A program made the translations under genes and the position numbers. A DNA stretch of 64,000 bases from Sulfitobacter sp. M05 (GTDB lineage Bacteria; Pseudomonadota; Alphaproteobacteria; Rhodobacterales; Rhodobacteraceae), in contig NZ_JABEDH010000004.1 of NCBI RefSeq assembly GCF_029285175.1, positions 124,001 through 188,000 of the forward strand, given 5' to 3'. Positions 1 to 64,000 of this stretch are shown one piece after another. Every line of letters begins with the position of its first letter. The first letter of the stretch is position 1. Below the pieces are notes generated by a model that saw only the letters and a program-made list of their open reading frames with translations, did not search any database and was not told the DNA's origin.

Positions 1-714
1 GGGATGGGGGCAGAGGAGCGTTTAACCTATCTTGCGGCCCGCTTTTCCCGCTCTGCCAACCTAAACCAGCTGCACGGCATCGCCGCAGGGAAACCGATGG
101 CCGCCGGATTTTCTGCGGTGGATGGTCCGCTTGTGTCCGCGCGCCATCTTCTGGTTGGGGATGCCGCATTGGCGCGAGATCCGATCGCTTCGCACGGGCT
201 GGTACATGCGCTGCGCAGCGGGGTTCAGGCGGCTGTGGCGGCAAAGACGATTCTTGACCCGGATTTAGACACCCGTGCTGCGCATAGCTTCTTGCGCCAT
301 AAACACCGTGCTGCCGTTGCTGCGGCGCGGCTTGCAACCCAAGGTGCCTATGCTGATCAATGTCGTTTCAAGACCAAGTTTTGGGCGGATAGGCCGTTGC
401 CGGAACCACCCGCCGCCTTGCCACGGGTCACGCAGGGGCTGGTCACATTGGCCGCACCGCTAACCCGCGCTGCGGTGTTGGGGCACGACAGGATCCACTG
501 GGCACCGGCAATCAAGCTGCTTGCGGTGGATGACTTTCTGACAGAGGCAGGGGGGCTGAACGCGCTGGATGTCGCGGCGGCCTGTCGCCCTGCGGCTTCT
601 CTGCATGAGGTTGCAAACCGGCTGGGCCGGCAACATGATAGGCGGCTTGTCTTTCGCGTTCTGGAGCGTCTCACCCTTGGCGGAGCCTTTGCTCAGGCAG
701 GGCTGAGCGTTTGA
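1..714 (+). CDS. FAD-dependent oxidoreductase/monooxygenase, C-terminal part (cut by window edge)
   Basis: The reading frame is open to the first base, so the gene starts outside the window and only about 237 C-terminal residues are seen. The stretch GDAALARDP followed by SHGLVHALRSG matches the second FAD-contacting motif (G-D-A-A...D-P...G-L..A) of the PHBH/tryptophan-halogenase-like flavoprotein superfamily. The N-terminal Rossmann GxGxxG would lie upstream. The last 100 residues resemble no domain I can name. Substrate cannot be told; flavin monooxygenases that modify peptides or amines (QhpG/LodB type) are one possibility. The gene converges on the cyclase gene and overlaps its 3' end by 22 bases. 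Confidence 0.6.
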   Translation, partial: GMGAEERLTYLAARFSRSANLNQLHGIAAGKPMAAGFSAVDGPLVSARHLLVGDAALARDPIASHGLVHALRSGVQAAVAAKTILDPDLDTRAAHSFLRHKHRAAVAAARLATQGAYADQCRFKTKFWADRPLPEPPAALPRVTQGLVTLAAPLTRAAVLGHDRIHWAPAIKLLAVDDFLTEAGGLNALDVAAACRPAASLHEVANRLGRQHDRRLVFRVLERLTLGGAFAQAGLSV

Positions 715-3700
715 ACAAGGGTGGCGGCGCGTTGGGTGTCCCAGCCCTGATCGTCAGAGGCCATTTTCAGCAGTGCCTTTTGCACCGCCTGCACCGTATC
801 GGGACCCGGATCGGCCATGGCGATGTCGCATTGGGCGCGCAGGGCCAAGGTCAGGGCACCGGCGCGGGTTGCACTTGCCAAGGCTTCCTGACGCAGCTGG
901 CGGGCCATCAGCTCCTCTCCGCGCGCGGCGGCAACTTGCGCCCGTAAGCGTAGTAACTCCGGTGCTGTCCAGGTCTCGCCGGTGGACATTTCAAGCGCGG
1001 CCCCCTCTGACAGGGCGGCCTCAGCTCCGTCAATATCATTGGCCCGCAAGGAAACATCCGCAATGAGGGAGGCCAGCAAGGGCCCGTAATTAAACGGATT
1101 TACCTTGCGAAATTCTTTGATCCGCAAGGCAAGATCGGACATCTCGGCAGGTTTTGGTGGCTCGGGCCGCAGGCACAGATGGGTTACAAAAGGAAACAGA
1201 AGAGCAACCGCCCGCATTACCCGGATATCGTGTTTCTCTCCCAGTTCAATCGCTTCGCTGGCAATAATCGAAAGCTCTGTGCCGTGCCGTGCAAGTGCCC
1301 CCAACATCACACGAAATGCCATCGCCTGTGCCATCGAATGGGCGTGACCGATTTCACGTGAATGTTCGATCGAGAAGGTCCCGAAATGGCGCGATTTGCG
1401 CAGATCACCGGTAAGCCAGTTTGACATGCACAGGAAGACGGCGCAGATTTCCGCATGGTCATAGCCATGTGCATGGGCCAGATGCAGATGGGCCTCCTTG
1501 TCGTATTGCGACAGGGCCATGTTCAGATTGCGCTGCGCTGTCACCTGATCAGAGCGGTGAAATGCCACAGCACCAATGGCGCGGGTGCCAATCATCACAA
1601 AGGTTTTCTCGCGGTTTCGGCGGGCGGTTTCCAACAGTGTTTCGGCGTATTCCTGCGCCCGAGGATAGTTGGCGCGCACCAGCGAATGGGCATAAAGCCC
1701 GTTCAGCGCCAGAAGCTCGGTCTTGCTGTCGCCCAGTTCACGGGCCAGCTGTACGGCCTGCGTGCCAAGGTCGGCGCTGGCGTCTGTTGCAATGCCAAAT
1801 CGCGACCGTTCCACCGAGGCAAGTCCGGTGATGATGCGCAAGTGTTCCTGTTTGTGCGCGCTGGTTTCTGGCAGGCGCTGAATGGCGGCATTGGCCATTT
1901 CAAGGAAATGCCCGGCCTCAAGCAGGGCAGAACGCTTTAACAGGCTTTCTCCGGCTTTCAGCGCGAGTATCACTGTGTTTTCCCAATTGCGCGCGACATG
2001 GGCGTGGGTCGCCAGAAGATCGGGGCGTTGTAATGCCGGGTCATCGTAATATGTTTGCAACGCTGACAAGGCGGCCGCGTGCAGTTTGCGGCGTGATTTC
2101 CCAACGATTTGTTCGTAGATGACATCGCGGTAAACTTGGTGACGAATGACTGCTTCAGTCTGCCCGTCGGTGCCTTTTAGCTGGATCAGCCCAGTCTGTC
2201 TGAGCGCGTCGATGGCCGGTTGCATGGTGTCGGGATCTTGATCAAGAACCGCCGCCAGAAGTTCAGGGCTGGACGGGCTGTCCAGAACGGCAAGGGCTTC
2301 GATCACACTACGACCCATGCGAATGCCGTCCAGCCGCTTGGACACGGATTCATAAATCGTATGGGGAATTTCGATGATGCTGGCGATGTCTGCCTGATGT
2401 CGCGCGGCCTGCGCATTGCCTAGCGTCTCAAGCATCAGGGGATTGCCACCCGAGTGGCTGAGGATGTTGTCGCGGATCGAATGGGGGATCGGTTTGGCCC
2501 CGAAAATCCCCTGCAACAGCTTTTCACAGTGCCGCGGGTTAAGCGGTTGCAGGGTCATGACCTCGTGCCCGTCCTGCCCCTCCCAGATGTCGGCGCTGTC
2601 TGGACGTGTCGCAGCAACGATCATCAAGACGGCACCATCCTTGCGGGCACGTTGGGCAGTGCGCTTCAAAAGCTCGCGGGTTGATTCATCGGCCCATTGC
2701 GCATTTTCCACAAAAACCAGCGTCGGGCCGGCGGCACCGCGAATGATCCACCGGCTGAGCAGGTCCAGGATACTTTCGCGGTCACGCAAGGAGACGGCCA
2801 CATCATTTCCCGATGGTGTATCCAGCCCGAGGAATTGCGCAGCCCGGATCAACAGCTCCGGTTTCGGCTCCCCTAAAAGGCTGGCCAAAGAGGGGGTTGT
2901 TGGCCCGCCGGTTGTCAGTGTCTCAAGGGCCTTGGCAACAGGCAGCAAGGGCGAACGGGTGCCCATGGCAGCACAATGCAGGTGCAAAACCCGCATGGAA
3001 GGATTGGTCTGTATCGACAAAAAGCTGTGGATCAGCGTCGACTTTCCGATGCCTGCATCCCCGGTGATGGTGATTGTGACGGGTGCGCCGGCCTGTGCAT
3101 GTGTCCATAGCTGGCGCAGGGTGCTGGCCTCGGTGTCGCGGCCAATCAGGGCGGCGGGTGCTGCCGGGCCTTCAACCTCGTGGCGCAACCCCAGCACATG
3201 AAACACTTCGGTCCCCGAGGGCAGCCCTTTGAGGTCATGGGCCTCGACCTCGGAATACAGCACCGCATTACGGGTCAGATGCTGGGTCTTGCTGTCCACC
3301 ACAATCGACTGCGGGTTTGCCACAGTTTGAAGCCGCGCGGCACGGTTGACCACGGGACCGACCAGTTGCATCGTATCCCCGCTTGATTGACCAACGGCGG
3401 CTTGACCTGTGGCAATGCCGATCCGTGTGGGGATGTGGAAGGATGCCCGCCCGTCAAAGGTAACCAGCCTTTCGGCAAGGGCGCGTTGCAAATCCTGCGC
3501 AGCCTGCACACAGCGTTCGGCAAAGCCGTCAAGCACACGCGGATAGCCGAACAGGATCACAACACCGTCGCCCTGTGACCCGACAAGATAGCCATCGCGC
3601 TGTTTGGCGATTTCCGTGGCCACCTGATAATAATGCTGCATGATGACTTGCATGTCTTCGATGCTGTGCTGCTGGCTTAATTCGGTCGAGCCGACAATAT

Positions 3701-4007
3701 CGCAAAACAGAACGCTGATGCGGCGCAGTTGAAGCGGGGCTTCCTCGGGTGCCTTTTTTTGGGGGGGGGCGGGGCTTGCCGGATCGGGCAGGGTTTCCAG
3801 TGCGGCAAGCAGTTTCTTGCGTTGCCCCAGTGTCAGCCCGAGTTCCTTCAGATCGGCCTTGTCCAGCATCCGCAAGGTTGGCATGTCGATATCTTCCGCG
3901 GCAAACAGGTCAAGCAGATGGGACAGGCCAATCCTGGCCAGAAACTCTGAAATCTGCGGTCCAGGGCTTGGCATGAAAAGGGTATTCTCCGCACGAATGA
4001 CTGACAT
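693..4007 (-). CDS. SAM - class III nucleotide cyclase - AAA ATPase - TPR signalling protein
   Basis: A 1104-residue multidomain regulator. Residues about 17-74 form a SAM domain. Residues 95-275 are a class III adenylate/guanylate cyclase domain with FCDIVGST (metal Asp near 103) and GSQGDG (second metal Asp near 147). A STAND/AAA ATPase follows, with Walker A GDAGIGKS near 316-323 and a hydrophobic-DE type Walker B (TLVFVENAQWAD). The C-terminal half is alpha-helical and TPR-like. This layout is known from large cytoplasmic proteins annotated as adenylate cyclases with an ATPase/TPR regulator. Both metal Asp residues are present, so it may make cAMP or cGMP. A second start at 3974 has a GGAG farther upstream. 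It lies downstream of the three-gene module, on the same strand, after 290 bases with no recognised gene. Confidence 0.85.
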   Translation of the reverse strand: MSVIRAENTLFMPSPGPQISEFLARIGLSHLLDLFAAEDIDMPTLRMLDKADLKELGLTLGQRKKLLAALETLPDPASPAPPQKKAPEEAPLQLRRISVLFCDIVGSTELSQQHSIEDMQVIMQHYYQVATEIAKQRDGYLVGSQGDGVVILFGYPRVLDGFAERCVQAAQDLQRALAERLVTFDGRASFHIPTRIGIATGQAAVGQSSGDTMQLVGPVVNRAARLQTVANPQSIVVDSKTQHLTRNAVLYSEVEAHDLKGLPSGTEVFHVLGLRHEVEGPAAPAALIGRDTEASTLRQLWTHAQAGAPVTITITGDAGIGKSTLIHSFLSIQTNPSMRVLHLHCAAMGTRSPLLPVAKALETLTTGGPTTPSLASLLGEPKPELLIRAAQFLGLDTPSGNDVAVSLRDRESILDLLSRWIIRGAAGPTLVFVENAQWADESTRELLKRTAQRARKDGAVLMIVAATRPDSADIWEGQDGHEVMTLQPLNPRHCEKLLQGIFGAKPIPHSIRDNILSHSGGNPLMLETLGNAQAARHQADIASIIEIPHTIYESVSKRLDGIRMGRSVIEALAVLDSPSSPELLAAVLDQDPDTMQPAIDALRQTGLIQLKGTDGQTEAVIRHQVYRDVIYEQIVGKSRRKLHAAALSALQTYYDDPALQRPDLLATHAHVARNWENTVILALKAGESLLKRSALLEAGHFLEMANAAIQRLPETSAHKQEHLRIITGLASVERSRFGIATDASADLGTQAVQLARELGDSKTELLALNGLYAHSLVRANYPRAQEYAETLLETARRNREKTFVMIGTRAIGAVAFHRSDQVTAQRNLNMALSQYDKEAHLHLAHAHGYDHAEICAVFLCMSNWLTGDLRKSRHFGTFSIEHSREIGHAHSMAQAMAFRVMLGALARHGTELSIIASEAIELGEKHDIRVMRAVALLFPFVTHLCLRPEPPKPAEMSDLALRIKEFRKVNPFNYGPLLASLIADVSLRANDIDGAEAALSEGAALEMSTGETWTAPELLRLRAQVAAARGEELMARQLRQEALASATRAGALTLALRAQCDIAMADPGPDTVQAVQKALLKMASDDQGWDTQRAATLVQTLSPA

Positions 4008-4297
4008 GGTGAAAACCGGCCCGATGGCGCAAAGTTAGACGATACCAGCGCGCTTTAGCAATGCGGGCCTGTCATTTATCACTTTCTTTGATGATGTGCG
4101 GTCGTGTTTTTGGGCGCAGTTTATACCCTGCGTTGTATTTTAGGCGGTTCCAGCACGGGAGCTGCACGACTCTGGATCACGGAAAACGGGAATCAGGGGC
4201 ACTGAATATCCGTCTGATCTTTTGGCCGCCGCCATAACACCTTATGCCAGATGCCCCTGCGGGGAACATGTGAAAAATTGCCTGTGGGATGCGCCTG

Positions 4298-7200
4298 CTA
4301 GTGGTTCTCCTCCTCTTCTGCGGGGTCCTCTTCTAGCTGGGCGGCGGCTTCTAATGTCGCTTCGCGTTGCTCTAGATAAGTTTCGCGGCGTTTCTTGTCA
4401 TTGGCCACTTCACCCGCAATCATCTGGGTCTGCGCGGTCAGGCTTTCCACAACAGCGACAAAGTCGGCATGGGCCGCCCCGCCAGTCCAATCGCCGCCGT
4501 CCTCTGGTTCGCCGTTCTGTGGCGCATAAGAGCGCAGCGCCGCGATTAAACCGGATGCCGCCCCGCCAACGTCATTTAGGAATGTGTCATAGGCCGGGGT
4601 TTCGCGGGCCGGGTTCGAGATGTCGAATTCCGGAAAATCAGCGTCGCGCTTGGCCGCGTAATCCGCATCGGGCCCCAAGAGGCCCACCAACAGGGAAAGC
4701 TGGCGATCAATCTCGGGTGTTTTCACGGATGTGGGGGCAAGTGGGGGCGTGGCCCGCTCGGATGCGGCGGCCTTGAAACGCAACCAACTGACAAGTGTTG
4801 GAACCGGGGTGCCGGGGTGCCAGTCTTTCTTGATCGGGACCCGTTTCATGATCTGTGGGTCATCCGTATAAAGAGTTTCAAAATAGCAGACGACCTTCTG
4901 GCAGACGTTCTTTTGATCGGCCAGCACCTCGGGGGTGATGCCACAGCTGCGCCCGACTTCTTTTGCAATTGGATCACCGTCGATCACGATGCCATAAGCG
5001 ATGACGCATTTCGACAAGGTCGAGTTCCATTTCATCGCGGTGCGGGCTTTTTTACGGTCTCCGGGGGATTTGAGGGCCGTCTGATACAGATGCCAGCCGG
5101 CTTCTATCTCGGCTTCTTTTTGCATCTTATAGGCAAATTCGGTTAAAGCGCGGGCCATGCTGGTTCCGATCTGTATGCCGGCCCCAACCGCCGTGCCACT
5201 GCCCATGCTGACACCGGATGCATCGGCCAGTTTGATCGATTCAGACGCAACGCCAAGGCTGTCATAGAGTACCCGCAGCACTTGCAGGCTGACCTGAACC
5301 CGCGCCGAATTAAGCCGCCCGTTGATCGCAGGCCCATAGACGGAACTGTTACCGACGGTCAGGGCCATATTGTCCATCCATTTGTTCAACTGGTAGGACT
5401 TGCGCACCAATGTGGTGGCGTCGATCAACAGTTTCTGGATCGCCACGGCCAGCCCGGCCCCTGGCAGAGCAGCGGCCAAAGCGCTGGCACCAACGCCGGT
5501 GATCACCTCAAGCGCCTGCCATTTCATGTTACACGCACGGGCTTCGGCAAGCAGCTTGTCCATTGCTGCCATCGCTTGCTGTTCTTTTTCGACCGAGTCG
5601 AGATCTTGTGGCGGTTTGCCGGCATCCTCCAGAAGTTCGTTCAATACTTCTAACTCGCGCGCACTCGCGTCTTCGATCTGGGCGAAAAACTCGTCGCGAC
5701 GAGCTGGGTCTTGCAGATCTCTCTTGAAATCCGACATTGCGCGGGCCTTGCGGGCGTTCTCCTGCTCGGCCAGAAACTTTTTCTGCTCCATCAGGGCTTC
5801 GGCACTGTCGCTGGGTGCTTCCATTCCGAGGCTCGGCTTTGCGGTGCCTGCAAGGGCCTGCGCTGCATCCGCGTCATTATTGAAAATATCATTTTCAACC
5901 TGCGTCTTTTGGAGCAATGCAGCCGCTGACCCCATTTCGATGTCTTCGCCGGCCTTCACCGTGTAGGTGCCACCCGTAATTGCAGGCATGGCACCTGCCA
6001 AGGCGACGCTGATTGCGGAGAAGCCGACATTGGCCAAGATCACCTTCAAATCAACCTTGCCGCCGTCACTGGCAACCACATCTGCAAGATGTTTCGCGAT
6101 GGCGGGAATGTTGGAGGCGACAAGAATGGCTCCCTGAATGGTCAACCCCATCTGTTGCCATTTGGCCTGATCGCCCAGCACGGTATTGCCTTGATCATCG
6201 GTGCCGCGTTTGACATCGCCCGCGGCAAAACTGGCCCCAACGGCGCCCGCAATGCCGGTCAGTGCTTCGGTGATGGCAGCGACGCCGCCGTTGTAATCTC
6301 CGTCAGCGAATTTCATCGTTGCGGTGAAAAGGCTGAACCCGGTGTTTCCGCCCGCAATCAGCGCAGTGACTGATTTCGAGGCGATGTTCATCTGGGTCTG
6401 GAACGCCGATGTAAATGCTGTCGAGGCATCCGAGGCCACCACATTAGCAGAATAGACCGAAATCGACGCGGCGGCCGCATTGCCCAAGGCGTTGAACGCC
6501 GCTTTGGCGACCCCTGCCGCGAAGGTCCTGCGCCGCCCGTCCTCTGGTTTGTCCAAAGTGGAATCCAGAATGCTTAACCCACCTACCAAAACGGTGGTTG
6601 TCATTGTGACGGCGGCAACCTGCAAAGCCGCCTCGCGCCCCTGCTGCTTGAGAGCGTTTAACCTGTCGATATTTTCCAGTTGCTCGGGGCTCGCCGTGCC
6701 CGCTGTTTTTGCGGCATTGTCTCTGGCGAGGTCCAGCGTGTCCTGACGCGTCATAGTTTGCGCCTCGAAACTGTTGATCTTGATCGCGTCACCCGCAAGC
6801 GAGCCCATCAGGGAGACCACATCGGTGCCGATCTTGATGCCGCGTTTTACATTGGTGTATTTCGATGCGGACTTGGAGTAATCCTCCAGCTTGGTTTGGT
6901 AGATTTCGCAAGCGCCGTTAAAAACCTGCGCTTCCTGACTGTATTTGTCCGCAACCGCATTGGAAGGGATCACATCCGCCTGTACCAGTGGTGTCCATAA
7001 TTCGCGGGTAATATCGGCAGGGGTGAACAGCGGATTGCCATCCGCATCTGTCGCGGCCTCCATTTCGGCCTGCAAATCAAACAGTTTTTCATGCAGCCGT
7101 GCCAGCTCGCGCACGGCCTCGTCATCAACTTCGTAGCCGTCAACAAGATCATGCGTGGTATCAACCTCGTCATCGCGGTCGCCGTTTTTCCAATCCATGG

Positions 7201-7423
7201 TCCGGTTGGAGCGTTCGATCAGACCAAGAAATTTCTTGCGTTTCCATTCGACCTGTAGCGCGTCCGACGCGGCCATCAGGTCATCCTGTAAATCCGAAAT
7301 TTCATCCGTCACTTCTGCAAGAAGCTGGTTGCGTTCGTCTTGTCGTGCGATCAGCGCGTCAAAATCTATTGCGCTTTGCTGGGTCTTGGCGAGCCATTCG
7401 ATCTCTGGACTGGAAAAAGCCAT
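4298..7423 (-). CDS. Large uncharacterised protein, helical with hydrophobic glycine/alanine segments (1041 aa)
   Basis: I do not recognise this protein. Residues 1-120 are charged and probably coiled coil. Several Gly/Ala-rich hydrophobic stretches follow at about 266-286, 381-400, 427-440, 461-482 and 638-664. They could insert into membranes or pack as glycine-zipper helices. Residues 505-640 are again charged and helical. A compact region with several Cys follows (about 840-900). The tail is acidic and ends in EEEENH. There is no Sec signal peptide. The start has a GGAG upstream and lies 17 bases after the 927-aa gene, so the two are almost surely co-transcribed. Charged helices alternating with hydrophobic hairpins fit a pore-forming or membrane-delivered protein, but this is inference. 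Confidence 0.75.
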   Translation of the reverse strand: MAFSSPEIEWLAKTQQSAIDFDALIARQDERNQLLAEVTDEISDLQDDLMAASDALQVEWKRKKFLGLIERSNRTMDWKNGDRDDEVDTTHDLVDGYEVDDEAVRELARLHEKLFDLQAEMEAATDADGNPLFTPADITRELWTPLVQADVIPSNAVADKYSQEAQVFNGACEIYQTKLEDYSKSASKYTNVKRGIKIGTDVVSLMGSLAGDAIKINSFEAQTMTRQDTLDLARDNAAKTAGTASPEQLENIDRLNALKQQGREAALQVAAVTMTTTVLVGGLSILDSTLDKPEDGRRRTFAAGVAKAAFNALGNAAAASISVYSANVVASDASTAFTSAFQTQMNIASKSVTALIAGGNTGFSLFTATMKFADGDYNGGVAAITEALTGIAGAVGASFAAGDVKRGTDDQGNTVLGDQAKWQQMGLTIQGAILVASNIPAIAKHLADVVASDGGKVDLKVILANVGFSAISVALAGAMPAITGGTYTVKAGEDIEMGSAAALLQKTQVENDIFNNDADAAQALAGTAKPSLGMEAPSDSAEALMEQKKFLAEQENARKARAMSDFKRDLQDPARRDEFFAQIEDASARELEVLNELLEDAGKPPQDLDSVEKEQQAMAAMDKLLAEARACNMKWQALEVITGVGASALAAALPGAGLAVAIQKLLIDATTLVRKSYQLNKWMDNMALTVGNSSVYGPAINGRLNSARVQVSLQVLRVLYDSLGVASESIKLADASGVSMGSGTAVGAGIQIGTSMARALTEFAYKMQKEAEIEAGWHLYQTALKSPGDRKKARTAMKWNSTLSKCVIAYGIVIDGDPIAKEVGRSCGITPEVLADQKNVCQKVVCYFETLYTDDPQIMKRVPIKKDWHPGTPVPTLVSWLRFKAAASERATPPLAPTSVKTPEIDRQLSLLVGLLGPDADYAAKRDADFPEFDISNPARETPAYDTFLNDVGGAASGLIAALRSYAPQNGEPEDGGDWTGGAAHADFVAVVESLTAQTQMIAGEVANDKKRRETYLEQREATLEAAAQLEEDPAEEEENH

Positions 7424-7440
7424 GTTTATCTCCGCTCGGG

Positions 7441-10224
7441 TTAATCTTTGATTGCAGTCAAAAGCCGCATTTCCAGAAGCGGCAGCGCTTTGCGCGCGCT
7501 CACCATCTGATCAGAGGCTTCCGCTGTAGCAAAAGGATGGCTGCGAAAGTGCTGCATCGGGGCGAAACTATCGAATAATGCCATCAGCTTGCGCAGCTCT
7601 TGCAGGGCGGTTTTTCGGGCGATCTTGCGATCCGAAATGGTCTCGCTGCGGTCCGCCACACGGGCAGCCTGCCGGCTCATCTCAGCAAGGTTCACCTGTT
7701 GCAGCGACCCTTGCAAGTTGGTGAAGAAACCATTGATGCTGTTGGCATCAAGCGGCGGTTGATCAAGCTGGTTGCCCCCGTCGGTTGCGCCAGCGGGTTC
7801 GATCACGTCTTCGACAAAAGTACCCAGTTTGATCGAGAATAGCTCGGTTTCATGGGCGCAGTTTCTGGCGGCGGTCGTCAGATCACCGTCCATAATTGCG
7901 TTGGCCTTGCGCACATCCGCCGCGAGTTGAGCCGCGCGGCTGTTGAGCCCTTGAAGCTTGGCCAGACCGTCAATATAGCCGCCGGTTTTTTTGGTTTCAG
8001 CTTTTAATCCGTCGCGCTCTGCTTCCAATCGGGTGATCTCACTCTGGTCTCCCTTGAGGGCGTCTTTGGTTTCATCCAGAAGCGTTGTCAGCTCTGAAAT
8101 GCCGCTTTTGAATTCCTCTTTTTTGGCTTCGTTGGCATCATGATCCAGCTGGCCGGAACGCGCGACGCTCAGCAAGGCCTCTACATGTTCGGCCTCCACC
8201 GCCTCCAACGTTTCACCCGCCTTTTGCTTTTTCAGGATAGAAAGCAGCCAGCCCAGGTTTCCGTTGATCTGGATCAGCGCCGCTGCCGCCTGCTTGAGTG
8301 ACGCGGGCGAACGCTCTGCAATCTGGTCCCGGATCGTCGACATACGCGCGACTTCGGGTCCGTAATACCCGTCAAATTGGACAAAGCCGGTCTGGTCTTT
8401 CTTAAGCCGTTTGCCGATCGATTCGATGATCTGGTCCACAGCGTCTGCCTGTTTTGCAAGCGACCGTTTCAAGGTCTGCAACTCAAGCATTTCGGCGCGG
8501 AAGGTCATCACGCGATTATGCAAATCGTCTGTATCCTGGGTCACCGTTTCCTGTGGCTGCGTCAGGTGGTTTGCGCGCAACGCCCCCAGCTCGGTCGTGA
8601 AGTCCAAAAGGCGACCGGGTTCATACAGCGGGAACAGTTTCTTCGTTTTGGCGATGCTCTTTTCCACCCGGGTGAACCCTTCTGAAAGGGTGACATAGAT
8701 GTCCGGGTTTTCCTCAATCGTTCTGATAAAGGTCGCGACTCCGGCAAGGTATTCATCCGCCGTTTTCAATGCATCCACTGAATCGCTTTCGATCAGCTGT
8801 CTTGCGGCAAGCATCTGAAGTTCGATTTCTTCCAGCGCACCACGCGGCAAATCGCGGTTCTTTTTCTTGCCTTTCTGTTCGCCGGATTTGGTATCTTTTT
8901 GGGTGATGATTTCACCGGCGCTGTTGGTTTTGAAAAAATCATGAAATTTGTCTTCAAGTACGGCTAGCTCGACCTGCATCTCGGCGGGTTTGAGGTTGGA
9001 GCGGCGCAAGTCCTGCTCCTTGGCCTTGTCCAGCCGCGCCCGCACATATTCAGCGACTTCGCGCGCATCCTCTAGGACCTGAGGCATATGGGCCTGCACC
9101 TCTGCCAGACGCATACATTCATCCAGTTTGCGTTGGCATCTTTCGGGGCGCACCCGATGGCCGTTTGCGCGCAAGGTGGCAATGTCGGTTCGCGTATCAG
9201 CCCAAATTTGCACCACTTGCAGAGCTTGATTATGCGCTGCCGTGACTTCCTGACCCAGATCTGTGACCTGTTTCAGATAGGTGTCGCGCAGATCGGGGGC
9301 GTTGGTGGCAATGGCATTTTGGATAGTTGCGGACAGGGCTTCATGCCGGTACTCGAATTGTTCTGCAACGGTTGGCATCCCCTTGCCGCGCAACAGGGAA
9401 ATTTGCGAGGCCACTTCGCCCATCGGGCCGTCCAGATCACCGTGTTCGCTCACCGGGGTATCAAGGGCGGTGGCACCGGTACGGGCTGTGCGATATGTGT
9501 TCAGTTGGGTTTGTGTTTGGGCAACGCGGTCAATCGCGGCCGCCAGATCACCCGTGCCGACAATCAAAATGGCCTGTTCCAGCATCCCGAACAGAATTTT
9601 ATATTCGGCCCCGTTAATTATTGCATAACTCAGGGTCTTGCCGTCGCTCACGGAGGTGATTTTCATCACCTCAGCGCGGGCCCGTTCGATATTGCCTTGG
9701 ACCATCACATGCTGTTGGCGGAATTGCGCCAGCAGATCCTGATCCAGGTCCTCAAGAGGCACGGCACCACCTTGAGCTTCCAGTCGGCGGATTTCCTCGC
9801 GCACATCCGCCACATCTTGCCTAAGGTGCCCTTCAACGGCCCGCAATTGCGCGACATGGGCATCAACCCGCTCGACAATGGCAAGGTCGGCCTTGTCGCT
9901 GGCTTGCACAATTGCCAGATCCTCGCGTTCCTGCTGCAAGGCGTCGATGTCGGCATCCGCTGGCGGGTTCGCAATTGCTGCGTCCAGGGCGTCCAACCGG
10001 TCTTCCTGCTGGGCAATCACGTCGCGCAAAAGCGCGCTGCGATCCCCGTCCAATGCAAAGGCACGGTCTTCTTGCAGTTGGCGTTTCGGAGAGGCGCGTA
10101 GGTTTTCGGCATCTGGGCGCGAGGTGTTTCTGCCGCGAAGGGATTTCCAGCCACGCGCACGGTTAAAGGCAGCAATCCACTCGCTTACCGGTGTATCCAA
10201 TACAAGATTGGGTGATTTACTCAT
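7441..10224 (-). CDS. Large coiled-coil protein of unknown function (927 aa)
   Basis: A soluble protein rich in Gln, Glu, Ala and Leu with long predicted helices and heptad-like spacing over most of its length (roughly 60-180, 270-420, 560-780). It has no signal peptide, no clear membrane segment and no catalytic motif I know. A Lys-rich patch (GEQKGKKKNRD) lies near the middle. The ATG is preceded by GGAG. Gaps of only 14 and 17 bases to its neighbours place it in the middle of the three-gene transcript. It could be a structural or scaffold partner of the hydrophobic 1041-aa protein. I found no basis for a specific function. Confidence 0.75.
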   Translation of the reverse strand: MSKSPNLVLDTPVSEWIAAFNRARGWKSLRGRNTSRPDAENLRASPKRQLQEDRAFALDGDRSALLRDVIAQQEDRLDALDAAIANPPADADIDALQQEREDLAIVQASDKADLAIVERVDAHVAQLRAVEGHLRQDVADVREEIRRLEAQGGAVPLEDLDQDLLAQFRQQHVMVQGNIERARAEVMKITSVSDGKTLSYAIINGAEYKILFGMLEQAILIVGTGDLAAAIDRVAQTQTQLNTYRTARTGATALDTPVSEHGDLDGPMGEVASQISLLRGKGMPTVAEQFEYRHEALSATIQNAIATNAPDLRDTYLKQVTDLGQEVTAAHNQALQVVQIWADTRTDIATLRANGHRVRPERCQRKLDECMRLAEVQAHMPQVLEDAREVAEYVRARLDKAKEQDLRRSNLKPAEMQVELAVLEDKFHDFFKTNSAGEIITQKDTKSGEQKGKKKNRDLPRGALEEIELQMLAARQLIESDSVDALKTADEYLAGVATFIRTIEENPDIYVTLSEGFTRVEKSIAKTKKLFPLYEPGRLLDFTTELGALRANHLTQPQETVTQDTDDLHNRVMTFRAEMLELQTLKRSLAKQADAVDQIIESIGKRLKKDQTGFVQFDGYYGPEVARMSTIRDQIAERSPASLKQAAAALIQINGNLGWLLSILKKQKAGETLEAVEAEHVEALLSVARSGQLDHDANEAKKEEFKSGISELTTLLDETKDALKGDQSEITRLEAERDGLKAETKKTGGYIDGLAKLQGLNSRAAQLAADVRKANAIMDGDLTTAARNCAHETELFSIKLGTFVEDVIEPAGATDGGNQLDQPPLDANSINGFFTNLQGSLQQVNLAEMSRQAARVADRSETISDRKIARKTALQELRKLMALFDSFAPMQHFRSHPFATAEASDQMVSARKALPLLEMRLLTAIKD

Positions 10225-10238
10225 GATGTTTTCTCCGG

Positions 10239-11600
10239 TCAGGCGGCGACGGCTGCGGCAGCGCGGTCAATTTCATCCAGCGCCTTACCCAGATGACTGC
10301 GCAGATCGACGGTCACGCCGAACGGGTTTTGTTCACAAAGTGTGATCAATTCATTGCCGTCCAGAAATGTGCGGTATTCCTTGCATTGTGCTTGCAGGGC
10401 CGCGGCGGCTTTCGGGCGGCCAGCCGCGTCAACATTCCGGAAATCCATCAGATGTTTCATCAAGGCGGTCTGGTTGCCCTGTGTGATGCCGTTCAGGCCC
10501 ATCTCGGCGATGCGTTCCAGATCGGGGTCGGGAATCTGGCGGATTTTGTTTTGCAGTGCTGAAATTGCGCTGTCGGTTGCTTCTTTTGCGGTGTTCCAGA
10601 TTGTCAGCGGGTCCGTGTCGGGCGTGGCGTCTGACGGCGACGCGGCGACAGTCTTCAAACCTTGTTGTATCGCGCGCAGCCCGCTCAGGGCCGGATCAAC
10701 TGCGCCATCGCGAATATGCCCGATCACGTCGCGCAATTCACTTTTCAGGGCGGCGCTTTGCTCACCTTCCGGCAGGGCTTTCACTTTGGGGGCAAGCTGT
10801 GCCGCAGCTTCCTGAAGTTTCTTCAACGTTGCCGGGTCACCGCGTGGTTTTTCAATGGTGGTTGCGCCGCCATCCGGGGCAACGGGGGCTTCGGCGTCAC
10901 GCGAGGCTGATAGCTTTTTTAGAACCTGTTCAATCGTATCAAGCGTTTTGGCCGCATCGTCAGCCTTGCCGGCCTTAAGCTGCGCGACAGCTGCGCCAAA
11001 GGCCTGTCGCAGCTTGTCTCCCGACGGGCTGGGCACCGCCATCACCTCAGGTTGCAGGGCTTTTGCCCGCGCAGCCAGTGCTTTCAGATCGCCGCCGCTT
11101 TGATCCGGGGCGGGTGTTTCCTCCACCGCTTCCGGTGTCGGAGAAGGTTCAGCTGCTGTTTCGGGGGGAGGAGCGGCTGCGGCTGGCTGGCTTTGGGTCG
11201 TCTGTGGCGCTGTCTGCGGCGGGGCATCATCCGGATCGTCCGGCAGATCTTCGATGTCCTCTTCCGTGACGTTGCCGTCCATGTCCAGAATGCGGACGTT
11301 CTTGGACACTTTGTTTAATTTCAGGAACTTCTTAACTTTCTTGGCCAGTGCAGGCATAGCCTTTTCGCACTGTAAAGAAATGACCTTGCCTTCCATCTGC
11401 AATGTACCAAACGCCACCTTGGGCCCGTCGCCGGAGGCCCGCAGGGATTTTGCCATAACCGCGGCTGGTTTTTTGCGATGTAGCCCGAAGAGGTCTGTTT
11501 CGACCTTTGATCCGGGGCAGTAGGCGAATGAAATTGGCGCCGCTCGTGAAAATTTTAATAACTTCTTTAATTCGGCACCCTCAACGGAAAAATCCGACAC
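10239..11600 (-). CDS. Uncharacterised protein: basic N-terminal domain, P/A/Q-rich linker, helical C-terminus (453 aa)
   Basis: First gene of the three-gene module. The open frame runs further upstream, but a GTG at 11600 is preceded by AGGAG at good spacing, so I place the start there. Residues 1-122 form a compact domain with FAYCPG, LHRKKP and the tail DMDGNVTEEDIEDLPDDPDD. Residues 122-168 are a Pro/Ala/Gln/Glu linker. The rest is alpha-helical. The N-terminal domain is not one I can name; basic beta-strand/helix content ending in an acidic patch suggests a binding domain. There is no signal peptide. Its position as operon leader suggests it is needed with the two larger proteins. Confidence 0.75.
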   Translation of the reverse strand: MSDFSVEGAELKKLLKFSRAAPISFAYCPGSKVETDLFGLHRKKPAAVMAKSLRASGDGPKVAFGTLQMEGKVISLQCEKAMPALAKKVKKFLKLNKVSKNVRILDMDGNVTEEDIEDLPDDPDDAPPQTAPQTTQSQPAAAAPPPETAAEPSPTPEAVEETPAPDQSGGDLKALAARAKALQPEVMAVPSPSGDKLRQAFGAAVAQLKAGKADDAAKTLDTIEQVLKKLSASRDAEAPVAPDGGATTIEKPRGDPATLKKLQEAAAQLAPKVKALPEGEQSAALKSELRDVIGHIRDGAVDPALSGLRAIQQGLKTVAASPSDATPDTDPLTIWNTAKEATDSAISALQNKIRQIPDPDLERIAEMGLNGITQGNQTALMKHLMDFRNVDAAGRPKAAAALQAQCKEYRTFLDGNELITLCEQNPFGVTVDLRSHLGKALDEIDRAAAAVAA

Positions 11601-11971
11601 TCCGAGTCTCCTGATATGTAGTGTACAACGACCGTAATTTGCCGCTACGTCAACTAAGCCCCGCATCTTCTGTCGTGTCAAGTTTCTGCTGTCCCCTTTT
11701 TTGCCTCTCTGGGGAATGGCGGCGGCTCGACCTGTTGGGCAATGCTGGAAAAGGCATTTCAATCGGGAAGGAAAGCGCGAAGGCCCGCAGTGGCTACCGA
11801 CATATTGGCCTCCTATCCGGAAATCAGGTTGGTTCACAGAACAGGGATTATGGGAGTTCTTAAGGTTGAAATGACCCTGCAACTTGAAAATACAGTTGCT
11901 AGGGAATTGGAGCAGCATCAGGCCATGGCTGTAATAGCACGGCGTATCACAGCCGGCTTTGGCCATTTGAT
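11601..11971 (-). other. Gene-free gap with the presumed promoter of the three-gene module
   Basis: These 371 bases lie between the chemoreceptor stop and the GTG of the 453-aa gene. I see no convincing gene on either strand. The part next to the GTG is comparatively AT-rich and is the natural place for a promoter of the three-gene operon. No clear -35/-10 pair or long inverted repeat stood out. Confidence 0.4.
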
Positions 11972-14761
11972 TTAGGCGGCTTTATCGTGATCCTCAGCGG
12001 GCGGGGCGCTTTGCGGTTCCGCATTGTCAGTGCCGGCGGGCGTCATCGTTGAGAACCCCGATACCATACCTATAAGCTGTTGAGATTGTTCTGTTAAAGA
12101 TTGGTTCGCTGCGGTTGTCTCTTCGAACATGGCTGCGTTTTTCTGGGTATTGCTGTCCAGTTCTTCAACAGATTGATTGATGCCCGCTAAGCTGCGCGAC
12201 TGCTGATCCGAGGAGGAGGCAATCTCGGTCATTGTCTGTGCCATTTTCGAAATTTCGTTCAGGTTCCAATCAAGCCAATTGCTGTTCTCGGCAAGCAGGG
12301 ACACACCGGTTTCAACCTGCGATGTGGAGAGTGAGACAAGTGATTTTATCTGATCTGCGGCTTCAGAACTGCGGTGCGCCAGTTGACGGACCTCCGAGGC
12401 GACAACGGCAAATCCGGTGCCTGCTTCTCCTGCGCGGGCCGCTTCCACTCCGGCATTCAACGCAAGCAGGTTGGTTTGGAAGGCAATGGCGTCAATAACG
12501 CCGACGATCTTGCCAATCTCGCTTGAGGAACCTTCGATTTCCCGCATCGCATGGACGGCATCGGTCATTACCTGGCGGCTTTGTTCGGTTTTTTGGCTCA
12601 CCTCATTGGCATCCCGTGCTGCGTTTGACGCCCCTTTTGCCGCGGCAGATACACCTTTTGTCATTGCATTCAAAGCGGTGGCAGTCTGTTCAAGTGTGGT
12701 CGCGGCTTTCTCGGTGCGGGTGGCAAGATCCAGGGATGCTGCGGTGATTTCGCTGCTGCTCTGGTCAATCGTGTCCGCGCAAATACCGATGTTGTCGATG
12801 ATACCAGACAGGCTAACGACGGCAGTGTTATAATCTTTGCGCAGCCCTTCATAACTTTGTGGAAAGGCGGTTTCGATCGCAAGGGAAAGGTCACCTTTGG
12901 AGAGCCGGTGAAGCCCGTCCGCAAGCTCCGATACCACCAGCGCCTGTTCCTTCGCCCGCAGGTCACGCTCTCGCTCTTCTTTGAGGCGAATTGCCTCTTC
13001 GCGGGCAAGTGTTTTGGCCTCGCGGTCACGGTCCTCTTTTGCGCGGGTTTCCGCAAGCTGGCGGGTTTCTTGTTCCGCCTCTCGCTTTGCCTGTTCCGCA
13101 CCGCGTTCGGCGGCCAGCCGCTCTTCCTGATTGCGTTTTTCATCCGCTTGCAGCCGGATGCGTTCCAGAGCTCCTTGCCTGAAAATATGTAATGCCCGGG
13201 CCAATTTTCCGATCTCGCCATGTTGCTGGGTCAATTCGGTAATCTCCGAAAGGTCGCCACGGGCAAGGCGTTCAGTGACTTGGGTAATGCGATTTAATGG
13301 TCTGGTGATCATCCACCAGATCAAACCCGGCGCGAGCAAGACGATCGCCGCGCTCGTTATGCTGATGATCCGGATCCGGTTTTGCGCAGTCCTGACCTGA
13401 GCGTTCAGGATGGCGGCGCTGGATTCGATATGAGAACGCGCGACAAAGGCGTCCTCGGCCACAACCGTCGCGATCTGACCGACAGCATCTGTTGCAGTCT
13501 GAGTAGCCTGAACGGCCCGTTGGTTTGCCGTAATTGCCGCCCCTCTCGTAAAAACGATTCCCTTGGCTGGATCGGCCATTTGCAGAATTTCTGTCAGGTA
13601 TTCCCGTATGTCCGCGCCTGTCGCCTCCATAGCGGTTGCCAGCTGCGCGGCTGCCTGCTGCAGCTCCGCGTCATTGCGGTCGAGTTCTGCCGCATCGCGC
13701 GACAGGGCAACCTGTAATATTGCTGAAATTAGGGATTTCGTCGCGGCATTCAGTGCCGCCTGCTTTCGTATGCCCATAACCTGCTCATCCAGCAGAACCT
13801 TGATCGCTTCTTGGTTGGCGGCTTTTGTATCTTCGCTTTTTATGACAAGTTCGAAATAGATATCGTCCAGTGCCGCTGAAAGGTCGGCGTCTGCGGCTTG
13901 GCGCAAGGCCAAAATGGCGGTCGGGCGGACTGTCCTGCCGGTGTTTTTGAACGTCTTCATCAACTCTGTCTGCGACTTCTTCAAACTTTCAGCCAAAGCC
14001 TGTGTTGTTTCGGCCGAGGACAGTTGCCGGAGTAAATCGTTCAGGTGCTTGTTCGCCGCCGTCGCCAGATCGGCAAGAACGGTACGGATAGAACTGTCTG
14101 TGGTCTGCGTCTGGCTCAACGCCAAACCGGACAGAAGGTTCATTTTCGAATGAACCGTCAGCGTGGACTGGTACAGTGCAAAGTCGCTTTCGATGAGCTG
14201 CGTGAGGCTGGCGTCAACAGAGTTGATGGTGGCATCGCCCCCGGTAACCATCTGCGCAAAGGCCGTGTCGGAAGCCTCAGCAAGAATCCCTGTGGCCCCT
14301 GTCGCAAGCCGGAGCGCTTCTTTGATCTTATCTGCGACCGACGCTTGGCTAAGCAGTGCTTTTTTTCGGGCTGTTGTTAGGTCGGCCAGGCTATCTTCGA
14401 CCTCGTTTACCAATTTGGTCATATCTTCCTGGGCCTCGGGTAGGCCTGTGCCTGTGTTTTCGCGCAGCGCAGCAAGGGGGGGCTGCATGGCCTTGGCCAA
14501 ACGGTCCAGTTCAGCTGTGGACTCGGCGACCAATACCTCCAACAGAATGTTTCTAACTGTGTCGGTGGTGGTGACAACCTCGGCACTGGTGCGCAATTCT
14601 GGCAAGTATTCATCGGTCAGCACGGCCATGTTGCTGGCGATGGATTGGAACACCAACCATGCCACCACAATAGCGGCTGTTGTCATGGCGGCCAAGGCCC
14701 CAAAAATCAGGCCAAGCCGGACAATGACCGATCCCAAGGCGTTTGATATTCCAGATTTCAT
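11972..14761 (-). CDS. Methyl-accepting chemotaxis protein (929 aa)
   Basis: A transmembrane chemoreceptor. A membrane helix near residues 12-36 is followed by a long periplasmic helical sensor of about 430 residues. A second membrane helix precedes a HAMP domain ([19 protein letters not shown]). A long Arg/Glu/Ala coiled coil leads into a second HAMP-like segment ([14 protein letters not shown]) and then the signalling hairpin. The hairpin tip, [20 protein letters not shown], is the conserved CheA/CheW-binding signature. The periplasmic part is larger than in classical receptors. It lies directly downstream of a Liv-type binding protein, with a hairpin between. That suggests the binding protein presents a ligand to this receptor, though no direct evidence is in the sequence. 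Confidence 0.93.
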
Positions 14762-14821
14762 TTGGTTGCCTGCTTTTAGAAAGTGACGTAATGTCAGATG
14801 ATTAGGCGAGATAATGAAGGC

Positions 14822-14847
14822 GGGGCCGCCGCAGTGCAGACGGCCCC
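14822..14847 (-). terminator. Hairpin between binding-protein gene and chemoreceptor gene
   Basis: A perfect 7-bp inverted repeat (GGGGCCG / CGGCCCC) lies just after the binding-protein stop and before the chemoreceptor start. There is only a weak T-containing tail on the minus strand. It could partially stop transcription or protect the upstream mRNA, giving more binding protein than receptor. Confidence 0.5.
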
Positions 14848-14854
14848 ATATGCA

Positions 14855-16009
14855 TCAGCCGCCAGCGCCCATAGGTTCAAAACCACCATCAGGACGAATG
14901 CGGGTTAGAAAGACGTCGTCCGACCCTTGATTGTCGCCTGGCCCAAATTCCAGTGACATGCCGCCCAGATCGACCTGGCCCAGACCGTTCATTGCTGCCA
15001 TGAAACTGGTTCGCGTCAACTCGGTTCCGGCAGCATTCAATCCCGCAATCGCAAGGCGTCCGGCGACATACCCCTCCAAGGATACGAATCCAGGTTCGGC
15101 GGTGGCATCAAGCGCGGTCAATGCGGCCTGATATTCAGCCACAATCGGTAAGGAGCTGTCCCAGGGTTGCGGTACAACCTGACTGACGATCACACCTTCG
15201 CCAGCCGCCCCCAGTTCGGCGGCAAACGCCTTGGAGCCGACAAAGGAGATTGTCATGAATGTCGGGTCCATCTTCATCTTTTTTGCAAGTTTTACAAATT
15301 CCGCCAGCGGTTTATATGCGCCAACCATGACGATAGCCTGCGGTTTCGCCTTGCGGATTTCAAGCAGAGCCGACTTCACCGCAACTGTGTTGCGAGTATA
15401 GGTACCCTCGGCGACCAACGACATGCCACGGGCATCCAGCGCCTTTTTGACACCGGACAGTCCGACACGACCAAAACCGTCGTCCTGATACAGGATTGCA
15501 ATGTCGGTAATCCCTTCGACATCCACCAGATGGTCGATCCATGCCTGTGTTTCCGCGTCATAGGTTGCGCGCAGGTTGGTCACATTACGCAGCTGCGGAT
15601 TTCTCAGGAAACCGGCACCGGTAAACGGGGCGACCATCGGCATGCCAGCGTCAGTGGCAATCGGTTGCGTGGCTTTTGTTGTGGGGGTGCCAACGGTGCC
15701 GATCAATGCCAGATAAGCATCCGCCGCAATCGCCGCGCGGACCTGATCGATAGACTTGTTCGGCTCGTAACTGTCATCTATCGCCTCCAACCGGAGTGTC
15801 CGCCCGTGGACGCCACCGGCGCGGTTCGCCTCTTCAAAGGCGGCTGTCAGCCCTTGTCGCATGCCAAGACCAAGCGCGGCAGCTGGCCCTTCAAGGGCGG
15901 CAACTTGTACAAAATCCACGGTTGTTGCGGTGACGCCTTGGCCGGCTGCAAGCGAGGTACCCGAAAAAAGGGCGGCAGCGAGGCCTGCGGAAAGAAGTTT
16001 GCGTATCAT
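14855..16009 (-). CDS. Branched-chain amino acid/amide-type ABC substrate-binding protein (LivK-like)
   Basis: A 384-residue periplasmic binding protein with an N-terminal signal peptide (MIRKLLSAGLAAALFSGTSLA). The type I periplasmic binding fold is indicated by GLTAAFEEANRAGGVHGR, LRLEAIDDSYEP and LIGTVGTPTT, the usual marks of the LivK/Peripla_BP_6 family, whose members bind branched-chain amino acids, amides, urea or aromatic acids. No permease or ATPase lies beside it. The next gene on the same strand is a chemoreceptor. It may therefore serve chemotaxis rather than transport. The ligand cannot be predicted. Confidence 0.88.
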   Translation of the reverse strand: MIRKLLSAGLAAALFSGTSLAAGQGVTATTVDFVQVAALEGPAAALGLGMRQGLTAAFEEANRAGGVHGRTLRLEAIDDSYEPNKSIDQVRAAIAADAYLALIGTVGTPTTKATQPIATDAGMPMVAPFTGAGFLRNPQLRNVTNLRATYDAETQAWIDHLVDVEGITDIAILYQDDGFGRVGLSGVKKALDARGMSLVAEGTYTRNTVAVKSALLEIRKAKPQAIVMVGAYKPLAEFVKLAKKMKMDPTFMTISFVGSKAFAAELGAAGEGVIVSQVVPQPWDSSLPIVAEYQAALTALDATAEPGFVSLEGYVAGRLAIAGLNAAGTELTRTSFMAAMNGLGQVDLGGMSLEFGPGDNQGSDDVFLTRIRPDGGFEPMGAGG

Positions 16010-16394
16010 AAAATTTGATCCTAGGGCTGGTTGATTAACCAGAGACTGTATTTCCCATAGGTTTTTGTTTTGTTAATCCACGATTGCGGAAGCCGTGGCT
16101 TTTGCGGCAAGAGCCGACCGAATAGCCAAATTTCGTTTCAAATTGATCTCACTAAAGCGGGCCGCACCAAAGGAGGAGGGATCAAAGCAGGTAAGATTTG
16201 CAGGCGCAGTATATGAATACCTTTCCCGCAGAGGGCTTTTTCCCAGTTGCGGCATACCTATATGTCAAAACGCTGCCGGTCGGCCTATGCTGGCGCTTGT
16301 GCACCTGCGGTGGTTGGTGCCACGTCTAAAAACGTAGACACGAAGATAAACGAGTACACAGGGCGACAAGGCCGCAGGCCAGAGGAACCGAGCG
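16010..16394. other. Divergent intergenic region (binding protein / RND pump)
   Basis: These 385 bases separate the minus-strand binding-protein gene from the plus-strand efflux genes and must hold both promoters. I see no gene in them. AT-rich stretches at about 16055-16085 (toward the binding protein) and 16200-16270 (toward the pump) are promoter candidates, without a confident -35/-10 call. Confidence 0.35.
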
Positions 16395-17600
16395 ATGACA
16401 AAAGAGAGCGCAGATGTGAGCAAAACGGGCGGTGCATCCGGACCCGCCGAAACGCCGATGTCATCGGACGGTGCGTCGCGGCAGGTGAAGCAATCGCCGT
16501 CCTCACCGCGTGCATTGACATTCAACGATGACAAAGGCGCGTCGCGCTCGACCTGGATCGCCGGTCTTCTGGTGCTGGCGATTATCGGCTGGATGGGCAG
16601 CGGATTTATTTTCCCTGCCAAAGAGGCGGCCCCCGTGAGTGCCCGCGAAGACGTGAAACCTGTTGCGGTGGCAGTGACCCCATCGGTGGCCGAAACGGTG
16701 ACCCAGTATTATCAGGCAGAAGGGCAGGCATTGCCGGACCGCGACACACAGCTGCGCGCAGAGACCTCTGGGGATGTGGCGCAAGTTCTTGTTTCTAAAG
16801 GGCAGGATGTCGCGGCGGATGCGGTCATTGCACGGTTTGATCCAGCGAATAACCAAGCCGAAAGCCGGCGCGCCGCCGAAGAGTTGACCCGGGCCAAACG
16901 GGAGTTCGACAATGCTGAGAAACTGCTTGAGCGCGGGGTGGCCACGGTTGACCGCGTGACACAGGCGCGGGCCGCATTGGCGGCAGCGCAGGCGCAGGTC
17001 ACAGAAGTGCAACAGGACGCCAAGGCATTGACCATCACCGCGCCCTTTGCGGGCCGGATCGAAACCCTTGATCTGGACGCGGGCGAATTCGTGTCCGCAG
17101 GCACGGTCGTGGGGCGGCTGGTGGACATCACCCCGCTGACGGTCGCCATTCAGGTGCCGCAACAATCTCTCAGCCGCATTTCGGTTGGCCAAACCGCGAC
17201 AGTGAAATTCATCACCGGCGAGGAACGTCAAGGCGAAGTGACCTTTGTCGGCACCTCGGCAGCATCCGAAACACGTACTTTTCTGGCCGAGGTCGAAGTG
17301 GCCAATGACGACGGTGCCATTCCCGCCGGCATTTCAGCCGAGGTTGTGATCCCAACGGGGAAAGCGAAGGCACATTTCCTGTCGCCGTCGATTGTCTCGC
17401 TGGACACCGAGGGCACGTTAGGCGTCAAGACGGCAGATGCCGAAAACAAGGTAGTGTTCTTCCCGATCGAGGTGGTGCGGGCGCAGATAGATGGCATCTG
17501 GGTGACCGGCCTGCCTGATACGGTGGATGTGATCACTGTCGGGCAGGGCTATGTCAACGAGGCCGAAGTTGTGGCCCCCTCTGTGCAGGAGCAGAACTGA
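16395..17600 (+). CDS. RND efflux periplasmic adaptor (membrane fusion protein)
   Basis: A 401-residue adaptor that links an inner-membrane RND pump to an outer-membrane channel. A single N-terminal membrane helix (STWIAGLLVLAIIGWMGSG) anchors it. The lipoyl half-motifs flank a helical hairpin: VLVSKGQDVAADAVIARFDP on one side and ITAPFAGRIETLDLDAGE on the other. A beta-barrel and membrane-proximal domain follow. An AGAGGAA lies before the ATG. The stop overlaps the start of the permease (TGATG), so translation is coupled. No outer-membrane factor gene is seen nearby. Confidence 0.92.
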   Translation: MTKESADVSKTGGASGPAETPMSSDGASRQVKQSPSSPRALTFNDDKGASRSTWIAGLLVLAIIGWMGSGFIFPAKEAAPVSAREDVKPVAVAVTPSVAETVTQYYQAEGQALPDRDTQLRAETSGDVAQVLVSKGQDVAADAVIARFDPANNQAESRRAAEELTRAKREFDNAEKLLERGVATVDRVTQARAALAAAQAQVTEVQQDAKALTITAPFAGRIETLDLDAGEFVSAGTVVGRLVDITPLTVAIQVPQQSLSRISVGQTATVKFITGEERQGEVTFVGTSAASETRTFLAEVEVANDDGAIPAGISAEVVIPTGKAKAHFLSPSIVSLDTEGTLGVKTADAENKVVFFPIEVVRAQIDGIWVTGLPDTVDVITVGQGYVNEAEVVAPSVQEQN

Positions 17601-20600
17601 TGGAAGGCATCATCAACGCGGCGTTTTCTCGCTCGCGTGTTGTGGTCATGGCGCTTGTGATGGTGCTGACCGTCGGGGCATATGCCTATGTCTCGATCCC
17701 GAAAGAAGCCAACCCCGAAGTTCCGCTGCCGCTGTTTTACGTTTCCACCGGGCTGGACGGGATCAGCCCGTCTGATGCGGAACGCCTGCTGCTGGAGCCG
17801 ATGGAGACCGAGTTTGCCTCGATTGCGGGGCTGGACAGTATGAAATCTGACGCCGCCGAAGGCTTTGCCAGCATCCAACTGGAGTTCCTGCCCGGCGGCG
17901 ACAATGACGAAGCCCTTGATAAAGTGCGCGAGGCGGCGGACCGCGTGGAATCCGAACTGCCCGAAGATGCGCGTGACATCACAATCACCGAAATCAACAC
18001 CGCACTATTCCCGATCATCACCGCCATCCTGTCCGGCCCAGTGCCAGAACGCACTCTGAATACACTGGCCGAACGGCTTCAGGAGGAGATCGAAGGCCTT
18101 GAAGGGGTGCTGGAGGCAGAAATCGGTGGCCAGCGCTTCGAATTCCTCGAAGTGCTGATCGACCCGACAGTCTTCCAGACCTACAACCTGTCCTTTGAAG
18201 AGCTGATTGGCCAGATCCAGCGCAACAACCGCTTGATCGCAGCGGGGGCGATTGAAACCGGATCGGGACGGATTGTCCTGAAGGTGCCCGGCCTGATCGA
18301 AGACCTTGAGGATGTGATGGCGATGCCCGTCAAGGTACGCGGCAACGCGGTTGTCACCTTCGGGGATGTGGCCACAATCCGCCGTACATTCGAAGACCCG
18401 AGTTCTTTTGCGCGTATCAACGGCCAACCGGCGCTGGCCCTTGAGGTCACCAAACGGTCGGGCGCAAACATCATTGATACGGTTGCAGATGTAAAAGCGC
18501 TGGTGAAGGAGATGAGCGTCGATTGGCCCGAAAGCGTCAAGATCACCTATCTGCAAGACCAGAGTAAACAGGTCAAAGACATGTTAAGCGATCTGGAGGC
18601 CAATGTGATTGCGGCGGTGATCCTTGTGATGATCGTGATTGTTCTGGCGCTTGGCGGGCGTTCTGCGATCCTTGTGGGCCTGTCCATTCCGGGGGCCTTC
18701 CTCGCTGGTGTCATCGCGCTTTGGACTATGGGCTATACGATGAACATTGTTGTTTTGTTCTCGCTGATCCTTGTTGTCGGGATGCTGGTTGACGGGGCCA
18801 TTGTCACAACCGAACTGGCCGACCGAAAACTGCAAGAGGGTGCCCCTGCCAAGCAGGCCTATGCCGAGGCGGCAAAGCGGATGGCCTGGCCGATCATCGC
18901 CTCCACGGCGACCACCCTAAGTGTTTTTTTTCCGCTGTTGTTCTGGGATGGCATGGTCGGGGAGTTCATGAAGTTCCTGCCCATCACCGTTATTCTGACC
19001 CTGTTTGCATCCCTGTTCATGGCGTTGGTCTTTATCCCGGTGGTTGGTGGGTTGATCGGCAAACGGCAACCTCAGACCGCAAAGGCCAAGGCACAATTAT
19101 ATGCCGCCGAATTGGGCGATCCACGCGACATGACCGGGTTCACAGGCGGCTATGTCCGGCTGCTACAATGGGCCATTCTTAGGCCGGGGGCGACGGTGCT
19201 GCTGGCCGTTGCGCTTTTGCTGGGAGGCTTCGGGCTTTACGGGACATTCGGTAAGGGCGTCACTTTTTTCCCGTCGGTTGAGCCGGAATTCATGCAGGTG
19301 CAGGTCCGTGCCCGCGATAACTTTTCTATCTTTGAACGCGATGCGCTGGTGCGTGCTGTCGAAGACCGCATTCTGGGATATGACGAAATCGCCAGCCTCT
19401 ATGTCCGTTCGATGATGAGCGCGGGGCAGGGCGATGAGGAAACCATCGGTGTGCTACAGCTTGAGCTGACCCCGTGGGACACCCGTCGTCCGGCAGCCGA
19501 GATTGGCGAAGATATTCGTGAAACTGTCGCGGATATTGCCGGCATTGACGTTCAGGTGCAGACCGAAAGTGGCGGGCCGACCGCCGGCAAACCTGTCAAT
19601 CTTGAAATCACCTCCCGCAACCCGGCAGTGCAAGGGCTGGCGGTCCAGCAAATCCGCGACATTATGGACGGTCTGGGTGGCTTCACCGATGTCACGGATA
19701 CCCGTCCGGTGCCGGGCGTCGAGGTGTCGATCCTTGTCAACCGCGCGGAAGCTGCGCGTTTCGGGGCCGATGTCAGTCTGTTGGGGCAGGCGGTGCAGCT
19801 GTTGACGCAGGGCATCACAGTTGCCGATTACCGCCCCGACGATGTCGATGGGTCGCTGGACATCCGCGTACGTTTCCCGCGCGAAGAACGGTCACTGGCA
19901 GAGCTTGCCGGGCTGCGGGTGCCAACGTCGTCCGGGCTGGTGCCGATCTCCAATTTCGTCACCTTCGCCCCTTCCGAGCGCACCGGCATCATCCGCCGCA
20001 TTGACGAGAAACGCGTCACCACCATCGAGGCGAACGTGGCACCGGGGCTGTTGGTGAATGATCAGGTCATTGCGTTGACAGCGGCGCTGGAGGCAGCAGA
20101 GCTGCCCGAGGGTGTCAATTTCAGTTTCGCGGGTGAGGCGGAGGATCAGCAGGAAAGCATGATCTTTCTGGCAAGCGCCTTTTTTGCGGCGATTTTCATG
20201 ATGTTTGTGATCTTGGTGATCCAGTTCAACAATTTCTTTCAGGCTTTCATCGTAATGAGTGCCATTGTCTTTTCGATTGCCGGTGTCCTGTTGGGGCTGA
20301 TTATCACCGGGCGTCCCTTTGGCGTGGTCATGGGGGGGATCGGGGTGATCGCACTTGCGGGGATCGTGGTGAACAACAACATCGTTCTGATTGACACCTA
20401 TAACGATCTGAAAAAATCTGGTCAGGCCCCGCTTGAGGCCGCATTGCGCACGGGCGCACAACGTCTGCGGCCGGTGATCCTGACCTCAGTAACCACGGCG
20501 CTCGGCCTGATGCCCATGGTTATCGGTGTGAACCTGAATTTTTTCACCCGTGAGGTGGTCTATGGGGCCCCGTCGACACAATGGTGGACGGAACTGTCCT

Positions 20601-20722
20601 CGGCGATTGCCGGTGGATTGGTAATCGCCACGGTGCTGACCTTGATTGTGACACCGGCCATGTTGATGCTGGGCGAACGTCACCGACGCAAGTCTGCGGA
20701 GGCACCGGTGCCTGCCGCATGA
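17600..20722 (+). CDS. RND-family efflux permease
   Basis: A 1040-residue inner-membrane proton-driven pump of the AcrB/MexF superfamily. It shows the usual twelve membrane helices in two groups (after residue 5 and from about 330, then about 515 and from about 850) with two large periplasmic loops. In the TM4 relay the motif reads VVGMLVDGAIVTTE. AcrB has two Asp at this place; here the second is Gly, as also happens in some metal-exporting RND pumps that keep one Asp. The second half carries GIVVNNNIVLID. Substrates cannot be told. Start and stop overlap the adaptor gene by one base. Confidence 0.93.
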   Translation: MEGIINAAFSRSRVVVMALVMVLTVGAYAYVSIPKEANPEVPLPLFYVSTGLDGISPSDAERLLLEPMETEFASIAGLDSMKSDAAEGFASIQLEFLPGGDNDEALDKVREAADRVESELPEDARDITITEINTALFPIITAILSGPVPERTLNTLAERLQEEIEGLEGVLEAEIGGQRFEFLEVLIDPTVFQTYNLSFEELIGQIQRNNRLIAAGAIETGSGRIVLKVPGLIEDLEDVMAMPVKVRGNAVVTFGDVATIRRTFEDPSSFARINGQPALALEVTKRSGANIIDTVADVKALVKEMSVDWPESVKITYLQDQSKQVKDMLSDLEANVIAAVILVMIVIVLALGGRSAILVGLSIPGAFLAGVIALWTMGYTMNIVVLFSLILVVGMLVDGAIVTTELADRKLQEGAPAKQAYAEAAKRMAWPIIASTATTLSVFFPLLFWDGMVGEFMKFLPITVILTLFASLFMALVFIPVVGGLIGKRQPQTAKAKAQLYAAELGDPRDMTGFTGGYVRLLQWAILRPGATVLLAVALLLGGFGLYGTFGKGVTFFPSVEPEFMQVQVRARDNFSIFERDALVRAVEDRILGYDEIASLYVRSMMSAGQGDEETIGVLQLELTPWDTRRPAAEIGEDIRETVADIAGIDVQVQTESGGPTAGKPVNLEITSRNPAVQGLAVQQIRDIMDGLGGFTDVTDTRPVPGVEVSILVNRAEAARFGADVSLLGQAVQLLTQGITVADYRPDDVDGSLDIRVRFPREERSLAELAGLRVPTSSGLVPISNFVTFAPSERTGIIRRIDEKRVTTIEANVAPGLLVNDQVIALTAALEAAELPEGVNFSFAGEAEDQQESMIFLASAFFAAIFMMFVILVIQFNNFFQAFIVMSAIVFSIAGVLLGLIITGRPFGVVMGGIGVIALAGIVVNNNIVLIDTYNDLKKSGQAPLEAALRTGAQRLRPVILTSVTTALGLMPMVIGVNLNFFTREVVYGAPSTQWWTELSSAIAGGLVIATVLTLIVTPAMLMLGERHRRKSAEAPVPAA

Positions 20723-20763
20723 GGGGCGTGCATGTGGTCTGGCACCGGGGCGACAGGCTGTCC

Positions 20764-21765
20764 CTAAATCGGTAACACCGCCCGGGCAATCAGACCGTCC
20801 TTATTCCATTCAAGGTCAAGTGTTCCGCCCACGGCTTCGATCAGATCATTGATGATCTGTGAACCGCTTTGTTGTGCCGGTTTCACAACGCTGGGGCCGT
20901 TCTTTTCGTGCCAGTTCATCAGCAGGCAGTCTTCGCCGTCGTCGCTGGCGGTCTGCCACGTGATGTCGACCAGCCCCGCACAGGCACCCAGCGCCCCGTG
21001 TTTGACAGAGTTCGTCGCCAGCTCATGTAAAACAAGCGCGACACAGGAAAGCAGATGGGGCGGAATAATAATCGCATCCCCCTGAAGGTTGAACTGTGAC
21101 GGGCCTTTGGGCGCATAAGCGCCAACAATTGTTGTGACCAATTCGGCCACTTCGACAATGGCCTGTTTGTCTGCCTGACCGATGGTTTGCAAATGCGCAT
21201 CGCTTAGGGCGCGCAGCCGCTCGACCAGAACAGTGCTGAGGTCGGCGCGGCCCGCCTCTTCGGCGACCGTCATCTCGATCACCACAGCCATTACATTCAC
21301 AATATTGCGCAGCCGGTGGATCAGCTCGGCCTCGGCGAGTGCTTTGGCTTTTTCCTCGGCTTCGCGTTTTTCGCTGATATCAAGCTGCGATCCGAAGAAA
21401 TAGACAACTTGTCCGTCATCTCCAAGGATCGGGCCAAGCTGTAGCGCGTTAAGAAAGCTGCTGCCGTCCTTGCGATAGTTCATGATTTCAACTGTTTCGA
21501 CCTGCTGTGCCTCAATCGCACGGCGCACCGCATTTACGCTTTCCGGAGTGGTCGCTTCCCCCTGTAATATTCGGCAATTTGTTCCGATAACCTCGTCTCT
21601 GGCATATCCGGTCAGCGACAAGAACGCATCATTGGCAAAGACAATCGGGTTGTCAGGGATATTGGGGTCGGACACACAAAGTGGGATACGGGCCTGCCGT
21701 ACTGCCTCGGCAATCGCCTTGTCGTTTTCGAAGTCCCAGCGTGCTTTACTTACCAATATATTCAC
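20764..21765 (-). CDS. LOV-domain (blue-light) sensor histidine kinase, HWE/HisKA_2 type
   Basis: A soluble 333-residue kinase. The start is a GTG at 21765 with GGAGG ten bases upstream; the longer open frame has no such signal. Residues 15-130 are a PAS/LOV domain with GTNCRILQG. Its Cys (about 64) is the residue that forms the flavin adduct in LOV photoreceptors. After a coiled-coil linker comes HRLRN (phosphoacceptor His near 150) and an ATPase domain with LHELATNSVKHGAL, typical of HWE/HisKA_2 kinases. Such proteins respond to blue light through bound FMN. No response regulator is adjacent. It converges with the RND permease. Confidence 0.9.
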   Translation of the reverse strand: MNILVSKARWDFENDKAIAEAVRQARIPLCVSDPNIPDNPIVFANDAFLSLTGYARDEVIGTNCRILQGEATTPESVNAVRRAIEAQQVETVEIMNYRKDGSSFLNALQLGPILGDDGQVVYFFGSQLDISEKREAEEKAKALAEAELIHRLRNIVNVMAVVIEMTVAEEAGRADLSTVLVERLRALSDAHLQTIGQADKQAIVEVAELVTTIVGAYAPKGPSQFNLQGDAIIIPPHLLSCVALVLHELATNSVKHGALGACAGLVDITWQTASDDGEDCLLMNWHEKNGPSVVKPAQQSGSQIINDLIEAVGGTLDLEWNKDGLIARAVLPI

Positions 21766-22082
21766 GAGAAACTTACCTCCAGCCGGACTTGTCCGCCGTT
21801 TCCACCTTATGCGCATCTGGGTAAATGGTCTGTGGATCGGCAAATTCGGTCCAGATTAGAATAGTTTGTATAAGGCGGGCAACAGCTGATGTTTTCGCAA
21901 TAGCGGAAATTTCATGCGCCGCCAGACGATAGGCAAGACGGGCGTGAGAAAGACCAATAGCGCAGGCGGGCTGTGCCGTTTTGTCGGTCGATTTCACCCT
22001 ACAAAAGCTTGATAAAGCGCGGTATGCCCTGATCACCCCCACGCGCCGGCGGTAGGGGGCACAGGGGCTTAGGGAGTTTGAA

Positions 22083-22184
22083 ATGCGAAGACATATCGCT
22101 GTCATCGCCGTCGCTGATCCAAACAAGGCTACCATCGGCCCTGAGTGCTTAGGCGCGGGGGCGGTATGCCCGGAAGGGCGCTGA
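22083..22184 (+). CDS. Possible small upstream ORF coupled to nitroreductase (33 aa)
   Basis: An ATG preceded by GGGAG at normal spacing opens a 33-codon frame (MRRHIAVIAVADPNKATI...). It ends in TGATG, sharing one base with the start of the nitroreductase. The arrangement is typical of a leader peptide or small protein that feeds ribosomes to the next gene. Nothing like it is known to me, and short frames arise by chance, so confidence is low. Confidence 0.35.
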   Translation: MRRHIAVIAVADPNKATIGPECLGAGAVCPEGR

Positions 22185-22867
22185 TGGTGTCCGGTTTCGC
22201 CGATGTCCTGGCGCGCCGACGTTCTGTGCGCGCCTTTACCAACCAACGGGTCGAACAGGCGGCACTGCAACGGATTTGCCGTGCTGCACGGCGCGCGCCC
22301 AGTGGGGCCAACCTGCAACCGGGTATATTCCATGTATTGACGGGCGCAGCCTTGCAAGGCTTGATCGACCGGTTGCAAGCTGCACAGGAGAACGCCGAAC
22401 CGATCAGTGAGGAATATTCCTATTTCCCCGACCGGATGACGGCAGAACTGAAAGACCGGCAGCGGCGCGCGGGCTATGCGCTCTATCAGGCGTTGGGGAT
22501 CACGCGGCGTGATATCGCAGGGCGGCGGGCGCAATTCGCCAGAAACTACGCGTTCTTCGGGGCACCTGTCGGCGTGGTGGTGACGATTGATCCGACCATG
22601 GGAAAGGGCTCTTTTATGGACCTTGGCATGGCGATCATGGCCTTTCTCCTTGCCGCTGAAGACGAGGGGCTGGGTGCATCCGGCATCGGGGCTTTGGCGA
22701 ACTATGGACCGCAGGTGCATCAGCATCTTGAATTGCCAGAAAACGAAATGGTTGTTTGCGGTATTGCGGTGGGTTTCCCGGACAGGCAGGCAAAAGTGAA
22801 CCAGTTCAGAACAGAACGCTGTGATTTGCCGGATTTCACGCGCTTTCACGGGTTTGAAGAGACATGA
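22184..22867 (+). CDS. Nitroreductase-family flavoprotein
   Basis: A 227-residue FMN enzyme of the nitroreductase superfamily, using NAD(P)H to reduce nitro groups, quinones or enones. RRSVRAFTNQRV and AARRAPSGANLQPG form the FMN phosphate-binding region. LGMAIMAFLLAAEDEGLGA and GFPDRQAKVN are the conserved middle and C-terminal segments. I chose the ATG at 22184 because GGAAGG precedes it and the family motif begins soon after. Upstream in-frame GTG 22145 and ATG 22166 are possible. The small ORF above overlaps this start by one base. Confidence 0.88.
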   Translation: MVSGFADVLARRRSVRAFTNQRVEQAALQRICRAARRAPSGANLQPGIFHVLTGAALQGLIDRLQAAQENAEPISEEYSYFPDRMTAELKDRQRRAGYALYQALGITRRDIAGRRAQFARNYAFFGAPVGVVVTIDPTMGKGSFMDLGMAIMAFLLAAEDEGLGASGIGALANYGPQVHQHLELPENEMVVCGIAVGFPDRQAKVNQFRTERCDLPDFTRFHGFEET

Positions 22868-22951
22868 ACCGTCGCTTCAAGCTTGGAGGGAGTAAGCGAG
22901 CCGTAGGGTCCTGCCCCTCGGGGTGATGGACGAAATTGAAGGGGTAGGGCA

Positions 22952-23518
22952 ATGAACCGCCAGCCAGATGTCACTATGGCCGAGTGCGAGGCCGCGCTTG
23001 ATCATATCGCAGCGGCGCCAAAAGACGGGGCGGCCATCCGACAGCTCTGTGTGCGGCCCGATTTTGGGGCCCGCGCCTTCCCGTCGGAAATTGAACTTTC
23101 CCGGGAACAGGGCATCGCGGGTGACCGCTGGCCGAAGCATCCGTGGCTCAGGCTTGCGAATGGTGATCCCGATCCGAGAATTCAGGTTTCGGTCCTGTCA
23201 AAACGTGTGATGGACCTGTGCTGGCGCAACCGGGTCGAAATGCCTCATCCCGGTGACCTGTTGGTTGTGGATATGGAACTCAGCGAGGCCAATCTTCCTG
23301 TGGGTACGGTGTTGCAGGCAGGGCAGGCCAAGATCGAAGTCAGCGATAAATTCAACACGGCCTGCGTTAAATGGCGACGTCGATACGGGGATGACAGCTT
23401 TCGCTGGATTAACCTCGAAAAGAACCGCCCGCTGCGGTTGCGCGGGGTTCTGTGCCGTGTTGTTCAGGATGGTCTGGTTAGGACGGGCGACAGGCTTTGC
23501 AAGGATGCTGTGCCTTAG
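22952..23518 (+). CDS. MOSC-domain protein
   Basis: A 188-residue protein with a MOSC (molybdenum cofactor sulfurase C-terminal-like) beta-barrel. EQGIAGDRW, QVSVLSKRVMDL, HPGDLLVVDMELSEANLPVG and the conserved Cys in FNTACVKW support this. MOSC proteins such as YiiM handle sulfur or Moco and can reduce N-hydroxylated compounds. It follows the nitroreductase after 84 bases in the same direction, so both may act on nitrogen oxides or N-hydroxyl groups; that link is inference. It converges with the thiolase gene. Confidence 0.85.
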   Translation: MNRQPDVTMAECEAALDHIAAAPKDGAAIRQLCVRPDFGARAFPSEIELSREQGIAGDRWPKHPWLRLANGDPDPRIQVSVLSKRVMDLCWRNRVEMPHPGDLLVVDMELSEANLPVGTVLQAGQAKIEVSDKFNTACVKWRRRYGDDSFRWINLEKNRPLRLRGVLCRVVQDGLVRTGDRLCKDAVP

Positions 23519-23549
23519 AGGGCGCGGCGCGGTGCCGGAACGCGGGGCT

Positions 23550-24653
23550 TCAACCATCTCTTTGCAGCACCAGCGCTGTGCCCAGCCCCCCGGCGGCTGC
23601 AATCGCGGCAAGGCCGCTGCCCGTGCGCCGTTGCAGTTGATGAAACAGATGAACTGCAAGTATCGCGCCGGACGCGCCGATCGGATGCCCCCGGGCAAGG
23701 CTGCCGCCCCATGGATTGACGACGGTGGGATCCACCCCCGCACCGCGGAGACAGGCAATTGCCTGAACGGCGAATGCTTCCATGATTTCAACCGTATCAA
23801 TGTCTTTGGAAGTCATCGCGAGATCTGCAAGCGTTTGCTTGATTGCGGCCACCGGTGCCAGGCCGGGCAGGTCAGGGGTGCCCGCAACGGTACACCCACC
23901 CCGCAGCGTGACGCCGTGCAGGCCGCGGGTGGCGGCCCATTCCGATGATGCAACAGCGACAAACGCGGCACCATCAGCCGCAACAGACATATTCGCCGCC
24001 GAAATTGACCCCGAAACACTGCGCGCTTTTGCGCAGTGCCGCGGGCCAAGGTCGCGTGTGAAAGCGTCATGGCTGACCCCGCTAACCTCTACGATATGGT
24101 CAGTTGGTGCTGCGCGCGCCGCCGCGTGGCTGGCAATGGCCCAGGCATCTTGTTCGGCCTTTGATATCTCGTAATGGCGCGCCAATTGGTCTGCTGCCTC
24201 GGCCATATCGGGGTCACGATCAGGCCACGGGGTGAACCGGGCTTGTTGGTATTGCTCTGGTGGGCGGCGGTCGGCAAAGGTCTGGAAACGCAACGGCATC
24301 CTTGAATAGCTTTCGGCCCCGCCTGCGATGACAAGCTTGTGCTGGCCAGAGCGCACCAGAGCGTCAGCCAGCAACAGTGCATCCAGCCCCCCGACGCATT
24401 GGCGGTCGATGGACAGCCCGGCCACCCGTTCGGGCAGACCTGCGTGCAGGGCAACAATACGTGCCGGATTTCCGCCGCCGCCCAAGGCGTTTGCAAGGAT
24501 CACCTCGTCTATATCGTCCGGTTGCAGCCCGGCATCCTGCATCACCGCATGAAGCACGGGGCTTGCGATTTCCTCGATGGACAGAGGCGCAAACGCACCG
24601 TTTCTGGGCACAACTGCACTGCGCCGTGCCGCAATAAGGACGGAACCTGTCAT
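23550..24653 (-). CDS. Thiolase-family acyltransferase with altered third catalytic position
   Basis: A 367-residue thiolase-fold protein. The nucleophilic Cys is in DRQCVGGLDA (about residue 86), where classical thiolases read N-x-Q-C-S-S-G. The active-site His is in ARGHPIGASGA. The last motif, usually C-x-G-G-G, reads AAAGGLG, so the catalytic base Cys is Ala (about 352). The DNA codons confirm Ala. It may run a different reaction or only the acyl-transfer half. At 367 residues it is a little short for the family. The start overlaps the stop of the acyl-CoA ligase (ATGA), so the two are coupled. Confidence 0.85.
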   Translation of the reverse strand: MTGSVLIAARRSAVVPRNGAFAPLSIEEIASPVLHAVMQDAGLQPDDIDEVILANALGGGGNPARIVALHAGLPERVAGLSIDRQCVGGLDALLLADALVRSGQHKLVIAGGAESYSRMPLRFQTFADRRPPEQYQQARFTPWPDRDPDMAEAADQLARHYEISKAEQDAWAIASHAAARAAPTDHIVEVSGVSHDAFTRDLGPRHCAKARSVSGSISAANMSVAADGAAFVAVASSEWAATRGLHGVTLRGGCTVAGTPDLPGLAPVAAIKQTLADLAMTSKDIDTVEIMEAFAVQAIACLRGAGVDPTVVNPWGGSLARGHPIGASGAILAVHLFHQLQRRTGSGLAAIAAAGGLGTALVLQRDG

Positions 24654-25828
24654 GCCTTAGCCTCCAACATGATCTTGAGCGCAACGAGGTCGGGTTTGCC
24701 AGAGGGCAGCATGGGAAAATCGGTGATGATCCGCACCTCCCTGGGCACATGGGCCTCACCTAAGGTCGCGCGGCACTGCAGCCTGATTGCGGCAGGGGTA
24801 CAGCCCTGCGTGGCCGGTTTCACAAAGCAGACTGCGCGGTTGCCCCGGTTGCCATCCGGTATTGGCACCACGGCGCAGGCGGTGACAGTCTCAAGTGAGG
24901 CCACGGCGTTTTCAATAGCTTCCGGATAGACGTTTACATCAGAGACCGTGAACATGCGGTCAGAGCGCCCCTTGAGAAACAAGAAACCATCACAATCCAA
25001 ATATCCGATTTCGCCTGTCGTGACAAAGCCGTCCGGTTGGAGGATCGAGGGCGTGTTTGCCCCGACATAGCCCTGGGCCAGATAGGGGCTACGCACACGG
25101 ACCTCACCATAGCCCTGCGTCTGGTCTGTCACAGCGATGTCAATCTCCACACCCGGATAGGGCCGCCCGACCGATCCTGCGGGGATGTCGTGACGGGCCA
25201 GCGTGATGAAGCTTGTCTCGCTTGTCCCGTAAAACTCGGCGATCTGCGCAGACGGGAAAAAGCTGCGTAAGCGGGTGCGATCTGTGGTCAGAAGTTTACC
25301 GCCCCCAACCAGAATATGTTGAACTGCCGGCAGTGATATAACACCGGCAGGGGGGGCTGCCGCAATCAGCTGCTTTAGCTGGGTCGGCGTGGCGTAAAGG
25401 GCCGTAACCGCACGCCTTTGCAGGGCCTGCACCTGCGCTTTTGGAAACATCTCGCTCAGAACGCTCAGACTGGCCCCGATGTGCAGCGCTTCAAGAACTG
25501 CAAAAAGACTTAAGGAATGACCAAGCGCCCCAAGCACGGCGTAGTGATCCGCAGGCCCCAGACCAAACAAATCCCCCGCACGTTCAAAGCTTGCCTGCCA
25601 GCTTGCAGGGCTGCGACGGATCGTTTTCGGCGCGCCCGTACTGCCGGAGGTCTGGCAATCCAGCCACTGTTGCTGCCCCGTCCCTTGGCGGATCGGCGTG
25701 TCGTTACAATAGCCGGACTCGATCGGCAGCCCCTTGTTAAGACAGCTTAGCAGTGCCTGCATGCCCGCTGCCTGTGGGTCCAGAACCCCTGCGTTGGGAT
25801 GTAGGTGAAAGGTTGCGGGGGCGATCAT
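24650..25828 (-). CDS. AMP-dependent acyl-CoA/acyl-ACP synthetase
   Basis: A 392-residue adenylate-forming enzyme. TSGSTGAPKT is the ATP phosphate loop, FYGTSETSF the A5 motif, and TGEIGYLDCDGFLFLKGRSDRM the A7/A8 region. GKPD near the end carries the catalytic Lys. It should activate a carboxylic acid as acyl-AMP and pass it to CoA or a carrier. It is shorter than usual (500-550) because the N-terminal region is reduced. A TTG at 25996 would extend it, but the ATG at 25828 overlaps the stop of a small upstream ORF and looks better. It is coupled to the thiolase. Confidence 0.85.
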   Translation of the reverse strand: MIAPATFHLHPNAGVLDPQAAGMQALLSCLNKGLPIESGYCNDTPIRQGTGQQQWLDCQTSGSTGAPKTIRRSPASWQASFERAGDLFGLGPADHYAVLGALGHSLSLFAVLEALHIGASLSVLSEMFPKAQVQALQRRAVTALYATPTQLKQLIAAAPPAGVISLPAVQHILVGGGKLLTTDRTRLRSFFPSAQIAEFYGTSETSFITLARHDIPAGSVGRPYPGVEIDIAVTDQTQGYGEVRVRSPYLAQGYVGANTPSILQPDGFVTTGEIGYLDCDGFLFLKGRSDRMFTVSDVNVYPEAIENAVASLETVTACAVVPIPDGNRGNRAVCFVKPATQGCTPAAIRLQCRATLGEAHVPREVRIITDFPMLPSGKPDLVALKIMLEAKA

Positions 25829-25941
25829 TGCAATGGGCCTTTGGGGCGCGCTGCCAACAAGTGATCCATGGCCGCCGGATTGATTGCGGCGGCAAAGCGG
25901 GGGAAACCTCGGGGCCTCCCGGATGGCTGCGTGATGTTCAT
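25825..25941 (-). CDS. Possible 38-aa small protein coupled to acyl-CoA synthetase
   Basis: An ATG ten bases after an AGG opens a 38-codon frame (MNITQPSGRPRGF...) that ends in an ATGA overlap with the synthetase start. The peptide ends INPAAMDHLLAARPKGPLQ. Two readings are open: a small coupled protein, or the former N-terminus of the synthetase separated by a frameshift, since the synthetase is short at that end. No homologue is known to me. Confidence 0.35.
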   Translation of the reverse strand: MNITQPSGRPRGFPRFAAAINPAAMDHLLAARPKGPLQ

Positions 25942-26135
25942 AGGTTAACCTGACCAAGAAACCCTGTTCTGCCGATGTCAAAGCGCCGTTGGACAAGACC
26001 GGACGCCCGCCCGTTTGCCCTGACCATCAAACGGCCAAGCGCCGGGAATACGGCCAGACTGTTCCCACTTTTAACCGCTTCGGGCAACCTGTTTACGAAA
26101 TTGTCGCTGACGGTGCAGAATGAATGGGTCTGAGT

Positions 26136-27119
26136 CTAGGTGATGGTCTCTTTGTGAGGCAAATGGCCGAAACGGGATTTATAGGCGCTGGAAAAACGGC
26201 CCAGATGTGAAAACCCGGCCTGATAGGCCGCGTCGGTCACGCTGGGTGCGTCCTGTTTTACCGAAAGATAATAATGCGCTGCGTCAAGCCGCGCCTCGCG
26301 CAGCAGCTGCATGGGCGATTTTCCGAATGTTCGCTGAAAGCCTTTTTGCAAGGTTCGCACGTTAACGCCGGTGTGCGCGGCAATATCGGTCAGTCTGATC
26401 GGCTCTGATAGATTGTCGTGGATATAGGCCACCGCGCGTTTAATGTCAGCGGGCAGGGCGTGATGGTCTGCCGCCTCAAGCATATGAGAAATATTGCTGC
26501 TCTGATGGTTTAACAGGGTCGCGACCAGTTCGGTTTCCGCCCACATGTCCTGCGCCCCGCAAAGGCCGCCCAAAAGCGACCCTTCGCCAGCCATCAAAGC
26601 CGCGCGCTTCAGAATGCGGCGGATATGCTGACCCGGTTCGGTCTGCATGTCGACGACCGGGTCAAACCGGATCGGGCCAGGGGCAGGGCGCCCCAAAAGG
26701 TCAGCCGCGACCTTGCCGAGAAATTTCTTGTCGATCTGCAACATTAGTTTCCGGCAATCGCCATGCCATTGCATTTGTGTTTCACGGTCGGGGTTCAGTA
26801 AGGTTGCGGTTTGCGCATTTGCGACGATGTCACGGCCCCGGTGACGCACAAGGGCGGTCCCGCTGAGCGGGGCTTGCAACAGATAGAAGTCCTCCAACAA
26901 GCCGGGGTCGATTTTCACATCCGCGCCATAGTGCAGGTAATTGATCGACACATGTTGACCGGCCACGTGGTTGTGCCGCACAGCCAGAGCGTCGAACCGC
27001 GAAGATTTATCCAGCTTGTGATCGCAGAATTTTTCCGTCACCCGATGGCGTGCCTCGTCCAGATCATCGGTCCGCAAGAGCGGATATGCGGTTAGATATT
27101 CGGCAAACTGCCCGTTCAT
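26136..27119 (-). CDS. AraC-family transcriptional regulator
   Basis: A 327-residue regulator. The N-terminal half fits the AraC_binding_2 type seen in XylS/FeaR-like activators of aromatic or amine catabolism. The C-terminal half carries two helix-turn-helix motifs: LTDIAAHTGVNVRTLQKGFQ and VTDAAYQAGFSHLGRFSSAYK. The ATG at 27119 has GGAGGGGG upstream and beats the longer frame. It stands between two gene sets: cupin, FMO and hydrolase diverge from it, and ligase and thiolase follow it. It probably controls one or both in response to the substrate or an intermediate. Confidence 0.92.
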   Translation of the reverse strand: MNGQFAEYLTAYPLLRTDDLDEARHRVTEKFCDHKLDKSSRFDALAVRHNHVAGQHVSINYLHYGADVKIDPGLLEDFYLLQAPLSGTALVRHRGRDIVANAQTATLLNPDRETQMQWHGDCRKLMLQIDKKFLGKVAADLLGRPAPGPIRFDPVVDMQTEPGQHIRRILKRAALMAGEGSLLGGLCGAQDMWAETELVATLLNHQSSNISHMLEAADHHALPADIKRAVAYIHDNLSEPIRLTDIAAHTGVNVRTLQKGFQRTFGKSPMQLLREARLDAAHYYLSVKQDAPSVTDAAYQAGFSHLGRFSSAYKSRFGHLPHKETIT

Positions 27120-27259
27120 ATTGTTCCCCCTCCGCAAAACTCTGGCGGATGGCATCACCTATTTCAAGCCTAAAACATTTAGATTCGTTTTTTGGATAGT
27201 GGGTCCTGAGCTTCTGCCGCAGGATGCTTCCTACCCAACAAAGAGGAGGAGGAAACGTC

Positions 27260-27700
27260 ATGGACAAAGGTATAACACTTGCATCTGACGGTATCGAAAA
27301 CATGTCATGGAATGTCGTAGGGCAAACCTATGTGCCCAAGCTTGTCAGCCCGAATGCCTTTATCTGGCACGCCACAATTCCGGCAGACACGTTTGTACCA
27401 CACCATATTCATCCGACACAGGACGAATGGATCAACGTGCTGTCGGGCAATCTGGAGATCGAGTTTCTGGGGGATGTCCACAAGGCCGGTCCGGGCGATG
27501 TGGTGCGGATGCCGATGGGCGAGGCGCACGGAATTTTCAACCGCTCCGGTGCAGAGGCAACCTGTGTGTTTGGCGTCGCACCTGCGCGCAAACTGTTTGA
27601 TCTGTTCCAGCAACTAGACGGCGTAACCGACCCCGAGGAGCTGGTTCGCGTGTCGGCTCTCTACGAGGTCGACTTCCTGCCACCTCCCGAAGATGTGTAA
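27260..27700 (+). CDS. Small cupin-domain protein
   Basis: A 146-residue single-domain cupin. Motif 1 is seen as HHIHPTQDEWINVLSG (two His and a Glu) and motif 2 as PMGEAHGIFN (His), the usual metal site of cupin dioxygenases, isomerases or binding proteins. GAGGAGGAAACGTC precedes the ATG strongly. It is the first gene of a three-gene plus-strand operon with a monooxygenase (12-base gap) and a hydrolase. A role in oxidising or sensing a ring compound would fit. Confidence 0.87.
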   Translation: MDKGITLASDGIENMSWNVVGQTYVPKLVSPNAFIWHATIPADTFVPHHIHPTQDEWINVLSGNLEIEFLGDVHKAGPGDVVRMPMGEAHGIFNRSGAEATCVFGVAPARKLFDLFQQLDGVTDPEELVRVSALYEVDFLPPPEDV

Positions 27701-27712
27701 GGGGGGCACAGA

Positions 27713-29200
27713 ATGGTAGATCGCAAGAAAGTTGCCGTTATCGGCGGCGGCGTCAGCGGGCTGGCTGCGGCCAAGGCGTTTGACGAAAGAGGGCATCGGG
27801 TCTGTGGTTTTGAACGCAGCCATGATTTTGGCGGGGTATGGGAACTGTCGCGGTCCTATCCCGACGTGCAAACCCAATCCCCCAAAGACCTGTATTGTTA
27901 CACGGATCATCCGATGCCGCAGGACTATCCTGAATGGCCAAAAGGGCCGCAGGTACACGCCTATCTGCATTCCTATGCGCAAAAGCATAACACGGCCCGC
28001 CTGTTTCGCCTGAACACCACGGTCAAAACGATGGAACGGCGCGCGGACGGTCGCCCCGGCTGGACGCTGACACTTGAGGCTGGCGCGCAAACCTGGTCTG
28101 AGGATTTTGATTTTGTCTCTGTCTGCACGGGGCAGTTTTCGGAGAAGAACATCATCAGCCACCCCGGACAGGATGATTTTGTCGCCCGTGGCGGAGAGGT
28201 GATGCACTCGTCCGAATATACCGATCCTTCGGTCTGTGCGGGCAAGGATGTCGTTGTGCTGGGCGGTTCGAAATCGGCCACGGATATCGCCGTGAATGCC
28301 GCCAAAAATGGCGCAAGATCGGTGCGGCTGGTCTATCTGGAGAACGTTTGGCGGGTGCCGTATTTCGTTGGGGGCATCAACTTTAAGCGATTGTTGTTCA
28401 TGCGGGCTCAGGAACAACAGTTCAATCAATGGGGCAAAAGCCCGTTGCAACGGGTGATTGCAGCAGTGCTGAAACCCTTGGTTTGGGTGAACTTCCGCGG
28501 GCTTGAGACCCTGCTAAAGACGCAGTTGAAACTCAAGAAACACAATATGGTGCCGAAAGTGCCAATCGAAAAAGATGTGTCCTGTTCCATTCCGATCGTG
28601 ACGCCGGGTCTGATCGAATGTCTGGATAAGGGACAGATCACGCCCGTGCTTGGCACATTCGACAGCTATTCAAAGGCGGGGCTCAAGCTTTCGACCGGTG
28701 ACACCGTTCCTTGTGATGTCGCAATCCTTGCGGTGGGCTGGAAACTTGGCGTGCCCTATCTGCCGCAGGAGTTTCAGGAGAAATTGATCGAGGATGATGG
28801 CCAGTACCGGGTTTACCGTTTGTCCGTGAACCCCGATCTGCCCGACATGGGGTTTGTTGGTTTCAATTCTAGCTTTTGTACGGTGCTGTCTGCCGAGATG
28901 ATTGCAAACTGGCTGGTGCGTTTTGCCGATGGAAAGCTTTCAAATCAACCTTCTGCCGGCGAGATGAACCAGAACATTGAAATGATGCTGAACTGGAAAC
29001 GTAACGAACGCCCGGCGGCCAAGATCTACGGCGGTCTGTGTTCGGCACCCTTCCATTTCAAGCACTTTGATGAATTGCTGGCGGATATGGGCGCAACCAA
29101 GAAAAAGCGCGACAACCCCTTGGCCGAACAATTCTCCTATCCAAATGCGGCGGCGTTTGGGTCTTATCTGGCCTCTACCGAACAGTATCAGGCAGGATAG
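27713..29200 (+). CDS. Flavin-containing monooxygenase (FMO/Baeyer-Villiger-like)
   Basis: A 495-residue NAD(P)H-dependent flavoprotein. The FAD Rossmann motif is VAVIGGGVSGLAAAKAF at the N-terminus. The NADPH motif is VVVLGGSKSATDIA near residue 180. GEVMHSSEY before it corresponds loosely to the FMO fingerprint F-x-G-x-x-x-H-x-x-x-Y, so the exact subgroup is unclear. The enzyme would add one oxygen to a heteroatom or ketone. It lies five bases before the hydrolase gene. Together with it, an oxygenation-then-hydrolysis route is likely. Confidence 0.87.
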   Translation: MVDRKKVAVIGGGVSGLAAAKAFDERGHRVCGFERSHDFGGVWELSRSYPDVQTQSPKDLYCYTDHPMPQDYPEWPKGPQVHAYLHSYAQKHNTARLFRLNTTVKTMERRADGRPGWTLTLEAGAQTWSEDFDFVSVCTGQFSEKNIISHPGQDDFVARGGEVMHSSEYTDPSVCAGKDVVVLGGSKSATDIAVNAAKNGARSVRLVYLENVWRVPYFVGGINFKRLLFMRAQEQQFNQWGKSPLQRVIAAVLKPLVWVNFRGLETLLKTQLKLKKHNMVPKVPIEKDVSCSIPIVTPGLIECLDKGQITPVLGTFDSYSKAGLKLSTGDTVPCDVAILAVGWKLGVPYLPQEFQEKLIEDDGQYRVYRLSVNPDLPDMGFVGFNSSFCTVLSAEMIANWLVRFADGKLSNQPSAGEMNQNIEMMLNWKRNERPAAKIYGGLCSAPFHFKHFDELLADMGATKKKRDNPLAEQFSYPNAAAFGSYLASTEQYQAG

Positions 29201-29205
29201 GCGCA

Positions 29206-30024
29206 ATGTTGAAACCGATCAAAGACTGGGACGATGCTTTTGCCAATATGGCGCATATCGCCGGATCCGAAGCATTGCCCGGCCTTTGGTCGGACAGTGC
29301 GGCAGCCTACCGCGCCAGCGGGGTAAATGTCGAAACGGATATTCCCTATGGTGATCATCCGCGTGAAAAGTTCGATCTGGTCTGGCCCGAGGGCACACCC
29401 AAAGGGCTTGTTGTGTTCATTCACGGCGGGTTCTGGATGCGGCTGGATAAATCCTTTTGGACCGATTTTGCCGAAGGGGCGCGGGCAAAAGGCTGGGCGG
29501 TTTGCCTGCCCAGTTATACGCTCGCCCCAGAGGCCCGCATTCAATATATGACCACGCAAATCGGGGCGGCCATTACTGAGGCCGCGCAGCGCGTGGCCGG
29601 GCCGATCCGTCTGTCGGGCCATTCCGCCGGCGGGCATCTGGCAAGCCGCATGATCAGTGACACCAGTCCTTTGCCAAAGCTGATTCAGGACAGGGTGTGT
29701 CATACAATGTCGATCAGTGGCCTGCATGACCTGCGCCCGCTGATGCATACGGCGATGAACGATGTCTTGCATCTGGACGAAGCCGAAGCCCGTGCTGAAA
29801 GCGCCGCACTTTTGCGTCCGACCACGCAATCTCCGATCACCTGTTGGGTTGGCGGCGGCGAACGACCGGAGTTTATCCGCCAGTCCAGATTGTTGGCGCA
29901 AATTTGGGGCGGTCTGGATGCGATGATTGAATGCACCGTGGACGGGCAACATGATCACTTCACCGTCATTGAGGGGTTAAGAGACCCCGAAAGTGCAATC
30001 ACTCAGGCACTTGTCTGCACCTAA
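29206..30024 (+). CDS. Alpha/beta hydrolase, arylformamidase (KynB-like) / carboxylesterase type
   Basis: A 272-residue hydrolase. The oxyanion motif is HGGFW and the nucleophile motif GHSAGGHLA (Ser). The catalytic His is probably in GQHDHFTVIEG. HGGFW plus GHSAGGH is typical of arylformamidase-like esterases, which cut N-formyl kynurenine or related amides and esters. It is the third gene of the cupin-FMO operon and is followed by a GC-rich hairpin. Kynurenine itself is not proven; an ester made by the monooxygenase is equally possible. Confidence 0.87.
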   Translation: MLKPIKDWDDAFANMAHIAGSEALPGLWSDSAAAYRASGVNVETDIPYGDHPREKFDLVWPEGTPKGLVVFIHGGFWMRLDKSFWTDFAEGARAKGWAVCLPSYTLAPEARIQYMTTQIGAAITEAAQRVAGPIRLSGHSAGGHLASRMISDTSPLPKLIQDRVCHTMSISGLHDLRPLMHTAMNDVLHLDEAEARAESAALLRPTTQSPITCWVGGGERPEFIRQSRLLAQIWGGLDAMIECTVDGQHDHFTVIEGLRDPESAITQALVCT

Positions 30025-30032
30025 AGCGTCCC

Positions 30033-30066
30033 GCCCCCGCAGTGCGTGATGTAAATCTGCGGGGGC
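30033..30066 (+). terminator. GC-rich hairpin after the cupin-FMO-hydrolase operon
   Basis: A perfect 10-bp inverted repeat (GCCCCCGCAG / CTGCGGGGGC) with a 14-base loop lies nine bases after the hydrolase stop. No U-run follows, so it may be a weak or bidirectional terminator facing the convergent aquaporin gene. Confidence 0.55.
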
Positions 30067-30139
30067 AAGGCCGGGTTTGTGTCATTTGCAGCTGTGCCGC
30101 GCCTTACCGCATACGCCTGTGCGCAATGCCATGGTTGGG

Positions 30140-30835
30140 TTACTCCTGCTCTGGTGCGAAAGCGTCGAGGCGGCCTGATTTAAACAACAGACCTGCCGCA
30201 ACCGCACCAATGACGGGGGCGACGATAAACAGCCAAAGCTGCGCGATGGCCGTTGTGCCTGCAAAAAGGGCAGGGCCAATTGAGCGCGCAGGATTCACCG
30301 AGACACCGGTCACGTTGATGCCGACAAGGTGGATCACGACCAGCGCCAGACCAATCGCCAGACCGGCCATTGCTGCAGGCGCGCCTTTGCCGGTGGAGCC
30401 CAGAATGACAACCATGAACAGGAATGTCGCCACAACCTCGAAAACAAAGGCGGAAACCACGCTGTATTCACCGAGATAGCCCGCGCCCCAACCGTTTTGC
30501 CCCAATCCGTTCTGCGCGACAGAATAATCTGCCTTACCCGACATGATAAGCAGCAGAACCAAGGCGGCGGTGACTGCCCCTGCGACCTGCGCGATGATGT
30601 ATTTGATCGCCTCTGCCATGGTCATCCGACCCGCGGCGACCGCGCCCAACGACACTGCCGGGTTGATGTGACAGCCCGACACCGGACCGATGGCATAAGC
30701 CATCCCGATCAACGCCAGCCCAAATGCAAAACTGATCCCTGTAAGGCCGATGTCCGCGCCGGCAATCACGGCTGACCCGCAACCGAACAGTACCAGTGTG
30801 AAAGTGCCAATGAATTCTGCGATTTGTTTGTTCAT
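30140..30835 (-). CDS. aqpZ: Aquaporin (AqpZ-like)
   Basis: A 231-residue six-helix channel of the MIP family. Both NPA boxes are present: HINPAVSLG and NPARSIGPALF. The N-terminus MNKQIAEFIGTFTLVLFGCG and the GS(K)GAPAA region match the water-selective AqpZ group rather than glycerol facilitators. The ATG at 30835 follows AAGGAGATGGGAA; the open frame beyond it is not coding. It moves water across the inner membrane. Confidence 0.95.
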   Translation of the reverse strand: MNKQIAEFIGTFTLVLFGCGSAVIAGADIGLTGISFAFGLALIGMAYAIGPVSGCHINPAVSLGAVAAGRMTMAEAIKYIIAQVAGAVTAALVLLLIMSGKADYSVAQNGLGQNGWGAGYLGEYSVVSAFVFEVVATFLFMVVILGSTGKGAPAAMAGLAIGLALVVIHLVGINVTGVSVNPARSIGPALFAGTTAIAQLWLFIVAPVIGAVAAGLLFKSGRLDAFAPEQE

Positions 30836-30997
30836 TTCCCATCTCCTTGTTGGATGCAGTTTTTGATGGAAGCAAAAACCACCCCAAACTAGAGGGAAAT
30901 TCGGGGCCGGAACCTCAGAATGGTTCTTGTATTGGGGGCAAGCAGGGGGCGGCCACCAATGGGATGCCCCTCTTTCCGGCACGGTTTCGGTGAGGGA

Positions 30998-31165
30998 TCA
31001 GACGTCGTCCGGTCTCTCTAGAACGCAAATCGGCAGGTCGCCCGGATGCTGCCCGCCACCCATGTCCAGACAGATATCATCATAAATGAACCGCTGGTAC
31101 TTCTGCCCAATGATGAAGGACACAACAGCCACAAAAATCAGGGTAAGCAAGAATTTCCAACGCAT
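30998..31165 (-). CDS. Small single-span membrane protein (55 aa)
   Basis: A 55-codon frame reads MRWKFLLTLIFVAVVSFIIG, a basic start followed by a hydrophobic helix. A polar tail follows with QKYQRFIYDDICLD, two Cys and a charged end (LERPDDV). One membrane span with the tail outside or in the periplasm is likely. The SD before the ATG is weak. The composition is far from random, so I think it is real. It sits upstream of the aquaporin gene in the same direction (162-base gap). Confidence 0.65.
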   Translation of the reverse strand: MRWKFLLTLIFVAVVSFIIGQKYQRFIYDDICLDMGGGQHPGDLPICVLERPDDV

Positions 31166-31361
31166 GGGATTTCGTTAACATTTTCGCGGAGCATGGGCCA
31201 GCCGGCAAAACGTGCGGGCCACCGCTTGCGTCTGCGGCGCGGCGCTGTTTCGTAGGTGCCGATAGCGCCCGACCTTAAACATGAATCCCCAATACCCTGC
31301 CACGCTGCGCGTTCTCGGGACATCGGTGATACGAAATGCTTCAGGTTAAAGGCCGGACACT

Positions 31362-32237
31362 TTAGTGTTCGACCAGCCCCAGTTTGTCCGGGTTTCTCAT
31401 GATGTAGAACCACGCAATCTTGCCGTTTTGATCGGGCGCAAGCGTGGTGATCGAATCCAGCGCCCCCCGATGGTAACGCAAGAGCGCTGGCTTGGTATTC
31501 ACCACTGCGATCCCGTTTGTCCAGCCGGCTTCGGCGCGCGCCTTTTCGTGCAGAGCCCGAAACACCTGTAAAATTTCGCTGTCGCCGATCAACGGGCGCC
31601 GCGCCGCACGTCGTTTCGCCCCGCCGTCAGAAATTGCAACAGAGTTGGGTGTCAGCAACGACAGCGCCGCATCAAAATCTTCGGCCATGATGGCCATAAA
31701 GAACCGCTGGCTTAGATCGGCGACTTCCTCGGGCGTGGCGTCAAACCGAGGACCGGTATCTTGCAGTTTCTTTTGGGACCGACTGACCAGCTGGCGGCAG
31801 GCCGCCTCGCTGGTGCCCAGCGTGGCCGCAATGTCGCAATAGCTGGCGTCAAAGGCTTCGCGCAGGATGAATGCCGCGCGTTCGCGTTCCGTCAGCCGTT
31901 CCATGGCCCAAAGCAGCGCCAGTTCGCATTCTTGGGCAAGCTCGAACGGGTGGACCGGTTCTTGCAATTCCGATTGCATCAGGGGCTCGGGCAACCAGGG
32001 GCCGACATAGACCTCGCGTTGCCGGCGTGCGGATCGCAGGGTGTCGATTGCAATGTTGGTGGCGACCCGGCGCAGCCAGGCTGTGGGGTTGTCGATCTGG
32101 CCTGCATCGACGCGGGCCCATTTCAACCAGGTGTCTTGTACCGCGTCTTCTGCTGCCGCCCGTTCGCCCAACATGCGATAGCAAAGAGAGATCAGGATCG
32201 GGCGTTGGCCTTCGAATATGTCGATGGCGATGTTCAT
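31362..32237 (-). CDS. ECF41-type RNA polymerase sigma factor with SnoaL-like C-terminal domain
   Basis: A 291-residue extracytoplasmic-function sigma factor. Region 2 is seen in LSLCYRMLGERAAAEDAVQDT-like sequence (about 15-40), region 4 in AAFILREAFDASYCDIAATL. The C-terminal SnoaL/NTF2-like domain is the mark of group ECF41. The group's three signature motifs are present: WLPEP (81-85), DGGAK (204-208, usually DGGGK) and NPDKL (282-286). In this family the C-terminal extension itself controls activity and there is no anti-sigma factor; none is seen here. The start overlaps the CMD-like gene stop by ATGA. Confidence 0.95.
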   Translation of the reverse strand: MNIAIDIFEGQRPILISLCYRMLGERAAAEDAVQDTWLKWARVDAGQIDNPTAWLRRVATNIAIDTLRSARRQREVYVGPWLPEPLMQSELQEPVHPFELAQECELALLWAMERLTERERAAFILREAFDASYCDIAATLGTSEAACRQLVSRSQKKLQDTGPRFDATPEEVADLSQRFFMAIMAEDFDAALSLLTPNSVAISDGGAKRRAARRPLIGDSEILQVFRALHEKARAEAGWTNGIAVVNTKPALLRYHRGALDSITTLAPDQNGKIAWFYIMRNPDKLGLVEH

Positions 32238-32776
32238 GAGGAGGGCACCACCGTCATCGTTTTCTCCCCGACCTTTACACGGATACAAGTCTGATCAAAG
32301 CCTAAGCCCCGTTTCAACACCGGATATACCCGCCCGCCCGATGCTGCAAAAGAGGCGGCTGTGACCGCAGCGGGGCCAAACCGCGTTTTGATTTCATCCC
32401 GAAGTATTTCGAGTTCGGGAGTATTCGCCAGAACCGCTTGGGAAAACCGGAATCCAAGGCCGACATCCCCCGCAGCCGTTGCATTGCCTTCTAGACAAAG
32501 CGCCAGCTGCTTTTGCGGCACCTCGGCCTCTATGGCAATGTCAACGATTAACTGTCCGCACGATCCGCAATCCCCGTCCAATGTCGAGGCAAGCAAGGCA
32601 CCGGCCCAAACGCTCTGGGCATCCTTGGGGCCACGAAACTGGCTATAGAGCGGTAATATTGCCAGCCGAAGCCCCGCTGATGTCGAGGTATCCGCAACAT
32701 GGCCCATATAGCTGGTATCATAATTGTACCGCGCGCCGAACCGGCGAAAACCTGATTTGATGAGCGCACGGATCAT
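32234..32776 (-). CDS. Carboxymuconolactone decarboxylase/AhpD-like protein
   Basis: A 180-residue protein with an AhpD/CMD-type CxxC region, TLDGDCGSCGQLIVDIAIEAEVP. The usual His two residues after the second Cys in AhpD is not present, so peroxidase activity is uncertain. CMD-like proteins are one of the known partners of ECF41 sigma factors, and this gene overlaps the sigma gene by ATGA. I use the ATG at 32776, which in turn overlaps the membrane-protein gene stop. It probably is the main target of the sigma factor. Confidence 0.75.
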   Translation of the reverse strand: MIRALIKSGFRRFGARYNYDTSYMGHVADTSTSAGLRLAILPLYSQFRGPKDAQSVWAGALLASTLDGDCGSCGQLIVDIAIEAEVPQKQLALCLEGNATAAGDVGLGFRFSQAVLANTPELEILRDEIKTRFGPAAVTAASFAASGGRVYPVLKRGLGFDQTCIRVKVGEKTMTVVPSS

Positions 32777-33159
32777 GTTTTCGCCCTTTCCGGTTTCATA
32801 TTGGCCGCAGCGATTAGCCCTGCAAAAGCGGGAATCTGAATGCCGATCAGGTTGACGAGCGCAATGAGGTCTGCCGGCGTGCCGCGATGCACCCAAATCC
32901 AGATATGAAACAGCGCATGCAAGACCAACCAGGATGCACCACAAAGTCCAGCTGATTTATCATTGTTGATACCGGCCCAGATCAACGCCGCGCCGCTTGT
33001 CAGGTAGGCAAGGGCGACATCTTTGGCAAAATGAAAGTTCATTGGCCCAGTCTGCGCGACCCCGGGAATAAACTCATACCAGTGCTGCGTGGCAGCCCAC
33101 ATATAGGTCGCGGTCACAACCGCAAGTCCGCCGACCCCGATCAAAATTGAATGTCGCAT
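32773..33159 (-). CDS. Small four-helix membrane protein of the ECF41 operon
   Basis: A 128-residue integral membrane protein with about four hydrophobic helices (SILIGVGGLAVVTATYMWA, VALAYLTSGAALIWAGI, GASWLVLHALFHIWIWV, LIALVNLIGIQIPAFAGLI). Function is not recognised. It is the first gene after an ECF41-type promoter and overlaps the CMD-like gene by ATGA, making a three-gene operon: membrane protein, CMD-like protein, sigma factor. Confidence 0.75.
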   Translation of the reverse strand: MRHSILIGVGGLAVVTATYMWAATQHWYEFIPGVAQTGPMNFHFAKDVALAYLTSGAALIWAGINNDKSAGLCGASWLVLHALFHIWIWVHRGTPADLIALVNLIGIQIPAFAGLIAAANMKPERAKT

Positions 33160-33190
33160 CTTGTCTCCTGTTTTGAGGTTTCACAGACAA

Positions 33191-33217
33191 GACGATCCGG
33201 TTTGTGGGTTTGTGACG
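33191..33217 (-). promoter_or_regulatory. ECF41-type promoter of the sigma operon
   Basis: On the minus strand CGTCACA is followed after 16 bases by CGTC, about 32 bases before the first ATG. From memory, the described ECF41 consensus is TGTCACA in the -35 and CGTC in the -10 region. Six of seven and four of four bases agree. This supports autoregulation by the sigma factor two genes downstream. Confidence 0.75.
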
Positions 33218-33386
33218 GGCTTGGCGCAAAAAACCGCAGCGGGCAGTGACACGGTCGCGAATTGACTTCAGAGCAAGGGGGGCGTTACCGCGCAGAGATG
33301 CACCTGAGCCGTGGATTTCATAACACCCCAGGCGGGCTGTGCTGGGCGTCTTGCCATCAGTAATTGCGCTGGATATACAGCCTAAT

Positions 33387-33740
33387 ATGTTGATTGTTTC
33401 CGCAATTTCCTTTGTTTTGCTTATTGTGCTTGCCCTCGTGGGAGAGAGCATTCTGCCGCTTTATGGTGGCGACAGAGAGCTGGCAGCGCGGGCGTCAAAA
33501 GTCAGTTTTGTTGTTTTGGGCGGAATCGCCTTTGCTTTTGCCCAACCGGCCATCTGGGGCTTCTTTGCCGGGGCCTTGCAGCGTGTCATCCTGCGTGGGG
33601 GATCGAATTCTTCAATGGCGGAAACGCTGGCGCAACCGGGGTTCAAGTCCGGCGTCCAATCTGTTGCTTTAGGACTGTGCTGCTTGTTTCTGATTGCAAC
33701 GGCGGTTCTGGCGCTGCACCTTTGGCGGCAGCGCTGGTAA
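33387..33740 (+). CDS. Small membrane protein, first gene of the LysM/DcrB operon
   Basis: About 117 residues with three hydrophobic helices: LIVSAISFVLLIVLALVG, SKVSFVVLGGIAFAFAQPAIWG and VALGLCCLFLIATAVLALHL. No family recognised. I use the ATG at 33387; an upstream GTG at 33339 also exists and neither has a strong SD. The stop is three bases from the next start, so it belongs to the operon that follows. Confidence 0.6.
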   Translation: MLIVSAISFVLLIVLALVGESILPLYGGDRELAARASKVSFVVLGGIAFAFAQPAIWGFFAGALQRVILRGGSNSSMAETLAQPGFKSGVQSVALGLCCLFLIATAVLALHLWRQRW

Positions 33741-33743
33741 GTC

Positions 33744-34091
33744 ATGCCCAAGTTTTCGGATCAGCAATTCAAGACCTTCCGTCAGCTTAAGCGAAACGGT
33801 TTTTATGAAAAGCTGCATCTGGATTTGCGCGGGTTTATGGCACGTAAACTGCCCGATGTCGCGCTGGAAGATGGTGATGCCCGCATCAGGCAGGCCTTCC
33901 AGACCTGCGCCGATCATGGCTTTCGCACGGAAAAACAGATTACCACCTTGTCTTATATTCTGGTTACATTCCCGCGTGACTATGCGCAGTCCGAGCGCTT
34001 TGGCTGGCTCGATGCGCTGATCCGGGCGAAGGCGACGCCCGGCGTGCGTCTGAGCCGCATCAAGGCTGTTATTAAAGCAGGAGCATCCTGA
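33744..34091 (+). CDS. 115-aa uncharacterised protein
   Basis: A basic, mostly helical cytoplasmic protein (MPKFSDQQFKTFRQLKRNGF...). Family not identified. It is wedged three bases after the membrane protein and one base before the LysM gene, so it is translated as part of a tight operon. From memory, proteins of this look (FSDxQFxxFRxLKR...GFxTEKQITxLSY) occur near secreted-effector or PAAR-like genes, but I cannot prove that here. A small adaptor or chaperone role for the LysM protein is possible. Confidence 0.7.
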   Translation: MPKFSDQQFKTFRQLKRNGFYEKLHLDLRGFMARKLPDVALEDGDARIRQAFQTCADHGFRTEKQITTLSYILVTFPRDYAQSERFGWLDALIRAKATPGVRLSRIKAVIKAGAS

Positions 34092-34092
34092 C

Positions 34093-35232
34093 ATGGCCGA
34101 CGTGATCGAAATTCAAAAAGGCGACACGCTCACTCACATTGCGCGCGACCGCAATACGTCTGTGTTGCATTTGGCAACGACCAACGGCATATCAAACCCT
34201 GATAGAATTTACGCGGGCGATCCGCTTGTTGTGCCAAGCCGCCCACAAGGCCCTTCTGCGATGACGACGGCCCCACAACAGCCCACGGCCCCAACGCCGT
34301 CACCGCACGCCCCAGCTGCGCCAGCCCCTGATATGCCGCCGCAAGCTGACAGCACACCGCCGGTACAACCGCAGGCCCCCGATGCCGATACCCCACCCGA
34401 GGCAATAGACGGTGTCGAAGAGGGCGAAGAAGCCGCGGACGCAAAGTCGGACGAAGAGCCCGAAGAGGTGGTGTGCAACTGCCCGGAGGACGAAGAGGAG
34501 GACGCCGAAGAGACGGAAGGTGATCCACCAGCCGACGATGGCAAGCCGCCGATTGTTCGGGCCGGCGGGGACGAAAATGTCGATGTCCTCTATGCCGAAG
34601 GTGATGCAAACGCTGAATCGATGGGGGCCTTGGGTACGGTCGATGCCGAGGCGCGTATTGGCGCGGCGCGCATGGATCATGCCGGTACCTTTGGGGATAA
34701 TCCGGTCGGCGGTTCACAGCAGATGGACCTGATGACCGCCGGTGCAAAATTTGAGGGCGGTATTGTCAATGGTGCCGGCCTACAGGCGCAGGCCGATGCC
34801 ACAGGTGTCAGCCAGCGCGGCTCGTTGTTCTTGGGCAGCGATGAAAACAATCCCCTTCTGGAAGGCGGCGCTGCTTACACCCTTGGGTCTGCCGAAGCGA
34901 AGGCAAACGGGCTCTTGGGCAACGACGGGACGCGGCGCGGCATTGCCTTTGGTGCCGGCGCACAGGCAGCGGCAGTCAAAGGGGATCTTGATGGCGGTTT
35001 CAGCATTCCGATCCCCTTCACCGACTGGACGTTCGAAGGCCGTGGAAAACTGGGCGGTAGCCTTGGTTCGGCAGGGCTGGCGGGCAATGTGCAGGCCTTA
35101 CAAGACCTTGAGACCGGCAGGTACCATGCCGGGGTATCCGGTGCGGCGGCGCTGCTTGCCGGGATTGGCATTGATGTTGATTTAAGCCTTGGTCCCGCCT
35201 ACACAGACCGCCAGCGGCCAAATGGCCCATAG
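34093..35232 (+). CDS. LysM-domain protein without signal peptide, acidic linker and Gly/Ala-rich C-terminal domain
   Basis: A 379-residue protein. Residues 4-47 are a LysM domain (IEIQKGDTLTHIARDRN...IYAGDPLVVPS), which usually binds peptidoglycan. Residues 50-110 are Pro/Ala/Gln-rich, and about 110-160 are very acidic with a VCNCPEDEE patch. Residues 175-375 are Gly/Ala-rich with repeated short strands, ending GIGIDVDLSLGPAY. No Sec or lipoprotein signal is seen, which is odd for a cell-wall binder. LysM proteins without signals are known from phage tails, T6SS/eCIS spikes and their cargo. No such machine is in the window. Confidence 0.8.
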   Translation: MADVIEIQKGDTLTHIARDRNTSVLHLATTNGISNPDRIYAGDPLVVPSRPQGPSAMTTAPQQPTAPTPSPHAPAAPAPDMPPQADSTPPVQPQAPDADTPPEAIDGVEEGEEAADAKSDEEPEEVVCNCPEDEEEDAEETEGDPPADDGKPPIVRAGGDENVDVLYAEGDANAESMGALGTVDAEARIGAARMDHAGTFGDNPVGGSQQMDLMTAGAKFEGGIVNGAGLQAQADATGVSQRGSLFLGSDENNPLLEGGAAYTLGSAEAKANGLLGNDGTRRGIAFGAGAQAAAVKGDLDGGFSIPIPFTDWTFEGRGKLGGSLGSAGLAGNVQALQDLETGRYHAGVSGAAALLAGIGIDVDLSLGPAYTDRQRPNGP

Positions 35233-35245
35233 AAGTGGAGAAACC

Positions 35246-36298
35246 ATGACCGATATTCCCCTTCTAGCGCAGCCCACACGCGATGCGCAGGTGATCGAAG
35301 CGACCTACCTTGATGCGGTGGTGCGTGAAGGTGTCTTTATGGCGGGCGCGTTTCAGATGGCCTTGCCAAAGAACTGGACAGTGGACACCGCCGGCGCGAA
35401 AAATCCGCCAACTGTTGATACTCCGATTATCGAATTGGCCCGCGCCGTGCCCGGATTGCCAGAGGCCTTTGGTGCATCGCATGATGCGGCCGTGCAGATT
35501 TGGTGCGTTTTGCTTCCGCGGGTGATCAACGGAGTGGACTGGCTTAGAAGGTGGACCCAGACTCAGGGCTATGAAATCCATGCGATCCGCGAATTGCCCA
35601 CCAAAAACGGCATCATGGGCGATGTGGTTGTGACCTCGGCCAAGACCGGCAGATTGCACCGGATGGTCACCATAAAGGATGGTGATCTGATATTTTTGGT
35701 GGATGGTTCGATTGATCCCAAAGGCGCGCCACAAGACGCAAACCTGCAAGAAATCGCTTTGATGGCAGCCATGCGGTTCAAATTATTGGCCCCCTCAAGA
35801 ACCCGCTACGCCGAGCCGGTGTCCGAAGAAACCTTGTCCAGCCGGATCGGGCAAATCGCGTTCTTCCTTCCGCAAAGCTGGGACAAAAATCCCGCAGAGG
35901 ACGCCCCCGAAGATGGTGCCTTGCGCAGCTATGTCACGCGGGTTCAGGAGGAGGCCGCGGGCACCTTGATCGTTGCCATGGGCGGGGATGACACCACAGC
36001 CGAAGCGATGGAAGAGACCCTTGTCGCGAAATTGAACAATCAGGGCCATCAGATCGGCAAGGCAACCATGACGCTTGACGCCAAAAAGGGTGATTACCGC
36101 TTTTCGGCCTGGCGGCGGACAGGGCAGGTGGGGGCGGATCGCGGCGTGTATCTGTTAACCTTACGGGGTGGGTACGAGGACATGCCGGTGTCAATCGCGA
36201 TGCTGTCTCCATCTCCGCAAACCGCATTCGAAGCCTATGCCGTGAACCGGCGGGTTTTCGAAATTGTGCTGGAAAGCCACGCAGTCGGGCTGCGCTAA
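35246..36298 (+). CDS. Tandem DcrB/DUF1795-like protein
   Basis: A 350-residue protein with two related halves. Each half runs from a FxMALPKNW / IAFFLPQSW segment to a beta-strand region resembling DcrB/DUF1795. Half one is about residues 20-170 and half two about 185-345. DUF1795 proteins include the Eag chaperones that hold the membrane-inserting N-termini of T6SS effectors. The start at 35246 has TGGAG upstream. No signal peptide is seen, which suits a cytoplasmic chaperone. A chaperone role for a product of this operon or of the 1041-aa module is a guess. Confidence 0.65.
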   Translation: MTDIPLLAQPTRDAQVIEATYLDAVVREGVFMAGAFQMALPKNWTVDTAGAKNPPTVDTPIIELARAVPGLPEAFGASHDAAVQIWCVLLPRVINGVDWLRRWTQTQGYEIHAIRELPTKNGIMGDVVVTSAKTGRLHRMVTIKDGDLIFLVDGSIDPKGAPQDANLQEIALMAAMRFKLLAPSRTRYAEPVSEETLSSRIGQIAFFLPQSWDKNPAEDAPEDGALRSYVTRVQEEAAGTLIVAMGGDDTTAEAMEETLVAKLNNQGHQIGKATMTLDAKKGDYRFSAWRRTGQVGADRGVYLLTLRGGYEDMPVSIAMLSPSPQTAFEAYAVNRRVFEIVLESHAVGLR

Positions 36299-36419
36299 CC
36301 TCAGGCACGTTACAGCAGTTTGAGCCTATCGGTGAAAACCGTGAAATTTGCTCTGGCCGGTATCGCGTGAAGCTGTTTATGATCGGGTATTTCATATCCT
36401 TTCATTTTCTGGAGGCCCC

Positions 36420-39179
36420 ATGCTCCGCCTGCTGTTTTCCATTCTTTTTGTTGCCTATGCGTCCGTTGCCTCAGCGCAGGAGAGGGCCAATACAATTCTT
36501 GTACTTGACGGATCCGGGTCCATGTGGGGCCAGATTGACGGGGTCAACAAGATCGTCATCGCGCGCGACGTTGTTGCGGATCTGCTGGACAGCTTTCCGC
36601 AGGATCAGAACCTTGGCCTGACTGTCTATGGTCACCGCGAACGCGGCAATTGTGCTGATATCGAAACCATTGTGGCCCCCGGCCAAGAGACCATGGGCCA
36701 GATCAGGACTGCCGTTGACAGGATCAACCCGCGCGGCAAGACGCCGATGACCGATGCGATCATCGCAGCGGCCCAAGCACTGCGCTATACTGAAGAGCGC
36801 GCAACGGTCATTCTGGTGTCGGATGGGATTGAGACCTGCAATCCCGACCCCTGTGCCGCCGCGCGGGCGCTGGAAGAGGCAGGCATCGACTTTACCGCGC
36901 ATGTGGTGGGTTTTGATGTGACTGACCCCAAGGCGCTGGCGCAGATGCAGTGTCTGGCCGGCGAAACCGGTGGGCAGTTTTTCACGGCTGCAAACGCAAG
37001 CGAGCTGTCTACGGCGCTCACGACCGTTGTGGCCGAGCCGGTCTATGTCCCGCAAACCGTCCGGTTCGTTGGGGTTTTACACCCCGGCGGGGCGGAAATC
37101 AGCGCGCCGATCCGGTGGAACATTCTGCCCGAGGCCGGTGCAAATATCGACGGTCACGGCCCAGGCTTTACACTTGATCTGTCCGGTGGGGGCTATGACA
37201 TCGTTGGCATCCGCGCTAGCGACGGGGCCGAGGCGGGGCTTTCCTTTGAGGTCGCAACACTGGAAGCCGATCAGGGCCAGCGGGTCGAGGTTGTCTTTCC
37301 TGAACCCAAGCCCGACCCGACCGAGATGACTTTTCGCGCAGTTATCGGTACAGAAAACGGCGAAGCGATCGAAACGCCTGTCTTCTGGGGCATCACATCC
37401 GAGGCCGGTGGCGTGATCCTGAAGGAAGAGATGGCCAATCCACTGGCCGCCATGCTTGAGCAGGGTTCCCACAGCGTTACGGCCTATTGGGCCGAGCAGG
37501 AGACATCATCGCCGCCGCGCCAGTTCATTGTAACAGCCGACCCGCGCGAGATTGTCGTTGTCTTTGAGCCGCCGGCGATCACGGCCTCTATCGGCGCACC
37601 TGCGAGGGCTGTCGTCGGATCAACAATCGAAGTCACGTGGAACGGCCCTGCAAATGCCGATGATTTTGTCGGGATCGGTACGGCAGATGCCAGTGGATCC
37701 GCGCGCTGGCGGAACTTCGCGCCGGTGTCCGAGGGCACGCCGCTGCAACTCTTGGTGCCGCCTGAACCCGGTGCGTATACGATCAGCTATTTTGACGATG
37801 CGACAAAAGACGTGCTGGGAACCGCCGCGATCGAGGTTGTTCCCGCCGAAGTTAGCCTTAGCGCACCCGCGACAGTCGGCGTTGGAGAGACCTTTGAGGT
37901 TGCTTGGACCGGCCCTGATTATAACGATGACTTTATCGGCATCGGGCTGGTCGGCGCGAGCGGTTCCGGCCAATGGAAAAACTATACCCACACCGCCGAA
38001 GGCAGTCCGCTGCGCCTGTTGGCCCCTGCAAAACCGGGCGCGTACTTGATCAAGTACTTTCTTGATCAGGAAAACTGGCCCGCCGCCGAGGTGCGTATCG
38101 ACGTCACAGAACCGCAGGTCAGCCTGACCGCCCCGCGTGAAGCAGATGTCAGCCAGTTGATCGAGGTGGCATGGACCGGTCCGGACACGCCCGGTGATTT
38201 CGTGGGTATCGGCCGCGTTGGCGCAAGTGGATCGGGGCAGTGGCGCAATTATACCAATACCTCCGAGGGCAACCCCTTGCAGCTGATGACACCGTCTGAG
38301 CCGGGTGATTATGTGATTAAGTATTTCCTAGAACAGGACAATACACCGCTGTTTGAAACCCTGATCACCCTGCGCGCACCGCAGGTTTCTCTGAGCGGAC
38401 CCGCCAGTGCCGAGGTCGGGACCATGATCGAGGTGAACTGGACCGGCCCAAATACAGCCGGCGATTTCATTGGTATCGGCCTTGTTGGGGCCAGCGGGTC
38501 TGGCCAATGGAGGAACTACACCGAGACGGCGACAGGGAACCCTATCCAGCTTTTGATCCCGTCTGTACCGGGGGACTATGTGATCAAATATCTCCTTGAA
38601 CAGCGCAACACCCCGTTAATTGAGGTGCCGATCAAGGTCACACCGGCAACCGTCACTCTGGACGTTCCCAGCGTGGTAACAGGTGGAACAATCGTTGATA
38701 TCCCTTGGACCGGCCCGGATCATCCCGGCGATTTCATCGGGATCGGTCTGAGCGATGCCAGCGGCTCCGGTCAATGGCGGTCTTATGTCGAGACAAGCAA
38801 TGGATCACCGGCCCGTTTGCGGATTCCGACGGCTGGCGGTGATTATGCGGTGAAGTATTTCCTGAACCAACGCAACACGCCGGCGCTGACTGTTCCGGTC
38901 TCGGTCAGCACGCCGCCCGCAACACTCAATGCACCAGCCGTTGCTGATGCCGGTTCGACCATCGAAGTCGCGTGGACCGGCCCCAATTACGCCGGGGACT
39001 ATATCGGTATCGGGAAAGCGGGGGCCAGTGGTTCGGGCCAATGGCGGGCCTATGGCGAGACCGCAGGCGGCCCCTTGCTGTCGATCGCCCTGCCGGAAGA
39101 ACCGGGGGTGTATGTGATGCAGTATTTCGTAGGCGCGGACCGGGTCGCAATCGCTGAACGCCCGCTTACCATCAGGTAA
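36420..39179 (+). CDS. Secreted VWA-domain protein with six ~88-residue repeats
   Basis: A 919-residue exported protein. It has a signal peptide (MLRLLFSILFVAYASVASA) and a von Willebrand A domain at about 25-200 with a full MIDAS start, LVLDGSGSMW. The later MIDAS Thr is in GKTPMTDA. A middle region (about 210-380) precedes six tandem repeats. Each repeat carries a W-x-GP...DFIGIG...ASGSGQWR...PGDYVIKYF core. The start has GGAGG. VWA domains bind proteins through Mg/Ca; the repeats look like beta-sandwiches. It follows the DcrB-like gene by 121 bases and may share its transcript. Confidence 0.88.
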   Translation: MLRLLFSILFVAYASVASAQERANTILVLDGSGSMWGQIDGVNKIVIARDVVADLLDSFPQDQNLGLTVYGHRERGNCADIETIVAPGQETMGQIRTAVDRINPRGKTPMTDAIIAAAQALRYTEERATVILVSDGIETCNPDPCAAARALEEAGIDFTAHVVGFDVTDPKALAQMQCLAGETGGQFFTAANASELSTALTTVVAEPVYVPQTVRFVGVLHPGGAEISAPIRWNILPEAGANIDGHGPGFTLDLSGGGYDIVGIRASDGAEAGLSFEVATLEADQGQRVEVVFPEPKPDPTEMTFRAVIGTENGEAIETPVFWGITSEAGGVILKEEMANPLAAMLEQGSHSVTAYWAEQETSSPPRQFIVTADPREIVVVFEPPAITASIGAPARAVVGSTIEVTWNGPANADDFVGIGTADASGSARWRNFAPVSEGTPLQLLVPPEPGAYTISYFDDATKDVLGTAAIEVVPAEVSLSAPATVGVGETFEVAWTGPDYNDDFIGIGLVGASGSGQWKNYTHTAEGSPLRLLAPAKPGAYLIKYFLDQENWPAAEVRIDVTEPQVSLTAPREADVSQLIEVAWTGPDTPGDFVGIGRVGASGSGQWRNYTNTSEGNPLQLMTPSEPGDYVIKYFLEQDNTPLFETLITLRAPQVSLSGPASAEVGTMIEVNWTGPNTAGDFIGIGLVGASGSGQWRNYTETATGNPIQLLIPSVPGDYVIKYLLEQRNTPLIEVPIKVTPATVTLDVPSVVTGGTIVDIPWTGPDHPGDFIGIGLSDASGSGQWRSYVETSNGSPARLRIPTAGGDYAVKYFLNQRNTPALTVPVSVSTPPATLNAPAVADAGSTIEVAWTGPNYAGDYIGIGKAGASGSGQWRAYGETAGGPLLSIALPEEPGVYVMQYFVGADRVAIAERPLTIR
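37573..39176 (+). repeat. Six tandem ~264-bp coding repeats in the VWA gene
   Basis: Six in-frame repeats of about 88 codons. Repeats 2-4 are the most alike, sharing GIG.VGASGSGQW(R/K)NYT and P..GDY(V/L)IKYFL. Repeats 1 and 6 have diverged. The DNA copies differ by many synonymous changes, so the array is old, not a recent slippage product. Confidence 0.85.
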
Positions 39180-39445
39180 GACGCACCCGGCATTTTTGAC
39201 AGGCAGGTGTTCACCGGTACGGGGCTGGTGAACGCCAAGGGAAGGCGGCGGTGCCACCCGCGCCCGGCATCTTCGGAGGTGCAGCATGTGTTTTCGGCAG
39301 AGGGGAGGGGGCTCCGGCTCTGCTCTTTGAAGCGGCGGTGGCCCGTGCATCCGCAGGGCGGCCCGTGTTCCTCTGCCGTTTCCGTACCGAAAGGCGTGGC
39401 CAAAGGTCGGAAGGAACGATGTGAAAACGGGCCGTTGCTTTCACG

Positions 39446-39961
39446 TTACTTGAAGTTGCGAATTTTATTGTCAGCGCACAGGACGTCGCAGCATTTTGGG
39501 TGTTTTGTCCAATCCCCCATAACTGAATGGCCGGTCCAAATATCCACGTCCAGCATTGCCACCGGTTTCATCACGACCTTACCACCGTCGTTCTTGATCC
39601 GGTTCAGCCGTGCGTGAATGTCCATGACATGCAGTTTCGGCATTTTAGAAGATTTCACCCACATCTTTAGCGGGGCAAACTCGTATGCAACTTCAAACGG
39701 TGTTTCCGGCGGAAGCGGGTGTTTTCTTGATTGTTTATCGTATTTCTTTGCATACCAGCTGACGACAAATGTTACCTCGTATAGGCCTTCCGGTCGCTTG
39801 ATTTTGATCTTTGGCGTCTGCGACATGCCAACCATGCCGTCGTAATTCTTGCCGGTCAGAACCTTGTTTTTGTGCCTCATTCCCTTGAGTTCAAGTTTTT
39901 GCAAACTGACCCCCATTTTCATCAGGATAAAGTTCTTTTTTTCTTCTTTCCATGCAGCCAT
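39446..39961 (-). CDS. Uncharacterised Lys-rich protein (171 aa)
   Basis: A basic 171-residue protein (MAAWKEEKKNFILMKMGVSL...) rich in Lys, Met and Val, with two adjacent Cys near the end (HPKCCDVLC). A beta-rich middle (YEVTFVVSWYAKK) is likely. GGGAGA precedes the ATG. Family not recognised. The codon use and lower GC differ from the operon to its left. It stands alone, convergent with the VWA gene and divergent from the LuxR/hydrolase gene. Confidence 0.7.
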   Translation of the reverse strand: MAAWKEEKKNFILMKMGVSLQKLELKGMRHKNKVLTGKNYDGMVGMSQTPKIKIKRPEGLYEVTFVVSWYAKKYDKQSRKHPLPPETPFEVAYEFAPLKMWVKSSKMPKLHVMDIHARLNRIKNDGGKVVMKPVAMLDVDIWTGHSVMGDWTKHPKCCDVLCADNKIRNFK

Positions 39962-40411
39962 CGCATGTCTCCCTTAAATTTGCTGGTTATCCGCAGCCTT
40001 GACGTTGGAATGAACGGGTGAACCGGCGACGTCGATCGCCGGCTGAGCTTTTGGCCGGGCTGGTGTGCTGACAGTTGGTTGGAAAAATAGACACCGCCAG
40101 CTCAAGCCCGGGGCGGCTCACTTCAGACCGAAATAAATCCAATGAGCGCGCGACAGTGTTTTGAAAAATCTTTGCTTGAAAAATTCCTTTGTCAGCAATC
40201 AAAACCGTAAAACTCTGTGTTTAGCTTTGCTTGGGCGCATTCTCAGGTCAAACCCATTGCGTAACCAAGGTTTTGCAAAGAAGCCCAAATTCAACTTTTT
40301 CCATGGGCGAGGCTGCGCTATACCCCAAATTGGGTATGCAGCCTTGTGAGTGGTGCTTCCTATGGTGACCAAGCTCATGCCTAACTGCCCGACGGAGAAA
40401 CGGAATAACCC
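39962..40411. other. Divergent intergenic region with two palindromes
   Basis: These 450 bases separate the Lys-rich protein from the LuxR/hydrolase gene and hold no gene I can support. A perfect hairpin CCGGCGA-CGTCGA-TCGCCGG lies at 40023-40042. A stretch of low GC (40150-40300) is the likely promoter zone for the regulator gene. A dyad operator-like site near 40320-40337 is listed separately. Confidence 0.5.
40320..40337. promoter_or_regulatory. Dyad-symmetric operator-like site upstream of LuxR/hydrolase gene
   Basis: ATACCC-CAAATT-GGGTAT: 6-bp arms in perfect inverted symmetry around a 6-base AT-rich centre, 18 bases in all and about 75 bases before the regulator's start codon. The size and symmetry match a site for a dimeric LuxR-type protein, so autoregulation is possible. 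Confidence 0.4.
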
Positions 40412-42160
40412 ATGGAAGATGGCGAGGAGACAGACGGGCAGACGTTAGAACTTGTTGAAAGTATTTACAGAATTGCCCTTGAACCGCACGCCTATGATGC
40501 TTTCATGGGGCGGTGGGATACCTTTGTCCAAGATCGCCTGAGCGCCCTTGACCTGCTGCGAAGCGAGGTGGGCATCATGGAAACCTCCGAGATTGCCGCG
40601 CATTTTGAAATCGCCGAGCGGCTGTTGGAACAGACCCGCAATGTGGGCGAGGCGCAATTGCTGGCACCTGAAACAAGGGCTGCGGCTGGTCCTGACCCGC
40701 AATTCCTGATCGACAGTTCGGGGGGGATCGTGTGGTCCAATGCTGCCGCCGCCAGGGCGTTTCGGCTAAAGCGGACAAGCCGTTTTGATGATCTGGATTT
40801 GCCTGACCGCTACCTCAAGGCTCTAGAACAACGCATTGCAACCCTTGGCACAGAATCCGAACATGGCGATCCGCCGCTCATTTTTCAGATGTCTGCCGTG
40901 GTTGCCACTGATGGGCTGGCTGTCGGGGATATGGTTCACCTTCAGGCGCAGCGGCTTCACGAAAAACTGGGGAGTGATCTGTTGCTGGTCGGGCCATTGG
41001 TCGCGCATTGGCCGCCTTCGATGCCGAAACTTCTGGCGACGACTTACGGCCTAAGCCAGTCTGAGTGCGAGATTTGCGAATTGCTCAGCCGTGCGCATCG
41101 CCCCAAGGATGTAGCCTCGTATCGGAAGAGTTCAATTGCGACGGTGCGGACGCAGATCAAATCCCTGTTGGTGAAAACCGGTTGCGGATCGCAAACAGAA
41201 CTGGTGCGTCTGTTGCACTTGCTGATGCGCGTCGCAGAAAACTATGGCCCTACACGTCCCGCCGCGCCAATTTCCCAAGGCAAAATGACAACCGTTCTTT
41301 TGGACAGTGGCATCCTGATGCCTGTTGAAGTCCACGGACCTGCCAACGGGAAACCTGTGATCTTTCTGCACGGCATGTTGGACGGTGCCAGCCTGACCTT
41401 GCAAACGCGAGAAGCTCTTGCTTGTCGGGGGTTCCGGTTTATCTGCCCGACACGGCCTTGGTTCGGTGATGCAGAGCCTGATTACGGCCCGATGGATACT
41501 GCGCCCGTCCGCATCGGAAAAGACGTGCGGGAGATGTGCGAAAAAATGGGCATAAGGAATGCGGTTGTTCTGGGTCATATGGCGGGGGCTGTATACGCTT
41601 TTGCCAGCGCCGCCGAAGCCCCCGAACATATCAATGCCATTGTAAGTGTATCAGGGGGGGTGCCGATTATTTCCAGATCACAGTTTGCGGATATGTCACA
41701 CCGACAGCGCATCGTGGCCTATACTGCCCGTTACACCCCAAGCCTGCTGCCGTTTGTTGTGCGGGCCGGCATCAACCAGATCAATAGCGGTGGTACAGAC
41801 CGTTTTATGCAATCCCTCTACGCCAATTCACCAATCGACATGGAAACCCTGACTGACCCCGAAGTATCCCGTGTGGTGCTGGAGGGATACAAGTTCGCCA
41901 CCCGTCAGGGGCATTCCGCCTTCGAGATCGACAGCTATCAGGTTGTGCGCGACTGGTCCGATCTGGTGGCGGGGTCTGACGTTCCTGTCAGCCTTGTACA
42001 TGGCGCACATGACCCTGTTGTCAGTGCGCGCTCCGTAAGGGAATTTGCCGCGCGCCTAGGCAATCGGGCATCGCTGGAGATTTTCGAAGACGCAGGTCAG
42101 CTGGTACTGCACCAATACCCGGACCGCGTTCTGGACGTCCTCGCCAAAGTTGGGCTTTAA
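40412..42160 (+). CDS. LuxR-type regulator fused to alpha/beta-hydrolase fold lacking the nucleophile
   Basis: A 582-residue fusion. Residues about 95-185 look PAS-like. Residues 207-270 are a LuxR/GerE helix-turn-helix (LSQSECEICELLS, then KDVASYRKSSIATVRTQIKSLL). Residues 293-582 are an alpha/beta-hydrolase fold with the oxyanion HG (320-321), an Asp in HGAHD (534) and a His in LVLHQYP (567). The nucleophile elbow, G-x-S-x-G in enzymes, reads GHMAG (388-392), so Ser is Met; the codon is ATG. The domain therefore probably binds rather than cuts its ligand, like hydrolase-derived receptors. It may regulate the secreted protein gene 176 bases downstream. Confidence 0.88.
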   Translation: MEDGEETDGQTLELVESIYRIALEPHAYDAFMGRWDTFVQDRLSALDLLRSEVGIMETSEIAAHFEIAERLLEQTRNVGEAQLLAPETRAAAGPDPQFLIDSSGGIVWSNAAAARAFRLKRTSRFDDLDLPDRYLKALEQRIATLGTESEHGDPPLIFQMSAVVATDGLAVGDMVHLQAQRLHEKLGSDLLLVGPLVAHWPPSMPKLLATTYGLSQSECEICELLSRAHRPKDVASYRKSSIATVRTQIKSLLVKTGCGSQTELVRLLHLLMRVAENYGPTRPAAPISQGKMTTVLLDSGILMPVEVHGPANGKPVIFLHGMLDGASLTLQTREALACRGFRFICPTRPWFGDAEPDYGPMDTAPVRIGKDVREMCEKMGIRNAVVLGHMAGAVYAFASAAEAPEHINAIVSVSGGVPIISRSQFADMSHRQRIVAYTARYTPSLLPFVVRAGINQINSGGTDRFMQSLYANSPIDMETLTDPEVSRVVLEGYKFATRQGHSAFEIDSYQVVRDWSDLVAGSDVPVSLVHGAHDPVVSARSVREFAARLGNRASLEIFEDAGQLVLHQYPDRVLDVLAKVGL

Positions 42161-42336
42161 CCGGTTCCCGTCGAAATACCCAAGCACCTCAATACCGCCA
42201 AAGGGCTTAAGATTTTCCCGCATACCGTGAAATCTTCGTTGATATCGCATTCAAGAGCCGTCAAGTTCAACCATGAAGTGTTCGAGGCTTCGCCCTTGAG
42301 GGCTTTAAATTGGAAAAATGTATTGAGCAAAATGAA

Positions 42337-43716
42337 ATGATAAAACAAAATATTCGATCCACATTTAATGTGTTATGCGCTGGGCTACTTTCTATCGGAA
42401 CGCTGGCGCAACCCAAACTCGCAACTGCGCAGGAAGCCGGTGCTGTTGACGCTTGGATTCTTTGTGAAGACAACGGAGCCTCTGGCAACGGGTCAAAATG
42501 CTACGGCCAGGCCAACAAGCTCATGACATCGGCCCTCACCCAAGGCGGGCGTTCGCTCTACTTGATCACCGAGGGTACGGATGTCCCTTGCGATGTCGTC
42601 AGCTTCGGCAACCCGCAGCCGAATGTCTTCGGGGTATGCCATAAAACAATGTTAAATTTGTTCGATGCGCCACTGAAGGCGACGCCGACGGATACGATTA
42701 GTGCGGACACCAGCATGGGATGGCTTGGCTTTGGAAGTGGTGCAAGTCCGGAGTTGACTTGGGTTCGGTATGGTAAGCCAGCCGATGAGGGAAACCCGGC
42801 GAAATGGGTTTACTTTGTCACCCAGAAAGACTCGCTTTACCCCTGTCAGGATAACATCGTTCCCTTCGACCCCGCGCCGAGTGTCGATCAAAGCGAAAAG
42901 GTTTGCCAGCTTCTTGGGCCGGCCAAAATGGTGTCTTCACCTCTGGACGAGGCCAATAAATGCGCATTGAACAATGACTGTCCAATCGGACAGGGCCCCG
43001 CGCTTGTCAAATACGGCAACGGATCCGGGCGCAAAAACACCTATCACTTTACCTCGTCCACGGATGGAAAAATGCGATGCCAAGCACCCGAGTTTGACAA
43101 CTGGCGGTGGGGAGCCGGAAATAACAAACCCACGATACCCAACGTTAAATCGGGGCAAGCCTTTTGCTATGCGGTCTCGACCACCCCTGGGGCGGTAGTT
43201 ACCACCGGGCGTTGGCATAAACAGAAAAGCTGTACCGCGATAGGTGACGATGTCAAATGCGGTCCGATTGATCAAACCATCACCGTCGGCGCAACTTATA
43301 CCGGTACCTCAACGACAGAGACAGACTGGCAGCTTGCGATATCGGAGTCCTTTGAAGTCGGCATTGATATGGGAGTCGAAACCGACAAAGAAAAGACAAC
43401 TGTTTCCGCACAATTTGGCCAGTCCTATATCCATTCTGACGCCTTTGGCACCAGTAAAACGGTGACGACCAGCGCGAGTTGCGAAGGGGCTAAAAATGCT
43501 GCCACGAACGGGACATTCACCTTCTGGCAATTCGGAACGGAATCCGCTGGCGCATGTCTTGAAGGGGCAAACCCAACGTCTTGTTCGGTGACGGCAAAGT
43601 CACAAAATGTACTCTGTACTTTCACGGCTAAAGGGGAACCCGCTTCGGCTCCGGTATGCTTGCCAGGCTATTGCGCGAATGCCAGCTGTACAAAGTGCGA
43701 TTATCCTGACCCCTGA
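42337..43716 (+). CDS. Cys-rich secreted protein, possibly aerolysin-like
   Basis: A 459-residue exported protein. The signal peptide runs from MIKQNIRSTFNVLCAGLLSIG to an A-x-A type site near LATAQ. The mature part has about 20 Cys, many in widely spaced pairs, ending in a knot-like CLPGYCANASCTKC. Residues about 320-390 are Ser/Thr-rich with alternating polar and apolar residues (TYTGTSTTETDWQLAISESF, then GTSKTVTTSA). That pattern resembles the membrane-inserting hairpin of aerolysin/ETX-MTX2 toxins. The family is not certain. The longer frame from a TTG at 42310 is less likely. A strong hairpin follows the stop. Confidence 0.75.
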   Translation: MIKQNIRSTFNVLCAGLLSIGTLAQPKLATAQEAGAVDAWILCEDNGASGNGSKCYGQANKLMTSALTQGGRSLYLITEGTDVPCDVVSFGNPQPNVFGVCHKTMLNLFDAPLKATPTDTISADTSMGWLGFGSGASPELTWVRYGKPADEGNPAKWVYFVTQKDSLYPCQDNIVPFDPAPSVDQSEKVCQLLGPAKMVSSPLDEANKCALNNDCPIGQGPALVKYGNGSGRKNTYHFTSSTDGKMRCQAPEFDNWRWGAGNNKPTIPNVKSGQAFCYAVSTTPGAVVTTGRWHKQKSCTAIGDDVKCGPIDQTITVGATYTGTSTTETDWQLAISESFEVGIDMGVETDKEKTTVSAQFGQSYIHSDAFGTSKTVTTSASCEGAKNAATNGTFTFWQFGTESAGACLEGANPTSCSVTAKSQNVLCTFTAKGEPASAPVCLPGYCANASCTKCDYPDP

Positions 43717-43724
43717 TGTCTCAA

Positions 43725-43762
43725 GGCCGGCCCCTCGCAGGCAATGGTGCGAAGGGCCGGCC
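43725..43762 (+). terminator. Long hairpin after the Cys-rich secreted protein gene
   Basis: Two 15-base arms (GGCCGGCCCCTCGCA / TGCGAAGGGCCGGCC) pair with one mismatch around an 8-base loop, starting eight bases after the stop. There is no U-run, but the stem is strong enough to end transcription or protect the mRNA. Confidence 0.6.
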
Positions 43763-44487
43763 AGGCCACACCACGTCGCAAACACTGATCATGCGATGAG
43801 CAACAAACCTTCTCTTGGAAAATTGACCTAGATGGTTGCCTATGTGTCTAAGAGATGGAGAAAGCAACGAACATAAAACCAAGAGGGCGTGCCCTGAATA
43901 GGAAGACGCCGCGGTCTCAACATGAAAATGGGGATAGCAGCAGGAGCGACAGAGCAATAGCAGGCACGGTATCCAGAATATCCGCACCGATCCCTTATTG
44001 GCCGGTGCTGCGCCCCAGGCGAAGGTCTGGTTCATTTGGCCGACGGCTTTAGCTCAATCTAACATTGACCGAGCGTCTAGGATCGAAGAGCCCAGTGAAC
44101 ATAAGTCACATTTGTTCAATTGGATTTCGGACCATGTATCGTCTGCCTCTTGGTCAATGCGGAACCTTCTATGCCGAGGGGCTGTGTCAGATACTTATGC
44201 TGCGGTTATCTGACGACGAAGCTCAGCTTGACCTTGCCAGCCTAGGGTCAGGCCTGCCGTGGTGATTCGCTCGGCCTGGTTTGCCTGCAGCGAAACAATC
44301 CCAACCTCAGGTCGCGTCTAATGCGTGCGATCAAACAATAGCAAAATTTCGGTAAATCAGGTATTCTATTGTTATATATGGGAAAAATTTACAGATAAGA
44401 ATCTTCGCAGCTCAAACGTTGTTTTTTTCTAGCGCCAGAGAGGCAACAGGCGCACAAGAATGCGGCATTCTTTAGACGGGTATCATT
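43763..44487. other. Long gene-free stretch before the RTX-like gene
   Basis: About 725 bases in which I cannot support any gene. Short frames at 43855-44265 on the plus strand have no signal or family match. The stretch may hold decayed coding DNA. The last 130 bases are AT-rich (ATTGTTATATATGGG near 44370-44384) and probably contain the promoter of the RTX-like gene. Confidence 0.45.
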
Positions 44488-46425
44488 ATGCCGATTATCA
44501 ATTTGCTCGATACATTGACCTATTCACTGGTCGGCGAAGATGTGAGCTTGTTCCAATTCGACGCGGAAACCGGTGAGGTCAGCTATCCATCATGGTTCAC
44601 CCCATCCTATACAGATGTCTGGGATTGGGACCGGGACCATATCTATGAGATGGAAGTGATCGGTAGAGATAGCGCAGGAACGATCGTTGTCCGTCATGGT
44701 CTTGAGCTGGTTGTTACAGAAACAGGGTCGTTCTGGCGAAATGCGGACGGCACTGATCCGGTAGAACCAGTCGACCCTGTAGATCCCGTCGATCCTGTTG
44801 AGCCAGTCGACCCGGTTGATCCCGTCGATCCGGTTGGCGCGATTATCTACACTCTGGACGGGCATGACGCGGATTTGTTCCTCGTAGACGCGGAAACCGG
44901 CGAAGTCAGCTACCCGTCATGGTTCACCCCATCCTATGCAGATGTGTGGGACTGGGATCGTGATCACATCTATGAAATGACTGTCATCGGCACGGACAGC
45001 AATGGCACAGAAGTCAGCCGTAGGGATGTTGAACTGGTTGTCACGGAAACAGATTTGATTTGGCGGGGAACGGAGGGCACTGATCCGGTTGATCCAGTTG
45101 ACCCCATCGATCCGGTAGACCCTGTTGATCCAGTCGATCCGATAGACCCGGTTGATCCCGTCGATCCGGATGGCGCGATTATCTACACTCTGGACGGGCA
45201 TGACGCGGATTTGTTCCTCGTAGACGCGGAAACCGGCGAAGTCAGCTATCCGTCATGGTTCACCCCGTCCTATGCAGATGTTTGGGATTGGGATCGTGAC
45301 CACATCTATGAAATGACCGTCATTGGCACGGACAGCAATGGCACCCAGGTCAGCAGTACGGATATTGAACTGGTTGTCACGGAAACAGATTTGATTTGGC
45401 GAAATGCGGACGGCAATGGTCCGGTTGGCCCTGTCGATCCCGTTGATCCGGTAGACCCAGTTGACCCTGTAGACCCGGTTGATCCAGTGATTGATGTTGT
45501 TCGGCTCGCCAATAACGCAAAAGAAACCATCCACGGTATTCGCGACGACACCTCTTCGCGGGGCGTGGATTTGGATGGGGCTTTGATCACAGCGACCTAT
45601 GCCGATGGTACGGTTGAACATCTGACTTGGGCCGCCTTGGATCCTTACACCACGGGAGGGGCGACAGGCGATGACATCAATATGTTCTACGGCTGGAGCC
45701 ACCATGAACTGTCGGTGAGCAAACATCTGGCCTCGCTTGAATTCAACCTTGCGCCGGCCAGCTCAGTCTTTGACACAACGGTCAATTTGGATGACGACCC
45801 TCTGGGCGGATCGACGCAGGGCAGCAGCTTTGGGTATACTTTCGAGTTTCAGGACCCGCTCGGCGATCTTGGGGGCAATATCACGGCGTCCTATTCCGGA
45901 ATTGTAAATCTGGTTGGAAGCCCTGCTGAGGGCGACCTGTATACCACCATGCGGCTTGATTTTTCAAACCTGACTGGGGGGGGCATCCTGGGCGATGTCA
46001 ACTGGAACACGGATATTGACACCTTGCGATACGCCGGTGATCTGCAGCAAGCGGGTGCGGATGCCGCTTTGTCGGGCAACGATGTAGTGATGGGCACCAA
46101 CGCTGACGATTTTCTGAACGGGTCCATCGGAGAGGATATCCTCAACGGTTTGGCCGGGAACGATACTTTGAACGGTGGCGATCACGCGGATCAATTTGTA
46201 TTTGTGAACGGATCGGGTGCTGATGTGATCGTGGACTTCGACGTCTCAGGTGGTGATTTCCTGAACATTCAGGACTTCGGCTTTGCCGATTTCGAGGCAA
46301 TCATGGCTGCATCTTCGAATGTTGGCGCTGATGCACTGATCCAGCTTGATGCGGATGACAGCGTTACGTTGATCGGGGTGGACGTGAATGAGCTTACGGC
46401 GGGCCACTTTGGCCTTCTGAGCTAG
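44488..46425 (+). CDS. RTX-like secreted protein with three repeat domains joined by Pro-Val-Asp linkers
   Basis: A 645-residue acidic protein. Three copies of a domain of about 85 residues (core GEVSYPSWFTPSY.DVWDWDRDHIYEM) lie at about 1-88, 117-195 and 229-305. They are joined by Asp-Pro-Val repeats of 25-30 residues. A beta-rich domain follows (about 335-520), then RTX-type Ca-binding nonapeptides (about 530-565: GTNADDFLNG, GEDILNGLAGNDTLNGG) and a C-terminal tail ending HFGLLS. There is no N-terminal signal; RTX proteins are exported by type I systems through a C-terminal signal. No type I exporter is in the window. Repeats 2 and 3 are nearly identical. Confidence 0.85.
   Translation: MPIINLLDTLTYSLVGEDVSLFQFDAETGEVSYPSWFTPSYTDVWDWDRDHIYEMEVIGRDSAGTIVVRHGLELVVTETGSFWRNADGTDPVEPVDPVDPVDPVEPVDPVDPVDPVGAIIYTLDGHDADLFLVDAETGEVSYPSWFTPSYADVWDWDRDHIYEMTVIGTDSNGTEVSRRDVELVVTETDLIWRGTEGTDPVDPVDPIDPVDPVDPVDPIDPVDPVDPDGAIIYTLDGHDADLFLVDAETGEVSYPSWFTPSYADVWDWDRDHIYEMTVIGTDSNGTQVSSTDIELVVTETDLIWRNADGNGPVGPVDPVDPVDPVDPVDPVDPVIDVVRLANNAKETIHGIRDDTSSRGVDLDGALITATYADGTVEHLTWAALDPYTTGGATGDDINMFYGWSHHELSVSKHLASLEFNLAPASSVFDTTVNLDDDPLGGSTQGSSFGYTFEFQDPLGDLGGNITASYSGIVNLVGSPAEGDLYTTMRLDFSNLTGGGILGDVNWNTDIDTLRYAGDLQQAGADAALSGNDVVMGTNADDFLNGSIGEDILNGLAGNDTLNGGDHADQFVFVNGSGADVIVDFDVSGGDFLNIQDFGFADFEAIMAASSNVGADALIQLDADDSVTLIGVDVNELTAGHFGLLS
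44836..45346 (+). repeat. Direct repeat (copies offset by 336 bp) inside the RTX-like gene
   Basis: The segment 44836-45010 is repeated almost base for base at 45172-45346. Between them lies the Pro-Val-Asp linker with its own short period (GAT-CC-G/A-GT-type units). The near identity at DNA level implies a recent duplication or ongoing homogenisation. Confidence 0.85.
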
Positions 46426-46549
46426 GAAGGACACAGAAAGTTCACAGAAACGGCTTCGTGCGGGATGGCCGCTCTTGTCCCTATACCGCCATCACAACTA
46501 GCTTTACCTAGAGCCCGGACCAGCAGCAGTTGAGGGAGGCAACGGGCCT

Positions 46550-46707
46550 AATGCGCCGTGGGTTCCTCTACCTCTTGGCGATCATGGATTGGCACAGCCG
46601 CAACCTGCTGACCTGGCGGCTGTCAAACAGTATGGACGCGGATTTTTGTATAGAGGCCCTGAAAGAGGCTTTGGCCAAGCACGGCACGCCGGAGATCTTC
46701 AACAGCA
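46550..46707 (+). pseudogene. IS3-family transposase (OrfB) remnant
   Basis: A fragment of the integrase core, MRRGFLYLLAIMDWHSRN, then LTWRLSNSMDADFCIEALKEAL and EIFNSNQ. In active members the last motif is N-S/T-D-Q-G-S-Q-F; here the second catalytic Asp is Asn and the frame loses similarity right after. Both ends are missing, so it is a dead remnant marking the left edge of the island. Confidence 0.85.
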
Positions 46708-46751
46708 ATCAACCAAGCCTGAAAACCACGGCATGGCCGCGCGCGAGCTCG

Positions 46752-47429
46752 TTACTCAGCGGTTGCTTGATGGTGCCAAGAACAGACATCCCTTTCGACC
46801 ATTGAACCATGTGGTGCCGCCAGAAATGAGGATACCCGATCGACCATCGCAGCTGTCGGTCGTTCATGCAGGTCGTGTGCCCCCGACACAACGGTCAGAT
46901 CAAAAACTGCTGTGGTCAGAGCCTCCCAGCCAAGCGTTGCATCTGGCGTGACCAACGGATCGTCGATTCCGGCAAGTCCCAGAATTGGGATGTTCACCAT
47001 GTTCCCGGCCGAAGGCTCGTAAGCATTACACATTCGAAAATCTGCCTGCATGCTCGGCAGGATCAATTCTAATAGTTCCGGATATTGCATAACCTCTTCA
47101 AAGATCGGATTTATCCCGATGATGTCGGCAACCCCGGTTTCGGGGTTGTCCAGTTCGGGCAGCTGTTGTCGTGCATTCGGCATCGGGGAGCTAAGCATAA
47201 TGAGCCCGCTGGGCAACACGCCGATATGTTCAAACCTCAGCGCAATTTCATAGGCCATCCAGCCGCCCATGCTGGACCCCATACAGTAGAAAGGCTCATG
47301 TGCAGGGCTTCTAATTTCTGAAAAAACCCGGTCACACAGCTTTTCAAAATTGCTCTCCGGCGGATCATCCCGACGCGGGCCGCGTCCGGGCAATGGAACC
47401 GGGTGTATTTCTGCATCTGCACCGATCAA
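46752..47429 (-). pseudogene. Type II thioesterase remnant, disrupted at both ends
   Basis: The body matches type II thioesterases (GrsT/LgrE type): PVPLPGRGPRRDDPP, GSSMGGWMAYEIALRF with the catalytic Ser, a GIDDPLV loop and the His in SGAHDLHERP. The usual N-terminal F-P-x-A-G-G part is missing in frame. In another frame upstream (about 47440-47515) SSGGCRFCLFHG resembles it, so a deletion with frameshift is likely. There is no ATG at the front. The C-terminus runs into the IS remnant. Such enzymes edit NRPS/PKS carrier proteins; no such synthase is in the window. Confidence 0.7.
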
Positions 47430-47513
47430 AGGCTGCTATGCCATGAAACAAGCAGAATCTGCACCCGCCTGAGGAAGGCAAAACCTGTGGCTTGGACATA
47501 TGCATCCCGCCGT

Positions 47514-48629
47514 TCAGTCTTTGACACGAAGCTGCGGTATCGTGCGGTCCATACCCGACAGAACTTCGGCACCGTCGGGATGTTGATACACAATGTCTTC
47601 GAGGCGAATGCCGAATGTGTCTTTCAGATAGATACCCGGTTCGATGGAAAAGACGTTGCCTGCCACCAGCGGTTGCTTGAAATTCGCGGCAATGTAGGGC
47701 GGTTCATGCACATCAATACCTAAACCATGCCCTGTCCGGTGTAAAAACTCCGGGCCAAATCCGGCATCTGTGATCACCTTGCGGGCAGCGTGATCAATAT
47801 CGCTGCACAAAGCACCGGGCAGGGCGGCGGCTTTGGCGGCCTGAACAGCTTGTTCGACAATCCCCGCAACTTGCAAAAATTGTGAACTAGGTTTGGAACC
47901 GTACCATGCACATCGTGTCATATCCGAAGGGTATCCGTTTAAACGACATCCCGCGTCGATCAATACGGGCATCTCTGGTCGCAGCGTGCTGGACCCTGTG
48001 TGGTGATGCGGGAAAGCACTGTTTGCACCAAAAGCTACTGTGCAAAATGCGATTTCGGCTCCATTGGCTTTGTAGTGCCCAACAAGGATGTCGCGCAGAT
48101 CCCTCTCGGACATGCCGCTGTGAATAGCGTCAAACGCCACCTTAAACGCCGCGTCGTTCAACAGCGCACTTTCGCGCAGCAGCTTGTGTTCTTCGGCGTC
48201 TTTTTCGGCACGCAAAGCACCTACGGTGTCTGCCGTAAACCGATGTGTTGGGTTCTTGAGTTGATCTAACAAAAGAAACACGAAATCGGCTCGCATCATT
48301 TCATCCAGCACGATATTTAGACCAGCATCCGTAGCGTTGATCGTCTTCAAAAGATCTGTCAAAGCAGCATGCGGTCCGTCCGCATCCCTCCAGACGAAAA
48401 AGGGGACGTCGGGGCATTGTATGCGGGATGCATCTGCGTTGAGCTGCGGCATTAACACACCAATATGGTCGGCAGTCACCAGCGCCATAACCGGGCGTTC
48501 ATCCCCATGTGGTGTCAACCCTAGCAACCACTGCATGTGGCTGCTAGGACCAAGAGCGACAAGATCCGTTTTCGTATCGGTCATCCGTTGACGTAAGCGC
48601 GCCAGTCTGTTTCCTGCAATATCAGCCAT
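47514..48629 (-). CDS. M24-family aminopeptidase P / Xaa-Pro dipeptidase-like
   Basis: A 371-residue metallopeptidase of the creatinase/aminopeptidase P type. The C-terminal pita-bread domain has the metal ligands: Asp in LIDAGCRLNG and PSDMTR, His in HRTGHGLG, Glu in SIEPGIY and IRLEDIV. An N-terminal creatinase-like domain occupies about 1-130. GGAGG precedes the ATG. It follows the XRE-cupin gene by 33 bases in the same direction as the dipeptide ABC genes. It likely splits peptides ending Xaa-Pro after their import. Confidence 0.92.
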   Translation of the reverse strand: MADIAGNRLARLRQRMTDTKTDLVALGPSSHMQWLLGLTPHGDERPVMALVTADHIGVLMPQLNADASRIQCPDVPFFVWRDADGPHAALTDLLKTINATDAGLNIVLDEMMRADFVFLLLDQLKNPTHRFTADTVGALRAEKDAEEHKLLRESALLNDAAFKVAFDAIHSGMSERDLRDILVGHYKANGAEIAFCTVAFGANSAFPHHHTGSSTLRPEMPVLIDAGCRLNGYPSDMTRCAWYGSKPSSQFLQVAGIVEQAVQAAKAAALPGALCSDIDHAARKVITDAGFGPEFLHRTGHGLGIDVHEPPYIAANFKQPLVAGNVFSIEPGIYLKDTFGIRLEDIVYQHPDGAEVLSGMDRTIPQLRVKD

Positions 48630-48662
48630 AAGAAACCTCCAGAATGACAGAGTGTGTAAACC

Positions 48663-49265
48663 TCAGCCGCTTTGGCCTGGCAGCCGGTTTTTTGAAGCGC
48701 CTTGCAGCACAACCAGCGTTCCGGTCCACAGCATATGCGCCGGTGTCTCGCCCAACGTCCTCCACGAATGCGGGATCATGCCGTTGTAGTGCAGACTGTC
48801 ACCTTCGCGCAGCGTAAATGCCTCTCCATCCAATGTCTTTTCGATGGATCCGCTGAGAATATAAATGAACTCTTCGCCTTCGTGCTGAAACGTTTCAGAT
48901 TGAAAATTTGGCGGGCAATTCATGATAAAAGCCGAAAGTTCGTGACCGGGAAACTCGGAGCTTAAGGCCTCATAGGAGACGCCTGTGTCGGAGATCGAGA
49001 ACTTGGGCCGCTGCTTGGCATAGGATACGGAATCTCCTGGTTTTGGTCGCGCGACAAAATAGTCTAGGCCGAGGTCCAATGCATGAGAAATCTGCGCTAG
49101 AGTTCCAAGAGACGGGGTCGCATTGCCCCGCTCGACCTGAGATAAATAGCCCACAGACATGCCCGCTTTCTCGCACAGCTCTTTGAGCGTCAAATTCCGC
49201 CGTTGACGGCATTTACGAATGAGTTGCCCCAGTTTGGCTGGCTCGATCTTTTCATTACCTGTCAT
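48663..49265 (-). CDS. XRE-family regulator with C-terminal cupin
   Basis: A 200-residue regulator. Residues 12-66 are a Cro/XRE helix-turn-helix (LTLKELCEKAGMSVGYLSQVERG). Residues 125-190 are a cupin with the metal-type motif FQHEGEEFIYILSG. This layout (PuuR/SutR type) senses a small metabolite and usually represses nearby catabolic genes. It lies between the dipeptide ABC genes and the peptidase gene, which it probably controls. The 72 bases before it could hold its own promoter. Confidence 0.92.
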   Translation of the reverse strand: MTGNEKIEPAKLGQLIRKCRQRRNLTLKELCEKAGMSVGYLSQVERGNATPSLGTLAQISHALDLGLDYFVARPKPGDSVSYAKQRPKFSISDTGVSYEALSSEFPGHELSAFIMNCPPNFQSETFQHEGEEFIYILSGSIEKTLDGEAFTLREGDSLHYNGMIPHSWRTLGETPAHMLWTGTLVVLQGASKNRLPGQSG

Positions 49266-49337
49266 ATCACAGCCCAGTCTTCAAAGTTATGTGGCATTGT
49301 GTAGTCGAAAGGGCGAATATGCAAAAGACGTACCCCT

Positions 49338-51029
49338 TTACCCGGACAATTGGGACAACCGCGGCATGAGGTCAAGCAGCTGGGCTGTATAGTCTTGTTG
49401 CGGGTTGGTGAACAAAGTTTCGGTGTCCTGCACTTCGATCAATTTTCCTTGTTTCATAACGCCAACACGGTCACACATTTGGCGCACCACTGGTAAGTCG
49501 TGGCTGATAAATAGCATCGTCAAACCTAAGTGTTCCTGTAGATCTTTGAGAATGTTCAGGATCTGCGCTTGAATTGAAACGTCCAAAGCACTTGTCGGCT
49601 CGTCACAGATTAAAAACCGTGGCTGTGTGGCCAAGGCGCGGGCAATTGAGATGCGCTGGCGCTGGCCCCCCGAAAATTCATGCGGATATTTGGACGCTGC
49701 CGCGCGGGTCAGCCCTACACGGTCCAATAGTTCATGCACCCGATTGCTTACTTGATCCCGGGGTAGTAATTTGTGGTGTAGCAGCGGCTCGGCGACGATG
49801 CTTTCCACCTTCATACGCGGATTCAAGCTTGAAAACGGATCTTGAAAAATCATCTGGATTTGCTTGCGGTAGTTTGCCAATTGCTCCGACGACATTGCTG
49901 TAACGTCTTCGCCATCAAAATAGACTTGACCGTCATCAACAGGCAGGAGTGTGCCGATCATTCGGGCCACAGTAGATTTGCCAGATCCGCTTTCGCCAAC
50001 GAGGCCGAATACTTCACCATCCTTAATGTCGAAAGAGACCTCATCGGCGGCAGTAAAATATTTGCGGCGCGAGGGCAGGATAGCGGACTTTTCAAGGAAA
50101 TTCTTGGTGATACCTTTGACTTCAAGCAGCTTGCCCGACTTGGACAATTCAGACTTTTCCCAATTTCGCGCAAGATCTTCAATTTCAAACTTCGTGTCTC
50201 GGTCGCCGTAGCTGACCTGCGGAAAGCGGTGTAGTTTGACCATCGGGCGTGGCACAGCAGAGATTAGCGATTTGGTGTACGAGTGTGCGGGTGCGCCTAA
50301 CACCTGATCCGTAGTGCCGCTTTCCACCACCTTGCCAGAGTACATAACCGTCACTTGTTCTGTGGTGTCTGCAATCACCCCCATGTCGTGAGTTACAAGG
50401 ATCACACCCACCTGCGTCTCGCGTGCAAGTTCTTTGATCAAGTCCAACACCTGCGCCTGAATAGAAACATCAAGCGCTGTCGTCGGTTCGTCCGCCACGA
50501 TGACAGACGGTTCGGAACATAGAGCAAGCGCGATGACGACGCGCTGCCGCATACCACCTGAGAACTGATGTGGATATTGGTCAAAACGTGTGGTCGGGTC
50601 GGGGATTGATACGCGGTCCAGTAAGCTCAACGCACGTGCGCGTGCTTCACTGGCAGATACCTTAAGATGCAGTTGGATGGTTTCAACAAGCTGTTCACCA
50701 ATGGTGAATAGCGGGTTAAGCGAGGTTAGCGGGTCTTGAAAGATCATGCCAATTTCGTGGCCGCGAATAGCGCGCTTTTCGTCCATGTTCAGGTTGTCGA
50801 TGCGGCGGCCTTTAAGCCAGATTTCACCTGATGCGATACGCGCAGGGTCATCCAGCAGGCCAATCACCGCATTGCCGGTCATCGACTTACCTGCACCGCT
50901 TTCGCCCACAACGCCGCGGATTTCACCGGGGCGAATGTCATAGGTCACGTTCTCAACCGGTTTGATCAGCCCGTGGCGGGTCGGAATTTCGACAGTAAGG
51001 TTACGGATGGACAGTACAGGTTCGGTCAT
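49338..51029 (-). CDS. Dipeptide/oligopeptide ABC transporter, fused double ATPase (DppD-DppF type)
   Basis: A 563-residue protein with two nucleotide-binding domains. Domain one has Walker A GESGAGKS and signature FSGGMRQRV. Domain two has GESGSGKS and FSGGQRQRI. Walker B reads VIVADEPTTALD and FLICDEPTSALD. Both are of the OppD/OppF subfamily, including the C-terminal oligopeptide extension of domain one. It powers the two permeases upstream; its start overlaps the permease stop by ATGA. Confidence 0.95.
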   Translation of the reverse strand: MTEPVLSIRNLTVEIPTRHGLIKPVENVTYDIRPGEIRGVVGESGAGKSMTGNAVIGLLDDPARIASGEIWLKGRRIDNLNMDEKRAIRGHEIGMIFQDPLTSLNPLFTIGEQLVETIQLHLKVSASEARARALSLLDRVSIPDPTTRFDQYPHQFSGGMRQRVVIALALCSEPSVIVADEPTTALDVSIQAQVLDLIKELARETQVGVILVTHDMGVIADTTEQVTVMYSGKVVESGTTDQVLGAPAHSYTKSLISAVPRPMVKLHRFPQVSYGDRDTKFEIEDLARNWEKSELSKSGKLLEVKGITKNFLEKSAILPSRRKYFTAADEVSFDIKDGEVFGLVGESGSGKSTVARMIGTLLPVDDGQVYFDGEDVTAMSSEQLANYRKQIQMIFQDPFSSLNPRMKVESIVAEPLLHHKLLPRDQVSNRVHELLDRVGLTRAAASKYPHEFSGGQRQRISIARALATQPRFLICDEPTSALDVSIQAQILNILKDLQEHLGLTMLFISHDLPVVRQMCDRVGVMKQGKLIEVQDTETLFTNPQQDYTAQLLDLMPRLSQLSG

Positions 51030-51988
51030 TTCAGCCTCGGGTTCAGTGCATCACGCAGCCAATCACCCAGCATGTTCACGCTCAATGCCAGTGCCAGCAG
51101 GGTGCAGGCAGGGAAAAACAAGATCCACCATTCACCCGAAAACAGATAACCTTGGCCGACACGGATCAAAGTCCCCAATGACGGTTGCGTCGGTGGTGCG
51201 CCGACACCCAGAAAGCTAAGCGTGGCCTCCGCAATAATTGCCAAGGCAAGCGAAATGGTGGCGATTACCAGCACCGGCGACAGTATGTTGGGCAATATGT
51301 GGCGCATCATAATGGCCGAGGGCCGACGCCCGATCAGACGTGCTGCGGATACATAGTCTTTGTTCTTTTCAACCAGCGTAGCCCCGCGCACGACCCTTGC
51401 AAATTGTACCCAATCACTCAGGCCAATGGCGAGGATCAGCACCCAGATCGCCATTTGATCGCGATGCTCAATCGGGGTGATCCCCTTGGCCACGCCAAAG
51501 ATCAGCATCGCTACAAGGATCGACGGAAATGTCAGCTGCACGTCAGCGATCCGCATGATCAGACTGTCGATCCAGCCACCAAAGTATCCGGCGAGCAAGC
51601 CCAAAAAGATGCCCAAAACCACCGCAAACAACACGGCTGAAAATCCTACAAATAGTGAAATTCGCATGCCATAAAGGATGGTGGAAAACACATCGCGGCC
51701 TTGATCGTCTGTGCCCAGCAAAAAACTCTCGCCGGTAAAGGCGTTGGGGGTCATAGGCGGTGTGAAGCCGTTCATCAGGTTTAATGATGCGGGATCAAAT
51801 GGGTTGGTAGGCGCGATGAAGGGTGCCAAGACCGAAGACAGAATGAGCAGGGCCGCACCCATCGCGGAAACCATAGCCACAGGCGAGCGGCGAAAGGCAT
51901 AGAACAGATCACTGTCCATCGCGCGGCGCAGTTGTGAAGGAGCGGCAGGAGGCAGGCTACTTTGAGCCGCGTTGGGTTGATCGGTCAC
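51026..51988 (-). CDS. Dipeptide-type ABC permease (DppC-like)
   Basis: A 320-residue inner-membrane permease. An N-terminal cytoplasmic stretch precedes a membrane helix (MVSAMGAALLILSSVLAPFIAP). An OppC-like extracellular loop follows, with FLLGTDDQGRDVFS, and five further helices. The EAA loop lies near VRGATLVEKNKDYVSAARLIG. Start and stop overlap both neighbours by ATGA. Confidence 0.95.
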   Translation of the reverse strand: MTDQPNAAQSSLPPAAPSQLRRAMDSDLFYAFRRSPVAMVSAMGAALLILSSVLAPFIAPTNPFDPASLNLMNGFTPPMTPNAFTGESFLLGTDDQGRDVFSTILYGMRISLFVGFSAVLFAVVLGIFLGLLAGYFGGWIDSLIMRIADVQLTFPSILVAMLIFGVAKGITPIEHRDQMAIWVLILAIGLSDWVQFARVVRGATLVEKNKDYVSAARLIGRRPSAIMMRHILPNILSPVLVIATISLALAIIAEATLSFLGVGAPPTQPSLGTLIRVGQGYLFSGEWWILFFPACTLLALALSVNMLGDWLRDALNPRLK

Positions 51989-52956
51989 TTTGCAGCAGTC
52001 CTTAAACGAGGGTCGATGAAGGCATAGAGAATATCAACAAACAGATTGATCACGACGAACATCACAGAGATCATCATCAGATAGGCAGCCATGATCGGGA
52101 TATCGACAAACTGGATTGCATTGATAAACAGCAGACCCAAACCGGGCCATTGAAAAACAGTCTCGGTGATAATGGCAAAGGCGATGATGGCCCCCAGTTG
52201 CAAACCGATCACCGTAATGACTGGCACCATGGTATTCTTGAGGGCGTGGCGAAAGTTGATGACACGGTCGCTCAAGCCTCGGGCGCGGGCAAAACGGATA
52301 TAGTCTTGACGCAACACCTCAAGCATCTCGGAACGGACAAGCCGCATGATCAGCGTCATCTGATACAGACCTAAAGTTATCGAAGGCAAGATCAGCGCCT
52401 TAAGGCCCGATTCAGTCAAGAAGCCAGTCGTCCACGACCCGATGTGTACAACATCGCCACGGCCAAAGCTGGGCAACCACCCTAAGGTCACGGAAAACAG
52501 GTAGATCAGCAAGATACCAATCAAAAATGTAGGCAGAGACACCCCAATCAGCGAGGTCGACATAATGAAATTCGCGGCAAACCCGTCGCGGCGAATGGCG
52601 GTGAACACGCCCAGTACAATCCCCAAAGCCACGGCAAACAGGGCCGATAGGGCGGCCAGCTCCAGCGTTGCGGGCGCGCGCTCCATCAGGATCACAGACA
52701 CTTGCCGACCCTGACGGTAGCTAACTCCAAAATTGCCTTGGACTGCTTCGGTCAGAAACCGGAAATATTGAACCGGCACCGATTTATCCAGACCCAGTTG
52801 GCTTCGCAAACGCTCGACGTCTTCCATCGTGCGTTCCTGACCCAGCATATTTTCGACAGGATCGCCTACAAAGGTGAACATCGAGAATGCAATGGCACCA
52901 GTGACCAACAGCACCAGCAGGGACTGCAAAACACGTTTGAAGATAAAATGCAGCAT
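51985..52956 (-). CDS. Dipeptide-type ABC permease (DppB-like)
   Basis: A 323-residue permease beginning MLHFIFKRVLQSLLVLLVTG, the typical DppB start, with six membrane helices. The EAA loop lies in VLRQDYIRFARARGLSDRVI. Longer starts at 52977 or 52986 are possible; none has a strong SD. It follows the binding-protein gene after a hairpin. Confidence 0.93.
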   Translation of the reverse strand: MLHFIFKRVLQSLLVLLVTGAIAFSMFTFVGDPVENMLGQERTMEDVERLRSQLGLDKSVPVQYFRFLTEAVQGNFGVSYRQGRQVSVILMERAPATLELAALSALFAVALGIVLGVFTAIRRDGFAANFIMSTSLIGVSLPTFLIGILLIYLFSVTLGWLPSFGRGDVVHIGSWTTGFLTESGLKALILPSITLGLYQMTLIMRLVRSEMLEVLRQDYIRFARARGLSDRVINFRHALKNTMVPVITVIGLQLGAIIAFAIITETVFQWPGLGLLFINAIQFVDIPIMAAYLMMISVMFVVINLFVDILYAFIDPRLRTAAK

Positions 52957-53060
52957 CTTGAAGCTTTCTGTGCCCATGCAGCGCAAGGGCTACATAGCAG
53001 TTTTACAGATCATTTACAGAGAGACAGCGCGCCTATGATGTCCGTGCCAGCAAAGGAAAA

Positions 53061-53087
53061 GGTCGCCCGCAACAGGTACGGGCGACC
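53061..53087 (-). terminator. Hairpin between peptide-binding protein and permease genes
   Basis: A perfect 9-bp inverted repeat (GGTCGCCCG / CGGGCGACC) with a 9-base loop lies ten bases past the binding-protein stop. On the minus strand it is followed by TTTTCCTTT. It has the form of a leaky intrinsic terminator, which would keep binding-protein mRNA above permease mRNA. Confidence 0.75.
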
Positions 53088-53096
53088 TGGATCAAT

Positions 53097-54677
53097 TTAC
53101 TTCATCGTGAAATATTTGACCCTTGGCTGATCTTCTGGATCAACTTCAATTCCAACACCATCGCTCATGCCCCAGTTCAACACTTGGTGGTGAATTGGTA
53201 CATAAAGCTGCTCGTCTTGGATTGTGCGCCAAATGCTGGCGATGTCTGCGTTACGCGCATCCAGATCCGTGTTTGACGCAAGTGATTCAATCTTGGCGTC
53301 CAGATCGTCATTGTCAAAACCTGTACCATTCCATGTGCCAATATCGCTTTCGCGGCCATGCACCAGGAAGTTAAAGATGTACTCGGAATCATAGGTAGGC
53401 ACGCCCCAACCCAACATATAGAAGTCGGTCTTGCCATCTGTGATCAGCGGGAAGTGCTGTGCCTTTGGCTTCGCGTCAAGGTTCACTTTGACACCAATCT
53501 GACCCAGCATTCCAACGGCCGCCTGACAGATCGCCTCATCGTTGATGTAGCGGTCATTGGGACAATCCAAGCGGATAGAGAAACCATCGGCATAACCAGC
53601 CTCAGACATCAGCGCCTTGGCACCATCAACGTCCGTGCTGCTCTCAGCGTCCATCTCGGCAGTCCAGCCATTCACGAAAGGCGGTGCAATCATTCCTGCG
53701 GGCACTGACTGACCACGCATCACAACCTGACGGATCGCATCGCGGTTGATCGCCATCGACATCGCCTTGCGCACGCGCACATCAGCCAGCGGGTTTTTAC
53801 CGTCTACGTTATCCGCTTCGATGTCATCGGCACCTTGGTTCATGCCGAAAAAGATAACGCGGTTTTGTGGTGCTTGCTTAACCGTCAGCCCATCAGCGCT
53901 GTCAACACGAGCCAAATCCTGTACCGGCATGTCCTGAAGGAAGTTCACTTCACCAGACAACAACGCGGCTACACGGGTCGCGGCGTTTTGGATGGGAGTA
54001 TAGATGATCTCGCTGACTTCCATGGGGAACTCATCGCGGCCCCAATAGTCATCGTTGCGGGTCATGACTGTTTTTACGTCCGGTTCACGGCTCACCAGTT
54101 TGTAAGCGCCTGTGCCGTTAACATTCGTCGTCGCAAAAGTGATCTCGCCACCTTCAAAATCCTGAACTTTGGTGGTGTTGTTTGCCTCTGTCCAACCTTT
54201 ATCCATGATGAACAGATTTGTCAGGTTGGAGGGCAGGATCGGGTTTGGACCGTCTGTCTCAATCTCGATTGTGTGATCGCCCGTTGCACGCACCGCAGTG
54301 ATAGAGCCGATCAGCTCTTTCATGTCTGAGGTGGGCTGTTTTGCACGCTCAAAGCTGAACACAACGTCTTCGGCTGTCAAGTCTGCGCCGTCGTGGAATT
54401 TTACACCTTTGCGCAAGTTAAAGACCCAGATATTCGGGTTTTCGGCACTTGGCGCCCAATCTGTGGCCAATGTTGGAACAAAATTGCCATCGGTGTCGCG
54501 GATGATCAGCGGCTCATACATCTGGTGACGCATGGTGTGACTTGGACCCTCGTTTTGGGAGTGCGGATCAAGCGTCAAAGCGTCTCCTGCACGGGCCCAA
54601 CGGAGCGTTTCAGCATTAACCATAGCCGCCGACGACATCAGCGCTGCGATTGCTAGAATTCTAGATGTTTTTTTCAT
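53097..54677 (-). CDS. Peptide ABC transporter substrate-binding protein (SBP family 5)
   Basis: A 526-residue periplasmic protein with a signal peptide (MKKTSRILAIAALMSSAAMVNA). WVFNLRKGVKFHDGADLTAEDV is the family 5 signature. The long C-terminal lobe fits DppA/OppA-type binding of di- and oligopeptides, though opines or glutathione are bound by relatives. It is the first gene of the transporter operon. The M24 peptidase at the operon end supports a peptide ligand. Confidence 0.94.
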   Translation of the reverse strand: MKKTSRILAIAALMSSAAMVNAETLRWARAGDALTLDPHSQNEGPSHTMRHQMYEPLIIRDTDGNFVPTLATDWAPSAENPNIWVFNLRKGVKFHDGADLTAEDVVFSFERAKQPTSDMKELIGSITAVRATGDHTIEIETDGPNPILPSNLTNLFIMDKGWTEANNTTKVQDFEGGEITFATTNVNGTGAYKLVSREPDVKTVMTRNDDYWGRDEFPMEVSEIIYTPIQNAATRVAALLSGEVNFLQDMPVQDLARVDSADGLTVKQAPQNRVIFFGMNQGADDIEADNVDGKNPLADVRVRKAMSMAINRDAIRQVVMRGQSVPAGMIAPPFVNGWTAEMDAESSTDVDGAKALMSEAGYADGFSIRLDCPNDRYINDEAICQAAVGMLGQIGVKVNLDAKPKAQHFPLITDGKTDFYMLGWGVPTYDSEYIFNFLVHGRESDIGTWNGTGFDNDDLDAKIESLASNTDLDARNADIASIWRTIQDEQLYVPIHHQVLNWGMSDGVGIEVDPEDQPRVKYFTMK

Positions 54678-55029
54678 GGTAACCTCTCTGTTCGTGATTT
54701 TTTATTCAAGCAGCCGGGTTTGATCTTCGTACCAACTGCTATTTTTAGAAAATTTATTCCGTTGTTTCCCCAAATCAAAGTTATAGATCACAAGGCTCCC
54801 AGAATTGCTTATTTCGAGATATCATCGGGTTGCAGATCCCGCGATGCCAGAAACCAAAGGCGTTCCTCGCAACCATAAGAAAAATATTTAATCTAAACAA
54901 TAATTATTTTTGTCTACCTGATTTGCATTGTCGACGACGATAAATCCATTCGACACTTGTAGACATGGCAAATCCATCATTTTCAAAAGAAAAGGACCGA
55001 CGGGATATAGTGTAGACATGACGTATATA
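54678..55029 (-). promoter_or_regulatory. AT-rich promoter region of the peptide transporter operon with repeated TGTAGACATG
   Basis: About 350 bases with no gene. The decamer TGTAGACATG occurs at 54958-54967 and again at 55011-55020, 53 bases apart (about five helical turns). An inverted relative, TGTCTAC, lies at 54911-54917. They could be operator sites, perhaps for the XRE-cupin regulator or an unlinked GntR-type protein. The stretch 54890-54915 is very AT-rich. Confidence 0.45.
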
Positions 55030-55315
55030 TCACCATTGAGGCTCAGGCCTCATAACCAGAACAATACGGTTGCAGCGAGTGCTATGGCCGAGAGAAAGGG
55101 TTCTGGGCATCGGTCATAGCGGGTCGCGATGCGCCGCCAGTCCTTGAGCTTGGCAAACATGTTCTCGATTTTGTGGCGTAGCTTGTAACGTGATCTGTCG
55201 TGCGGAATGGCGCACTTTGCGAGACTTGCGCGATGGAATGCACGGCTCAATCTCAATATTTTTCAGATCGTTACGGAACCAGTCCGCGTCATAGCCACGA
55301 TCCGCAAGGAGTCAA
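55030..55315 (-). pseudogene. IS5-family transposase remnant (C-terminal part, frameshifted)
   Basis: One frame reads DRGYDADWFRNDLKNIEIEP then IPSRKSRKVR; the next frame continues IPHDRSRYKLRHKIENMF, then DWRRIATRYDRC and LSAIALAATVLFWL. Both are standard IS5-group transposase pieces, separated by one extra C near 55210. The front two thirds are missing. It abuts an IS3-family fragment of opposite direction. Confidence 0.85.
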
Positions 55316-55578
55316 TCCTAAGTGACGAGAACGAAGAGATCGCCGACTGGTTGGAACGTTTGACGACCAACAAGCGGAACTGGGGCTTCGGCCTGTGTTT
55401 TCTGTATCTGCGCAACGTTCAGGGGTATGGCTGGATACTCTTACCCGGCAGTGCATGTTTACATGCATGAGAGGGCATAAACGCGTTCATCGGATCTACT
55501 GTGAACTGGAGCTGACCCTGCACATCAAGCCAAAGAAGCGCCTGAAGCGTGACAAACCTGAGCCGTTAGGCCCCGAGT
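55316..55578 (+). pseudogene. IS3-family transposase remnant (different subgroup)
   Basis: Plus-strand pieces LSDENEEIADWLERLTTNKR, NWGFGLCFLYLRNVQGYGW and, after a frame break, HKRVHRIYCELELTLHIK and KKRLKRDKPEPL. These follow each other in IS3-family OrfB proteins, so this is a broken copy. It runs directly into the truncated nitronate monooxygenase gene, which it probably cut. Confidence 0.85.
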
Positions 55579-55584
55579 GCCAGT

Positions 55585-55809
55585 GCCGCAGCCAGCTCAC
55601 CCCGATCCGCGCATCGCCTGCAGCGTCGAACTCGCGTTCGAGGCAGTCGGGGTCGCTATAGCGACCGCCAACAAGACCCAAACCGCCAGCTTGGCTCACT
55701 GCTGCCGCCAGTGCCCCACTGCTGACGCGTGCCATTGGCGCCAGAAGAACGGGATGTTCGATCTCGAACAGATCACAAATAGGGGTGTGGATCGCCTTTT
55801 CGATTACCC
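55585..55809 (-). pseudogene. Nitronate monooxygenase, N-terminal fragment
   Basis: About 65 codons match the start of nitronate monooxygenases (2-nitropropane dioxygenase type): TPICDLFEIEHPVLLAPMA, GGLGLVGGRYSDPD and FDAAGDARIGV. These FMN enzymes oxidise alkyl nitronates and normally have about 320-350 residues. Similarity ends where the IS3 remnant begins. No ATG or GTG lies at the front; the frame begins inside the stop of the tautomerase gene. The rest of the gene is not in the window. Confidence 0.8.
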
Positions 55810-56010
55810 AGCCCCTGCGCGCCGGTATTGTTCGACCGGCAGGCCGCCGATCCCCCAATCCTCAAGCGCGACTTCGTCAATCACGACAAAGGTTGTCGCC
55901 GGGGTTTTGTCGAGAACCCGGACCAACAAGTCTGTAACGCCGCTAATCAACTCGGCCTTCTGTTCGGCAGTAACGCCTTCGCGCGTCACCTTGATGTTTA
56001 CATATGGCAT
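55804..56010 (-). CDS. 4-oxalocrotonate tautomerase family protein
   Basis: A 68-residue tautomerase. Pro-2 (MPYVNIKVTREGVT) becomes the N-terminal catalytic proline after Met removal. TTFVVIDEVALEDWGIGG is the conserved C-terminal half. The ATG at 56010 has AAAGG upstream and is required for the Pro. Members move double bonds in unsaturated keto acids and form small hexamers. It follows the NTF2-like gene in the GST operon. Confidence 0.9.
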   Translation of the reverse strand: MPYVNIKVTREGVTAEQKAELISGVTDLLVRVLDKTPATTFVVIDEVALEDWGIGGLPVEQYRRAGAG

Positions 56011-56021
56011 ATCAGTACCTT

Positions 56022-56396
56022 TCAGGTTTCGCGTTCGGTCATCTGGAATACCTTGGCCATGATCCGCCACGCACCATCGGTTCGCACAAAGGTCAGGAAG
56101 TCGGTGAAGTCACGCGCGCCGATAGAACAGCGAACACGGGCAAAGGCGGTATTCTCGCCCGCAAAATCTATGGCCTCGATCACGTCGCGCCGAGGCTCTG
56201 CACGTGACGCCGGAGATTCGCGTTTTGCCACCACTTGGAAATACTCATCCATCGTGCGGTGAAGAAGCGGTGTCTCATCCGCCGTTGCGTAAATGGCCTT
56301 TGGGTGAAACGCCATGGCCAGTCTCTCAGTGTCGGCGTGATAGAGACCATCAAAATAGGTCTCCAGCACGCCGGTTACGGCGGCAAACTCGCTCAT
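56022..56396 (-). CDS. NTF2-like (SnoaL/lumazine-binding-like) protein
   Basis: A 124-residue protein with the NTF2-like cone fold pattern: VLETYFDGLYHADTERL, FHPKAIYATAD, and the closing DFLTFVRTDGAWRIMAKVFQ. Such proteins bind or isomerise small hydrophobic compounds. The start overlaps the GST stop by ATGA, and the tautomerase follows after 11 bases. Confidence 0.85.
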   Translation of the reverse strand: MSEFAAVTGVLETYFDGLYHADTERLAMAFHPKAIYATADETPLLHRTMDEYFQVVAKRESPASRAEPRRDVIEAIDFAGENTAFARVRCSIGARDFTDFLTFVRTDGAWRIMAKVFQMTERET

Positions 56397-57022
56397 GCCA
56401 ACTGCTCCTGCTCGATGAGCCCTTCAGCAACCATTGCCTTCACAGTGGCCGGACGGGCCGCGATGTGAGCCACGTAAGCTTGCGTTTTCGGCCACGCTCC
56501 AAGGCTCACCCCGACAAAACCCGCCCAGTTCAGCACCACAAACGCATAAGCATCCACGACCGTGTAGGCATCGCCGAGAAGAAAGGCCCGACCGTCTGCG
56601 AGGCTCCGTTCGATATGGGCGACGCGACGGCCAACTCCGGCTTCGGTTTTCTTTCTGGCCTCGTCATTAAGCTCAGCCCCCGAGAAGAACGGGCTGAAGG
56701 ATTTATGCAATTCGGACGATACGAAGTTGAGGGCTTCCTGAAGCCGTGTGCGCTCCAACGTCCCGTTTGATGGCGCAAGCCCGGCATCGGGTATTTGATC
56801 GGCAAGATACTGGAGCACGGCTGGATTTTCCGTGATGATATCACCGTCGTTGGTGACCAGAGCCGGAACATAGCCGTTCGGGCTGATCTTGCGGAAATCC
56901 TGGCCCGCTTCGGTCGTGCCCAATTCGGTGTCTGTTTTGTCGAGCTCAAACGGGATGCCCAGTTCATTCAGGATGATGTGGGATGCCATTGAGCATGCGC
57001 CGGGTTTGTAGTGAAGTCTCAT
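56393..57022 (-). CDS. Glutathione S-transferase (beta class)
   Basis: A 209-residue GST. The start MRLHYKPGACSMASHI has the Cys-10 of beta-class enzymes, which forms a mixed disulfide with glutathione. The thioredoxin-like half ends near ENPAVLQYLAD (the Ser/Glu-type glutathione contact reads TENPAV). The C-terminal half is helical. The ATG at 57022 gives the classic N-terminus. It is divergent from an HxlR regulator that likely senses electrophiles or redox stress. Confidence 0.93.
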   Translation of the reverse strand: MRLHYKPGACSMASHIILNELGIPFELDKTDTELGTTEAGQDFRKISPNGYVPALVTNDGDIITENPAVLQYLADQIPDAGLAPSNGTLERTRLQEALNFVSSELHKSFSPFFSGAELNDEARKKTEAGVGRRVAHIERSLADGRAFLLGDAYTVVDAYAFVVLNWAGFVGVSLGAWPKTQAYVAHIAARPATVKAMVAEGLIEQEQLA

Positions 57023-57079
57023 TCGTCTCGTCTCCAATTGATTGGTCTGATGGAAAAGAGATGGCGCAGAGACTAACCG

Positions 57080-57133
57080 TTGACAACTAGGTTTCCCCTA
57101 GATACTTAAATATCGAGTTACCTTATGGAAACC
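57080..57133 (+). promoter_or_regulatory. HxlR gene promoter with inverted repeat
   Basis: TTGACA at 57080-57085, a 17-base spacer and TACTTA at 57103-57108 form a reasonable sigma-70 promoter toward the regulator. GGTTTCC (57090-57096) and GGAAACC (57127-57133) are a perfect 7-bp inverted repeat that spans the -10 and start region. This is a candidate operator for the regulator, shared with the divergent GST operon. Confidence 0.5.
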
Positions 57134-57145
57134 TGGTTACCGAAC

Positions 57146-57496
57146 ATGGCACTCAAAGTACGCAAGAACAAAAGCCCGAGCCTGCCGCCGCCATGCATGC
57201 TGACCCATTGCATGGCTGTGATCTCTGGTGCATGGGCGGCCAACGTGATCTGGTCGCTGCGTGCGGGCCCGCGCCGCTTCAACGAACTACGAACTGACAT
57301 TCCGCCGATTTCTGCCAAGGTGCTATCTACACGCTTGAGTGAGTTAGAGCAGCGCGGCGTGCTGGTGCGGAATGTGCAGCCGACCTCGCCTCCATCCGTA
57401 GAATACGCCTTGACCGATCTGGGTGGCGAACTTGTGCCTGCACTTGAGGCTATCGTGAAGGTCGGTCACAGATTGAAGGCGCTCGGCCATGGATAA
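57146..57496 (+). CDS. HxlR-family transcriptional regulator
   Basis: A 116-residue winged-helix regulator. CMLTHCMAVISGAWAANVIW, LRAGPRRFNELRTDIPPIS and AKVLSTRLSELEQRGVLVRN are the HxlR pattern; two Cys near the front may be redox-sensitive. I prefer the start MALKVRKNK at 57146; a start at 57125 would add seven residues and sit almost on the promoter. It is divergent from the GST operon. Confidence 0.9.
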   Translation: MALKVRKNKSPSLPPPCMLTHCMAVISGAWAANVIWSLRAGPRRFNELRTDIPPISAKVLSTRLSELEQRGVLVRNVQPTSPPSVEYALTDLGGELVPALEAIVKVGHRLKALGHG

Positions 57497-57975
57497 CGGT
57501 CGAGGTTAATCCCTTTTTCGCAATGTTACAGAAAAGAAAGCGCTGCAATTGGTGCCGGAATTTTCGAAGTATCATTTAGCGCATAAGGCATATTCACAGC
57601 AAAAGAATACCCGTTTTCAGCGATGGTTTGCCGAGGTTCGATCATTGTGCGACATCATGCAAAATGGGTTCTTGGGGTACCTTCGCTACGATCTGCATCA
57701 AGGGCCGGTCTGGGAAACAGCGCCGTTCGCTGCATCGTGCCCTAACTCACAGACTGCGGACAACGCGACCTTTCGCTGCGGCTGCGCCAATGTACGGTTC
57801 ACGATTGCTAGATGGCGGCGGAAGGGGAAAAGTGCCAATCACCTGCGATCAATTCTAATATATAAATCCAAGGCGTTTGGCTTATTAGGCATTGAATGGG
57901 GGGAGTTCGGCCAGCGTGGTGTTTTCCGGCAGACTGGCGTGTGGCGTTCGTTCCTGCGTCGCCTACAAGGTCGCG
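57497..57975. other. Gene-free stretch between HxlR gene and phosphoesterase gene
   Basis: About 480 bases. A long open frame exists on the plus strand (from about 57549), but its composition has no coding look and matches nothing I know. The AT-rich part near 57850-57890 may hold a transcription end for the phosphoesterase operon. Nothing further can be supported. Confidence 0.4.
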
Positions 57976-58758
57976 TCAAAGGAAAAACCGCTCTGAGCGA
58001 TCGGCAAAATCGTGCAAATGAACCGTGACTTGATCGTCGGTTAGCATAACCACACCGTAGGCCGGTGGTTCGAAATTTGCCGCAATATGATCGACGGTTC
58101 CGTTCAGCTCTAGGGCGACTTGGTGATTGAGGCCGCGCATGCAGGAATAGCTTATGCCGCGCCAACTCCCAAAGATCGCACGATGCACATGGCCAAAGAA
58201 CAGGTGCCGAATACGGGCTTTGTGTGGCGCAATGATATCGTAGAACGTCTTAGCATCCCGCAACATGATCTGGTCCATTGCGGCTATGCCTGTCTTGAAT
58301 GGCGGGTGGTGCATGAACAGGACGATCGGGCCGCTGGTTTGGTCCAGTTCGCGATCCAACCAAGTTTGGCGTGCCGGACAGTAAGCGCCCGCATGCGATT
58401 CAAGGTCTTTTGTGTCTAACAACAAGAACCGCCCGAACGGGGTGTCAAAACCACTTTGCACAAAACCGTTTTTGTCGCGGAGTATCTCTGGGAAAGCCGC
58501 ACCAAAGGCAGCAGTGTCGTCGTGATTTCCGACCATCAAATGTACGGGTATGTTGAGCGCTTTGATTTCTCGCGAAAACCGCGCATAGGCCGCCGCGTCA
58601 CCCCAATGGGTCATATCACCCGTTAGGACAACGAAGTCCGCATCACCGTGTTCCCCATTGATAGACGCGACAGCGGCGCGCAGCCGCGCAGCGGGGTCTT
58701 GTCCATAGAGCGTCCCGTCGCCAGTAACATGGGTGTCTGTGAGATGGATAAATTTCAT
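57976..58758 (-). CDS. Metallophosphoesterase (class III phosphodiesterase, CpdA/GpdQ-like), second copy
   Basis: A 260-residue dinuclear-metal phosphodiesterase. The five metal motifs are present: DTHVT, GDMTHWG, GNHDD, HHPPF and FGHVHR. This is the CpdA/GpdQ class, which cuts cyclic nucleotides or glycerophosphodiesters. The ATG at 58758 overlaps the stop of the first copy by ATGA. The two copies are clearly related along their length but not close. With a Ugp-like importer upstream, glycerophosphodiesters are the likeliest substrates. Confidence 0.9.
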   Translation of the reverse strand: MKFIHLTDTHVTGDGTLYGQDPAARLRAAVASINGEHGDADFVVLTGDMTHWGDAAAYARFSREIKALNIPVHLMVGNHDDTAAFGAAFPEILRDKNGFVQSGFDTPFGRFLLLDTKDLESHAGAYCPARQTWLDRELDQTSGPIVLFMHHPPFKTGIAAMDQIMLRDAKTFYDIIAPHKARIRHLFFGHVHRAIFGSWRGISYSCMRGLNHQVALELNGTVDHIAANFEPPAYGVVMLTDDQVTVHLHDFADRSERFFL

Positions 58759-59582
58759 TCTGCAGCCATGGGTTTGGCCCAATCGTCCCAATTGGTCCCC
58801 GAACTAAAAACCGGCCCGTCCCAAGTGAATGGGATCTCATGAATAGTGGTGCCCGTGTCCTGTGCTAGGATAACTGCATAAGACGGGGCCATGGGAGCGC
58901 CTTGCAGCAGCTCCTGCTCGGACAGATCAGGCAAGGATTGATTGCCGGTGGAGCGGACGCTGGCAAAAGGAATGCCGCACCACGTCCCGTGTACGGGTGC
59001 ATGAACATGGCCAAAATGAATATACTCGATGCGGTCGCGGTAGATGTTTAAGAGCTTGGCCAACGGGGCGCGATCTTCGGGAATAAGAGCGATTTTATCT
59101 TCGGCAGGCAGGCCAATCGGCATGGCATTGTGATGCATGAACAGGCGCGCGCTGGTGCAGTCTTTCAATTCATTTTCAAGCCAATCGCGCCGCGCGGCGG
59201 AGAAGTGGCCAGCATGGGTGCGCGGGGCTGTTGTATCAAGGTAAATCAGACGCGTGCCGTCGACCGTTTCTGCGTAGTTGATGAAACCCGCTGCGTCTTT
59301 GGGATGGTCCGGGAAGGCCGCAAGAAAGGCGGCGCGGTCATCGTGATTGCCGATCAACAGACGCACAGGGCAGGGCAAATCGTTAAGGGCATCAACAAGT
59401 GACGCATAGGCCGCAGGTTCGCCCCAATGGGTCAAATCACCAGTGATGATGATCCGCTTAGCATCGCTATGCTGGGATCGCACATCGTCGAGCGCTTGGG
59501 CGAAACGTTTGTGGGGGTTCAGTCCGCCCATGCGTTCACCGGGAGCCGTCAAATGAATGTCGGAGATATGCACAAGCTTCAT
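58755..59582 (-). CDS. Metallophosphoesterase (class III phosphodiesterase, CpdA/GpdQ-like), first copy
   Basis: A 275-residue enzyme with DIHLT, GDLTHWG, GNHDD, MHHNA and FGHVHA, the full metal set. In the second metal-site region it reads HHNA where the other copy has HHPP, so the two may prefer different substrates. It follows the binding-protein gene after a hairpin. There is no signal peptide, so it acts in the cytoplasm on imported compounds. Confidence 0.9.
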   Translation of the reverse strand: MKLVHISDIHLTAPGERMGGLNPHKRFAQALDDVRSQHSDAKRIIITGDLTHWGEPAAYASLVDALNDLPCPVRLLIGNHDDRAAFLAAFPDHPKDAAGFINYAETVDGTRLIYLDTTAPRTHAGHFSAARRDWLENELKDCTSARLFMHHNAMPIGLPAEDKIALIPEDRAPLAKLLNIYRDRIEYIHFGHVHAPVHGTWCGIPFASVRSTGNQSLPDLSEQELLQGAPMAPSYAVILAQDTGTTIHEIPFTWDGPVFSSGTNWDDWAKPMAAE

Positions 59583-59609
59583 GGGTTTTAACCTTTTTAG
59601 AATAGAAAT

Positions 59610-59635
59610 CTGGCCGCCCCCGCAAGGACGACCAG
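59610..59635 (-). terminator. Hairpin between binding-protein gene and phosphoesterase genes
   Basis: On the minus strand two 10-base arms (CTGGTCGTCC / GGGCGGCCAG) pair fully, using two G-U pairs, with a 6-base loop, followed by ATTTCTATTCT. It sits eight bases after the binding-protein stop and may reduce transcription into the phosphoesterase genes. Confidence 0.6.
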
Positions 59636-59643
59636 AGGTTGGT

Positions 59644-60891
59644 TTAGCCGTTCGGCAGCAGGTCAGCGATTTCCTCGACCAGTTCTTCCTGCAGTTCTTT
59701 CATGTCGGTGGCGTCACCGGTGACGATGCGTTCGATCCCGTCATAGATCACCTGCGTGATGGCCAAGCCGTTATCGCCGGGATAGGCCAGCCAGTCGCGC
59801 AACAGCGGAAGCTGGTCCACAGCTGTCTGCTTGTTAGGGTTCTGGTCGTAGAAATCGGCGAGGATGATCTCGTTTGCGGCCTTGTTCGGTGGCATGTAGC
59901 CCGTGGTCTTAGCCACTTCTGCAGCCCCTTCACCAGAGGTGATGAACTTCAACCAAGCCCAAGCCGCTTCGCGCACGGCAGGATCTTCGGAGGTCGAGGT
60001 CAGCATCGCTGCGTTACCGCCTGCTGGCAGACCCTTGGGGGTACCGTCAAGACCGGGGAATGGACCCGTGACAAGTTCATACTCGCCTTGGCTACGTTCA
60101 ACCGCGCCGAGGGCTGAAGTGGACCAGAACATCATACCAACATCACCCGCAGAGAATGACGACAAAGCGGCCTTCCATTCAAGATTCTGCATTTCACACT
60201 CTGTGAAGATTTCCTGCATCTGCTCAAGAGCGACCAGTGCCTCTGGGCTGTCCATGGTCACGCGGCCTGCTTCGACGATGGCTTTGTCCTGGCTCCACAA
60301 TAGGGCCTGTACAAACCAGTTGCCGGTGATGTTCCAGCCCCAGAAGATTGGGTTGTCGATGCCATTGGCTTTCATGGTTTTGCAGGCTGTGATGACCTCG
60401 TCCCATGTTGTTGGCAATTCAGAGATGCCACCTTCACGCAGGATGTCCATGTTGTAATAGCCTACCGGCAGAGAGATCGAGAACGGTAGACCGTAAACTT
60501 CGTCATTAAAGGTCGACAGAGATAGCATTGCTTCATGGTAGCCTTCTGTCTCAAAATTGGTCTCCGCCGCAATGAACGGGGCCAATGACTGGGCGATGCC
60601 TTTGTCGACCAATGGTGCCTGACGGTTCAAACCTTGCATGGTGACGTCTGGCAAATTGCCTGCGACAGCTTCGCGCAGAACCGTATTGGTGGCATCCTCA
60701 TAAGATTCATACGTGGCGCGGAACTTTACCTCGATATTCGGGTGCGCGGCCTGAAAAGCAGGCATCATCGCCTCGTAGGTCACGTCAAACAGGTGGCTAT
60801 AGGGATAGGCGAACTCAATCGTCACCTTGTCTTCGGCGAAAGCGGCGGTGGCGGAAAGCGCCAGAGCCATTGCAGTTACGGTATTTTTCAT
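59644..60891 (-). CDS. Carbohydrate/glycerol-phosphate ABC transporter substrate-binding protein (UgpB-like)
   Basis: A 415-residue periplasmic protein with a signal peptide (MKNTVTAMALALSATAAFA) and the family 1 binding-protein fold. VTIEFAYPYSHLFDVTYEAM, PDVTMQGLN and GLPAGGNAAMLTSTSEDPA agree with UgpB-type members, which bind glycerol 3-phosphate or glycerophosphodiesters. Ligand cannot be fixed from sequence alone. It belongs with the two permeases and ATPase upstream. Confidence 0.88.
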   Translation of the reverse strand: MKNTVTAMALALSATAAFAEDKVTIEFAYPYSHLFDVTYEAMMPAFQAAHPNIEVKFRATYESYEDATNTVLREAVAGNLPDVTMQGLNRQAPLVDKGIAQSLAPFIAAETNFETEGYHEAMLSLSTFNDEVYGLPFSISLPVGYYNMDILREGGISELPTTWDEVITACKTMKANGIDNPIFWGWNITGNWFVQALLWSQDKAIVEAGRVTMDSPEALVALEQMQEIFTECEMQNLEWKAALSSFSAGDVGMMFWSTSALGAVERSQGEYELVTGPFPGLDGTPKGLPAGGNAAMLTSTSEDPAVREAAWAWLKFITSGEGAAEVAKTTGYMPPNKAANEIILADFYDQNPNKQTAVDQLPLLRDWLAYPGDNGLAITQVIYDGIERIVTGDATDMKELQEELVEEIADLLPNG

Positions 60892-60991
60892 TATCTCTAC
60901 TCCAGTTGGCGGGGACGTCCGGTTTGGCGATTGGTAGACCCCAATGATGTTCCCCGTATGGGGGGCAATGATCCCCTTTCGGGGCTATGGG

Positions 60992-61015
60992 TAGGGCGGG
61001 CCAAGGCGCGCCCTA
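60992..61015 (-). terminator. Hairpin at the end of the UgpE-like permease gene
   Basis: TAGGGCG and CGCCCTA form a perfect 7-bp stem that includes the permease stop codon. A second short GGGG-GAAA-CCCC type stem follows (60973-60984). They lie in the 121-base gap before the binding-protein gene and could tune its expression. Confidence 0.4.
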
Positions 61016-61975
61016 CTTCATTCCAGACAGCGTGATCCCCTCGATAAAGCGGCGTTGTGCTAGCAGGAACGCGACAATCAGTGGTGTGACAATAACGGTG
61101 GCTGTGGCCATCATCGGGCCAAAGAACGACCCGTCCCCATCGCCCTTGAACTCGCGCAAACCCAATGGCGGGGTGAATAGATCGCGGTTTCCGGTCACAA
61201 CGATGCGCGGCCAGAAATAGTCGTTCCAATGGGCTACGACGGAAAAGATCGCGAAGGCCAGAAGCGCAGGGATTGCCGTGGGCAACATGACCCGCCAGAC
61301 GATGGTCAGCTCGGACATTCCGTCCATGCGCGCGGCGTCAATCAGATCGTCAGGCACAGTCATGAAGAACTGGCGCATCAGGAAGATTCCAAAGACCGAG
61401 ATCGTCCAAGGCACGACAAGGGCTGCATAAGTGTTGGTCAGCCCCAGCTTCGCCAGCCCGATATAAAGCGGCAATGCAATGGCGTGGACAGGGATCAACA
61501 GACAGAACAGGACCAGCCCAAAGACCGCATCGCGCCCCCAGAAATTCAGCTTTGCCAGTGCATAGGCCGCAGGCAGGGCCACAACGCTTTGGATGAGGAA
61601 GATCGAAAGCGTGACGGCCACGCCATTCAGTAGATAGCGGACAAGCGGCGCTTCGGTGAAGGCTTTGGAGTAGTTGAACACGACAGGCCGCATGGAACAG
61701 GCAGCCTCAGTCTCGGCCAAAAGAGAGGCCTGAACACTGGCGTCGTCTTGGCCCAAAAACCGGGTGCGGGCGGCTTCGATATCGGCGCGGCCCGGCTGGC
61801 GCAGGGCGATACAGCGCGGGTCGATCATCTGCTCCTGACGGCCGAAAAAGCCGCCTTCACCGCGGTCGATTTCGCCGGGGCTTTTGAACGAATAGCTGAC
61901 CATCATGTAGAACGGCGCCAGCACGATTATCGCGCCAAGGATCAGCACCAGATGTTTCCACCAATCACGTGTCAT
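61013..61975 (-). CDS. ABC permease (UgpE/MalG-like) with an unusual periplasmic insert
   Basis: A 320-residue inner-membrane permease. The EAA loop is seen at LIDAARMDGMSELTIVWRVMLP. After the first helix (about 10-30) there is an insert of about 60 charged residues (33-95) with Cys near both ends (PRCIAL, EAACSM), longer than the first loop of MalG/UgpE. It could contact the binding protein or be disulfide-closed. The start overlaps the previous permease stop (TGATG). Confidence 0.92.
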   Translation of the reverse strand: MTRDWWKHLVLILGAIIVLAPFYMMVSYSFKSPGEIDRGEGGFFGRQEQMIDPRCIALRQPGRADIEAARTRFLGQDDASVQASLLAETEAACSMRPVVFNYSKAFTEAPLVRYLLNGVAVTLSIFLIQSVVALPAAYALAKLNFWGRDAVFGLVLFCLLIPVHAIALPLYIGLAKLGLTNTYAALVVPWTISVFGIFLMRQFFMTVPDDLIDAARMDGMSELTIVWRVMLPTAIPALLAFAIFSVVAHWNDYFWPRIVVTGNRDLFTPPLGLREFKGDGDGSFFGPMMATATVIVTPLIVAFLLAQRRFIEGITLSGMK

Positions 61976-62946
61976 CAGTAGTGCACCTTGCGTTCGACCA
62001 GCCAGCGCTGGATCAGGGTCAGAAACATCACGAACAGCAGGAATAACATCGTGATGGCCGAGCCGATCCCAATCAGGTTCTGTTGGATGCCTTTCTCGAA
62101 GATCGCGAACATCATCACGTATGCGGATTTGTTCGGCCCGCCGCCTTGCGGCCAGAAGGCTTCGATCGTGTCAAAGACTTGAAAGGCGCGAATGCAGGAA
62201 ATGGTCACGACAAAGACAGTGGTTGGTCCGAGCGCGGGCCATGTGACCAGCCAGAACCGCTCCCACCCGGAACGGGCACCATCCATTTCTGCGGCGTGGT
62301 ACAGCTCTCGATGCACCGACGTTAAACCGGCCAAAAACAACACCATATTAAAGCCGAAGCCCTGCCAGATGCCAATGAAACACACGACCCAGATTGCGTA
62401 GTCACGATCCCCCAGCCACAGGGGGAAACCATCGGCGCAACCACCTGCAAAGAAGGGGATGACCTCGAACCAGGTGCCGCATGCCATTTCTAACGTACGG
62501 TTCACCATGCCAATGGTTGGATGCAGCATAAATTCCCAAGCAATTGCCATTGCCAGAAGCGTGGCCATCACAGGTAGGAAATAGATCGTTTTGTAGATGT
62601 CCCCGATCCGGCCCAATGAGTGGACAAGCAAAGCCGCTCCAAGGCCAAGACCCACGGAAATTGGCACCACTGTGACCACATAGGTAAAGGTCGCGACAAA
62701 CATCTTTTCGTAAGTGGAGCGGGTGAACAGGCGTTCGTAGTTTTTCAGCCCGATCCAATCGAAACCAGCGTTGCCCAATGAATAGTTGGTGAAAGACAGG
62801 ACACCAGCCACGATGATTGGTATCAGCAGGATTAAGACCATCAGCGCCAAGGCAGGCGCGACCAACCCCCAGCCCGCGCGCGCAGGTCTGTTGTCGGTTT
62901 TGGGTTTGGTGACATCTGCTGCGACGCTGGATTCCAATACCACCAT
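61975..62946 (-). CDS. ABC permease (UgpA/MalF-like)
   Basis: A 323-residue permease with about six helices. LYHAAEMDGARSGWERFWLVTWP is the EAA loop. A Cys-containing periplasmic segment (CGTWFEV, then GGCADGFPLW) is inserted around 170-195. The ATG at 62946 lies one base after the ATPase stop. It pairs with the UgpE-like permease to form the channel. Confidence 0.92.
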   Translation of the reverse strand: MVVLESSVAADVTKPKTDNRPARAGWGLVAPALALMVLILLIPIIVAGVLSFTNYSLGNAGFDWIGLKNYERLFTRSTYEKMFVATFTYVVTVVPISVGLGLGAALLVHSLGRIGDIYKTIYFLPVMATLLAMAIAWEFMLHPTIGMVNRTLEMACGTWFEVIPFFAGGCADGFPLWLGDRDYAIWVVCFIGIWQGFGFNMVLFLAGLTSVHRELYHAAEMDGARSGWERFWLVTWPALGPTTVFVVTISCIRAFQVFDTIEAFWPQGGGPNKSAYVMMFAIFEKGIQQNLIGIGSAITMLFLLFVMFLTLIQRWLVERKVHY

Positions 62947-62947
62947 G

Positions 62948-64000
62948 TCAGGCCACCTCAGGTGCGCAGGTGACAGCACCTTCGACGTGACGCAACCGCG
63001 CGCCCCCCGCGTCGAATATTATCGCCGCGCTCAAATCAAAGCTCAGACCAACCTGCGCACCCAGACCCAATCTGTGCCGTTGTGCTGGCATCGCTCGCAA
63101 GGTCACCCGCGATCCATTGCTGTCTAGCGCAACTTGGGCGAAGACTTCTGATCCGAGATTTTCTAAATGCACTACACGTCCGGTCAAATGCGGCTTGGAT
63201 TGGGTCAATTGCAGGGCCTCGGGGCGCAGACCCATCTGCATCACCTTTGGGCTTTCGGTAGATAAGTGAGAATTCAAAACCTGATCAAACAGCATTAGTG
63301 CGCTACCGTTGCGCTCCAAGGGCAGGACATTGATCTTGGGCGAGCCAATGAATTCAGCCACGCGAATATCGTCAGGATCTTCATAGATCACATCTGGAGC
63401 CGCACATTGCAGGATTTCACCGCCCATCATCACCGCGATCCGGTCAGACATGGTCATGGCTTCGACTTGATCATGGGTGACGTAGATGAACGTGGCCTTC
63501 AGGCGGCGGTGCAACTCGGCGATCTCGGCGCGGGTCTGAACGCGCAGCTTCGCATCAAGGTTTGATAGCGGTTCATCCAACAAAAACGCCGCCGGATCGC
63601 GCACCAACGCGCGGCCCAAGGCAACACGCTGTCGTTGGCCGCCTGACAATTGCCCTGGCTTGCGATCAAGAAGCGCCGCGATTTCCAGCATCTCGGCCGC
63701 ATGCCGGACAGCTTGGGCGATGTCGTCTTTATGCGTCCGCGCACCGGGCAAGATACCGCCCAGCACCGGCAACCGCTGCAGGGCTGTCATTTGGCGCATC
63801 TGCAAAGGCACAGCGATATTCTCGGCCACGGTCAAATGCGGGTAAAGCGCATAGGATTGAAACACCATCGACAGATTGCGGTCCGCGGCGCGGAGCTGTG
63901 TCACCTCCGCACCGCCGATTGCGATGGTGCCGCTAGTCGGCGTTTCCAGTCCTGCGATAATCCGCAATAGGGTCGACTTTCCGCAGCCAGAAGGGCCCAC
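62948..64000 (-). CDS. ABC transporter ATP-binding protein (UgpC/MalK-like), cut by window edge
   Basis: The visible 350 residues start inside the Walker A (GPSGCGKST), so about 35 N-terminal residues are beyond the edge. The signature is LSGGQRQRVALGRAL, Walker B FLLDEPLSNLDAKLR and the switch THDQ. A C-terminal OB/TOBE domain (about 240-340) is typical of MalK/UgpC. A stretch of about 20 residues after the Q-loop (LQRLPVLGGILPGARTHKDD) is longer than usual. It is the first visible gene of the importer operon. Confidence 0.93.
   Translation of the reverse strand: MGPSGCGKSTLLRIIAGLETPTSGTIAIGGAEVTQLRAADRNLSMVFQSYALYPHLTVAENIAVPLQMRQMTALQRLPVLGGILPGARTHKDDIAQAVRHAAEMLEIAALLDRKPGQLSGGQRQRVALGRALVRDPAAFLLDEPLSNLDAKLRVQTRAEIAELHRRLKATFIYVTHDQVEAMTMSDRIAVMMGGEILQCAAPDVIYEDPDDIRVAEFIGSPKINVLPLERNGSALMLFDQVLNSHLSTESPKVMQMGLRPEALQLTQSKPHLTGRVVHLENLGSEVFAQVALDSNGSRVTLRAMPAQRHRLGLGAQVGLSFDLSAAIIFDAGGARLRHVEGAVTCAPEVA

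Follow-up and report, generated by a model that had tools for sequence, protein, structure and literature searches.

Two N-terminal domains of proteins from bacteria that possess a type VI secretion system (T6SS), an injection machine resembling a spear, have been described under the names RIX and WHIX and resemble the domain considered here. According to the available text of PMC10435454, RIX is an arginine-rich domain of about 55 amino acids with two predicted helices; it occurs in Vibrionaceae and Moritellaceae, precedes polymorphic C-termini, and is confined to T6SS-positive genomes in 97.7% of cases. RIX adaptors are encoded by the first gene of three-gene operons located apart from the T6SS cluster, in the order adaptor, effector, immunity protein; predicted anti-eukaryotic effectors without an immunity gene are reported as well. 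WHIX, as presented in the accessible part of PMC12135965, is a bipartite, T6SS-specific domain with a WHxxxH motif (>98% of the genomes are T6SS-positive), which is mostly associated with peptidoglycan enzymes and sometimes lacks a toxin part, being then encoded upstream of a separate enzyme. For roseobacters, a second sheath protein with TssB and TssC domains, TssCL, was published in 2022 (PMC9515649), in a study that reports this sheath fusion and searched Leisingera ANG-M7 for effectors; its available text states that no function had then been described for the T6SS of its squid symbionts or of the reference roseobacter genomes. In a whole-word literature search, this was the sole paper found that mentions TssCL together with type VI secretion.

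The 64,000-nucleotide stretch of Sulfitobacter sp. M05 DNA analysed here (the window) contains, as the initial annotation had noted, three tightly spaced minus-strand genes of 453, 927 and 1041 codons, which are separated by 14 and 17 bases. We refer to their products as P1, P2 and P3; the genes and the relevant parts are as follows.

10239-11600, minus strand: P1, 453 aa, GTG start; proposed secreted T6SS adaptor
11238-11600, minus strand: P1N, the N-terminal domain of P1, about 121 aa, undescribed
10251-10655, minus strand: conserved, helical C-terminal domain of P1, residues 316-450, linked by hhalign (see below)
7441-10224, minus strand: P2, 927 aa, highly charged
7444-7770, minus strand: conserved C-terminal segment of P2, residues 819-927
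4298-7423, minus strand: P3, 1041 aa, with five strongly hydrophobic stretches; proposed effector
5402-5521, minus strand: hydrophobic stretch of P3, residues 635-674, around Pro654; possible hairpin
4991-5026, minus strand: conserved motif of P3, residues 800-811, N-S/P-T-L-S/A-K-...-A-Y-G

The start of P1 is separated by 371 bases from a chemoreceptor gene, and the end of P3 by 290 bases from a cyclase gene. The P1 frame stays open 5' of the GTG codon, its longest version comprising 575 aa; the GTG at 11600 is favoured as the start because relatives align from this position. The P3 frame is not a chance ORF, since it is open in relatives sharing 84 to 27% identity.

Searches of Pfam, NCBIfam, PHROGs and PADLOC agreed with the initial annotation in that none of the three proteins could be assigned to a recognised family, as no curated cut-off was reached and no E-value was convincing; none of the T6SS core families of Pfam and NCBIfam matched P1, P2 or P3 up to an E-value of 1. 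The basic domain and the P/A/Q-rich linker ascribed to P1 were recovered, with 21 K+R versus 15 D+E among the first 120 residues. The AF2 model of P1 (four input sequences, mean pLDDT 72) comprises the basic alpha/beta domain P1N (H-E-E-H-E-E-H-E-E), an acidic P/A/Q linker, helical bundles, and the conserved C-terminal helical domain. Foldseek gave no significant match to this model (best E 0.048), the matches listed by VIA-align lie mostly on common helical bundles (residues 255-453), and a PDB profile search with P1 yielded helical look-alikes only, the best of which (E 0.007) is a designed protein. Sixty-four P1N domains, compared with Pfam and NCBIfam, did not share a family among more than five members, and none of the matches was convincing. 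The P1N profile weakly matched the ribosomal protein eL22 (E 0.0008 and 0.0005), whose order of strands and helices presumably fits the P1 model; eL22 is left as a lead because a tandem SUMO chain scored better in the search giving E 0.0005, and because no P1N member matched the Pfam eL22 model among the matches listed. The VIA-align matches listed include no eL22 chain, which does not count against this lead.

P2, for which the family searches returned sub-threshold matches to helical families, is probably helical and might form the long coiled coil proposed in the initial annotation. P3 is predicted, with low confidence, to be mostly helical; its AF2 model (four input sequences, mean pLDDT 46) was too poor for a fold search. 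A PDB profile search with P3 gave helical look-alikes only (best E 0.56), and neither this search nor Pfam, NCBIfam, PHROGs and PADLOC convincingly connected P3 with a pore-forming or other toxin family. Hydropathy analysis revealed nine stretches of P3 in which the mean over 19 residues is 1.0 or higher, and in five of these it is 1.4 or higher, in accordance with the five hydrophobic segments noticed initially, as well as two weaker stretches in P2 and none in P1. A hydrophobic N-terminus is absent from all three proteins, in line with the earlier remark that they lack signal peptides. Forty-six positions of P3, counting the start Met, are the same in 23 or more of the 25 proteins compared. 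Pro654 is conserved in every one of them; it lies halfway along a stretch of 40 residues with a hydropathy peak of 1.26 to 2.24 across the 25 proteins, and this stretch would suit a possible membrane-inserting hairpin. The hydrophobic segments, one of them built around this conserved proline, suggest that P3 may act on membranes.

Relatives of P3 were found in 7 of 98 relatives and, in a family sample of 394 genomes, in 18 (own genome counted in both cases), at three named loci (Szabonella alba, a Rhodobacteraceae MAG, and Gemmobacter straminiformis), and on one plasmid, NZ_CP042263, which is taken to be contig C3 of G190; none was found in phage records. Twenty-five distinct P3 loci, including the window, were compared. 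In all 25, a gene coding for 773-1234 aa is located directly upstream of P3 on the same strand, at a distance of -4 to 43 bases; its product matches the P2 profile in 20 and the P2 C-terminal profile in 24 loci, about ten of the 25 loci having been used in building the profiles for this count, and the sequences of 10 of the 25 having gone into the C-terminal profile. The next gene upstream is P1-like in 19 loci, with P1N present on 17 of the 19 products. P1 is near but divergent or one gene away in three loci (L018, L056, L065), and no P1 is adjacent in three others (L058, L059, L066). By these comparisons, P1-P2-P3 is a conserved linked module.

The flanking genes are mostly unmatched between loci or otherwise match one or a few loci, and a run of flanking genes is shared only by the genome of the window and its nearest relative (G008). 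The chemoreceptor gene (11972-14761) matches none of the loci compared. The cyclase gene (693-4007) was considered as a partner of the module and dropped, as it matches only G008 among these loci. The commonest matched flank is formed by ABC-transporter genes (4-5 loci). On NZ_CP042263, an ABC transporter gene and an HlyD gene are located directly upstream of P1, as would be expected if the three proteins were cargo of another route, e.g. type I secretion, and the T6SS linkage were secondary; since the HlyD gene is limited to this plasmid among the loci compared, type I secretion was dropped as the route, and we regard an explanation of this kind as extremely improbable. Comparison of the small frames downstream of P3 in 24 of the 25 loci did not reveal a conserved immunity-like gene; matches were observed in the pair formed by the window genome and G008 and in four other pairs (E 0.003-0.008). 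The absence of such a neighbour could point to a non-bacterial target; alternatively, P3 might have no toxic function.

TssC (PF05943) is encoded in 102 of the 394 family genomes and in all 18 P3-positive ones (p 8e-12, which, like the p values below, is an overstatement because related genomes are not independent); the P3 and TssC counts are taken as referring to the same sample, its size and handles agreeing, which holds nearly one genome per genus. Within the genus (58 genomes), TssC was found in 20 genomes and a second VipB in a frame of >1000 aa in nine, and all seven P3-positive genomes belong to these nine with a long-frame second VipB/TssC (p 1.2e-7). Three of the 25 P3 loci were seen near T6SS genes. 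In G487, a P2-P3 pair is situated inside the T6SS cluster, with tssM/PP2C on one side and a Ser/Thr kinase gene on the other; in G185, P3 and tssC share a contig at a distance of about 10 kb, and genes for caspase-like and OmpA proteins adjoin the module; in G024, the distance from P3 is 26 kb to the second TssC and 40 kb to tssC, with kinase and OmpA genes nearby. Where the T6SS was located in the other loci, the module is on another contig or far off; on NZ_CP042263, module and T6SS share the plasmid at a distance of some 200 kb. The co-occurrence strongly indicates that the module goes with the roseobacter-type T6SS which possesses the second, usually fused, sheath protein TssCL.

A TssB-TssC fusion or an acidic linker as the linked feature was rejected. 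Only the second TssC is claimed, since in four of the genomes with P1N it is apparently unfused (G173, G227, G315, G340) and a fused second TssC also occurs without P1N (G368, G359). Besides the latter two, a second TssC without P1N was observed in G218, G284, G341 and G420, and, weaker or differently placed, in G425 and G467.

The P1N domain is more widespread than the module. It was detected in 34 of the 394 family genomes, with 88 domains listed, corresponding to 84 distinct frames of 122 to 1953 aa, and it is present in all 18 P3-positive genomes. With one exception (G124), the 34 genomes contain TssC (p 1.4e-20), and each of these 33 has a second, divergent TssC, encoded in frames of at least 900 aa in 29 genomes and of 588-746 aa in four. 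In 19 of the 33 genomes, the distance between a P1N gene and tssC is no more than 3.5 kb (about 0.15 domains expected by chance), and in 21 it is no more than 10 kb. The T6SS cluster of the strain itself (contig C7, about 1090078-1118358, the window being part of contig C11) includes a P1N-bearing gene coding for 506 aa, which is divergent from a tssA-like gene, so named after the tssA annotation at the corresponding position in NZ_CP042263. A profile of the C-terminal domain of long-form P1 proteins found all three T6SS-cluster P1N proteins tested, namely those of the window genome (G000), G141 and G487 (E 1e-35 to 3e-29); residues 316-450 of the P1 protein of the window are connected to this domain by profile comparison only (hhalign probability 87.6%). 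Both ends of P1 thus show kinship to T6SS-cluster proteins, including that of its own genome. Outside the family, P1N was found in G096, a genome which has TssC but no second TssC, and on the Hyphomicrobiales plasmid CP131057; a class sample (308 genomes) and a phylum sample (329 genomes), both including some family members, contained no P1N beyond G096 and the own genome.

The initial annotation had proposed a multi-part assembly, perhaps for membrane perforation or delivery. Three co-conserved large proteins and the hydrophobic stretches of P3 would suit a self-standing system of this kind; given the co-occurrence with one T6SS type (18/18 and 7/7), the kinship of P1 to T6SS-cluster proteins and the lack of hydrophobic N-termini, we consider it very unlikely. 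The terms "delivery" and "adaptor" fit the data, whereas a self-standing perforation machine is not supported: the evidence links the module to a T6SS whose genes are located in another part of the genome, so that a role as cargo and adaptor of this T6SS is more likely for the three proteins.

Twenty-one of the 84 P1N frames comprise at least 800 aa and differ in their C-termini. Among 21 proteins picked by hand, whose C-termini were checked, several groups without mutual similarity were recognised. Eleven have in common a domain, about 350-420 aa in length, that contains an HExxH motif near the C-terminus; ten of the eleven carry P1N, and the eleventh is a 1707-aa protein encoded adjacent to the strain's own T6SS cluster. 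Nine of the eleven are accompanied by a gene of about 220-250 aa with a CpXC-like start; two of these neighbours were scanned, both matching CpXC (PF14353), and a third is annotated as CpXC. The HExxH proteins are toxin-like, and a toxin/immunity relation to their CpXC-like neighbours would be conceivable. Another common C-terminus, together with a 148-aa neighbour, was observed in L117, L118 and L120, and the end of L119 is M15-peptidase-like, below the Pfam cut-off. Long P2 proteins and the 1707-aa HExxH protein looked similar by eye at their starts; this resemblance was discarded, as neither profile nor BLAST comparison gave a match.

The proximity of P1N genes to tssC (3.5 kb or less in 19 of 33 genomes) would also suit a part of the machine, and P1-P2-P3 might be a non-secreted T6SS accessory, i.e. 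a cytosolic scaffold, chaperone or regulator involved in assembling or positioning the machine, in which case the hydrophobic stretches of P3 could hold it in the inner membrane; the absence of an immunity-like gene is in line with this. However, the module is patchy, being present in 18 of 102 T6SS-positive genomes and seen near T6SS genes in 3 of 25 loci, and the large proteins that begin with P1N vary in their C-termini, a protease-like motif being present in one group. An accessory role thus appears unlikely to us.

We consider it probable that P1, P2 and P3 are encoded by a cargo operon belonging to the TssCL-type T6SS of this bacterium and its relatives, and that this operon is usually located apart from the T6SS cluster. 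Sequence comparison supports the gene order, the tie to one T6SS type, the kinship of P1 to T6SS-cluster proteins, and the presence of P1N on toxin-like proteins; secretion, complex formation, membrane activity, toxicity and target of the three proteins are what we infer. P1N would be the delivery domain bringing P1 to the tube or spike of the T6SS, the helical C-terminal part of P1 would hold P2 and P3, P2 would serve as a long connector, and P3 would be the active part, which most likely would insert into or disturb the target membrane. By analogy to RIX adaptors (PMC10435454) and toxin-less WHIX proteins (PMC12135965), as far as these are described in the available texts, P1, binding via P1N, might take P2 and P3 out as well. 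In a tentative and somewhat doubtful extension of the cargo reading, P1N would be a new delivery domain specific to the TssCL-type T6SS, and adaptor, connector and membrane-inserting effector would be fired together, forming a single complex that acts as a three-part toxin.

Several observations run counter to the cargo reading. No conserved immunity-like gene follows P3 in the 24 loci compared, and P3 matches no toxin family and, beyond E 0.56, no solved structure in the searches above; P1N occurs in G124 without TssC and in G096 without a second TssC; 3 of 25 P3 loci lack a nearby P1, and G033 has a P1-like gene without P1N; only 3 of 25 P3 loci were seen near T6SS genes; and P3 is absent from 84 of the 102 T6SS-positive family genomes.

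P1N provides a sequence handle by which candidate cargo can be traced in these bacteria (84 frames, 34/394 genomes) and ties such cargo to a T6SS type with an odd second sheath protein, and P1-P2-P3 represents a three-part operon that lends itself to direct tests of delivery. No description of P1N or of the module was found by title or abstract in a collection of papers with few subscription journals. The T6SS found with P1-P2-P3 has the same long second TssC as the TssCL-type T6SS of PMC9515649, the available text of which names neither a P1N-like domain nor a three-gene module. In the cited work, as far as available, we met no T6SS description with a three-part layout of adaptor, connector and effector.

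P3 shares hydrophobic segments with the Tme and colicin-like membrane-active T6SS effectors mentioned in the accessible text of PMC10435454, but is set apart from these classes, as described, by the lack of a family match and a much larger conserved body. P1N resembles domains of the MIX/FIX/RIX/WHIX kind in that it is N-terminal, precedes diverse C-terminal parts, and is carried by genomes with a T6SS (33/34). Judged by the available descriptions, it differs from RIX in being larger (about 121 aa), lysine-rich, predicted to be alpha/beta, and mainly found in Rhodobacteraceae, and from WHIX, with which it shares the bond to T6SS, by the bipartite build, the WHxxxH motif and the peptidoglycan enzymes of the latter. 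Like the RIX adaptors, P1 is encoded by the first gene of a three-gene operon usually apart from the T6SS cluster, the proposed order being adaptor, connector, effector, with no immunity gene seen, instead of adaptor, effector, immunity protein (PMC10435454); like the toxin-less WHIX proteins, it is encoded upstream of a separate putative effector (PMC12135965). The RIX and WHIX proteins, as known from these sources, are the closest precedent.

The C-terminal HExxH domain of a 1707-aa protein encoded by the genome of Sulfitobacter sp. M05 (G000) also occurs in proteins headed by P1N, the N-terminal domain of the module protein P1. Three HExxH proteins have CpXC or CpXC-like neighbours:

L068 9639-15460 (G000:C7:1117639-1123460), 1707-aa protein with HExxH C-terminal domain, with a CpXC gene after it
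L046 7974-13520 (plasmid of Leisingera sp. NJS201), P1N protein of 1848 aa with an HExxH C-terminus, annotated as hypothetical, adjoining a CpXC-domain gene
L110 2620-9009 (genome G124), P1N-HExxH protein with CpXC-like neighbour

The 1707-aa protein and the adjacent CpXC gene product are likely a type VI secretion system (T6SS) effector pair of strain M05. TssC was not detected in G124.

The T6SS cluster on contig C7 and a second T6SS-like cluster include the following features:

L067 9454-12906 (G000:C7:1097454-1100906), TssCL, a fused TssB-TssC sheath protein with a long acidic linker
L067 12915-13772 (G000:C7), ion-channel gene (Ion_trans)
L068 6782-9642 (G000:C7), MotA/ExbB-like gene and DUF4384 gene, beyond the P1N gene of the cluster
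L069 (G000:C14:24752-36580), second T6SS-like cluster, with a TssC

A DDLDxLLxxL-like motif is repeated along the TssCL linker, with six copies counted in strain M05, ten in G302 and none in some other genomes. This acidic repeat linker could be a docking site.

Profile searches with P1N (window 11238-11600) returned a weak match to eL22, a ribosomal protein of eukaryotes, at E values of 0.0005 to 0.0008 (alignments A5 and A8), beside which SUMO appeared as a competing match. A relative of the module protein P3 carries the annotation "VapC family toxin":

L045 9992-13060 (plasmid NZ_CP042263.1), P3 relative

Family scans of the window P3 gave no backing for this name.

The P1-P2-P3 module is adjoined by a cyclase gene which, of the loci compared with the window, is present only in the nearest relative, G008:

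window 693-4007, encoding 1104 aa; domains SAM, adenylate cyclase and AAA_16

Its product matched Pycsar cyclase models, with a best E value of 8e-14.
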